From positions 22,350,479 to 22,414,478 of the forward strand of contig OV277861.1 of NCBI GenBank assembly GCA_922989275.2: a DNA stretch of 64,000 nt, written 5' to 3'. Shown here one piece after another: positions 1 to 64,000 of the stretch (positions are counted from its first letter, which is position 1; every line of letters starts with the position of its first letter). The notes below the pieces were generated by a model. The model saw only the letters and a list, made by a program, of their open reading frames with translations. It did not search any database and had not been told where the DNA came from. A program made the translations under genes and the position numbers. This DNA comes from Gari tellinella (Eukaryota; Mollusca; Bivalvia; Cardiida; Psammobiidae).

Positions 1-260
1 GCCGAAAAACCTAAGTCCACAAAAGGTTAAATTTTGACTAAATTTAAACTTTTTTTAAAATTTTAACTACACAACATCAATGTTCAACCCACAGGGCACC
101 TCCAATCCAAATATCATCTTCCTAATGTAAATATTTCATGATGTATTAGTGCATTACAACACTTACCCCAAAACTTTAACCCTGAAAAACCAACGCCGAC
201 GCCGACGTCGGGGTGATTCCATAAGCCCCCCCATTCTCCGAATAGGCGAGCTAAAAAAAG
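1..260 (+). repeat. 3' end of a hairpin-ended (HINE-like) repeat, cut by the window edge
   Basis: The segment ends in AGGCGAGCTAAAAAAAG after a GC-rich stretch, matching the GAGCTAAAAA terminus of the satellite-cored elements elsewhere in the window. Its 5' part lies outside. ORFs here are not gene-like. Confidence 0.35.
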
Positions 261-623
261 TTTCATCTTAACAGCTTCTGTAGAACAGGAGTTATGAGGG
301 GTGACACAAAAAGTGTTACGGACAAACAGACCTAAATTTGGACACTTGTTGTGTTTTTTTTGTTCTCCATAACAATAACACACACGGAAAGAATAAAATT
401 TACTGTTATCAATTGTTCTCCATACCCAACAAGTGACTTTTCGTGCACTCTGACAGACAGACGCCGGTAAAATGATCCCCAAGTTTCACCTTTACTTACA
501 GCAGGTGACACAAAAGCATGCATAACGATAAATCAACACTTATACTACAAACCTGTAGGCTCCTCATCACTAACTGTTGGTATACAGTTGTCTGCAAAAA
601 ACATCAAATTGTTTTTGTTTTTT
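261..623. other. non-coding stretch, no gene recognised
   Basis: Contains low-identity repeat-like sequence (TGTTGGGTA and GGAGAACAAT motifs that recur at 717-810). A minus-strand ORF crosses it but shows no recognisable domain or splice context. Confidence 0.3.
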
Positions 624-1241
624 TATGCCCCCGGCATCGATAGATGCGGAGGCATATAGTAATCCTCCTGTCTGTCCGTCCGTCTGTCCGTCCGAGCGCA
701 CGAAAGGTCCTTTGTTGGGTAGGGAGAACAATAGATTCCATTCATTCCGTGATTACCCTATTGTTATTGTTGGGTATTTTGTGTACTGTTGGGTACTTTT
801 AAACAAAGAAAATACCCAACAAATGTCCATCTGTGAGGACGTCCGTCCGTCCGTCCGTCCGTCCGTCCGTAACAAGGTTAAGTAGATTTTACCGTTTCGT
901 CTAGCATCAACACCGCTTACCCAAATGCTTTGATACTTATACAGTTGTTGCCTTGGACCATTCCCTATCCACCAGTATCACCAAACTGTGATTTTGACCT
1001 TGACCTGGACCTAATTTGGACTTAGAAAATTTTGAATAGGCTACTTCTTGGTTAACTAGATTTTACCGTTTCGTCTAGCATCAACACAACTGACTACAAT
1101 GCTTTGATACTTGTACAGTTGTTGCCTTGGACCATTACCAACTCACCAATAAGACCCAAGCTCGGTTTGACATTGACCTTGACCTAATTTGGACTTAGAA
1201 AAGATTCAGAATATATTGTCAAGGATGCCACCGGGGGCATA
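624..1241 (+). repeat. repeat with ATGCCCCCGGCATC / GGGGGCATAAG ends
   Basis: Starts ATGCCCCCGGCATC, ends CACCGGGGGCATAAG, so the ends are short inverted repeats. Inside are a (GTCC)n microsatellite (659-694 and 839-870) and two diverged tandem copies of a roughly 165-bp unit (TTTTACCGTTTCGTCTAGCA at 889 and 1062). A truncated relative lies at 25211-25310. The architecture is that of satellite-cored HINE-like elements. Confidence 0.6.
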
Positions 1242-1336
1242 AGCGTTTATTGAACGCGCAGTCTTGTTTTTTTACTTTTTACACCTGAAACCTTTTGTAG
1301 ACCCAGATCTGACATGACATTTAGAAGTGTTCTCTT

Positions 1337-1535
1337 ATACAGTCGAACTTCGCTATCTCGAACTGGTTTAAGTCGGAAATACCCGTATTTCAAAGTTAAA
1401 ACGTGGCTGAGCAACGTTTTAACTTTGAAATACGAGTATGTTCTACATAACCGAGCATGAAAATATGAAGTTCATGTGTCTACATATCAGATTGATCGAG
1501 TTAGGCGAGTTCGAGATAGCAGGTTTGACTGTATA
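1337..1535. repeat. palindromic MITE, family J
   Basis: Terminal inverted repeats ACAGTCGAACTTCGCTATC... and ...GATAGCAGGTTTGACTGTA surround a hairpin (CCCGTATTTCAAAGTTAAAA pairing with TTTTAACTTTGAAATACG). Relatives lie at 20994-21187 and 54745-54905, with a fragment at 5705-5740. Confidence 0.7.
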
Positions 1536-1631
1536 ATTATATGTTGACATAGTCTGCACTTTTCCTGATTTTATTAGCCAAGGTAACAATTAAGATAATC
1601 AGATATTCATAAATAGGGAGGGGTTAATATA

Positions 1632-2821
1632 CTTAACAAAGTTTCTAATCGGTCACTTTTAAAAGCTGCATATGTCTGTAAATACTAAGTTCACAATTAT
1701 GATGTTTTACACACACTTTGATGGGTTCTTAGCGCTCCTTTATTTTCGATTTAATCACGTTGCTCTACGTCGTGAACGTCAGAACAACCACGTGGCTTGT
1801 TTTGCCTACTTTGCACGTGTATAGTTTGGAAGGAGGTCTCTGCTCGCAATATGACACGAGTGTAACCTCCAATGACTACCTAGCCAAAAAACCACCTAAA
1901 ATGGCGAGAATAGCACACGAGAAGAGCGGCAGAGCCGTCGGAATGTTGCACGACGGTGTATTCTGACGGCAAATAAGATTCAACCACCGAGGAATACCGG
2001 AAGTGAAAACATAACAAGACTTATTTTCCGTGTATTATATATTAGGAAATGTTTCTGTCCATTTGCATGTGACTAGAACTTTTAACCAGACACTTTCGAC
2101 CATTTAGGCTATAACGCGGAAATTTGACGTCACCGGAAGTAGAGCAGACCGCCCAAGGAAACAAAAAACCGATGGGAAATAACATCCCTAGGACCGATAC
2201 ATAGTAGTGACGCACCTGAGCGACAGATTTCTTCCCGTTGCAAAGACGGCAAGACAGCTAAAGGGTCAACACGGCCGTAACGTCACACCCAAGACGGTAC
2301 GTAATCGGCTGCAAGAGGTGGGCAGTCGCTGCTGACGGCCACTTCAAAATAAAGTCATCACCATACAGCTTTGGCCCGACGATACATATGAGTTTAACAC
2401 TACAGAGCACGTTTGCGACATTCTAAAGAAACGCGTTCGCGCCTTACCCCAGCCTCCAAATTTTGACGCATTGGAGCGTGACGTAGTCACTATGTGGGAA
2501 AATTAGGTCATCAATACATTAACTGAACTCATCTCGTCTATAAGAAGTCGATACGAAACTGTTAATGCAGCTGACGAGGGCAATACGCATTACTTACATT
2601 GGGCCTAAGAACTGAAAAACACTCCTGTGAGTTTCAAAATATGGGGTGCCTCCACGAAGTTGTTGTTAAAGATTAGAAGGAAATGTGATGGCCGAAAAAT
2701 TGTGATAGTCTGTTTCAAAATTGATTACATTGGCATTGTAACACAATAACATGGTTTAACATTTCGTCATATTACTTTTTCTGAATGAAATATAAGGTGA
2801 CCGATTAGAAAATTTGTTGAG
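1632..2821 (+). mobile_element. degenerate Tc1-like DNA transposon
   Basis: Inverted repeats CTTAACAAAGTTTCTAATCG and the complement of CGATTAGAAAATTTGTTGAG bound 1190 bp flanked by TA, the Tc1/mariner target duplication. The element carries a broken transposase. Confidence 0.75.
1901..2608 (+). pseudogene. Tc1-like transposase relic
   Basis: The N-terminal start reads MARIAHEKSGRAVGML..., close to the Tc1-type MxRIxHExRxRAxGML start, then stops at 1966. A helix-turn-helix piece (ARQLKGQHGRNVTPKTVRNR, about 2247-2306) follows and ends at a TGA. The C-terminal part (EHVCDILKKRVRALPQPPNF, then TLTELISSIRSRY and the GNTHY terminus) is read through an in-frame TAG. The central DDE region is deleted, so the copy is inactive. 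Family assignment rests on remembered Tc1-like motifs. Confidence 0.7.
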
Positions 2822-2973
2822 TATATATAGATATTCAGTGAGAGAAAGGTGAATTAAATATTCTTAAAAGTAAAGACATCCTGAAGGTTCTTATGCCTAG
2901 GAAATCGTTAACGCAATGCAATAAGGCAGGTTTTGTCAAGGCATGGCTCATATAGTATACAGCGGGAGAAGGG

Positions 2974-3338
2974 TTAAGCAATAGCCTGTTTCTAGTTTTG
3001 AAGACAGGTTACCACTTAAAGCAGGTTGAAAGTATAGCAAAATGCCCCTTAAGGTGCATTCTGCTGTACTCTTTGCCTGCTTTAACCTATTACCCAATAG
3101 CCTGTTTCTAGTTTTGAAGACAGGTGACCGCTTAAAGCAGGTTGAAAGTAAAGCAGAATGGGTCTTAAGTGCATTCTGCTGTACTTTCAGTCTGCTTTAA
3201 GCTACCATCAGCTAGGGTAAACAAATAATTTATAATAGCATATATCCAAGACTATATACATGTAAAGTGGAACTATTTTCTTAAGTGGTGGAATAAATTA
3301 GAAGCGTAAAAAGGCATATTTATGGAGTACTGGGTTAA
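2974..3338. repeat. two copies of palindromic MITE family A, one inserted next to the other
   Basis: Family A is bounded by TTAACCCATTACCC and its complement around a palindrome of the type AAGCAGGTTGAAAGTAAAGC. Here a partial copy (2974-3081) is broken at an internal TTAA by a second, nearly full copy (3082-3338). The latter ends 7 bp from the donor site of exon 15. Confidence 0.75.
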
Positions 3339-3345
3339 GACCTAC

Positions 3346-3582
3346 CATCTGCTTGTTGGTGAAAAGGTCTGGATCTGTTGTATGTACCACGGCCTTGTAC
3401 AGCAGGTCTATCATTTGAATGTCTCGGTGGTCCATAGTCATCCAAACTGAGGCCTCGTGCACCAGGTCTTGTGTCTGTGGTACGTCGCGAGGGTCCATAG
3501 TTGTCCATACTGCGCCTCTGCCTCTGGTCTCTCCTAAACGCTGTTGGTTGATGTGGCAGTTGGTTTGACTGATGTACTTGGT
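3346..3582 (-). CDS. exon 15: basic RG-containing tail
   Basis: Acceptor CTTATCTAG, donor GTAGGT; entered with two bases of a split codon and left in phase 1. The frame that continues exon 14 reads a low-complexity segment with repeated DNYGP / DDYGP motifs and many Arg, Gln and Ser (RRDQRQRRSMDNYGPSRR, GRGTYNRSRP). No folded domain is seen. A different frame of the same stretch is also open (MDPRDVPQ...) but is out of phase with exon 14 and is rejected. The next exon is not visible in the window. Confidence 0.75.
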
Positions 3583-6500
3583 CTAGATAAGACGGAGTAA
3601 AGTGAACAAATCCAACATTTTCTCGCTCATTTCAGCACCAAACCCTATAGTGACACCAAAGGGTTTAGTTAAAAAATAAAGATTTTAATTTTTGAAATAC
3701 TCGTCTCGAAGAGACAATTCCAATGAGAGTAACACCATAGGGTTTAATGCAAAAATAGAGATTTTAATTTTTTGAAATACTCACTTATCTGTGGCTGTTG
3801 TACTAGTGGCTGAGTATGTAGATTTTGTAGCATTCGTGGTATATTTAACCCCTGGTTTCGTTGACTCCTTTCCCAAGTCTGGAATTCTCTTTTGAATTTA
3901 GAGAATGTTTTGTCATCATACACAATAAAGGTAATGTTCTGCAATCAAAATTAATTAAAACATAAAAAATGTATTTACATTGAATACTAGTATCTAACTC
4001 TTTCACTGTCAAATTAATTGTGAGATTTTTACCCCTTCACCTTGCTTCAATATTGTCTGCAATATCATTTCAAAGTTAACCCCTTACTTGATAGCCTATT
4101 TCTAGTACTTATGCTAGGTGACTACTTAAAGCAGGTTGAAAGTAAAGCAGAATGCGCCTTAGGGCGCATTCTGCTTTGCTTTCAGCCTGCTTTAAGCTAT
4201 CATGTGCTATAATATAGAAAATATTCCCTATAATACATATTCATTATTGATTGAATTGGAACTATTTTCTTCAGCAGATGAATAAATCATTTCCGCTAAA
4301 AGGCGCTTCTATTGGGGGAAAGGGTTAAGGCAGAATGACTGACAACATTTCAGAAAGAATGTCAAACAGTTTTGACCCTGATCAGACGCTGTGTTATACT
4401 GCTTCTCATTGGGACCCAAACTGTGTGCAAACATGCTTTTTGGTGTCATGGAGAGTGAAAGGTTAACAAGAGGACCATTGACGGCCTTGAATTGCTCACC
4501 TGGTAGCCAATAGTAACGCTCATTGTTATATCAAATTGTGCAAAATTGGTTTCAGAAGAGAATAATTGTATGATTTCCTTAACCCTTTCCTCCCTGAAAA
4601 CTAAAATGGACAATTCTAATTTTCAATTAAGTCTAGTCCATTTTTGACCTTTTAGGGTTGATTTTTACAATATATGTCAAAATGACAAACAGTGTAGACC
4701 TCTGATCAGGGTCTACATTGTTTGCATAGGACAAGTGTACTACTCACATGTCGGTTTGTAAATGATGCATATATGCATGACTAGGGTTCAAAGAGTTAAG
4801 CCATACAAGGTAAACCTTCCCAACCCACTGGAAGGCATGGTTTCAACCTATTACTACATTGATATGCATTTTAACGCATGAATTTGTTCTTCACTGAAAA
4901 AGGTTGTTCCAATTCATCCATTCATGAATATGTATCATAACAAATAACTTCTATATCCTAGAAGATGATAACTCAAAGCAGGTTGAAAGTAAAGTAGAAT
5001 GCAACTTAAGGCACATTTTGCTTCACTTTCAACTTGCTTTAAGTGGTCATCTGTCTTCAAAATTAAAACAGGCTAATGGAGTAAAGGGTTAAGCTGGGAA
5101 AATCATATTAAAAATTCCATTCAAGGTCATACATGGACCTTTTGTGTAAAACTGTTTTCAAATCAGACCAGTGGTTTCAGACAACAAGACTTTTTTCACT
5201 ATAGCCATCAAAGGTAAACTTGTCCCACACACTGGCGGCCATGTTTTGGAAGATCTGGTAGATGTTTATCAATGGTTAATTTGTGTAAAGTTGTTTTTAG
5301 TATAAATAAGCATTTTCTGACATGCAGCTATTTCAAGTTTTCAATATGAAACTGACCCTGTAATTTCCAAGAAGAAGAAACTGTTAATAACTTGTGACGG
5401 AAAATGATAAGGGAGACCAGTCACCACTTCATACCAAGTGAGCTGAATATACAGTGCTCCCTCTTTACAACGACACCCACTGGGAGACACAGATGCCAAG
5501 ATGGTGTGTGTTGTTTGGAAGGAGTAGTAACAAGGAGGGAAAATTAAGACCTTGCTTAGATTTGCAAACAGCTTGGATCCAGATCAGACGCCGCCTAACG
5601 CGGCGTCTGATCAGGATTCATAATGTTTGTCAAACATCATTATATCTATTGTATCAAAATGTCCACTTATATGTAACTTTGAGAAATAAAACAGAAGACA
5701 ATATTAAACCAAGTTCGAGATATCGAAGTTCAACTGTACTGCTATGATTATGACTCTTAACCCCGTTACTCCAATGATAAACCTTTTTTACCAATTTGAT
5801 TCCTAGGTTTTATTTTTTTATTTACAAAAAAATTCTGTATCATAGCAGATGGTAGCTAAAAGCAGGCTGTAGGTAAAGCAGCATGCACATAGAGGCGCAT
5901 TTTGCTTCACTTTCAACCTGCTTTGAGCAGCTAGCCACTAGAAACAAGCTATAGGGTATGGGTTAATATTTCAAAATGAGCATGACTCCTATGACTTTCC
6001 TATAATTATGATTCCTATGAAGATTAATTTCCTATGAAAAAATTGTAAAAAGATGAGATGTTTTTTGCTTGTCGTATTTTAATTGACATATATACATGTA
6101 TAAGCAAGAGAAGAAGATGTCGAAGAAGAAAGAAGAGACAATAAAGGAATAAACATTTGTCTAGCAGCAAATAACTAGTTCGGGGGTGAAGGTGGGTGGG
6201 ATGACATATGAACAATAGTTCCACAGAAAACTAGGAGAAAAAGAAAGACTTTCAGATCAATCTAGTGTAGTTCAGATTATTACATCTCGCTTTGAGTTAC
6301 AATATTAATTTTCAATAGACCAAAATGAAACATTTTGCATGTCTTTTACATCTTACCCACAAATACTGTCACTCTATATGATATTATTTGTGTCACTCTA
6401 TATGATATTATTTTCTCTATTCTCCTTTCTTTTTTGTAATAATACATGTATAAACAATGTGATATAGTAGATGTCGACGTCGTTTCCCGTGTGCCTCGGG

Positions 6501-9500
6501 GTGACATTCTGTTTCTCGGGTTGACAATTTGAATGTCACGCAAACTGCCATCTAATATTTATATATTGTTGTTCATATATGCATAAATAAAATTCAGTTG
6601 TCCAGTTCAATGACCATCAATACCTCAGACAGCACTGCTCTACTGGGAGACAGAACTCATGCACATACCCGAGTGAGAATTCAGAAATCAACACACAAGT
6701 GACTCCGATTGAAGTCCAGATGGTGGTTTCGCCAGTTTTCAAACCACTGACAACCCAGAAATGCCATCGAGCTGAATGCACATACATGACAGACCATGTA
6801 AATACTAACAGTTAACCCAATACCCCAGAGCCTATTTCTAGTAGTGAAGATAGTTGACCACTTAAAGCAGGTTGAAAGTAAAGCAGAATGCGCCTCAAGG
6901 CGCATTCTGCTTTACTTTCAGCCTGCTTTAAGCTACTATCTTCTAGAAAATATATTATATTTTTACAATTATGAATATATATCACAAGATATATTTTATT
7001 AAAATATATCTTATGATAAATATTCATAATTGTAAAAATTGGAACTATTTTCTACAGTGGAGGAATCAATTATAGGCTTAAAAAGGCGTATTTATAAGGT
7101 AATGGGTTAAAGTAAACAAACCAAGAAAAATCAGAAAGTACTTGACATGGCAACAAAGATGAGAAAGTCTCACATCGATAAACCCAGAGCTCCAGATAAG
7201 GGAGGAATTTTTATTTCTGTATAAAACACCTCTGGTGTCACTACTCATTAGAATCGTCTCTTTGAGACGATTCTAATGAGTAGTAACACCATAGGATTTG
7301 GTGATAAAACGAGTGAAAAAATACCGGGTTTGTTCAGTTTACTTGCTCTTACCTGGAGTTCTGATTTAAACACTTACCACATCTGGTGATAATATTCGCC
7401 TTAGTGCTTGAAGCTGGAATTGTTGCACACAAATAATCAATCACCCATTGAAAATTAAGATGTATTTGTGAAACACTGTACCCCCTGATGTGACAATGAT
7501 GGTCTTGTCCATATACATGTGCATACCAAATATAAATGCAATATCTCAAGGGACATAGGAGTTATTAGTATTTTCAAAACATAATTACAGATTTGGAAAC
7601 ACAAATGCGGTCCCTAAGTTCAAGGTCACTGGGGTCAAACTTTTTGCATGCATAAGAACTTAAAGGCAGATTTCAAAACCAAAACCAATTGGCTAAGGTC
7701 AAGGTCACATGGGTCCAAAATGTCACATGGTCAGAAAGGTTTTGCCCCAAGGCATGTGTGGTGCAAGTATAAAAGATGTAGGTGAAAGGGCAAAGAAATT
7801 GTGAACACTTTCTTGAAACTGCTAACACAAACGGCAATGCCAACGACAGGGTGACAACATAAGCTCTCCTGGACACAGTCCGGCAAGCTAAAAACTATAA
7901 GACCCAACTAAGTCGTGATGGGGAATAAAAAAGAGAAAAAAATAAAATGATCAAACGTTTAACGAGGGTCACCATGGCCCTAAACCGCTCACCTGGTACA
8001 CCATGTAAAACTTGACCTATAGAGACCTAGATTATGACTGGACATGACCCACAATCAACCTCTAGAGTGTTTACAAGATATTTCTGTGATTTGACCTAGA
8101 TTTTTTTACCAGCCACAAGCCACATTTGATTTTGATCTAGATTTGATGTAGGCAAACATTCTGACAATATTTCATTCATATCTAATGAGATTTGTAGCCT
8201 CTAGAGTGTTAACACTGTTTCTCTTTTATTTGACCCAGTGACCTAGTTTTTGACCGGACATGACCCATTTTCAAACTTGGCCTAGATATCAATGAGGTTA
8301 ACATTCTGACAAAGTTACATTAAAATCCAATGAGATTTGTAGCCTCTAGAGTGTTAACAAGCTTTTTTTTATTTGACCTAGTAACCTAGTTTTTGACGGG
8401 ACATGACCCACATTCAAACTTGACCTAGATAGCAATGAGGCAAACATTTTGACAAATTTCATTACAATCCAATGAGATTTGTAGCCTCTAGAGTGTTAAC
8501 AAGGGTTTTCTATGATTTGACCTAGTGACCTAGTTTTTGACCCGACATGACCCACATTCGAACTTGACCTAGATTTCATCCAGATCAAGTTTCATGAAGA
8601 TCAGATGAAATTTGTAGCCGCCTGAGTGTGAACGGACGGACAACCATCCTTAGCTCACCTTGGCACTTTGTACCTGGTGAGCTAAAAAGTCATATTTATC
8701 AAACAGTTGGGATGGTTTTCAAGTACTTTTCAAGCACATTTGTACTTTTCCAGTCACAGTATAGAGAGGTGGTTGGAATAGAGACATGGTGGTAATAGAG
8801 AGGTGATCGTACCAGAGAGGTTCTACTGTATTTACTTACAGGGTTATTCATGATGCCTGGTGACAGAAAGTCATGTGTGGCTTGTAACATTGCTTTGGCA
8901 ACTTTAGATGCCCTGTAGTCATACATACGGCCTACACCTAACGGAGGGATGGCCACACTTCTATATTCCTCATTGCCACATAGTTGTAATACCTGTGTCA
9001 AGGTGTGTTGGACAATCTGTGAAAATCAAACAATTATTTTTGTTTAACCTATTAACCCATAAATACACCTTTTTACGTCTAAAATTTATTCTTCCACAGA
9101 AGAAAATAGTTCCATTTTTATGCAGTCATGAATATGTACCATAAGAAATATTTTCTGTATAATAGTAGATGGTAGCTTAAAGCAATCTGAAAAAAAGCAG
9201 AAGGGGGATTCTGCTTTACCTTCAATATGCTTTAAGTGACTTCAAAACTGGAAACAGGTTATGGGGTAATGGGGTTAACCCTTCTTTCACTGAATATTCA
9301 TACAGTGGAGAAAACGTTATTCTTTCCCAATAAACTTGTTTATGCTAAAACTATTTTTTCCATTGTTTTCTACGTTTTAGTGCTTTGCGTTTGCGTATGT
9401 TTGCGTTTAAGGGGGTAGGTGCACCTTGGTAAAGTAAATACCAAATTCTTCAAACTTTGCATACTGATAGTAAAATTAGTTTCTATGACAAAACTGGTGA

Positions 9501-12500
9501 AAAAAGTGGGGGTACCGGACCTTTCTTTTTCACAATTTGAGATTTTTCAAGGCTACCCCCCTAAAATTGAAGCTTCATAAAAACTCCTACTTTTTTGTAC
9601 AACGGTTTTTCAATCTTTATTTAAACAATCTATTTGTACCAAAAGTATCCTAATTTATATTACCATAGTAAGAATAAACCCTGAAAATAATGTTTTTTCA
9701 AGATCCAAAATAAAAATATTTGATTTCACCAGAAAGGAGTAAAATTTACCCCACCCACTTTTTTATAATGGGAGAATAAGGCACTGTGAAAATTGCCCTA
9801 CAAATTGTAGCAAACTAAATACCAAATTTTTTATTTGTTGTTTTTAGCCTTGCAAACAAAAAGTTTTAGTGAAATAGCAAATAAAAACACAGGGTCCTGT
9901 ATCTTTTAAAAAAGATATAGATCATTTTATCTAAAAAATCCATTTTTTCTCATTTTTTCAATTTTTTGTGTACTTTTACCAAAAATATTTTTTTTCCAAA
10001 AAATTTCATTTTATCTATTGAGTTATCTATAATTTATACTAAAACTGTACTACCATGAAAATTTCATGCTTATATTCTGAGAAATTGAAATGAAATCGGA
10101 TGTAACAAAATACAACCTACCTATGAAAACAGTGTATGCTGTTAACTACGAATAGGACATAAAACTTAAAAAGTCCCTTCCGGAACGAAAATCCAATTTT
10201 TTTCCGGGAAAATAGTGTTTTATTACTGTGTGCATTCACCAAAAATGAGTTCTTACCATTTTTTTGAAAACGAGTTCGTAAATTTTTTCGGAAATTTCAT
10301 AATGCTCAAAAAGACAGGCCGACATCCTTAAATGGGAAAGAATAACGTTTTCTCCACTGTATGTAGAACTCTGGCCACTATGAACATCGGGACTTATCTA
10401 CTTCATTGGCTAAAAATTAAGTTTATTAACAATTCCCAGGGAAAACAGAAGTTGGGAACTGTCCTAGTAAGGAATTGTTCATACAGGGTCTGCTCCGTTT
10501 GTCGTGGCAGTATATAGTTAAAGTAAACCCTTAATATTTCAAACTTGATTAGACTTAATTGAAAACTTGAATTGTCCATTTGAAGTTTCAGGGGCGAGTA
10601 AGTTAAACAATATGATTTCTTATTTGTGTAATAGTTATGAGTTGGTAGAAATTATGAGAAGACATTTGCACTCTTTTTAATCAGAACAAACAGAGCACCA
10701 GATAAGGGTAGTTTTTCAAATACTAAAATCTTTATTTTTGAATATCACCCTATGGTGTCAATACTCATTAGAATCGTCTCTTCGAGACGATTCTAATGAG
10801 TAGTAACATAATAGGATTTGGTTCTAAAAAGAGTGAGAAAATGTTGGATTTGTTGAAATAACTACCTCTTATCTGGAGCCCTGACAAATAACTAAAGGCG
10901 AGGTTTACCTGTGAACAGTCATCAACAGATTTCTGCAGCGTGACGTGGAGAACCTTTTTACACTGAAGTGTTCCACATGCTTTAGTGTCTATTATTCCTC
11001 CTCCCTTCATTTGCAATTTCCGTTGGTACATCTGAAAACAAAGTTTTTAACACTTTGAATGCTAGTGGTGGATATGTGCAACAGTGACTATCTTTCCAAA
11101 CAGTTTTGATCCAAATGAGATACTGCGTAACGCATAAGAATTCAAACTGTTTGACACTCTGATCCTGTGTTGAAAAGTAATTTAGAAAATTCTATTCTTA
11201 GAACAATAGCAGATGAAAAAATTACCCAGCATGCAAAAAGTTACACATGACGTTATCTCCCTGTGCTATAGAGTTAACAGAAAATTGGTTATTAGACATT
11301 GCAAACAGTGAAGACAATGATAAATTGTGTGACAAGACTGATTGAAAAAATCGTGGCCTGACAGGGACTTGAACCCGGGGTCTCTGGCTTACCGTGCCAG
11401 AACTCTAACCACTTGAGCTACCGAGCCACCTGGTTTAGGACTTATTAATTATGCAACTAAGTTACCTGTACACACCCAAGTAACTCCTGCTACACTTCTA
11501 TTATCCTAAGTCCACACTCTATCCATCAATCATCACAGGTAACAGTATGGTATCCATGACTGTGAAAAGTAATTCCTATGCAAAAGCTAATGTGGGTTTA
11601 CAGTTTGTTTGTTTGTTTGTTTGTTAATGTCTGTTTCTGCCATCTATTGGGTAATTGGACGCCCCAGAGAGAGAAGAGCGGATACAAAGAACCCAGGCAA
11701 GATGCCCTACTCTTATTAACGAAAACGTTCTCTGGTTCTTTTAGATGCCCAGTGTAAAGCACTGATAAAGTCTCATCCAAAGGACTTGGTCAGGCGGGGG
11801 ATCGAACTCACAACCCCCGACGTCATAAGCAGGCGCTTTACCCCTCGAATACTTCTGCTGGTGTGGGTTTACAGTAAAACCTCTATTTTACAACCACTTA
11901 ACAAAGACTAATTGATTATTTAAAAGACAGGTGACAGCTTAAATTTATAGTAAGGTGACAGTAAAACAGAAAGCTCCTAAGGGGAGCTTTCTGTTTTACT
12001 GTCACCTTGCTTTAAGCAATCACCTGTCGTAAACACCTTTGGCTCATTCACCCCTGAAACCTTTAATGGTTAGTTCCAATTAAAAATAAGTCTAGTCCAT
12101 TTTTTACTATTTAGGGTTGATTTTAACAGTATATTTCAAAATGACAAACAGTGTGGACCCTGATCAGAGGGCTCCTTAAGGAGCCCTCTGATCAGGGACT
12201 ACACTGTTTGCATGGGACCAATGTAATTTCACAGGTACACTGTTTGTAAATAATGAGTATACTCATCGCTAGGGTTGAATGTGTTAATTAATACAATTGT
12301 GTGGCCGTAAAAGAGAGGTTTTACTGTACCTAAAATATTCTTTGTAATTGGCACTATCTTACCAGATTGAACTGTTGCCCTCCAGCCCTTAATATGGCTT
12401 TAGAGACTGTCCCCTCTTCCAAGTTGCCTTTTGGTCCAATAATACTAACAAGACAGTCAGCCTAAGAGAAATAAAAACACTTTAACCCATTACTTCATAA

Positions 12501-14440
12501 ATATACATGGGCAGGGCGCCAGATAACAGGGAGTAAATTGACCAAATTTATTTGGTGCAGCAGGGTTTCGAGCCAGCCCAAGTCAATATTCTATCAGAAA
12601 CTGCTAAAATCTTTTGCAAATATTTGAGTTATACCCGCTGCAAATGACACTTTAAAATGGACACCAAATATTACCCAGCATACAAAGGGTTAAGTATTTT
12701 CAACTGTATCTATGGAGTAAAGTGATATAGTATAAAGTATAGTATGAACATTGAGAAATCCTCAGTGTATCTAGAGCAAGACAGCATATGAGCCTACGTT
12801 CATAAAGTAAATGATATTGTTTTCTAATGCAGTTGAACATTGATAACTCAAAACTCTCTATAGTCGAAGTTACTACGTTTCAAACTGTTTTTTTCTTTGA
12901 AGTATTGGTATGTTTGTATTAAGTGAGATCCAAATATCAAATTTCTACATACAATAGAGGTTAGTTCCACCCAACCCATTACTCCATAGCCTGTTTCTAG
13001 TTCTGAAGACAGGTGACTAGTTAAAGCATGCACAATCTGCTTTACTTTCAGCCTACTTTAAGCTACTACGAGGACTGTCCCAAAACACCATGGACTAATT
13101 TTTTTTTTGAAGAACCCGACGTAATATTTCTTTGATTTTGTTACCAATGTTATTTCAAACATTTTCACATTTGAATAAGAAATGATAAGGTTCCTGAACA
13201 CACCTGACCCTATTTTATTTGTAAATATTAATTGAGGGTTAGATTATGCGGCGCATGCCAAAATCTTAATGGTAGATTTAAAGAGGTACATTTTACAACC
13301 TCCCACAAAGCAATTTCGAATCGGAATTTGCGCAAAATTGCGTCATGAATGTTGACATTGTTATATATGAATGTAGCATCATTTAAAAACAAGGGCCACT
13401 ATGGCCCTAAATCGCTCACCTGGTAACCATGTAACCATGTACACCGTGTGACCTAGTTTTTGACCGGGCATGACCCTCATTCTAACTTGACCTCGATTTC
13501 AATGAGACAAACATTTTGTTCAAGTTTCATGAAGATTCAATGAATTTTGTAGTCTCTAGAGTGTTAACGAGGTTTTTCGATGATTTGACCTAGTGACCTA
13601 GTTTTTGACAAGACATAAGCCACATTTGAACTTGACCTATATTTCATTGAGGCAAACCTTTTCATCAAGTTTTATGAAGATCAAATGAAATTTGTAGTCC
13701 CTAGAGTGTTAATAAGGTTTTTCGATGATTCGACCTAGTGACCTAGTTTTTGACCGGACATGACCCACATTTTAACTTGACCTAGATTTCATTGAGGCAA
13801 ACATTTTTATGAGGTTTCATAAAGATCCAATGAAATTTGTAGCCTCTAGAGTGTTAACAAGGTTTTTTGAAGATTTGACCTAGTGACCTAGTTTTTGACC
13901 GGACATGACCCACATTCGAACTTGGCCTAGATTTCAATGAGGCAATCATATTGATGAAGTTTCATGAAGATCCAATGAAATTTGTAGTCTCTAGAGTGTT
14001 AACAAGGTTTTTCAAAGATTTGACCTAGTGACCTAGTTTTTGATTGGACATGACCCACATTCGAACTTGGCCTAGATTTCATTGAGGCAATCATATTGAT
14101 GAAATTTCATGAAGATCCAATGAAATTTGTAGCCTCTAGAGTGTTAACAAGGTTTTTTGAAGAATTGACCTAGTGACCTAGTTTTTGACCGGACATGACC
14201 CACATTCGAACTTGGCCTAGATTTCATTGAGGCAATCATATTGATGAAGTTTCATGAAGATCCAATGAAATTTGTAGCCTCTAGAGTGTTAACAAGGTTT
14301 TTCGATAATTTGACCTAGTGACCTAGTTTTTGACCGGACATGACCCACATTTGAACTTGACCTTGATTTCATTGAGGCAAGTTTCATCAAGATCCAATGA
14401 GATTTGAACCTGGTAGAGTGTTAACGAACAATTGTGGACG

Positions 14441-14473
<33 letters not shown>

Positions 14474-17400
14474 GGACATCCAGCGATCCTAAAAGCTCAC
14501 CTTGGCACTACGTGCCAGGTGAGCTAAAAAGATATCTAGTTATGGCGAATGATACCGTGTTCTGAAGACGCCAGAAATGACGACGTCAGAGGAAAAGGCG
14601 GCGCAGCAGAATGTCATAGAATACTGCTTTGAGTTGAATTTGATCCCGAAACAGACGTTAAAACAGCTACAATCAACAGAAATTTAATCAATCAGCGCCT
14701 GGCTTGCTGGTGTTCAAATAGCATACGCGATTTTCAGAAGGATAGGTTGAGAATATAATGTAAAGATGGGATGGCCGGAAGAAATTGACGGTTTCATTGT
14801 AGAAAACGTGAGGAGCGTCATAAATGGTGATCGGCGTCTTGCGGTGAGATAGAATGCTGAACTCCTCGGGGTCAGCAAATTGTCTGTACATCGAATTTTA
14901 CAAAAAACATGTCGAGAGACGGTGCTATTGGGTGCCACGCTTGTTAAGTGCAGAAGAAAAAGAAAGATGTATCCAGATATCAACCCTCTTTTTGAGACGA
15001 TATTCGAGAGATCAGGACTTTTTCAGCAAACACCCATCACACAGATCTATTGCATACGATACGAGAGAAGTGACCGGGGTTCATTGACAACTTAGAAGCA
15101 ACATATTTCACCAGGTTATCGCTTCGTGCCACATTTCCCAGCATGCACATTTGGAACTTGCCGTGTTTTGGTTTTCAAAAGCTTAAACATGCGCCACATA
15201 CCATTGATCTAGCCCATTAGATTTTGCAGTATTTTCATACCTAAAACCTCAATTACGCAGACAAAAAGTGAAAATGTTGAAGACAGCTCAAACAAGAAAC
15301 ATTGAGAGTGTTGCGCGAGCTACATGTAGATACATGTACCAGCTTGTTTAAGAGACTGTGCATTAGCGAAAATGCAATGATCACCACTACAAGTATTTTG
15401 AAAAGGAGTGACGTTGACGTCGATGACGTCTTAACGTTAACTAGTGTGCACCGGGGTTAGACAGGTAGGGTGTTTCAAAATGGTTTTATTGATAACACGT
15501 TAAAACTTCACACAGGTTTACATAAACCCTATGTTTATATATACTGACGACCGTGTGTTTGCTGTGTTAACGAACAATTTTATAAGGAAAGTCTACGTGT
15601 GTTTGCTGTGTTAACAAACAATTTTATAAGGAAAGTCTACGATGTTTTGGGACAGCCCTCGTATTTGCTAGGATATATGAATACTTCTTACAGTGCATAT
15701 TCATGACTGTATAAAGTAGAATTATTTTTAATTCTTCAGTGGCAGTATTAATTAGAGGCGTAAGGGGTAATTGGCCTGTTTCCAGTACTGAAGATAGTTG
15801 ACCACTTAAAGTAGGTTGAAAGGCATTCTGCTTTATTTTCAGCCTGCTTTAAGCTATCATCTGCCAGGATATAGAAAATATTTCTTATGGTAGGTACATA
15901 TTCTTGACTGTATAAATTTGAATTATTTTCATAGGTTAAGAATTAATAATAGGCGTAAAAAGGCGTAGTTATGGGGTTATGGGTTAAGTGGGTTTGAGTT
16001 ATGACAGGAATGGAAAAGAAGGGGCTTAGAGTCAACATGAACAAGACCTACATGGTAATGATATCTGGTCCCAACCTTGACTCACTGAGAAGATCAGGAA
16101 AATACCCCTGTGCAGTATGCCTAAGAGGAACAGGAAGAAACTCAATTCTTTGCTCATACTGCTCAAAGTGGGTCCACAAGAAATGCAGTGGAATCAAGGG
16201 ACCACTCAGACCTGATTCACAGTACAAATGCCCACGCTGAGAGGGTTCAGCCAGACCAACAGATGGTAGGCCTATGACAGAGGTAGAGGCTGGAAATGAA
16301 AAGCTCAATGTCGTAACAGACTTTTGCTACCTTGGTGACACACTGTCGTCTGGAGGAGGATGCGATCTTGCAGCAATAACACGCTGCAAATCAGCCTAGA
16401 AAAAGTTCAGAGAGCTCCTCCCCATACTGACAAGCAAGTTTCTGCCATCTGCAACCAGAGGAAGAGTCTACTCAGCCTGTGTAAGGAGTGTTATGCTCTA
16501 CGGATCTGAGACATGGGCTGTATCAGCAAATACATCAGACGTATGCAGCGAAATGACAAAGCGATGATACGATGGATCTGCCTGGTCAAGCCAGATGAAG
16601 ATGTCCCGTTTGACTCTTTGTTAACGCAACTGCACATAAGAGGCGTTGCGGAGATCCTGCAATCAAATAGGCTAAAATGTCTTGGCCATGTAGAGAGAAG
16701 CTCTAGCTGGATCTCTCAAATTAGATGCCTGAACATCCCAACACAGAGGGGTACAGGCAGACCAAAGCTATCTTGGGAGGACCTTGTAAAACGAGACCGT
16801 GAAGCTCTAGGGTTGGAAAACATCAACCCACAAAACCGCCAAGCTTGGAGAGGGAGACTTCGTTCCAGACTGGACAGCCAGGCCTCACCCTTATAAGAAG
16901 GATTAATCAATGGCCTGGTTAAACTAAACTGGATGATGATGATGATGATGATGATGTTAATATAACGAGAGCACCGCAAATGGGTGCTGGACGCTCGACT
17001 TTCATGTACTTGAGACGGCTACATTTTTCAAGCTTAAAGAATGTGTATGGGTGTTTAATGCCCTATTGATCATATAAGTTTGTAAGCAACAACAACTTAA
17101 ACATACTTGGACAGTCTACATTCCATTTAAAGTAAACTATAAGTCAAAAGAAGGACAATATCTTTGCCTGCTTTACCTGTCTTGTTGTAATGAGTTGCCC
17201 TTTTGAAACTAAACAAGTATTCAAATATATTGGAAGTTTGAAATTAAAAACTTTCTACAGTTACTGAATAATTTCATATACAAATTCTTAGTCAAACAAG
17301 GGCAATGACTCTGCAATGACAAATCCCATGGTTATCTGCTTTGTTTAAAGGTGATGCTCTTTTGAAACTGAAAAAAGTATTCAAAGTTTCAAGTTGATAC

Positions 17401-20400
17401 CTATGGTAATTATTGAGAAATCTAATTAAATTCTAAAAAGTCAAAACAAGGGCAATTATATAACTCTGGAATCACAAAACCCAGGGTTACCTGCCTTCTT
17501 GTAATGAGTTGTCCTTTTTATACTTAACAAGTATTTAAAGTTTCAAGTAAATACCTAGATGGTAATTATTGAGAATTTTCAATTTACAAGTTTTATGTAA
17601 ATAAAAACGAGGGCAATAACTCTGGAATGGCACATCCCCGGTCACCTTTCTTGTTTAAATGACCTTTGACAGTTATTAAGATATTTCAATTTACAAGTTT
17701 TAAGTAAATATATCAAAGGCAATTACTCTGGAATTACAAATCACAGAGTAACCTACCTTGTTGTAATGAGTTGTCCTTTGGATACTTAACAAGTATTCAA
17801 AGTTTCAAGTTAATATCTTTCATAGTTATTTAGATATGTTAATTTATAACTATTAAGTAAATAAAACAAGGGCAATAACTCTGGATACACAAACCTCAGA
17901 GTTACCTGTCTTGTTGTAATGAGTTGCCCTTTTGATACTGAATAACTATTCCAAGTTTTAAGTTAATATCTTTCATAGTAATTTAGATATGTTAATTTAT
18001 AATTTTTAAGTAAATAAAACAATGGCAATAACTCTAAAATGACTATTCCCAGGGTTACCTGCCTTGTTGTCATGAGTTGCCCTTTTGATACTGAACAAGT
18101 ATTCCAAGTTTCAAGTTAATATCTTTCATTGTTACTTAGATATGTTAATTTACAATTTTTAAGTAAATTAAATAGGGCAACAACTCTAAAATGAAAAATC
18201 CCAGGGTTACCTGCCTTGTTGTTATGAGTTGCCCTTTTGATACTGAACAACTATTCCAAGTTTCAAATGGATACCTTTGATATTTATTGAGAAATCAACT
18301 CTTACAAAAACCTTAAGCAAAAAACTTAACTGATGCAGACGCAGACGACAGGGTGACGTCAATAGCTCGACTTTTTGAAGTCGAGTTAAAAATATAAAAA
18401 AAAGTAAAACACCAAAGACAAACGTACAAATTTACCTTAAATTTAGCAATTTCTCCTTTCTGAAGCACCACATTATGCCCATTGATTCGTATTGAGTACC
18501 TTTGGTCTTCTTGAAAAGCATCATCTCCAGAATCACTGTCACAATTCATTGCCGGTACAGTATTTATCCTCCTCAGGTTTCGCCTGTGCTGTGGATGCCT
18601 ACCTTCATAGAAATCAGCTGAATAGTTTCGTGAGAGAGCTTGTGGGTAACCAAATGGCTGACGACCTTGTAGCTGTGAATGTGGTTGTCCGTCATCTGAA
18701 TAGTAAGGTTGTTGATAGCCAAGTGGCTGATCTTGTAGCTGCAATGAATGTGGTTGCCAGTCTTCTGTATATCTGTTTTGTGGGCCAAGTTGTTGGTCAC
18801 CAAATGGATGACTTTGAAACTGTGAATGTGGTATGCAGCCCAAATCATCCTCTGTCTGATTTTGACTACTGAAGCAGACAAAAGCAAATGAATAATGTTC
18901 TTACAATTAAAAGATAACTACAGGACTCCAGATAATAGAGAGTAAACTACACAAATCAAGCATTTTCTCACTTATTCAGCACCAAATACTATGATGTTAC
19001 TACTCATTAGAATCGTCTCTTCAAGACGATTCTAATAAGTAGTGACATCATAGGATTTAAAGCAGAAATGACTAAACTAAAAGTGATTTATACACACCAT
19101 CCTCATCCTATCATTTGACACAGAGATGGGGTTGTTAGTGTACAAATGTCTACTGCTTTTAACCCTTTACCTGATAGCATATTTATAGTACTTAAGATAG
19201 ATGACTACTTAAAGCAGGTTGAAAGTAAAGCAGAATGCGCCTTAGGGCGCATTCTGCTTTACTTTCAGCCTGCTTTAAGCTATAATGGGCTATAATATAG
19301 AAAATATTCCCAATAATATATATTCATTACTGATTAAATTGGAACTATTTTCTTCAGCGGATGAATAAATCATATCCGCTAAAAGGCGCTTCTATTGGGT
19401 AAAGGGTTAAATTACGAAAAAGACATAGAATTCAAGAATGAAGACACAAATCATAATCAAAATCATAGGTACACATTTTCAGATTCTCATTGTCATATCT
19501 GACAGATGAGTGGGCAGATAGATTACATAACAACATACCCCATAATAATACCCCACAATAAACAAACTCTTGACTGTTTTACTGAAGAAACGAACTGATT
19601 TTTTTGGGCGTTTAAGCCTAATAAACGACAGAAAATTATAGTCAAATTACATGAATCATGCTTATAGGGATTCATGGTAAATTTGCAGATCATTTCCTGT
19701 AGTTTATTTCGCTTAAACGCCGAAAAAATTCAGTTCATTTTTTATATTTACATTATATTTGCTGTAATTTCTAATATTAAATCAACATTTGATCAGTATG
19801 CATGTATGTTTAACCCTTAGCCTGCCACTCACGACTATAGCTCCATATGCAAACAGCTTGGATCCGGATGAGTCGCCGAGTAACTCGGCGTCTCATCCGG
19901 ATCCAAGCTGTTTGATACTCGGACAACATTTTCAGCAATTTTGAGCAACTTAGAAGCACTTTGAAACTTGAAGCAGACGAGAAATATAGCAGACGACAAT
20001 TTATTTGGCGGGCTAAGGGTTAATCCATATATTATTATTAGAGGTTGTTAACACAAATAATGTGTACCCTGAAAGGTACAGCCATTACTGCCATTACTCA
20101 GGAAATGCCACAACATGATTTGCAGAGAGCAGGGGCCCGTTTCATAAAACTTCGTACAACAAATGTTGTCATAAGTCAGATTATAAAAGTCTCAATTATT
20201 ATTTATTTCTCTGTCTAATCCTGTCTTGTGACATCTGTTTGAAATCGCCCTGAAAGGACGATTCCAAAGAGATGTCAGAAGACAGGATTAGATAGAGAAA
20301 TCAGAAATTAAAGGTATTTTAAAATTTTGACTTACGACAGTTTTTGTCGTACGAAGTTTTATGAAATGGGCCACTGACCCATAAGCCCCGCCTCCACTGC

Positions 20401-23400
20401 GAGGATATCAACAAGTCAGGCCCCCTAGAAAAATTGCATTTATAGGAAATAAATGTCACTTTTTCAATAGAATTGAATTGGGCGAATGTAAATATTATTT
20501 ATTAAAGTATACATTTAGGGAGACAATTCTAATGAGTGGTGACAACATAGGATTTTGTTGCAACAGAGGAAAAATTAGCATATGAAACACGCACCTCAAC
20601 TCTTTGAACCCAAGTAATGCATATACAGTAAAACCTCCTTATTATGAACACTAAACGAAGGCTAATTGATTGTATAAAAGACAGGTGACAGCTTAAAGAA
20701 AGGTGACAGTCAAACAGAAAGCTCCTATAGGAGCTTTCTGCATTACTGTCACCTTGCTTTAAGCAGTCACCTGTTGTAAACAACTAATAATCAACCCTTT
20801 TGTGATCATAATTGAGAGGTTTTACAGTAAATGTACTTTGCAGGGTCTTCATTCTTTGTCAATTTGCAACACAATATAAAGTCATAAATGGACAATACTA
20901 AATTGACTGCAGGAACTGTCCTTGTGAAGTTTCAGGAAGGAAAGGGAAGAAACTATTTGCTTCAAACTTAACAATTTTCTCACTTTTTACTACAGTCGAA
21001 CTTCGATATCTCGAACTCCCTTACCTCGAACTATCCAATAGTTTCACATATTAACTGCATTATTAAATGCTCGGTTAAGTCAAACAGACCCATTTTCAAA
21101 GTAAAAATGTGGCTAAGCCAGGTTTTTACTTTGAAATACCAGTATGTTTGATTTAATCAAGTTCGAGATATCAAATTTCGACTGTATATTATTCTCCTTT
21201 TTTCATTTCACTTATTTCTACTAACAGACACAGACCTGCAACTGCTCAAAATTGCCTGCGATGGTGTGCAGCAGAACAAAGAGGTAGACAGATAGTTAGA
21301 ACTTGAGTTTTGCGAAAAGACGTTGATTTTTGTTAAATGACACAGATTATAATTTACAAGGTCACAAACCTGTGTAAATTATAAATAAATACCTACCTGG
21401 AATCTGCCAATGATTCTCTAATGGCCCTTTCCATAGCACTCTCCTCATTCTGTATAGAAAAAAAAGCACCCAAACGAAACTAAAGGCAAGTTCAATTTAA
21501 TAAATGTTAAAATCGACAAATATTTACAAATGTAAACAGCTACTTCTGAATAGTAAGCATTTAGAAGCCAGATCAGATGCCACTTTACCCAAAGTCTGAA
21601 CTGGCTCTAAGCTGTTTGGAAAAGGCATACGTTTGTACAGTGGAGAAGACGTTATTCTCGAAAGAAGTTCATCTGGGGCCCGTTTCATAAAACATCTTAC
21701 GACAAATGGTGTCGTAAGTCAAAACTTTAAAATACATATAATCTCTGATTTCTCTAACCCTGTCTTTTGACATCTTTTTGGAATTGTCTTTTCAAGACGA
21801 TTCCAAAAAGATGTCACAAGACAGGATTAGATGGAGAAATAAAAAGAAGTTGATACTTTTATAATCTGACTTACGACAAAAATTGTCGTAAGAAGTTTTA
21901 TGAAACGGGCCCCAGGATTGTAATATTCTTCTTTGTTTGGTTTCTGGTTACTTATCCATAATTTTGTTTACCTTTGTGACAGTTTTGGCACTCCATTGGA
22001 GCTCCTGAAGTCACAGTCTGATGAAGGAGCTCCAATGGAGTGCCGAAACTGTCACAAAGGTAAACACAATTATGGATAAGTAACTAGAAACCAAACAAAG
22101 AAGAAGACTTCATTCATTAAACGCAAACCAAACGCAATCCGTGCAGCATTATCGTGCATCTGGCATTAGAAAAATATGACAAGTCTAAAAACACCCTCAA
22201 GAAAAGTCTTCAAATATTAGTTTTTTAGATACTTTCCATTGCTTTATCCATTGGGTCTTTGGACTCAATAGAAATTGATCACGTGCTCAGAAATGAACAG
22301 GAACAAATTATGTATTCTCCATAGCTACACACTGAAATAGGTTAAATCTATCGTTGAAACACGAATAGCCAGGTTAGCTCAGGTAGGTAAGGGGTAGTCT
22401 TATTTACAATTTCTGTCTCCACATGCCAGGTCCCGGGTTCGAAACCCACCAAAGGGGCATAATTTGAACAATCTTGATAGAGGACCAGTAGATGCTGCTT
22501 TATGCCAAATATCTAATCTCAAGGTACTGGGGTTTTAGCTCCTGTGACCTATTGGTTTATGGTCTCAACGTCCCAAGACCGCAACGTACCAGACGGAACG
22601 TCCCAATTATATGGATGGAACGTCCCACTATATAAAAATTATATGAAAACAGTATTATTTTACTGTTCCTTAATAAAGAAATGGTTTAATAATTTTCCCG
22701 AACCTAATCTGAAGGTTTTATGAAGAATATTGTCAAAAAATTAACACCCGATCGAAGGAAAAAAAGAAAGCCTGTATAAACTCGTATCACGATGGGATGG
22801 AATGTTTGGCTTTTATACAAATGTCTCATTACAGACTAGAAGTCATCGCAGGCTTTAATAAGGGTTGAATCTGTGTGTAAATCGGATGTACACATGTCAT
22901 ACGAATACAGTGAGGAACCTGATCAGGGGTTATTCAATCCTAAATAGTCATTAATGGACAAAACTTAGCTGGAAACTGGAATTGTCCATTCAGGGATGAA
23001 TAGGTTAAGGAAAATTATCGGCGATTGTAAACCAAGAAAAGCCAACTTTTTTAACAGGGGTGTCGATACAGTTACTTAAACAATATATATATGCCTTTAA
23101 ATACGATATTAGTACATCAAATCTATTTTAGTTGCATAGTGTTTACGAAGGTTAGGTAGGATCGGCATTTTTCATATCGTCGCCGATATTTGGACAATAA
23201 AAGTATCTTTTTGAGCGGGAATTCATATAGAACTTATAAACTGGTACACAGATACCTTTAAATACGCTATTACAACATAAAACCCTTTTCCTGTGGTGTT
23301 CTCTGCATTTCGAGTCGCTCGTCGAATAAAACAAAGAAAATGAATTCTGCTAAATATGACGCCTGCTTAAATCAATATATCCTCTATATGTGACTTTATT

Positions 23401-26400
23401 AATATCCAATTTACAAACAATTTGGAATATATGATGAGAATTGAGTTGGTCTCTAATCTGGATGAAACTGTTTGAAAAGGTTATCAGGAGATTAGCTTTA
23501 GCTGTCGTCACGGCCGTCGTAGTGTACTATTTGCAATTTTTTCTACGATCGGGTGTTCATTTTTGTAATAACAGATATCCTAAATCAATCAGATTATATA
23601 TCGTGAATAATCTCAAAAACAATAAATTATACAAAAATAGTATGATAAAACTGATTTTCTATAATTTTTATAAAGTGGGACGACATTATTTGTTAATGAC
23701 GAGTATACTCGTCGTTAGGGCTGAATGTATAAACCTACGAAAACGCCCCGAGTTCCCCATTTAAAATAGGGGTTATGCATTAATTCTATTTTTGGACTTT
23801 TTTCGACACTCCGGCCATGGCGTACAAATACACATTGAAATACCGAATACAACGTTTAAAATAGGTTTAAGATATAGTCTTGAAACTTATTATATCAATT
23901 TAAATGTATAGTATGAACTCATGGTCGAACATTGGCGACCATATAAAAGTGCCGAGTATCCCTGACATACGAAAACAAAAGCCGAAATTCATTTAATATG
24001 TACATAATATTAGCTCGTTCCCTTGTGAATATTCTTTCCAGACTCCACCCACTATGAATAATTAACTAAATTTCTACTCTGTTATAATTAACAATCGTTT
24101 TTGCTAAACATTTGTGACAACTCTGATCTATGATAACTCTATAGACAGGTATAGTAGGCCCTGAACAATGTCTGCTCTGTTTGCAGAGGCGTTAAAAGGC
24201 TCAGTCGGGAAAGGGTTAAGAGACCTACAAATTGGTGTTAAAACAAAAATTCCATTCAAAATGATTCTTTTATTGGATTAAATGCGGCTACACTTAAAAC
24301 TGAATTGTCACTTTTATATTGACACCGATTTTAACAGTCCACAAAGGCATTCTTTTGAAACTTGACTGAAATTAGTCGCAGGTTGGAAAACACATGTAAT
24401 TTCAAAGAAATCGTAATATCTGATATTACAGTAAAACTTACACATACAGTGAAGAAGACGTTATTCTTTCACGTTTAAACGCAAACGAAATGCAATTGCA
24501 ATAAAATGTAGGAAATGACAACTAGTGGTCAATTCTGAATTTATTTATTTTAATCTGAGTGGCAAACATTAAGGAGCCTGGTCAGACGCCGGGTTACTCT
24601 CCAAAATGTTTGCAATGTCAATAATAAATTTTAGCAAAAATGCGTTTATTTGGAAAGAATAATGTGTTCTCCACTATAATTACCTAACAAATCAATAGTC
24701 CAGTCCACGGAATTATAAACTTCTGTATATTATGTCCTTGTCCAGTCAATATTATCTGTAACAAAACTATTCAAAGTCTGATTCGACTCATACACACAAA
24801 CACGTAAGGGACGGGTGATTGACAGGACAAGGTCTTTTGAAGTTAATCAACACAGCTTCTTACAGGTTAACCGCTTTCTGATGACATGTTTCATCTGTTT
24901 CTGCAGACTTTATTTTCGGCAGTCGGCTCTATTCATAGTCTTTGATGTTGCCGCGCAGAGGGCGATTTTTTTTGTTTTTAAAAAGGGACCATCTGCTGAG
25001 AAGAATCACCAGTAAAATTATCAGAACACACTGTTTAAATGTTATTTTAAAAAAATTGTAATAGTTATGCACCCATGCAAACCTGGCCTATTAAACTACC
25101 GCTGTACCCAGACCATTTAGCCTTATCTATTTTGTTAAGCAAACAGTGTAGACACTGCTCAGATGAATCCTTCACAAGTTCTTTGATCAGAATCTGCACT
25201 ATTTGATGCCCCCGGTATCTATAAATGCGGATGCGTATAGCGTTGTCCTGTCCGTGTGTCCGTCCGTTAAGTAGACTTTACTGTTTCCTCCAGCATCAAT
25301 ACCACTGGATCCAAACTATTTGTCACTCATTTCAACTTTTCTTCTTTTTCGAATGCATGAAAACTAATTTTCAGCTTATCAGACAATATGTTTAAAAAAG
25401 ACGACAATTCAGCATGAACACGTTAAAAACTCTTTGATCAAATCTTCAAAGTTAGCCAACTTCGCTTCCCCGCTCAACATATTCAACTCACAAGTAGAGT
25501 TTGTTGTTTTCTAAAAGTGATTGACAGCGGATTTTACTAATAATTATCCGATTGAAATACAACTTTTGGGAGCATGAAACTTTCCTTTTAGGGCCCAGAT
25601 GTGAAATTAACAAATGGATAATGTTTCTAAATCTTCGAGTTACGATGTTCGTGTGTATGTAATGAGTTTACACGCAGTGATCTGTGAATGATTTTCTGGA
25701 ATTTTACGAAAAATGCTGAAGATAAAAAATAACCTTGGCGAAAACAAAACACTTTTCATGGGAGTATAATTATAAGGTAAATCCGTTAATTTCATTCAAG
25801 TGTCATATATAAACCAATAATTTGCTGTCTTATTATGATCTATTATGATATCAATATCTTTTTTTTTATAATGGCAATTTCGAATTGGAATTGAACGTTT
25901 GCTAAATAAATGAAACAAGTTGGAAGTTTTTTGTGTGAATCAATCAGACATTTAAAAACGTTAAGAAAGTTAAGAAAGTCGCAAACATTTGAACAATTTA
26001 TCAAATCGTGCCGATGTTCACAGCCTCGCGAAAAATATTATGCTATGCGATTATCAGCGCGTGCGGAATACACAGGGGCATATTATACTTGACACGTGTA
26101 TATGTGTTACGCCTCTCGTCTGCAACTTTTCCCTTTCATGTATGCCGACATTTCAAAGAGTGTAATCGTAGACATGAAACATATACACAGTGAAAAAAGG
26201 TAGCTACTTGGGTGTGGCATTAGCGAAAGGAAACTTATCTTCTACGAAATACGAAGATTAATGCGATGCTATAAGTGGATAAAACAACCCCGACTAACGG
26301 ATGATAATACTCGCATAGGAACATCGTATGTACATAGTATCATGGAGGAATTATAATTCCTCCAAGATAGTATGTAAGCAAAAAATATTTCATTTAATCT

Positions 26401-29400
26401 CAGTTACTCATTTAAATCACTATTTAACTTTTGCATCAATTAATAATTGTCAAATACGGGTGATATATATAATTTTTTAAAAATGGCACGTTGGGTCCAC
26501 AAATGGTACGTTGATGTCGTGGGGCGTTGATGCGATGGGGCGTTGAGACCAGACACCGACCTATTTATGCTACGGACTAGAACCATATTTACAATATTGG
26601 TAAAGGGCTTCTAGAAGTGTCACCATGCCAAATATCAAAGCTCTGGCCATATTAGTTTCAGAGATAAAGATGTTTGAATATTTCACTATATAACTCTATG
26701 TAAAATTACGACCCCTGGGGTGGGGTCATTTTTTACTCCAGGGACATAATTTGAACAATCTTAATAGAGGACCTGAAGACTATGTTTTGTGTGAATTATC
26801 TAAGCTCAGGGTACTGTGGTTTCAGACGAGAAGATTTTTTAAGTTTTCATTGAAAAAATCTATTTTAGCTCCTGTGACCTAGATATGCAACAGACCGGAA
26901 CTATTTGAACAAATTTGAAAGAGGACCATACAAGGATCATTCCTGCCAAGTTTAGTAAAAATCCATCCAGTTGTTTTGGAGAAGATGTCGTTTAAAGAAA
27001 TTGTGGACGACGAACGGACGAACGAACGACGGACACATAACTATCAAAATAGCTCACCTTGGCACTACGTGCCAGGTGAGCTATAAAGAAGAAGATATTT
27101 TTCAAACTTAAGAATTTTTTTATATGAGTGGCAAAAAGTTTGTATCAAGATCAGAGGCCACATCATGTGGCGTCTGATCTGGATCCAAGCTGTTTGCAAA
27201 TATTAGCCAAGTCGTGAGATAAAACTAATGATAAGGGTTTAAATAAACTAAATAATAGTAACTAATAAATACCATTCTTGAACTTTGATACTGGCTGATA
27301 TCGAATGCTCTCTGTCTCGGCTTTGTCTGGTACTCCTCTGAGTCAGAATGTGAGCGCTGCCGCTCAATGGTTGGTTTAGGGATGAACTCTCTATTGGTAA
27401 AAATATAAACAGTACAACTTTAATACATTCAACCCTAGCGACGAGTATACTCATCATTTACAAACCGTCTACCTGTGAGGATTACAATTGTCCTATGCAA
27501 ACAGTGTAGACCTCTGATCAGGGTCTACACTGTTAGTCATTTTGAAATATAGTGTTAGAATCAACCATAAATAGTCAAAAATGGACTTGACTTATTTTGA
27601 AATTGGAATTTTGATTAAAAGTTTCAGGGGTGAATGAGCTCTCTTAACCCACTACCTCATAAAACAACCTGTTTACGACTTTAATTCATTCCTCCACTGA
27701 AGAAAATAGTTCCACTTTATACAGTCATGAATGTTCACCATAAGAAACTGTTTCTATACACTAAACGATGGTAGCTTAAAGCAGGCTGATAGTAAAGCAG
27801 AATGCACCTGAAGGTGCATTCTGCTTTACTTTCAACCTGCTTTAAGTGATCACCTGATTTCAAAACTAGAAACAGTCTACCTGTTAGAAAACAGGAAAAG
27901 ATGCCTATGGTTCTTTTCTATTCCTTTATTTTTATCAAGCTTTGAGCTGCTTCCTGTGTTTAAAACCATTCATTTATTGACTCCAAACTTCAAATGAAAA
28001 ATTCCATTTTCCAATTAAGACAAGTCCATGTTCAACTATTTAGTAGATTTTTTTTAACAAACTATTGCAAAATGAAAAACAGTGTAGACCCACATCAAAG
28101 GCCTCCTGCAGTAGCTCTCTGATCTGGGTCTACATTTCTTGCATAGGACAAGTGTATAATATATTTACATCACCATCGATTAATGAATTAAGGCATATCT
28201 ATGGAAGGCAGTATGAATTTCAGGGTTTCCGATAGGAGGGGGTTAACAAGTTTGACATTTTTTCCTTCGTGTCAACACCAAAGCCTATGGTGTTAATACT
28301 CATTCTAATGAGTAGTGACACCATAGAGTTTAATGCAGAAGTAAAGATTTTAGTTTTTGAAATAACCCCCCCCCCTTATCTGGAGCTCTGGAATTTTTAA
28401 TTACTCTTTCTTCTTCATGGGTGGTGGTGGTACTTGGCCCTCTTTAGTTACATCTATGAAACAGTTATTATCCTGCTGGAATCTCTTGAAGAACGGTTGG
28501 CCATGCTCCCCTGTGAGACCCTTCATTACCAGCCAGGTATCCATCTTATCTGAAGAAGACATACAAATACAGTATTACCTCTCTATTACGACCACCTCTA
28601 TAATATGACTACCTCTCTATTAAGACCACTCCTCTATTACGACCACCTATCTGTTAAGAACATCCCTCTATTGCGACCACATCTGGATAACAACTACCTC
28701 TCTAATAAGACAACCTCTCTGTTACGACCTCTAGGAGCTCCTAGACCTCCTTTAGGAGCTTTCTGTTTTACTGTCATCTTGCTTTAAGCAGTCACCTGTC
28801 TTTTATACACTCAATAAGCCATCTCTTTAGTGGTCATAATAGAGAGGTTTTACTGTGTGAGGATATAGAAAATGTTTCTTATGATCATAGTCATGCTTGT
28901 ATAAAGTGGAACTATTTTCTTCAGTGGAGGAATGAATTAAAGGTGTAAAATGGAATACATTGTATCTATGAAGGTATTGGTAAAGTGTTGCAAACTTCTT
29001 GAAATATTGCATAATGACGACGCCCACTACCTCCCCTCAAAGAAGTTGAAACAACTCATCATACCATTTTTGGACACTTTTTCAAAGTCAAACTTTTCAT
29101 GCCAAATCTGATCTAGGCTTTTATTGGTCTCCTTCATGACAGACTCCTCCCCCTCCACAGTAAGGCTCAATTTCATTGGATAATCTCTCTTCAAGACCTT
29201 CACATCAATGGTTCCCCTCCTTTCGCTGCAATATCAATATTTGGTTATTAAACCCTTTACCTCATAAATACGCCTTTTTACGCCTATAATTTAGTCCTCC
29301 ACTGAAGAAAACAATTCCCTTTTATACAGTCATTAATATGTATCATAAGAAATATTTTCTACATCCTAGCAGATAAAAGCTTAAAGCAGGCTGAATGTAA

Positions 29401-32400
29401 AGCAAAATGCACCTTAAGGCACATTCTGCTTTACTTTCAACCTGCTTTAAGAGGTGACAAGTGTTCAAAATTAGAAACAAGCTATCCGGTGATTTGTTAA
29501 ACCCTTTACCTCATAGCATGTTTCTAGTTTTGAAGACAAGTGACCACTTAAAGCAGGGTAAAGGAAAGCAGAATGTGCCTAAAGGCACATTCTGCTTTAC
29601 TTTCAACCCACTTTAAGCTAGCATCTGCTAGGATACAGAACCTATTTCTTATTGTACATATTCATGACTGTATAAAATCAGGAACATTTCATTAAATGGA
29701 ACTATTCTCTGCAGTGGTGGATAAATTAAAGGCGTAAAAACGTTATTTATGGGGTATTGGGTTAACAGTACAATGATCTGCCATTTCTTTTATGAAATAC
29801 ATACATGAATCAAAGAATCAAAAGAGTGTCAAACAGTTTGCATTCTGAAGATGTCAAGCTACTTGGCATCTCATCGGTGGCCAAACTGTTTGTAACAATT
29901 TAAAAAAATATGCTTATTAGATCTACCTGCTGAAGGTAAGTATGGATTCAGAGTTTAAAATAATTATTTAATTTGTTCTTTTTATATAATATAATTATAT
30001 TTTCTCACATAACTACCCTTGTTTTCCATAGCAAACAACGATCACGAATATCCTCGTCTCCAACATGTGTGAGATCAATTTGATGACGTCACTATAAAGT
30101 CACTATTTATAAAGGCATTTTGACGTCACCAGGGTTAAAAAAAATGCCTATTGCTTTAACAAATAGCTTTAAATTGTCGGTTATGTGAGAGAAAAAATCT
30201 GTCACTCATCGATGTTTAAGACTAGTTGATCTTAAACTCCTCTAGAACAGAAAAGTTATTAAGCTCGCCAAGGCTTGCTTAATAACATTTCAATTATAGA
30301 CTCGTTTGAGATCAGCTTGTCTTAAACAGCGACTCATTACAGATCCTATATTTTTTCTATAGTTTTTATGGTACCTACTTACCTTATAGCCTTCTCTAAC
30401 TTCGGTTGAAAGCATGATTGAAAGCATCTTGCCTTTGCCCCATTAAGCTCAATCTTCGTAGTGACTTTAACAACATTGTCTTTTAGATATTCTATCACCT
30501 TCTTTCTCATCTCTTCTATTTCTTTCCCCTTCAAACTTTCTACTGTGACCTTTGACTTGTCTGCTGAAAGATGCACTACTGCTAAGGTATCCTTTAGTGA
30601 TGCTTTGAAAGTCATCCATTTCTGACCTGTACACAGATCTACCTGTCCAGGCCTTAGTTTGATGTACCGCACCTGTATCTTCTCTCTGATCAGTTTCAGA
30701 CCTTGCAGTGCCTCATGTTCATTGATGCCAGTACATTCCAGCTCAGCTTCTTTGGTATTTACAGACACATAAACCTTTACGCCTTCTTTCTTACACAGAT
30801 ACTTAATATGGTCCATACTCTGCCGCCGACTAAGAAGCTCTGTCAATTCATTTGAAAGTGAATCCGTTTTCTCACATATCTTATCCATACATTCATACAG
30901 CTTCAGTTTTTCAGCATTTATCACCTGTTCAGACACACCTCTTAGAATCACCTGATTTTTCTTCTCATTAAAACTGACTTCGACACTCTGCCCAGTTTGG
31001 TTGCCCAATACAACACCTTTCAATACATGCAATTTTGATGATGGAACATCCTCTATATAACCAGTCTTTAGATTCTGGTCATTGTTCCTGCCTGGTTTTC
31101 TCTGTACCTCTGGTCGGTGTCTCGGTTCGTTCTCTGAGACTGGTCTTATCCATGCTTCTGTTGTACTGCCCTCCCTATCCATAGCAGTAGCAGTTCTATC
31201 TATGTCATCAAAGTTGTTTGTCCAGCACTGAGGTTCTACTTGCGGTTCAAGTCTTGGTAAAGTTGGAGGATTTTGATGTTTGGTTGGAACACTTGATTGG
31301 GTAGTCTGTTTGTCTCTTAATACTTTTGGTTCAGGAATTTCCTGTTCTTCTATGATACAGTCAAACAGTGTTGCTGATGATCCTGGTTTAGATGGCAGGG
31401 ACATATTGCTGGCTGTGGCCATGTTGTCTGGCCCTTGCCTGCTAGCAGGCAAGGGCCGGACAACATGGCCACAACCAGCCTGGCTATCTGGCAAGGGCCA
31501 GATATCATGACCACAACCAGCCTGGCTATCTGGCAAGGACTGGGAAATATGACAAAGCTCAACCCCATCTACAGCACTCTCTATTGCTTCAATTTGGTAT
31601 GTATCCCATGAAGGACGTGGAGGTCTAGGGGCCGGCTGTGGAAAAGTTGGTTTACTTTCCGCTATACAATGCTGTTCTCTGTTATAAACTAATTCAACAT
31701 TATCCTGGAAGATTGCGGACGTTGTCTCCCTTGAATTCTCGATGTGAGAAACTGTTAGTTCTGTACTTGGAGAGACATGCTGTGGAGAGGGTTTCAGGTC
31801 AAAGTTTTGTGCATATTCTAGCTCAATTATTCCTCCTTTAAACATCTTCTCTTTGTGAGAGTCATCCATCGCACTTTGGCTTGTGAAAACAGCAGGTTTG
31901 ACAATGGCTTTTGGTTTACTGGGTGTTGAGCTTTTATCTGGTACAGCAAATTCCTGGTTTTTAATCTGTTTCTCAAAAACATCACTCAGACCTTTAACAG
32001 ACAGCCTCTGGGAACCTGTTATGAGTAAAAACATAATATTGAATCTATCAAATAAGCTGTCCAAGAATTATAGATGTATTATACATATAAATCTCTACCC
32101 ACTATATCACTTTAGTCAATGTACCAAAAATTTTAAATTTGAGAAGTAAAACGCAGATAACAATAATTATTGTTTAACCCTTTACCCAATAGCCCTTTTC
32201 TAGATTTGAAGATAGTTTACCACTTAAAGCAGGTTGAAAGTAAAGCAGAATGCGCCCTAAGACGCATTCTGCCTAACTTTCAGCCTGCTTTAAGCTACCA
32301 TCTGTTATATTTTTAAATATTTCTATGATACATATTTATTAGTGTATAAATTGGAACTATTTTCTTCAGTGGAGGAACACATTAAAGGCATATTTATTGG

Positions 32401-35400
32401 GTAATGGGCTAAAGCAGATGATGTTACGGCAGTAAAGGTGTTAACCAGCTATGCTATGCTATAAGATAATCTTTATTTATAGTCGGTTTCAGTCAACATA
32501 AAAACACTAGCTATTATATAAGCTATTGTCCGACATAACAAGATTATCCGATAACAATTTAAACAAACAATCTGTAATAAAAATATGCATTAAATTAGTT
32601 TTAAAGAGACTTCTATAAGAGACTCCTATACAAGGGCCACTATGGCCCTAAATCGCTCACCTGGTACACCATGGCAAACTTGACCTATAGTGACCTAGAT
32701 TATGACTGGACATGACCCACAATCAAACTTTAGAGTGTAAACAAGATTTTCCTATGATTTGACCTAGTGACCTAGTTTTTGACCAAACATCACCCATATT
32801 CAAACTCTTCCTAGATATCAATGAGACAAACATTCTGACCAAGTTTCATCAAGATCCAATGAGATTTGTAGCCTCTAGAGTGTTAACAAGATTTTTCTAT
32901 GATTTAACCTCGTGACCTAGTTTTTGACCGGACATGACATATATTCAAATTTGTCCTAGATATCAATGAGACAAACATTCTGACCAAGTTTCATTAAGAT
33001 CCAATGAGATTTGTAGCCTCTAGAGTGTTAACAAGGTTTTTCTATGATTTGACCTAGTGACCTAGTTTTTGAGCAGACATGACCCATATTCAAACTTGAC
33101 CTAGATATCAATGAGACACACATTCTTACCATGTTTCATAAAGATCCAATGAGATGTGTAACCTCTAGAGTGCTAACAAGATTTTTCTATGATTTGACCT
33201 AGTGACCTAGTTTTTGACCGGACATGACCCACATTCGAACTTGACCTAGATATCAATGAGACAAACATTCTGACCAAGTTTCATTAAGATCCAATGAGAT
33301 TTGTAGCCTCTAGAGTGTTAACAAGGTTTTTCTATGGTTTGACCTAGTGACCTAGTTTTTGACCCAACATGACCTACATTCGAACTTGACCTAGATTTCC
33401 ACTAGACAAATATTGTGATCAAGTTTCATGAAGATCCAATGAGATTTGTAGCCGGTAGAGTGCTAACGAACAATTGTGATCCTAAAAGCTCACCTTGGCA
33501 CTTCGTGCCAGGTGAGCTAAAAAGCTTTCTATAAGATGAGATCCTAAGTATAATCACAATTAAAATGCTTTAGCCTGTTTTGATATTGAAGACTGCAGGT
33601 GACCTCTTAAAGCAGGTTGAAAGTTAAGCAGAATGTCCCTAAAGGCACATTCTGTTCTACTTTCAGACTGCGTTAAGCTTTTATCTGCTAGGATATAGAA
33701 AATATTTTCATGGTGCATATTCAGTGACTGTATAAAGTGGATTTTTTTCCTTCTGTGGAGGAACAAATTAAAGGCATGAAAGGCATATTTAATGGGTAAT
33801 GGGTTAAACCAATCCGGGTTACCCAGAAATGGCTGTATCAGAATATTCATTTATTATCGTATTTTCTGTAATTTTTTACAAGTCCCAGTGGGGCAGATTT
33901 CTTTTTTAAACAAGAGCCCCATGGGGCATATTTCGCTCACCTGAGAATAACTGACAAAATGGAGAAAAAGATTTATGTCCAGGTCATTTTTTACCCGATT
34001 GGCATAATTTGAACAATCTTGAAAGAGGACCTGTAGATGATGCTATGTGCCAAATATCTAAGATCAGGGTACTAGGGTTTTAGACAAAAAGATTTTAAGT
34101 TTCCATTGAAACAATCTATTTTTAGCTCCTGTGACCTACATATGCAACAGACAGGAACCATTTAAACAAAATAGGTAAAGGACATCTAAAAGTGTCACCA
34201 TGCTGAATATCAAAGCTATGGCCATATCAGTTTCAGAGAAGAAGATGTTTGAAAATTTCACTATATAACTCTATGTAAGGCAGTGACCCCCAGGGTGGGG
34301 CCAATTTTGACCCCAGGGGCATTATTTGAAGAAACTTAATAGAGGACCTGTAGGTGATGCTATGTGCCAAATATCTAAGCTCTGACCTTTGTAGTTTTTG
34401 ACAAGAAGATTTTTTAATTTTTATAGAAAAAATCTATTTTTAGCTCCTGTGACCTAGATATGCAACAGACCTGAACCATTTGAACAAAATACGTAAATGA
34501 TATTCAGAAGGGTCACCATACCAAATGTCAAAGCTCTGACCATATTAGTATCCAAGAAGAAGATGTTTGAAATTTTCACTATATAACTCTTTGTAAAACT
34601 GTGACCCCTGGGGCGGGGCCAATTTTTACCCCAGGGGCATAATTTGAACAAACTTGATAGAGGACCTGTAGGCAATGCTATGTGCCAAATATCTAAGCTC
34701 TGGCACTTGTAGTTTCAGACAAGAAGATTTTTTAAGTTTTCATTGAAAAAAATCTATTTTTAGCTTCTGTGACCTAGATATGCAACCCACTGGAACCATT
34801 TGAACAAAATAGATAAAGGACATCTAGAAGTGTCACCATGCCAAATATTAAAGCTCTGGCCATATTAGTTTCAGAGAAGAAGACGTTTGAAAATTTCACT
34901 ATATAACTCTATGTAAAACTGTGACCCCCGGTGCGGGGCCAATTTTGAACCCAGGGGCATAATTTAAACAAACTTGATAGAGGTCTTGTAGGTGATGCTA
35001 TGTGCCAAATATCTAAGCTCTGACCCCTGCAGATTTTGACAAGAAGATTTTTTAAGATTTCATTATTTTTTCACTTTGGTTGAATTCTTTGAACAAAATT
35101 TGAAAGAGCTTGACATTTCTGTAAAGTTTGGTTGAAATCTGTTCAGTGGTATAGGAGGAGATGTCATTTGAAGCAATTGTTAACGACGACGCATGACACA
35201 GGGCCATCCCAATAGCTCACCTTGAGCCTTTGGCTCAGGTGAGCTAAAAAGCGGGGTCTCTATTGGGATATATTTTTCCTGAAAGTTGGTAGCTTAAAAC
35301 ATTCTGCTTTACTTTCAACCTGCTTTAACTAAGCACCTGTCTTCATAATTAGAAACAGGCTAATATTAGGTAAAGGGTTAAACTTTTTGAAAGTCCAGAG

Positions 35401-38400
35401 CTCCAGATAAGGGGAGTATTTCAAAAACTACAAGAGGGCCTGAAGGCCCTGATATCGCTCACCTGTTGTACTGAAGCCTGATAGCTTTACCTTTCTGTTT
35501 CACCCGTTTTAATCTAAATCCATTTAAACAATTTGGGAATACAACCTCATAATTCTAGTATATAGTAGAGTATATCAAGGGCAGGTAACTAGAGCCTAAA
35601 CAATACTGAAATGAAGCCTTTTCTAGCAATTCAAAGTATATCAAGGGCAGATAACTATTGCCACAATCATTAGATTTCAACAATAATTGCACTCCTTCTA
35701 GAACTTATAGCTATATACTTTGTGTGCAAGTATATTCAAAATCCATTGAAAACTGTAGTTGCAAGAATGTAAACGCTGTAAGATATATGTTATTTTCAGC
35801 AATTCAAGGGCAGATAACTCTTGACCTATTCCTTCTAGAACTTATAGCTATATACTTTGTGTGCAAGTATATTCAAAATCCATTGAAAACTGTAGTTGCA
35901 AGAATGTAAACGCTGTAAGATATATGTTATTTTCAGCAATTCAAGGGCAGATAACTCTTGACCTATTGGTCCGATTGCAACCATAATCATACTCATCTGA
36001 ACTCTTATGGTAATATACAATCTGGGCAAGTTTGAGAAAGATTAGATAAATAGTGTGGCCTCTAGAGTGTAAACACTGTTAAATATGGCATTTGCAGCAA
36101 TTTAAAGGTAGATAACTCTTGACCTATTATTCCGATTTCAACCATAATCGTACTGTTCCGAACTCTTATGGTAATATACAATCTGGGCAAGTTTGAGAAG
36201 GATTAGATAAATATTGTGGCATTTAGAGTGTAAACACTGTTAAATATGGCATTTGCAGCAATTTAAAGGTAGATAACTCTTGACCTATTAATCCGATTGC
36301 AACCATAATCGAACTCTTATGGTAATATACAATCTGGGCAAGTTTGAAAAAGATTGGATAAATATTGTGGCCTCTAGAGTGTAAACACTGTTAAATATGG
36401 CATTTTCAGCAATTCAAAGGTAGATAACTCTTGATCTATTTGTCCGATTTCAACCATAATCGAACTCATCTGAACTCTTATGGTAATATACAATGTGAGC
36501 AAGTTTGAGAAAGATTGAATAAATATTGTGGCCTCTAGAGTGTAAACACTAAAATTGTTGACGCCAGACGATGCACACCGCACGACGCATGCCGGACATT
36601 CAAGGATTGCAAAAGCTCACCTTGAGCTAGCTCAGGTGAGCTAAAAATCTTTATTTCTGAATTAAACCCTATGTTGTCACTACTTGTTAGAATTGTCTCT
36701 TCAAAACGATTGTAGTGAGAAGAAACACCATAGGATTAAGTATCGACATGATTGTGAAAATGTTTATTTTGTTCAGTTCACTCCCTCTTATCTGGAACCC
36801 TGAAAGTCATTTTGGAAATTGGATACACTGGATTCAGCAAACAGTAATTTAACCCTATACCCCATAGCCCTTTTCTAAATTTGAAGATAGGTGACCAATT
36901 AAAGCAGGTTGAAAGTAAAGCAGAATGTGCCTTAAGGCCAATTCTGCGTTTCTTTCAGCCAGCTTTAAGCTACCATCTGCAAAGATATAGAAAATATTTC
37001 CTATGGTGCATAATCATGACTTTATTAAAAGAAAGTATTTTCTTCATTGGAGGAATAAATTAAAGGCGTAAAAAGGCGTATTTATGGGGTAATGAGTTAA
37101 ATTTCAATTACCACACAAATATAACAATGATGATTTTTTGACAAATAAAATGGGTTGGGCCTCTATCAGGGCATGGGCCTCTATTACAGAAATTACGATA
37201 TACCTTGTTCCTTCATGTCCTCTTCATCTATACTGACAGTGTCACCCGAGATGTTGTCCATGACATAATCATGGTATGCAGGGAAGTACGGCTCTACACT
37301 CACTTTTGTGTTCTTCATCATGTAACATGTATTTCTTAGTATTGTGGAAATTGCTGAAAAACAAGAACATGTACTTCTTTTATTAATACCGGTGTCATAT
37401 CAAAATTGGACCCCCATAAAAAATGGACCCGGGTCCAAATTTGATAGCGAAATATGGACCCGCGGGTCCATATTTCGCTATCAAATTTGGACCCCCCCTG
37501 TAAAAAATGGACCCCCCCATGCAAAAATTTAGAATGATAAAAAAACATAATAAAAAGTTAAGAAACAAGAAACCAATGAATATTTTAACCCATTACTCAA
37601 TAAATATGCCTTTTTACGCCCTTAATTTATTCTTCCACTGAAGAAAATAATCCCAATTTATTCAGTCACAAACATTTACTGTATAGGAAATATTTCATGT
37701 ATCCTAGAAGATGGTAGCTTTACCAATTACCCAATAAATATACCTTTTTACGCCCTTAATTTATTCTTCCACTGAAGAAAGTAGTTCCTTTTTGTACCAT
37801 GTATTCCTACATTGAAGAAAATATTTCCATTTTATACAGTCACAAACATTTACTGTATAGGAAATATTTTATGTATCCTAGAAGATGGTAGCTTAACCCA
37901 TTACCCAATAAAAATGCCTATTTACGCCCTTAAATTATTCTTCCACTGAAGAAAGTAGTTCCATTTTATACAATGTATTCTTACATTGAAGAAAATAATT
38001 CCATTTTATACAGTCACAAACATTTACTGTATAGGAAATATTTTATGTAGCCTAGAAGATGGTAGCTTAACCAATTACCCATTAAATATGCCTTTTTATG
38101 CCCTTAATTTAATCTTCCACTGAAGAAAGTAGTTCCATTTTGTACAATGTATTCTTACATTGAAGAAAATAATTCCATTTTATACAGTCACAAACATTTA
38201 CTGTATAAGAAATATTTTATGTATCCTAGAAGATGGTAGCTTAACCCAGTATCCAATAAATATGCCTTTTTACGCCCTTAATTTAATTGGACCCCCCTCC
38301 CTTGGCAACACCCAACCATAAGTCATTTGATTTACACATCAATTTTAATTCTTTTCCATTATTTGTTTTGTTTAAGTAATGTTTTACTCCTTTCCTGAAG

Positions 38401-41400
38401 TTACTATGCCCTGCAAATTATTTTGGTTGGAGAAGGGGGGGGGGGGGGTCCAAATTTGATGGCGTAAAAAATGGACCCCCTCCCTTTTCAACACCCAACC
38501 ATAAGTCATTTGATTTACACATCAACTTTAATTCTTTTCCATTACTTGTTAAGTTTAAGTGATGTTTTTCTCCTAATCTGAGGTTACTATGTGCTGCAAA
38601 TTATTTCAATTGGAGAGGGGGGTCCAAATTTGATGGCGTAAAAATTGGACCCCCCTACCATTTCAACACCCAACCATAAGTCATTTGATTTACACATCAA
38701 TTTTAATTATTTTCCATTATTTGTTTTGTTTAAGTAATGTTTTACTCCTTTCCTGAAGTTACTATGCCCTGCAAATTATTTTGGTTGGAGAAGGGGGGGG
38801 TCCAAATTTGATGGCGTAAAAAATGGACACCCCCCTTTTCAACACCCAACCATAAGTCATTTGATTTACACATCAATTTTAATTCTTTTCCATTATTTGT
38901 TTTGTTTAAGTAATGTTTTACTCCTTTCCTGAAGTTACTATGCCCTGCAAATTATTTCAATTGGAGAGGGGGGTCCAAATTTGATGGCGTAAAAATTGGA
39001 CCCCGCCCTTTTCAACACCCAACCATAAGTCATTTGATTTACACATCAATTTTCAATCTTTTCCATTAGTTGTTTTGTTTAAGTAATGTTTTACTCCTTT
39101 CCTGAAGTAACTATGCTCTGCAAATTATTTTGGTTGGAGAAGGGGGGGGTCCAAATTTGATGGCGTAAAAATTGGACCCCCCCTCCCTTTTCAACAGCCA
39201 ACTATAAGTCATTTGATTTAAACATCATCTTTAATTCCTTTCCATTACTTGTTTAAATTTTAGTGATGTTTTTTCTCCTATCCTGAGGTTACTATTCTCT
39301 GCAAATTATTCCAGTCGGAGAGGGGGGTCCAAATTTGATGGCGTAAAAATTGGACCCCCCTACCATTTCAACACCCAACCATAAGTCATTTGATTTACAC
39401 ATCAATTTTTTACGCCATCAAATTTGGACCCCCCCCCCCCCTTCTCCAACCAAAATAATTTGCAGGGCATAGTAACTTCAGGAAAGGAGTAAAACATTAC
39501 TTAAACAAAACAAACAATGAAAAATAATTAAAATTGATGTGTAAATCAAATGACTTATGGTTGGGTGTTGAAATGGTAGTTGGTCCAATTTATACGCCAT
39601 CAAATTTGGACCCCCTCTCCAACTGAAATTATTTGCAGGGCATAGTAACCTCAGATTACGAGAAAAACATCACTAAAACTTAACAAGTAATGGAAAAGAA
39701 TTAAAATTGATGTGTAAATCAAATGACTTATGGTTGGGTGTTGAAAAGGGAGGAAGGTCCAATTTTTACGCCATCAAATTTGGACCCCCCTCTCCAATTG
39801 AAATAATTTGCAGGGCATAGTAACCTCAGATTAGGAGAAAAACAACACTTAAACTTAACAAGTAATGGAAAAGAATTAAAGTTGATGTGTAAATCAAATG
39901 ACTTATGGTTGGGTGTTGAAAAGGGGGGGGGGGGGGGGGGGGGGGGTTTCCATTTTTTACGCCATCAAATTTGGACCCCCCCCCTTCTCCAACCAAAATA
40001 ATTTGCAGGGCATAGTAACTTCAGGAAAGGAGTAAAACATTACTTAAACAAAACAAATAATGGAAAATAATTAAAATTGATGTGTAAATCAAATGACTTA
40101 TGGTTGGGTGTTGAAATGGTAGGGGGGTCCAATTTTTACGCCATCAAATTTGGACCCCCCTCTCCAATTGAAATAATTTGCAGGTCATAGTAACCTCAAA
40201 TTAGGAGAAAAACATCACTTAAACTTAACAAGAAATGGAAAAGAATTAAAGTTGATGTGTAAATCAAATGACTTATGGTTGGGTGTTGAAAAGGGGGGGG
40301 TCCATTTTTTACGCCATCAAATTTGGACCCCCCCCTTCTCCAACCAAAATAATTTGCAGGGCATAGTAACTTCAGGAAAGGAGTAAAAAATTACTTAAAC
40401 AAAACAAATAATGGAAAATAATTAAAATTGATGTGTAAATCAAATGACTTATGGTTGGGTGTTGAAATGGTAGGGGGGTCCAATTTTTACGCCATCAAAT
40501 TTGGACCCCCCTCTCCAATTGAAATAATTTGCAGGTCATAGTAACCTCAAATTAGGAGAAAAACATCACTTAAACTTAACAAGAAATGGAAAAGAATTAA
40601 AGTTGATGTGTAAATCAAATGACTTATGGTTGGGTGTTGAAAAGGGGGGGGGGGGGGTCCATTTTTTACGCCATCAAATTTGGCCCCCCCCCCCCCCCCC
40701 TTCTCCAACCAAAATAATTTGCAGGGCATAGTAACTTCAGGAAAGGAGTAAAACATTACTTAAACAAAACAACTAATGGAAAATAATTAAAATTGATGTG
40801 TAAATCAAATGACTTATGGTTGGGTGTTGAAATGGTAGGGGGGTCCAATTTTTACGCCATCAAATTTGGACCCCCCTCTCCAATTGAAATAATTTGCAGG
40901 TCATAGTAACCTCAAATTAGGAGAAAAACATCACTTAAACTTAACAAGAAATGGAAAAGAATTAAAGTTGATGTGTAAATCAAATGACTTATGGTTGGGT
41001 GTTGAAAAGGGGGGGGGGGGGGGGGGGGGGGGTCCATTTTTTACGCCATCAAATTTGGACCCCCCCCCCCTTCTCCAACCAAAATAATTTGCAGGGCATA
41101 GTAACTTCAGGAAAGGAGTAAAACATTACTTAAACAAAACAAATAATGGAAAATAATTAAAATTGATGTGTAAATCAAATGACTTATTGTTGGGTGCTGA
41201 AATGGGAGGGAGGGGGGTCCAATTTTTACGCCATCAAATTTGGACCCCCCTCTCCAATTGAAATAATTTGCAGGGCATAGTAACCTCAAATTAGGAGAAA
41301 AACATCACTTAAACTTAACAAGTAATGGAAAAGAATTAAAGTTGATGTGTAAATCAAATGACTTATGGTTGGGTGTTGAAAAAGGGGGGGGGGGTCCATT

Positions 41401-41990
41401 TTTTACGCCATCAAATTTGGACCCCCCCCCCCCCCCTTCTCCAACCAAAATAATTTGCAAGGCATAGTAACTTCAGGAAAGGAGTAAAACATTACTTAAA
41501 CAAAACATATAATGGAAAATAATTAAAATTGATGTGTAAATCAAATGACTTATTGTTGGGTGCTGAAATGGGAGGGAGGGGGGTCCAATTTTTACGCCAT
41601 CAAATTTGGACCCCATTCTCCAATTGAAATAATTTGCAGGGCATAGTAACCTCAGATTAGGAGAAAAACATCACTTAAACTTAACAATTAATGGAAAAGA
41701 ATTAAAGTTGATGTGTAAATCAAATGACTTATGGTTGGGTGTTAAAAAGGGGGGGGGGGGTCCATTTTTTTCGCCATCAAATTTGGCCCCCCCCCCCCCC
41801 CCCCCTTCCTCCAACCAAAATAATTTGCAGGGCATAGTAACTTAAGGAAAGGAGTAAAACATTACTTAAACAAAACAACTAATGGAAAAGAATTAAAGTT
41901 GATGTGAAAATCAAATGACTTAAGGTTGGGTGTTGCCAAGCGAGGGGGGGTCCAATTTTGATGCCATCAAATTTGGACCCCCTCTCCAAC

Positions 41991-42022
<32 letters not shown>

Positions 42023-45000
42023 ATTTTTTTTATGGGCATAACAACCTCAAGATAGGAGTTATCAATATTTTGCATTAGGGAGAAGCATTACCAACTTTTT
42101 GGGGGGGGGGGTCCAAAATTTACAGGGGGGGTCCATATTTCGCTATCAAAAATGGACCCGCGGGTCCATTTTTTACGGGGGTCCAAATTTGATCTGACAG
42201 GGGCATTGTGTATAACCCGGCCGCCTTTACCCCATATATAGCCTGTTTATAGTTTTGAAGACAGGTGATCTTTGAAAGCAGGTTGAAAATAAAGCAGAAT
42301 GCACCTGAGGTGCATTCTGCTTTACTTTCAGCCTGCTTTAAGCTACCATCTGCTAGGGCATAGGAAATATTTCTTATGTTGAATACCTATGATAGTATAA
42401 AATTGAAACTATTTTCTTCAAAGGCAGAATAATTTAAAAGGCATAATAAAGGGAGTATTTTGGAGGGTAATGGGTTAAAAAATCTCTGTCTAGCATTACA
42501 GTGAGTCACCTTTAATTTACTTCTAGTGACTGGCTATTTACAAAGTGTACCTGTGAAGAATACACTTGTCCTACATAAACAGCATAGACCTAGAGGTTAA
42601 GGCCAAAGGTCAATATCATGAAACTACACTGCAATCATGTTGTGTTCTTTTCAAGACATACAGACTGCAGACATGTTAATCCATTACCCCATAGCCTGTT
42701 TCTAGCTTTGAACTTAAAGCAGGTTGAAAGTAAAGCAGAATGCACCTTAAGGTGCATTCTGCTTTACTTTCAGCCTGCTTTAAGCTACAATCTGCTAGAA
42801 TATAGGAAATATATTTATAACTGTATAAATTATAAAGTATAGTGGAGGAATAAATTAAAGGCATAAAAAGGCATATTTATGGGGTAATGAGTTAAGTTGC
42901 ATGACCTTAGCTCTACTATTTTGTTCAATAACTGACCTAACTGCAAAAACTTAACCTTGATGAACGAACAGATAGACAATGTTTATTACAATATACAGTA
43001 AAACTTCTCTATCGCGACCACTAATATGTGTTAATTAACAGGTGTTTAAAGAAGGTGAACAACATCGTTAACCTTGCTTTAAGCTGTCCGCTATATTTTA
43101 AGCAGTCAATTTTCCTCAGATATTAATGCAGTGCACTTAAAATGTAGAAAATGACTGGCAGTCATTTTCTACATTTCATTGCGCTGCATTATACCTGAAG
43201 GAGTCTGGTTATAGATATGGAAAGTATTGACAGTTACTAAATCTGAATGCAGGGCAGTAAACTCTAGTTTTCAAACAGTTTCTCTTTCACCCCCAGTCCG
43301 TCTAAAGACCCCAAACCACTTTTAAAAGTAAGTTTTTCCTATTCTAGCAGATGGTAGCTTTAGGCGCATTCTGCTTTACTTTCAACCTGCTTTAAGTGGA
43401 TACCTATCTTCAAAATCAGGCTATTGGATAATGGGTTAATATCTAGAAGTAACTGTGTACTATAGCTATCTTCATTTTTGTACGAGTTGCTCCCCTTGAA
43501 AGGAAAAACATTGTAGATTTAACATTTTTTTCATTATTTTAGCTTAAATTAGCCATTTATAAGCTTTATTTGATTTAATAGGCATTAAGGAATTAAAGTA
43601 GTTTGGGTTGTTTTTTAAGTGGTTAAGGCACATACAAACTAGCTTCATAAATTTCAGTCGCAAGACACGAAAGCCAACTCCTATTATTCCGTATCAAATT
43701 CGACAAAATTACTCCCCTTTCATATAAGAACAAGAAGGGGTGTATGTTTGGGCTTTTCGTAAATAAGAAATCGATTTTTTACCAAGAAACAGACAATTTT
43801 CTTATAAAGTTTATGTAATATCCTTGCTTTTCATATGCGGTTGCTATGGTAAACATATGATTTTTCATGGTAAACAAGTGAATTTTTAAAACCGAAAGTA
43901 AACGATATACACTTCGTTCGTCTGATAAGGCGAGTTCATCTGTTTGCCAACATGAAACGATACACACTAATCACGATATCAGATTTGTTATCAGTTAAAA
44001 CGATTTGAACAGTAATAAAACAATATATATGCAGTCTAGTATGGGAACATTTTTGAAGTGATTTAAGCGGCTACACATTCAAATGTATGATAGGGTGGCA
44101 AAGCACATGCTCTCGCTCTGACTACCGCTGTGTTGAAATATCACTACGCGTTAATCGAAAGTCTGTTAGTGTTAGGCAGGTTTGGAGAGGTTTGGTGTGG
44201 TTTGCGGAGGTTTAGGGTCTTTAGACGGATCCTTTTCTCCTTCATGTATTTACCAATGTAGCAACATTTTTCTCACCAGTTTCATCAGTGATGGTTACAG
44301 AAGCGCAGGGAGCCAAACTAGAAACCTTAACTTCCTTCACGTCACATTCAGCACCACATTTCTTCTTGCTCTCAAAGTAGAGGGTGATAAAGTCCTTGTC
44401 CACCCCTATAGGAAGACTGGGGAGGAATATACCCTGCACAGTTCCGAGGCTCTCCAGGAGAACTCTCCTCCCTTGTAGATGTCTCTTATCCAGGGCACCA
44501 TGGTACCTAGCAGTATCTACTTGGATAAAGTACAGAAAAAGTTCTCCATTACAACCTCAAAAAAAGGTTAACCTCTCTATTTTGATCAATAAGAAGAAGG
44601 TTAATTGACTATACAAAAGACACATGACCGCTTAAAACAAGATGCTTTCTGTTTTAGTCACTTTGCTTTAAGAAGTCACCTGTCTGAGTTTTAACAGCCT
44701 TAAACACCTAATAATTTTTTAACACAAATTAGTGGTCTTAAAAGAGAGGTTTTACTACTAAAGCTATCATTGTCTACATTTTATTGTATTGCCTTTGTTA
44801 ACCAATTACCCCATTGCCAGTTTCTAGTTTTTGGAGAGCGCATTCAGCTTTACTTTCAACCTAATTTAAGCCATTATCTGCTAGAATTTAGAAAATATTT
44901 CTTATGATACATATTCATGATTGTAAAAATTTGAACTATTTTCTTCAGTGAAGGAATAAACATAATGCTCTAAAAGGCGCTTCTATATGGGGGAAAGGGT

Positions 45001-48000
45001 TAAATAGGATATAGCCTGGCATGATGGAGATTCTGACACCTGAACCGTTTATCCGCCCATGCGCACTTACATGCATCTTGCATGAATGGATCATTTTTTA
45101 TTTCAAAACCCATACATAACAAAAAGTCTTTAAAATAGTCGACAGAGAATCTAACAAATGCATTTGAAAAATGCATACATATCGTAAACAAACACACCCC
45201 ATGACCAATCTATATCACTTAAATGTTTCTGGTACATTCGGACAATCTGATTGATGACATTATATGGACGATTATGTCAGCATGTTTTGCAACTGCAGTT
45301 GACTTTAAGGATACTATGAGATGTGAATTTTTTACACATGAAGGTCAAAGAATAAAACATTTGTGGAAGCAATTTATTCAAGACAAACGTGATGGTAGGT
45401 ATGAGATGGTAATTTTGTATTGCAATATGACTGCCATAATTACGATAATGGATGATCAATCAGTCAAATTCTTTAAAGCAGTAAATACACCTGGTGTTTT
45501 CTTCTTTAAAAGGCGAAATGACTTCTTTCCAAAGTTTTGACAAAATTCTAGCTTCCTAAAGGGAGTGGATGCGTTATATTTTGTGTAATGTGTAGTAAGT
45601 GTCCAATCTGCCGGGCTGTCAGAAACTACCAGAGTTGACAATTTAATACAAGTAATTGTAACTGCTTAACTGAGGACATTTCCCGTATTGTTTCAGGTGG
45701 CCACTTCAAGCAGGTTGAAAGTAAAGCAGATTTTACTTTCAACCTGCTTGAAGTGGCCACCTGTCTTCAAAACTAGAAACAGGCTATTGGGTAAAGGATT
45801 TAACAAATCTATGCACAAATTCAATACAATAAAATGCAGAAAATGACAGCTTTTTGAAATTTTACAGGATTCAATTAACCTAGGTGGAAAACTGTTTGGA
45901 GCCTGATAATGGCAGATGCTAATTTACTTGGTGTCTAACATTGAAGGAGCTTTCTGTTTTACTATCATCTTGCTTAACCCATTACCCCATAGCCTGTTTC
46001 TAGTTTTGAAGATAGATGACCACTTAAAACAAGTTGAAAGTAAAGCAGAATGCGCCTTAAGGCGCATTCTGCTTTACTTTCAGCCTGCTTTAAGGGGGTA
46101 GGTGCACCTTTGGAAAGTATTTACCAAATTCTTCAAACTTTGCATACAGACAGTAAAATTAGTTTCTATGACAAAACTGGTGAAAAAAGTGGGGGTACCG
46201 GACCTTTCTTTTTCACAATTTGAGATATTTCAAGGCTACCCCCGTAAAATTGAAGCTTCATAAAAACTCCTACTTTTTTGTACTACTGTTTTTCAATCTT
46301 TATTTAAACAATCTATTTGTACAAAAAGTATTAGTCTACCAACATTTTGACCGTTTTTGACCCCTCATGGCATGTCGTGTAGACGGGTTACATCCACCTG
46401 ATTCGTGTTCAGTGAACATATCTTAGAAATTCTAGGGGGGATGTAAAGTCGAAAAGTTCAAATTAAGGTCAGAAATGAGGTCAAAGGTCAACGGGTGCAG
46501 ATTTTTGCATACCATAATATAAACCTAACTTTATTTACATTTCAAATATATCAAATGAACTGTTATTGGTTACAATTAGTTCACAAATGTCTGTACTTGC
46601 TAAATATTATCAAAAAAGTAAAATATTACTGTCAATGTCCTTTTCCAGGGGCAATAACTCTGATTTTCCTCATTCTTTTTTATATTTTTATAGTTATTTT
46701 TTCGTTATTTTTGTCTGTGTTCTTATAACATCAATTTTTTTTTATGTTTCTTTACACCTTTGACATAAAGTAACAATTGTAAATGCAAATGGAAGTAAAT
46801 ATTACAGCCAATGCCCTTTTCCAGGGGCAATAACTCTGATTTTTCTCTTTCTATTTTATTTTTTATGGGAATTTGTTTTCGTTATTTTTTTACTGTTTTC
46901 TTATAACATCAAACTTTTGTATGTTTCTTTACACCTTTGACATAAAGCAACGATTCAATATGCAAATAAAAGTAAAAATTACAGTCAATGCTCTATTCCA
47001 GGGGCAATAACTCTGTTTTTTCTGTTCCATATCTCTTTTTTAATAGGAATTTGTTTTCGTTATTTTTTGACTGTTTTCTCATAATGTGTTTATGTTTGTT
47101 TACACTTTTGACACAAAGGAGCAGTTCAATATGCAAATAAAATTAAATATTATAGTCAATGCTCTATTCCATGGGCAATAACTCTGATCTTTCAGTTCCA
47201 TATTTAATTTTAAATGGGAATTAGTTTTCGGTTTTTTGTACTGTTTTCTTATAATGTTTTATGTTTGTTTACACTTTTGACATAAAGGAGCAGTTCAATA
47301 TGCAAATAAAAGTTAATATTACTGTCAGTGCTCTTTTCCAGGGGCAATAACTCTTGTCTTTCCATTCCTATTTTATATTTAATTATTATTATTATTATTA
47401 TTATTATACCCGATTTATATAGCGCTCTTTTCACACATGAGTTGTGCGTTCAAAAGCGCCTCACATGAAATTATATTAATGTACCTACAAAGCGAGAAAG
47501 ACAAATAACTACATTCACAATAAAAATGATACAATATTGAGATGCATGGAAACATGGAAATTCTTTCAATATTATTACCAAGATTATAAAATTGTTATAG
47601 TAAGTTTGTAAAATCATTTTTAAAATGAGTCAAATTAAACAATTATTTATGAGAATTGTTTGCGTTATTTTTGACTGTTTTCTTATAATATCGAATTTGT
47701 TTGGGTTTACCTAGTACATTTTAATAAAAATAGCAATTAAATAATCAAATCAAATGTAATCTTACAGTCATTGTTCTTTCTTTAGGCAATAACTCTGGTC
47801 TTTTCTCTTTCTTTTTTATGTTTTTTTGTTTGTTTGTTTATTATTTATCGTCTGTTTTCTTATAAAATCAAACTACTTTATGTACATGTATATAAACATC
47901 ATTGACATGAAGCAGTAAATCACTATGGAAATTCATCACTGAAATATGCGTTTTAGGGTATACATACAGACAACCCCGATATATAAAAAAGCCAAATGAT

Positions 48001-51000
48001 TGGATTGTGTGCGATGCCAAATGAGTTTCTCTTAAATTCACTTTGGGGAAAGTATCATTATATTAAGTATTACTTTCTTAGGAACACTGTATTGACATGA
48101 ACATACATAATGGATGACTATGTTAGGTTCGAATTTCTATAAAATGTTATCGTTGGTTTTGTGACAAATCCAAGGGTTATTACTATGTATCTGGCTAAAA
48201 CATGGTGTATTTACAATTTTGTGACCGGAAGTTGTGCTTTACAGCCTGTATACGTGTAATTTTAACACATACCAAATGAATTAGATGTAAACATTCTGTG
48301 TAATTATTCACATACTTTAACGTACAGTTTTACAAATGAACATTTACAATATCAATATCCTTTTAGAGATATTTGAACGAAGAAGAACAATCACAAACCA
48401 TACACTCGTGGTATCATTTGACCAAATTTGCGAATAACTTTACAGAACTTTCATCACCAATTGGATGTACTAAGACATGCATTATTCTTCGTTATGAAAC
48501 AATCAGATCATCGATCTACAAACATTCAGTTTACAATGACGCGTCTAGCAAAAGTGAGAATGTGTGGATTCTTATAAAGACGCATGCTACCAATTAATCT
48601 GAGTTACACAGTGTGTTGCCTCACAACCACATTCATACATGCATACTTGTTGGCTTTTATAGCAAGCACATTTTGCCGAGCTGCACTTTGTCTTGCAATA
48701 GCAAGACGCGAGTTGCATGTATGCCATTGGGATAGAGGGATTTCCTTTCAAAGCATTCAGCAATCACAGAGAGTCATTGATCAGATGGGATGATGATGAG
48801 TTCGGCTATCGAATGGCCTGTACTCATGGTTGAGGGATATTGGGGTGGGATGGTGATGATTTCGGGTATTGGATGACCTGGGGTCGTCTCGTCTCATCTC
48901 ATCATCCCTCATTTATCATCGGCGCTATATGACCTATTGTGTTGCAGTGCCGTATAGCCGAACTCATCCATCCATCATTCAAAACCTGAAAGTATGTTTT
49001 AAAAGGACTTGTTTGTTTTCAAGCGTTCACCTATCACAGAGATTCATAGATGATGATTTCGGCTATTAAATGACATGAAATCATGAATGAGGGTTGATGG
49101 GGTGGGATGGTGATGATTTCAGGTATTGGATGACCTGAAATCGTCATCGTCTCATCTCATCGTCCATCATTTATCATCGGCGGTATATTACCTATTGTGT
49201 CGCAGTGCTGTAAAACCAAACTCATTCATCCATCATTCACTACCTGAAAGTATTTTTTTAAAAGAGCAAACTTGTTCTTAAGCGTTCAGCACAGAGAGTC
49301 ATTGTGTACAACGACATTTTATAAAAAGGTCTGACTTGTTTTAAAATCAAAACAAGTTCATTGCATTATTGCATATCCCCTGAAGAATACGTAACTGTCG
49401 AAAGCGCTCGGGAATATATCTATAGTTAGAATATTGCAGCACTGTAAGAGGAACTTATATCTCAACCATATATATATATATATATGTATATGTATTTGCC
49501 AAAAGTAAGTCAATACCCAATTAAACAAGTTCTTTAATAAATATACAATCACAAAATTAGTGATTTTTAACACTACCTTTGACTCCGAAAGTTTGACTAA
49601 TGGTCATGTATGAGAAAATTTAAGAAACGAAATTAATCATTAGTGCAAAAGGTAAAGGTCATCTTAAAGCAAACACGTTTCTTTTTCAAACATTGGTCAT
49701 TATGCATTAAAGTAAGCTTCAAATCAATTTAAAATTTTCTTGAATACCTTGCCAATGCTTAAAACATATATTTCAACACCAAAAGTATAAAATTTGGTCA
49801 TACATGTCAAATGTTAGAAGAGAAATGGTATATGAGAACCGCAAATGGCGGCCATCTTGAAAAATGGCGGCCATTTTGAATGTTTACGATGCAAAAGGGC
49901 TTTTTGTTGAAAGAAAGGCCATATCAGTATATTATGTAAACCTACTTTGATGATTGTATATCAAGTTTATGATTTTTTCTCTAATGTGCCGAGCTATTAT
50001 AGCAGAAATGAACAGAATACGTGATTTACTGGCTTATTTTAAGAGTTATCGCCCTTGTTTGTGACTTATAATTGTTTTTTCTGTCAAGAAAGTTCTATTT
50101 CTAGATTTTTCGACCAATTATACATTCAATAAATTAAAGTTTTTTAGGTTATCTATGAGTGATTGCAAATAGCATAACAATTAATTATCATAATTCCTAT
50201 TACAAGGAGATATGGAATAGAAAAAACAGAGTTATTGCCCCTGGAATAGAGCATTGACTGTAATTTTTACTTTTATTTGCATATTGAATCGTTGCTTTAT
50301 GTCAAAGGTGTAAAGAAACATACAAAAGTTTGATGTTATAAAAAAACAGTCAAAAAATAACGAAAACAAATTCCCATAAAAAATAAAATAGAAAGAGAAA
50401 AATCAGAGTTATTGCCCCTGGAAAAGGGCATTGGCTGTAATATTTACTTCCATTTGCATTTAGAATTGTTACTTTATGTCAAAGGTGTAAAGAAACATAA
50501 AAATAATTTGATGTTATAAGAACACAGACAAAAATAACGAAAGAATAACTATAAAAAATATATAAAAGAATGAGGAAAATCAGAGTTATTGCCCCTGGAA
50601 AAGGACATTGACAGTAATATTTTACTTTTTTGATAATATTTAGCAAGTACAGACATTTGTGAACTAATTGTAACCAGTAATAGTTCATTTGATATATTTG
50701 AAATGTAAATAAAGTTAGGTTTATATTATGGTATGCAAAAATCTGCACCCAATGACCTTTGACCTATTTCTGACCTTAATACGCGCCTAAGAACTTTACA
50801 TCCCCCCTAAAATTGTTCGTATACATATGCTGAATATAAATCAAGTGGATGTTGCCCGTCTACACGACATGCCATGAGACCCATTTTCCAGAGCCTTATT
50901 TTCGATCCGTAGGCAGACTATATCCTAATTTATATTACCATAGTAAGAATAAACCCTGAAAATAATGTTTTTTCAAGATCCAAAATAAAAATGTTTGATT

Positions 51001-54000
51001 TCACCGGAAAGGAGTAAAATTTACCCCACCCACTTTTTTATAATGGGAGAATAATGCACAGTGAAAATTGCCCTACAAATTGTAGCAAACTAATTACCAA
51101 ATTTTTTATTTGTTGTTTTTAGCCTTGCAAACATAAAGTTTTAGTGAAATAGCAAATAAAAACACAGGGTCCCGGATCTTTTAAAAAAGATATAGATCAT
51201 TTTATCTAAAAATCCATTTTTTCTCATTTTTTCACTTTTTGGTGTATTTTTACCAAAAATAATTTTTTTCAAAAAAATTTCATTTTATCTATTGAGTTAT
51301 CTATAATTTATACTAAAACTGTACTACCATGAAAATTTCATGCTTTTATTCTGAGAAATTGAAATGAAATCGGATGTAACAAAATGCAACCTACCTATGA
51401 AAACAGTGTATGCTGTAAACTACGAATAGGACATAAAACTTAAAAAGTCCCTTCCGGAACGAAAATCCAATTTTTTCCCGGGAAAATAATATTTTATTAC
51501 TGTATGCATTCACCGAAAATGAGTTCTTAACATTTTTTTGAAAATGAGTTCGTAAAATTTTTCGGAAATTTCATAATGCTCAAAAAGACAGGCCGACATC
51601 CTTAAGCTATCATCTGCTAGAATGTAGAAAATATTTCTTATGATACATATTCATGACTGTATAAATTGGAGCCATTTTCTTCAGTAGAGGAATAAATTTA
51701 AGGCGTAAAAAGGGGTATTTATGGGGTAATGGGTTAAAGCAGTCACCTGCATTAATTAAACACCTAATATTTTACACAATTTAGAGGTCATAATTGAGAG
51801 GTTTTACTGTAACTGTACTGGGAAGAGTGCAGACCTCCCTTAACTCTTTCCTCCCTGAAACTTCAAATGGACAATCCCAGTTTCCATTTTAGTCCAGTCC
51901 ATTTCTGACTTTTAAGGGTTGTTTTTGTCAATGTTTAGCATTATGACAAACAGTGAAGACCCAGATCAGAGGGTTCCGTAAGGAGCCCTCTGATCTGGGT
52001 CTTCACTGTTTGCATAGGACAACTGCACTTTTCACATGTTTACTGTTTGAAAAGTATGCCTATATGCGTGACTAGGGTTCAAAGCGTTAATGTAACAAGG
52101 ATTTCCTGTTCTTATAAAAATACATGTATATACTTCACATACTTAACTCAGGACTCCCAGATAATTGGAGTATATTTTAAAAATGAAAATCGTTATGTCT
52201 GCACCAAACCCTATAGTGTGACAACTCATTAGAATTGTCTCTAAGAGACAATCCTAATGAGAAGTGACAATATTGGGTTTAGTTGAAACAATATCATCAT
52301 TTTGTTTGGTATTGGGGTCATCATGTACATGTATAATATTTTAAGTGTTTTTCCCAACTTAGAAAATGAAAGAGGGACCTTTAAAATAGTAAAGTGTTTT
52401 TGTTCAGTAATTGTTTAAGACAGGTGGCTGCTAAAGTAAAGTAGAAAGCCTCTTTGCAAGCTTTCTGCATAACTCTAAGCATTATACTTAAAGAAGTCAT
52501 CTTTCAACATGTAGAAAAAGTCAATTTATCAGGAAAAGATAGAAGCATTGAAATGGCATTTATTTGCAGAGCAGATAAAAGGGTATGAAACAAAGTTTCT
52601 AGAAACAAGTTAAATTACCGACAGAGCATTGGAAAAGAATAAACAAGGTCAAAATTTCTGTTCAAACAAACACTTAATAGAAGACAAAATTATAGTCTCA
52701 ACCCTTTAATCCATAGCTTGATGCAGTATTTAAGACAGATCTATGCTCGTTTAAAGTAGGCTGAAAGTAAAGCAGAATGTTCCTTCAGGAGTTTTCTGCT
52801 TAACTTTCAGACTGCTTGAAGGATCTACCTTTCAGAGTGCAGGAAAAGTTTTTAACCCATAAGGTTCTGTTTCTAGTTTTGAAAATTGGTGACCACTTAA
52901 AGCAGGTTGAAAGTAAAGTAGAATGCGCCAAAAGGTGCTTTCTGCTTTACCTTCAGCCTGCTTTAAACTACTATCTGCTAGAATCTAGAAATAGTTCTTA
53001 TGGTAAATATTCATAACTGTATAAAATAGATCTATTTTCTTCAGTGGAGGATTAAATAAAAAACGTAAAGAGGCATATTTATAGGGGAATGGGTTAACTT
53101 TGAATGGTACAATCATGAAACAACTTCTCTATGAGGAAAAAGTAAAGGTACTTTAAATTTCTTCTATGGGGGAAAGAGATAAATACATGTTTGCTTAACC
53201 CTTTACCCCATATTCTGTTTCTAATTTTGGAAACAGGTGACCACTAAAAAGCAGGTTAAAGGAAAAGCAAAATGCGCCTTAAAGCGACTCGCAACCAGAT
53301 GGTGCATTAAAAATAGTAATTTGTAATTATGTGTCAAACGCTTATATAAATGGTAAAGAATTAGTTTAGGATAATAAATTCTGTTTAAAAAAATGTATTT
53401 CAATAAAAAAAAATACTGGTCTCTGGTGGGATTCGAACCCGGTGGGCCCGGCATTGGCGGACAGAAGGCAAAATAGGGGAAACCGCTTAGACCAATGGAC
53501 CACGGAACTATTCGTTTATCTCGGATCGATTTAACGTATTTCAATGTGTAGCGATCTAAAGTGCATACAACTTCGTAATTCGGCTGGGGTTTATGTCTGA
53601 GCCCGTGTAGAGAAGCAACAACAACAACTATACCGTCTACTAGTCGGTATAGAAAAACTCTGGAAAATATCTAAAAATCTAAGATTCGGTGACGATTCTT
53701 GAAACTTTTTTTGGACTGATCATATTTATTTAATGTCAGAAGCCAAATAATGCCACAAATTTGCTTTTATTTGAGTATTTTATTTTATTTTGACAAGTAC
53801 ACCATCCGGTTGCGAGTCGCTTTAAGGCACATTCTGCTTTACTTTCACCATGCTTTAAGCTACCATCTGCTAGGATTTAGAAAATATTTTTTATGGTACA
53901 TGTTCATGACTCTACAAATTGAAACTATTTTCTTCAGTGAAGGATTAAATTAAATGCGCTGAAAGGCGCTTCTATGGGGGAAAGGGTTTATGTAGCTCTT

Positions 54001-57000
54001 AACCAATGCATTACCCCATAAATACGCCTTTTTACGCCTCTATTTTATTCCTCCACTGAAGAAAATGGTTCAAATTTATACAGCCATGAATATATATCAC
54101 AAGAAATATTTTCTATATTCTAGCCTTAAGGCGCATTCTGTTTTACATATCTTCAAAACTAGAAACATGCTATGGGGTAATGGATTAAAGAAACTTTCTG
54201 CGTCATGTTTTAACCCCTGCATTACGCAATCAGCTGTTAGTGATCTTCAGGCTACTTTAATTAATTCATTACTTAACCCATTACCCTATAAGCCTGTTTC
54301 TAGTTTTGAAGACAGTTGACCACTTAACTCTTTCCTCCCTGAAACTATAAATGGACAATTCCAGTTTCGATTTTTGTCTAGTCCATTTCTGGCTTTTAAG
54401 AGTTGTTTTTGTCAATTTTGGCATTACTGACAAACAGTGAAGACCCTGATCAGAGGGCTCCTTTCGGAGCCCTCTGATCTGGGCCTTCACTGTTTGCACA
54501 GGACAAGTGTATTATTCACATGTACACTGTTTGAAATGACGCCTATAGGCGGGACTAGGGTTCAAAGGGTTAAAGCAGGTTTATGCCTATAATTATATCT
54601 CCACTAATCTTTATGTTGTTACTGAACATATTAGAATTGTCTCAAAGAGATGTCATAGCATACATGTTGGGTTTGACTTAGACATAAGGTGAAAATTAAA
54701 GTTGAAAATGAATCAGTTCGCTCCTTCTACTGGTATTTTAGGACCCCGCTGAACTCAAACAATCCGATAGTTCGACACATGAACTGCATTATTTCATGCT
54801 TGGTACCCATATTTCAAAATTAAATGTGGCTTAGCCACGTTTTAACTTTGAAATACGGGTATGTTCAACATAAACCGAGTTCGAGATATCGAAGTTCGAC
54901 TGTATGTACAATCAACCCATTGACGATAGCGATGCATATACAAGCTAAAAGTAAAACAATGGACCTGTGAAGAGTGCACTTGTCCTATTCAAACAGTGTA
55001 AACCAAGCTCAGAGGGCTCCTACAGGAGCCCTCTAATCATGGGCTTTACTGTTTGTAATTTTGAAATTATATTGTAAACAATTTTAAATAACAATCCTAT
55101 AGCTACATATTAAAATTAAAAAAACCTATAGACTTAATTGGAAATTGGAATTGTCCATTTGAAGTTTCTGGGGTGAATAAGCTATTAAAGGCAAAAACAT
55201 GCTTCTACAGTGCTCCCTCTGTAAAACGACACCCAATGGGAGACAAAAATTGTGTGCATTGTTCAGAGAGAGACTTTATAAGGAGGGAAATTGGTTTACA
55301 TTAATTTTGCTTAAAGATTGAATCAAGATCAGACACTGTGTAACGCAGCGTCTGATATGGATTAAAGCTGTTTGTCACTCGTCATTAAGTATTTTCTGTC
55401 AAAATGTCCATTTTGCAATTTTGATAAAAACAGAAGACGACAGTATTAAGCAGACGAAATTGCAGCCGTGAATAGGTTGGACATAATTGCCTTGCTTGGG
55501 AGAAGAGCAGCAAGCGTTTTTGTAAGGAGGGAATCACTGTTGGGAGGGCCGTTGTAGTACAAACCTGTAATGGGTTGATTGAAAATGGCTATGACAGCAG
55601 GTGCTTTTGGGCCAGACTGACAAAGGGCCTCAACATCGCCATCCTTGCCAATTATCACATCAATGAACAGTAAAAGTCGCTCTTTGTCCACATCATCAGG
55701 AAGATCCTAGTGCAAAACAGAGAAATGAATATACATGTATTTAAACCCTTCTTTTGCAGAATATTTATCTATAAAACTTTGCCACAATGAAACAAAGTTG
55801 GATATTGGTGATTTGCATATTTGGATAGGTTAAATATATCCTGAAGATCTTTTTAACAATTTTACATCTTTAATTTATTCCTCCGCTGAAGAAACTAGTT
55901 CCAATTTATACAATATTATAATATGTATTAAAAGAAATGTATTCTATATTCCAACAGATAGTAACTTAATAAAGCAGGCTGAAAGTAAAGCAAAATGCAC
56001 CTTAAGGTGCATTCTGCTTTACTTTAAGCCTCCTTTAACCCATAGCCTGTTTCTAGTATTTAAGATATGTGACCTATTAAAGCAGACTGAAAGTAAAGCA
56101 GAATGTGCCCTAGGGCACATTCTGCTTTATTTTCAGCCTGCTTTAAGTTAATATCTGCTAGTATATAGAAAATATTTCTTATACTACATATTCATGACAG
56201 TATAAAATGGAACTATTTTCTTTGGCGGATGAATAAAATGAATGCGCTAAAAGTCGCTCCTATAAGGGAAAGGGTTAAAAGGTCACCTATCTTCAGTACT
56301 AGAAAGTAGCAACAGGCTATGAGGTAATGGAATAAGGATGAATATACATATAGGAATTCTAAGCCTTTCTGAGCAGGAAAGATTTCAAGTACAGTGGAGA
56401 ATCTGTTAAACGCGTTTACGCTAAAACTATTATTTGCAGTGCAAACAGTTTGGAGCCAGATCAGACGCCGGGTAACCCGGCGTCTGATCAGGCTCCAAAC
56501 TGTTTGCCACCATGATAAACATGAAATATCAGAATTGTCCAAAAGATGTTCTTTTCTACGTTTTAGTACTTTGCGTTTGCGTACGTTTGCGTTTAAACGG
56601 GAAAGAATAACAGATTCTCCACTGTAGTTTTTAGACCTTTAACTGAGTTGAATATATAATGCATTGCCATATACACGTATATGCAAACAGTTTGGATCTA
56701 GATTTGACACTAAAGTTGCTAAGTGTCTGATCAGGATCCAAGCAGATAAACAGAACAGTGGCACTTGTAACCGTTTCCTTTAACATTCAATAAAATTTGA
56801 GAAAATCATGCTGACAACTTTTTTTCTAAGAAATAATTCATTGTGCAGTAGATAAAATGTTAACCCTTAATGTGCTAGGCATTACTTCACCAACATTAGC
56901 AAAAAGTTTAGTTCCAGATCAGACATCGTGCAATGCAGTATCTGATCTGAATCCAAAATATTTGGCACTGTTATCTAATTTTTCTTGTTTAAAAAAGCAT

Positions 57001-59661: not shown

Positions 59662-59667
59662 CTCGTA
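59584..59667 (-). CDS. exon 1 (coding part 59584-59661): N-terminus
   Basis: Acceptor TTTCACTGATTTAG, six untranslated bases, then ATG at 59661 and 26 codons (MDTPEERTLLQLYNCREDWN, KAVVLK), donor GTAACT in phase 0. VVLK is the first strand of RRM 1 and continues directly with DLPDD in exon 2. The start is chosen because it is the only ATG of the exon and the acceptor lies just before it. Confidence 0.85.
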
Positions 59668-59810
59668 CTAAATCAGTGAAACATTCAAGTATTCCTGGCA
59701 ATAAAATAGGAAGTTAATTTGTTCAAATCTTAATTTGAGGTACAGCTTAACCTGTATACAGTGGTTACTGAACAAGAATGAATGTTACTGTCTCATCTTA
59801 TAGCAACAGC

Positions 59811-60048
59811 TTAACTCATTGAGCCCTAGTGACGCATATAGGCATCCTTTACCAGATGGTACACTTGTCCTATGCAAACGGAGAAGTCCCTGATCAGAGG
59901 GCTCTTGCATGAGCCCATCAGGGACTTCACTGTTTGTAATTTTGCAATTTATTACAGAAAACAACCCTAAATAGTCTAAAATGGACCAGCCTTTATTGCA
60001 AACTGAAATTGTCCATTGGAAGTTTCAGGGGATAATGATGAGTTAATA
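59811..60048. repeat. MITE family C
   Basis: TTAACTCATTGAGCCCTAGT to GGGGATAATGATGAGTTAA, with paired AGTCCCTGATCAGAGGGCTC and its partner. Confidence 0.65.
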
Positions 60049-60117
60049 CAGGACAAAAAGTAATGCAGAAAGCTCCTATTGGAGCTTTCTGTTTTTACTT
60101 TTGTCCTGTATTAAGGG
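60047..60117. repeat. bare palindrome
   Basis: TTAATACAGGACAAAAAGTA ... TACTTTTGTCCTGTATTAA with AGAAAGCTCC/GGAGCTTTCT at the centre (about 70 bp, almost no loop). Confidence 0.7.
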
Positions 60118-60396
60118 AGTAATCTGTTTGTAGGGATGACTAGATTGACATGTGTCCTTATTGAGTGGCTTACATACAGGTTTTGCTGGATAGTTTCTTA
60201 GAAACATATATCTTAACCCAGTACTCCATAAATATGCCTTTTGTGCATGTGTCCTAGCTCTATTGAAAAAAATAGTTCCACATTATATAATATACAGTTA
60301 TTAATATGACTGTATCATAAAAATATTTCTTTATCCTAGCAGATGGTACTAAGCTTAAAGCAGGTTAAAACTAAACAGAATATTATTAATGTGCTT

Positions 60397-60795
60397 TAAC
60401 CCTTTCCTCCCTGCAACCTAAAATGGACACTTCTGATTTTCAATTTAGTCTAGTCTATTTTTTACATTTTAGGGTAGATTTTTCACAATATATATCAAAA
60501 TGACAAACGGTGCAGACCCTGATCAGAGGGATCCTTAAGGATCCCTCTGATCAAGGTCTACACTGTTTGCATAGGACAAGTGTTCTCCTTACATGTACGC
60601 TGTTTGAAAATTTGAAAATGACGCATATCCAACAAATCCAATGTTTTCTCAGTAAGTTCAACACCAAATCCTATGGTGTTACTTCGAGACGGTTCAAATA
60701 GTAGTGACACCATTGGGTTTAATGCAAAAACAAAGATTTTAGTTTTTAAAATAATTCCCCCTTATCTGGCCCTGGGATTCAAAGAGTTAAGGAGT
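60397..60795. repeat. MITE family C with a nested family D copy
   Basis: TTAACCCTTTCCTCCCTGCA to GGGATTCAAAGAGTTAA. Hairpin AGGGATCCTTAAGGATCCCT. The D copy starts near ATCCAACAAATCCAATGTTT (60626) and ends CCCCTTATCTGGCCCTG (60774). Confidence 0.65.
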
Positions 60796-61046
60796 AGTCT
60801 GCTTAACTGTAAACCTGCTGTAAGTGCTAACCCCTTATCTGGAGCCCTGTAACCCATTTGAAAAGTGTGAATTCAACATCTTTTGAAATTGATTGCTAAA
60901 CCCCTCTTTTAAAACAGGCTGAAAGTAAAATAAGCTTTCCACTTTACTTTCAATTTACTTTAAGCATCTGGCCATCTGTCAGCATGCAGGAACAAATATG
61001 TGTTTCTTTTGTGATAAATGCTTAAAAAAGGTATCTCTATGAGTCA

Positions 61047-61276
61047 TTAACCCTTTACCTGATAGCCTGTTTTTAGTATTGAAGATAGGTTACAACTTAA
61101 AGCACCTTAAGGCGCATTCTGCTTTACTTTCAGCCTACTTTAGGCTATAATGTGCTAGAAAATAGAAAAATATTCCCTATAATATATATTCATGACTGAT
61201 TAAATTGGAACTATTTTCTTCAGCGGAGGAATAAATCATATTCGCTAAAAGGCGCTTCTATGGGAGAAAGGGTTAA
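61047..61276. repeat. MITE family A, left palindrome arm deleted
   Basis: TTAACCCTTTACCTGATAGC to GGGAGAAAGGGTTAA. Confidence 0.7.
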
Positions 61277-61337
61277 TGAATGTATTAAAAGGGCTGACAG
61301 GGTTTTACCAGAGACCTCTCTTATCAGTTCACTCAGT

Positions 61338-61756
61338 TTAAAAGGGCTCCAGATAAGGGGAGTACATGTATAAAATGTGTAAAATCTTTATTTCTGTATT
61401 AAACCCTATGGTGTCACTACCCATTAGAATCATCTCAGAGAGATGATTCTAATAAGTAGTAACACCATAGAATTTGGTACTGTGTGAGTGAGAAAATGCC
61501 AAATTTGTTCAGTTTACTCCCTATTTAAAATAATCTGGAGCCCTGGTTAAGTTCAGCCGCTTATCTCAAATACTGACCTGCAGAGCTCCAGATAAGGGAA
61601 AGTAAACTGAACAAATCCAACATTTTTTCGTTCATTTCAGCACCAAACCCTATGGTGTCACTACTCATATTCTAATGAGTAGTGACACCATAGGGTTTAT
61701 GCATATAAATAAAGATTTTAGTTATTGAAATACTCCCATTATCTGGAGCTCTGGAC
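61338..61756. repeat. two MITE family D copies
   Basis: 61338-61545 (GGGCTCCAGATAAGGGGAGT, hairpin GAATCATCTCAGAGAGATGA) and 61582-61756 (CAGAGCTCCAGATAAGGGAA to CCCATTATCTGGAGCTCTGG). The second is the clearest intact reference for the family. Confidence 0.8.
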
Positions 61757-61938
61757 CTGTCAGGCTTTTGACTTGGGTACACACTTGCCCTCATCCTGTC
61801 TTTATCTTGTCTACAAAATTAATTTTGAAAATTTTCAGATGAAAATTTTGTGAAATTAAGATTTATGCATTTTTTAAATTAAAGGAACTTAAAGGAGTGT
61901 CAGACAGTTTGGTAGGATAAGAGCTAAATGAGTTCGGT

Positions 61939-62402
61939 TTAACCCATTACTCCATGACCTGTTTTCAGTTTTGAAGGTAATGTAGGTGACCACTTAACCC
62001 TTTACCCCATAGAAGCGACTTTTAGCGCATCTAATTTATTCATCCGCTGAATAAAATAGCTCCAGTTTATACCCTCATGAACAATTACCATAACAAATAT
62101 TTTTTATGTAGCCTAGCAGATGGTTGTTTAAAGCAGGCTGAAAGTAAAGCAGAATGTGCCTTAAGGCACATTCTGCTTTACTTTCAACCTGCTTTAAGTG
62201 TTCACCTGTAAATAATGTTATATACGGGTTATTGGGTAAAGGTTTAAAGCAGGTTGTAAGTAAAGCATACCATCTGAGAGAATATAGAAATTATAAGTAT
62301 TTCTTATGATGAATGTTCATGACTGTTTAAAGTGGAGCTATTTTCTTCAGTGGAGGTATAAAATAGAGGTGTAAAAAGGTGCATTGATGAGGTAATGGGT
62401 TA
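61939..62402. repeat. MITE family A with a second A copy inserted in its palindrome
   Basis: Outer copy TTAACCCATTACTCCATGAC to GAGGTAATGGGTTAG. The inner copy lies between TTAA 61994-61997 and TTAA 62244-62247, in the opposite orientation, with hairpin GTGCCTTAAGGCAC. Confidence 0.8.
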
Positions 62403-62883
62403 GAGATGTCTGAGAAAGTGAGAAATAACTGTATAATAAAATCAATGCAATAATCAAACAGTTTGGATCCTGATCAAACAAATCAAATCAAATCATCAAA
62501 TAAATATGTATTTATTGTCAGACATTTCATAACATATAACATAAGCTATGTATCCTTGCTTCTTGTCAATTCGCCCCTTTCTTGTCAATCCGCCCCTTAA
62601 GCAAAAATTAGAATTCCATCACGAGCAGACTATTGAGGATATCCGGAAGCTACAGAGGATATCTGAATACTAGGACAGTTTCACTCAGGAAGATTTCAAG
62701 CGTAGAAAATGCGAAAGAAACAGGTAAAATAACAATAATTCACAAGTAGTTTCCACTTTCCAATCAAAAGACATGTTCGTACCTGTCAATTGTTACTTTT
62801 AAAAAAATTTAATATTTCAAAATCATTAAAAAATGTTCAAGTTTCATGAAACAAATAAAACTAGATGTCGTTCAAATACTAAC

Positions 62884-62950
62884 CTGTCATCACACCATTA
62901 TCACCTCCGATAAATAGATCGCTCGCTTTTCAGAGAACAAATTGACATGG
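62884..62950 (-). other. probable untranslated exon 0 (5' end not defined)
   Basis: GATGACAG|GTTAGT at 62884 is a good donor for the orphan acceptor before the start codon in exon 1. Sequence upstream lacks the palindromic repeats and carries an ISRE-like site. The transcription start cannot be read from sequence; the right border given is a guess. Confidence 0.4.
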
Positions 62951-62956
62951 CGTCCT

Positions 62957-62968
62957 ACTTTCACTTTC
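62957..62968 (-). promoter_or_regulatory. ISRE/IRF-type site, proximal
   Basis: Minus strand GAAAGTGAAAGT, a perfect GAAANNGAAANN match, about 75 bp upstream of the exon 0 donor and in the same orientation as the gene. IRF-family factors bind this motif. Confidence 0.55.
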
Positions 62969-63288
62969 AACAGATCTCTTGTGTGCAATACGGAGTGTTG
63001 AAAAATAAACAAGAAACCGCTTGAAAATAACGAATTATTTCGATTACAACTTAGAATAAATAATGTGTATTGCTGTAAATATTGTTATCAGATGCTACCT
63101 GACTTTTCAAGATTATCATGTACGTGTATGTTTGGGAAAACCCAAGTACGGAAAGTACACAACAGAGAGATGAGGCTGGTCCCCACTCTGGTGTGGGGGT
63201 AACTAAAACTCTGACGGTGTGGTCGAATTCGGAACGAATTGCGGTAACGATATTTGTATATAATATTATATAGAGAGAGGATAACTGT

Positions 63289-63393
63289 TTTTTCCAGTAT
63301 AAGATAGAAATTTAATCCATTGAATTAACATCAGACGTTATATTTTCACGAGTGGCGTGATCTTAATTCGATCTTATACTGAAAAAAACCCCA
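63289..63393. repeat. inverted repeat upstream of the gene
   Basis: TTTTTTCCAGTATAAGAT (63290) faces ATCTTATACTGAAAAAAA (63373), spaced about 65 bp. The rest of 62970-63910 shows no gene or known repeat. Confidence 0.5.
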
Positions 63394-63453
63394 GTAATTC
63401 TATTTATTTATGCTTTCTGAAGCCACTTTTTTAAATGAAATTGTTCAACAATT

Positions 63454-63465
63454 GAAAGCGAAAGT
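63454..63465 (+). promoter_or_regulatory. ISRE/IRF-type site, distal
   Basis: GAAAGCGAAAGT on the plus strand, a second perfect GAAANNGAAANN match about 490 bp further upstream of the gene. Confidence 0.45.
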
Positions 63466-63914
63466 AGATCTACATGAGTGAACCCGTGTGGAGCCCCAAG
63501 CTTATATTGAACACATTTATGTGACAATTGCGGTACAATGACATCACTAATTTATTGATTTAACGTCATAGGAATTCCGTTGTTGCTTCTGATCTTGGAT
63601 TCGTGTTCTTCCATTGAGTGGTTCGCGACAAATCGGACTGCCGGAATTTAAAGATAAGACACGATTGACTATGATTCTCGGGAGCCCTACGTGGGAAGTT
63701 TCATAATAGAAGCACGCGTGGCGATAATCCCACTGCTAGAAGCAGTGAAATTATCGGTAATCCACCGAAAAGCAAATAAAATTCATAATAATACTATTAT
63801 AGATTCATTGCGAAATCGTTATTTCTATTCCATTTGATTATTAACAATTTTAAAATTAATATTTTGATTGTTGTTTTATCTCCATTGATATTTGATCTTG
63901 GTTAGCATTCGGTA

Positions 63915-64000
63915 TTAACCCATTACCCCATAGCCTATTTCTAGTTTTGAAAATAGGTGACTACTTAAAGCAGGTTGAAAGTAAAGCAGAATGCGCCTTC
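63915..64000. repeat. MITE family A, cut by the window edge
   Basis: TTAACCCATTACCCCATAGC start running into the palindrome arm AAGCAGGTTGAAAGTAAAGC. Confidence 0.8.

Follow-up and report, generated by a model that had tools for sequence, protein, structure and literature searches.

Intron 14 of a PARP14-like gene in the bivalve Gari tellinella consists from one splice site to the other of sequence of a MITE family, here called D, and is best explained by the insertion of a D element into an exon, followed by small changes at the ends of the element and by splicing of most of the insertion as an intron. On the basis of the sequence we consider this origin very probable. The intron is nested inside the element and not the element inside the intron, because D sequence makes up the entire intron and the left TIR of the element runs on into exon 14. 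A D insertion into an older intron can hardly account for such an arrangement.

The window analyzed here is a stretch of 64,000 nucleotides (OV277861.1:22,350,479-22,414,478) of the 1.6-Gb G. tellinella genome, and positions without a locus label refer to it. The exon numbers 14 and 15 were taken over from the initial annotation and correspond to exons D and E in our own series, in which the exons further upstream were recognised in part only (Table 1). When joined, exons A, B, C, D and E on the minus strand give one continuous translation containing a macro domain (Pfam Macro, E 3.9e-9, residues 15-116), and the top solved-structure match of this joined protein is PARP14 (E 3.2e-10). Matches to the macro domains of PARP9 and macroH2A reach residues 149-151, and exon D begins at residue 134. 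Exon F is located about 10.5 kb beyond exon E and outside the window, and exons D, E and F can be joined without a stop and with matching phases. A PARP catalytic domain is found on the same strand, 13 to 18 kb away and past the window start, in locus L075 (PF00644, E 1.5e-11), with its final part further on (E 3.4e-4). As an RRM of the PARP14 type lies upstream and the PARP catalytic domain downstream, the predicted host gene is PARP14-like and intron 14 is internal to it; with the catalytic domain encoded further along this strand, a full-length product can be made only if splicing continues past exon 14. None of 487 candidate homologues in the protein collection matched at an E value of up to 10 with our approximate and incomplete gene model as query. 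A genome search for a paralogue of exons D and E that could serve as an empty site gave three hits, namely the locus itself twice and one at E 0.8. Between exons A and B there is a tRNA gene match (11354-11427, minus strand, 44.1 bits), the sole Rfam tRNA in the window at gathering scores.

Table 1. Exons, intron 14, D-derived segments and candidate target duplication in and near the window (slash, exon-intron border).
Feature	Position	Strand	Remarks
Upstream RRM exon, PARP14-type	44254..44506	-	Pfam RRM_PARP14_3, E 2.1e-5; acceptor read by eye
Exon A	12363..12461	-	macro domain
Exon B	10909..11031	-	macro domain; D copy starts 25 nt past donor
Exon C	8840..9016	-	macro domain
Exon 14 (exon D)	3785..3938	-	end of macro domain and Q-rich linker; acceptor TTTTGATTGCAG, donor AA/GTGAGT
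Intron 14	3583..3784	-	phase 1, 202 bp, all D MITE sequence, left arm duplicated
Exon 15 (exon E)	3346..3582	-	237 bp; R/G/DYGP-rich linker; phase 1 at both borders; donor GTAGGT
Exon F	L074:2609-2872	gene strand	phase-1 acceptor; in frame with exons D and E
D left arm (profile positions 5-101)	3701..3796	-	carries donor; nhmmer score 78.1
Second, internal left-arm copy (D positions 20-74)	3648..3702	-	score 31.4; common to L002
D right arm (positions 117-189)	3581..3653	-	carries pyrimidine tract and acceptor CTTATCTAG; score 61.2
Candidate target duplication, upstream copy GTACAA	3798..3803	-	immediately upstream of the initial CAG of the TIR; 6 bp, commonest length in the family
Candidate target duplication, downstream copy GTACAT	3572..3577	-	5 of 6 positions

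The D identity of the intron was established with a profile of eight full-length D copies, which gives three adjoining matches between the two splice sites. In the initial annotation the intron had been described as aligning end to end with D, and the continuous coverage agrees with this, but D positions of about 20-74 occur twice as a direct repeat, so that the alignment is not a plain end-to-end one. Over the three aligned parts, including the duplicated arm, 17 of 197 sites of the copy deviate from a D consensus, and there are three indels. The window contains many further D pieces detectable by blastn, the best besides intron 14 being 61587-61735 (E 5e-21). The same arrangement with a duplicated left arm is present in a copy on another contig (L002), whose differences from intron 14 are single-base changes, a few indels of one base and a gap of about 18 nt. 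Because of this common internal arrangement the intron 14 copy either belongs to a rearranged D subfamily or shares its origin with L002. At its end, the L002 copy (L002:1493-1732) carries a perfect donor (CCAG/GTAAGG).

The border between exon 14 and intron 14 reads CAACAGCCACAGATAA/GTGAGTATTTC and exon 15 begins after TTTACTCCGTCTTATCTAG/, and the GT-AG ends, the consensus donor and the pyrimidine tract are those of a U2-type intron at the sequence level. The terminal repeats of D contain both the donor AA/GTGAGT and the acceptor TTATCTAG, as had been proposed before. Sampled D copies have CAGRGCTCCAGATAAG at the left end and its inverse at the right end. The left end of the intron 14 copy is CAGCCACAGATAAG, with 14 bases instead of 16, and 13 of these form the final nucleotides of exon 14 (3785-3797); the right end is CTTATCTAGACCAA, in which only GACC past the acceptor is TIR-like. 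From the earlier suggestion that TIR remains extend into both exons, the exon 14 side is clearly recovered (CAG..CC.CAGATAA), whereas the exon 15 side is weak (at most GACC). Reading GTACAA and GTACAT as the target duplication requires a 2-bp deletion in each TIR. The best repeat between the flanks matches at 12 of 15 positions and overlaps this candidate site, and as an equally good one arises by chance in 3.5 to 7% of cases, depending on the search width, the duplication is suggestive only.

An older intron might also have been invaded by D, with both splice sites later shifted into the ends of the element and the old sequence lost. D indeed lands near exon ends in this gene, with a full copy (10691-10883) in the intron following exon B and another full copy (L074:2377-2570) that starts 38 nt after the donor of exon F. 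Against such a history, intron 14 has no non-D sequence left, the left TIR is in the exon and outside the intron, both splice sites would have to move independently and the exon 15 sequence past the right end is coding-like, and we regard it as unlikely.

In the origin that we favor, a D-family MITE would have landed in an internal exon of the PARP14-like gene that codes for linker sequence. A change of the left terminus from GGGGAGT to GTGAGT would have produced a strong donor and a change of the right terminus from TCTGG to TCTAG an acceptor. The spliceosome could then cut out a phase-1 intron made up of 202 nt of the element, and 13 nt of the left TIR, about five nt from the right end and the target duplication would stay in the mRNA. 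If both ends lost two bases, the mRNA would have gained 24 nt, or eight codons (QPQINQVH), in frame. We infer the splicing itself, the order of these steps and the precise extent of the target duplication from the sequence. The same donor change as in intron 14 is found in another D copy (L019, end AGATAAGTGAGTATTT).

Exons 14 and 15 are in frame when joined. The unspliced frame from exon 14 stops 13 codons past QPQI within D (QPQISEYFKKLKSLFLH, followed by the stop), and if D were kept in some or all transcripts or provided an alternative end, read-through to this TAA would yield a macro-domain protein without the PARP domain. The strong GTGAGT donor, the in-frame exon 15 as well as exon F and the PARP domain downstream on the same strand speak against this possibility, which we consider highly improbable. 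The RNA is predicted to form a stronger fold than shuffled sequences (z -3.37), but its splice sites are not paired with each other in this fold.

Exon 15 had been taken for the coding tail of the gene, and this part of the initial annotation has to be revised: the exon ends in phase 1 at the donor GTAGGT after 3346 and not at the TAA at 3335-3337, it joins exon F in phase, and the PARP catalytic domain follows. The apparent stop is located at a TTAA bordering another repeat (TTAACCCAGTACTCCATAAATATGCC, 3300-3346), by eye similar to many TTAACCC-type repeats in the window. The GC content of exon 15 is 50.6% compared to 36.1% for the window, and none of 17,840 non-exon windows is as high as its coding score of 15.5 (highest 14.5). 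As another frame of the exon is also open and scores 19.3, this score shows coding composition and not the frame, which is set, as far as the predicted exon borders tell, by the phases on both sides. Two similar repeats in the exon, SMDNYGPSRR and SLDDYGPPRH, have several synonymous differences.

The maintenance of exon 15 was evaluated by a decay simulation at the rate of the copy itself (17 of 197 sites, three indels), with 75% of indels assumed to be frame-shifting. With all divergence placed after the insertion, chance left the exon open in 2.9% of trials, and with half or a quarter of the divergence placed there, in 16.6% and 41%, and the simulation thus favors a maintained coding use of exon 15, if not strongly. 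The D-derived donor could in principle also be used with skipping of exon 15, so that exon 14 joins exon F and the acceptor TTATCTAG stays unused. A length of 237 nt with phases 1-1 makes this possible, because the frame is then kept from exon D to exon F as well, but the coding character of exon 15, its pyrimidine tract and TAG acceptor and the phase-matched GTAGGT donor render such skipping quite improbable.

With its TIRs, target duplications, high copy number (5,340 first-look candidates in the genome), short length and non-coding sequence, D is a MITE of a TIR DNA transposon. Among 36 copies with both ends called, from which intron 14 was left out, an exact flank repeat of 6 bp was present in 12 (three of them, L027-L029, have identical flanks and may represent one insertion), of 7 bp in 3, of 5 bp in 5 and of 4 bp in 2, and 14 had none. 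In mismatched flanks of different D copies a 6-bp repeat occurred at a frequency of 1.3%. As in introners, a repeated element reaches both splice sites of intron 14; the ends of the D consensus, CTCCAGATAAGGGG and CTTATCTGGAG, hold no GT donor and no TAG acceptor there, which sets D apart from introners with working splice sites in the consensus of their element. In a sample of ends mostly chosen by likeness to intron 14, and not including it, a GT donor of either kind was present in 5 of 64 distinct left ends and TCTAG in 3 of 63 right ends. A single transition turns the D terminal CCAGATAAG into an ideal donor (CCAG/ATAAG to CCAG/GTAAG); at the other end, CTTATCTGG is one transition away from an acceptor, as is TTATCTGG from the acceptor TTATCTAG.

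Genome-wide searches with exact patterns, whose length limits leave out intron 14 with its longer middle, detected 96 D copies with the strong donor CCAGGTAAG, the left-arm continuation and the end CTTATCTNG, 17 copies with CCAGGTAAG in either orientation together with TCTAG, and 11 copies with a TGAGT-type end and TCTAG, 9 of them with GTGAGT. The same patterns read backwards gave no match in the genome in any of these searches. When the flanks of the 17 copies with donor and acceptor were joined as by splicing, none of the copies had 40 or more open codons on either side of the junction alike; the best one (L082) has 39 and 51 open codons in a frame that is repeat-like by eye. For the 9 copies with GTGAGT and acceptor, of which flanks of only about 150 nt were available, four are open for at least 50 codons on one side, near the fetched edge. 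Among 30 copies cut out of the 96, one (L061) combines a perfect donor with joined flanks that are open for 43 and 77 codons, and its right end is TCTGG and no acceptor. With none of the 17 splice-ready copies in long open frames, D is not established as an introner family by these sequences. The earlier designation of intron 14 as a candidate transposon-born intron (introner) is retained for the single exonic insertion, for which it is the best reading, but not for the family. Intron 14 itself seems to be an isolated case of an exonic MITE insertion that was converted into an intron. It is conceivable, if rather doubtful, that D represents a latent introner, i.e. a very common MITE with near-splice ends that makes introns by mutational lottery and not by splice sites that it carries. 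The exact 27-base D core was not found in viral contigs. The intron between exons C and D contains a D copy (7185-7363) whose gene-strand end CCAG/GTAAGAGC is a ready donor, and just upstream of this copy there is a small possible exon ending at GTAAGT.

The D copies after exons B and F concern 2 of 10 listed donors and were noticed post hoc. L002 is located about 27 nt after the donor of an exon, which we take to resemble the nucleoporin NUP155. In a first sample of 129 flanks, donor-like sites (at least 8 of 9 matches) within 40 nt were found five times in the direction towards D and once in the control direction, with 0 to 0.39 sites per kb further out; at the same threshold, a second sample of 95 flanks gave one site towards D and two in the control direction. 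With 7 of 9 matches, the bin of 20-40 nt contained 8 and 9 sites in the two samples (3.2 and 4.7 per kb vs about 1 to 2.6), and in the second sample the control direction was raised too (7 sites). As a bias of D to positions just after donors was not cleanly replicated in the second sample, we do not claim it.

Intron gain in animals is difficult to observe, as recent gains have rarely been caught together with their source. For intron 14, the source family, the insertion ends and the probable splice-site changes can be read in one gene, and the many other genomic copies are a natural control. This would allow a direct test of whether point changes can make an intron out of a transposon that lacks ready splice sites. 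If D were a latent introner, introns could occasionally be gained by a route that escapes surveys designed to detect repeated, similar introns. The making of introns by DNA transposons was reportedly described in a Nature paper of 2016. A literature search for introners in molluscs returned nothing judged related, and no paper was retrieved that combines bivalves, MITEs, introns, hAT elements and splice sites.

According to a survey of introners with DNA-transposon signatures, the number of copies per genome in introner families ranges from 5 to over 2,000, and introners occur in only two animal groups, with copepods named (PMC9860276); its main text contains no occurrence of "mollus" or "bivalv". 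With the introners of Gozashti et al. (2022; PMC9860276), of which many families have TIRs, intron 14 shares a non-autonomous element as source and, probably, an exon insertion that becomes an intron, and with the surveyed introners in general the position of splice sites at or near the element ends. The Aureococcus introners described there carry both splice sites and add 12 nt to the transcript, and intron 14 would add 24 nt. Unlike the families in this survey (PMC9860276), D has one case, a consensus without GT donor and TAG acceptor, and 17 splice-ready copies outside long open frames. The introner elements of Amoebophrya (PMC7789003) are likewise reported to have inverted repeats close to the intron ends, with direct repeats where intron and exon meet; as far as described there, however, the Amoebophrya introns are mostly non-canonical and a small part of them was assigned to MITE families, whereas intron 14 is canonical and its family is identified. 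An ordinary MITE finally lies inside an intron, as the D copy after exon B does, whereas intron 14 lies inside the element and part of the element sequence is located in the exon.
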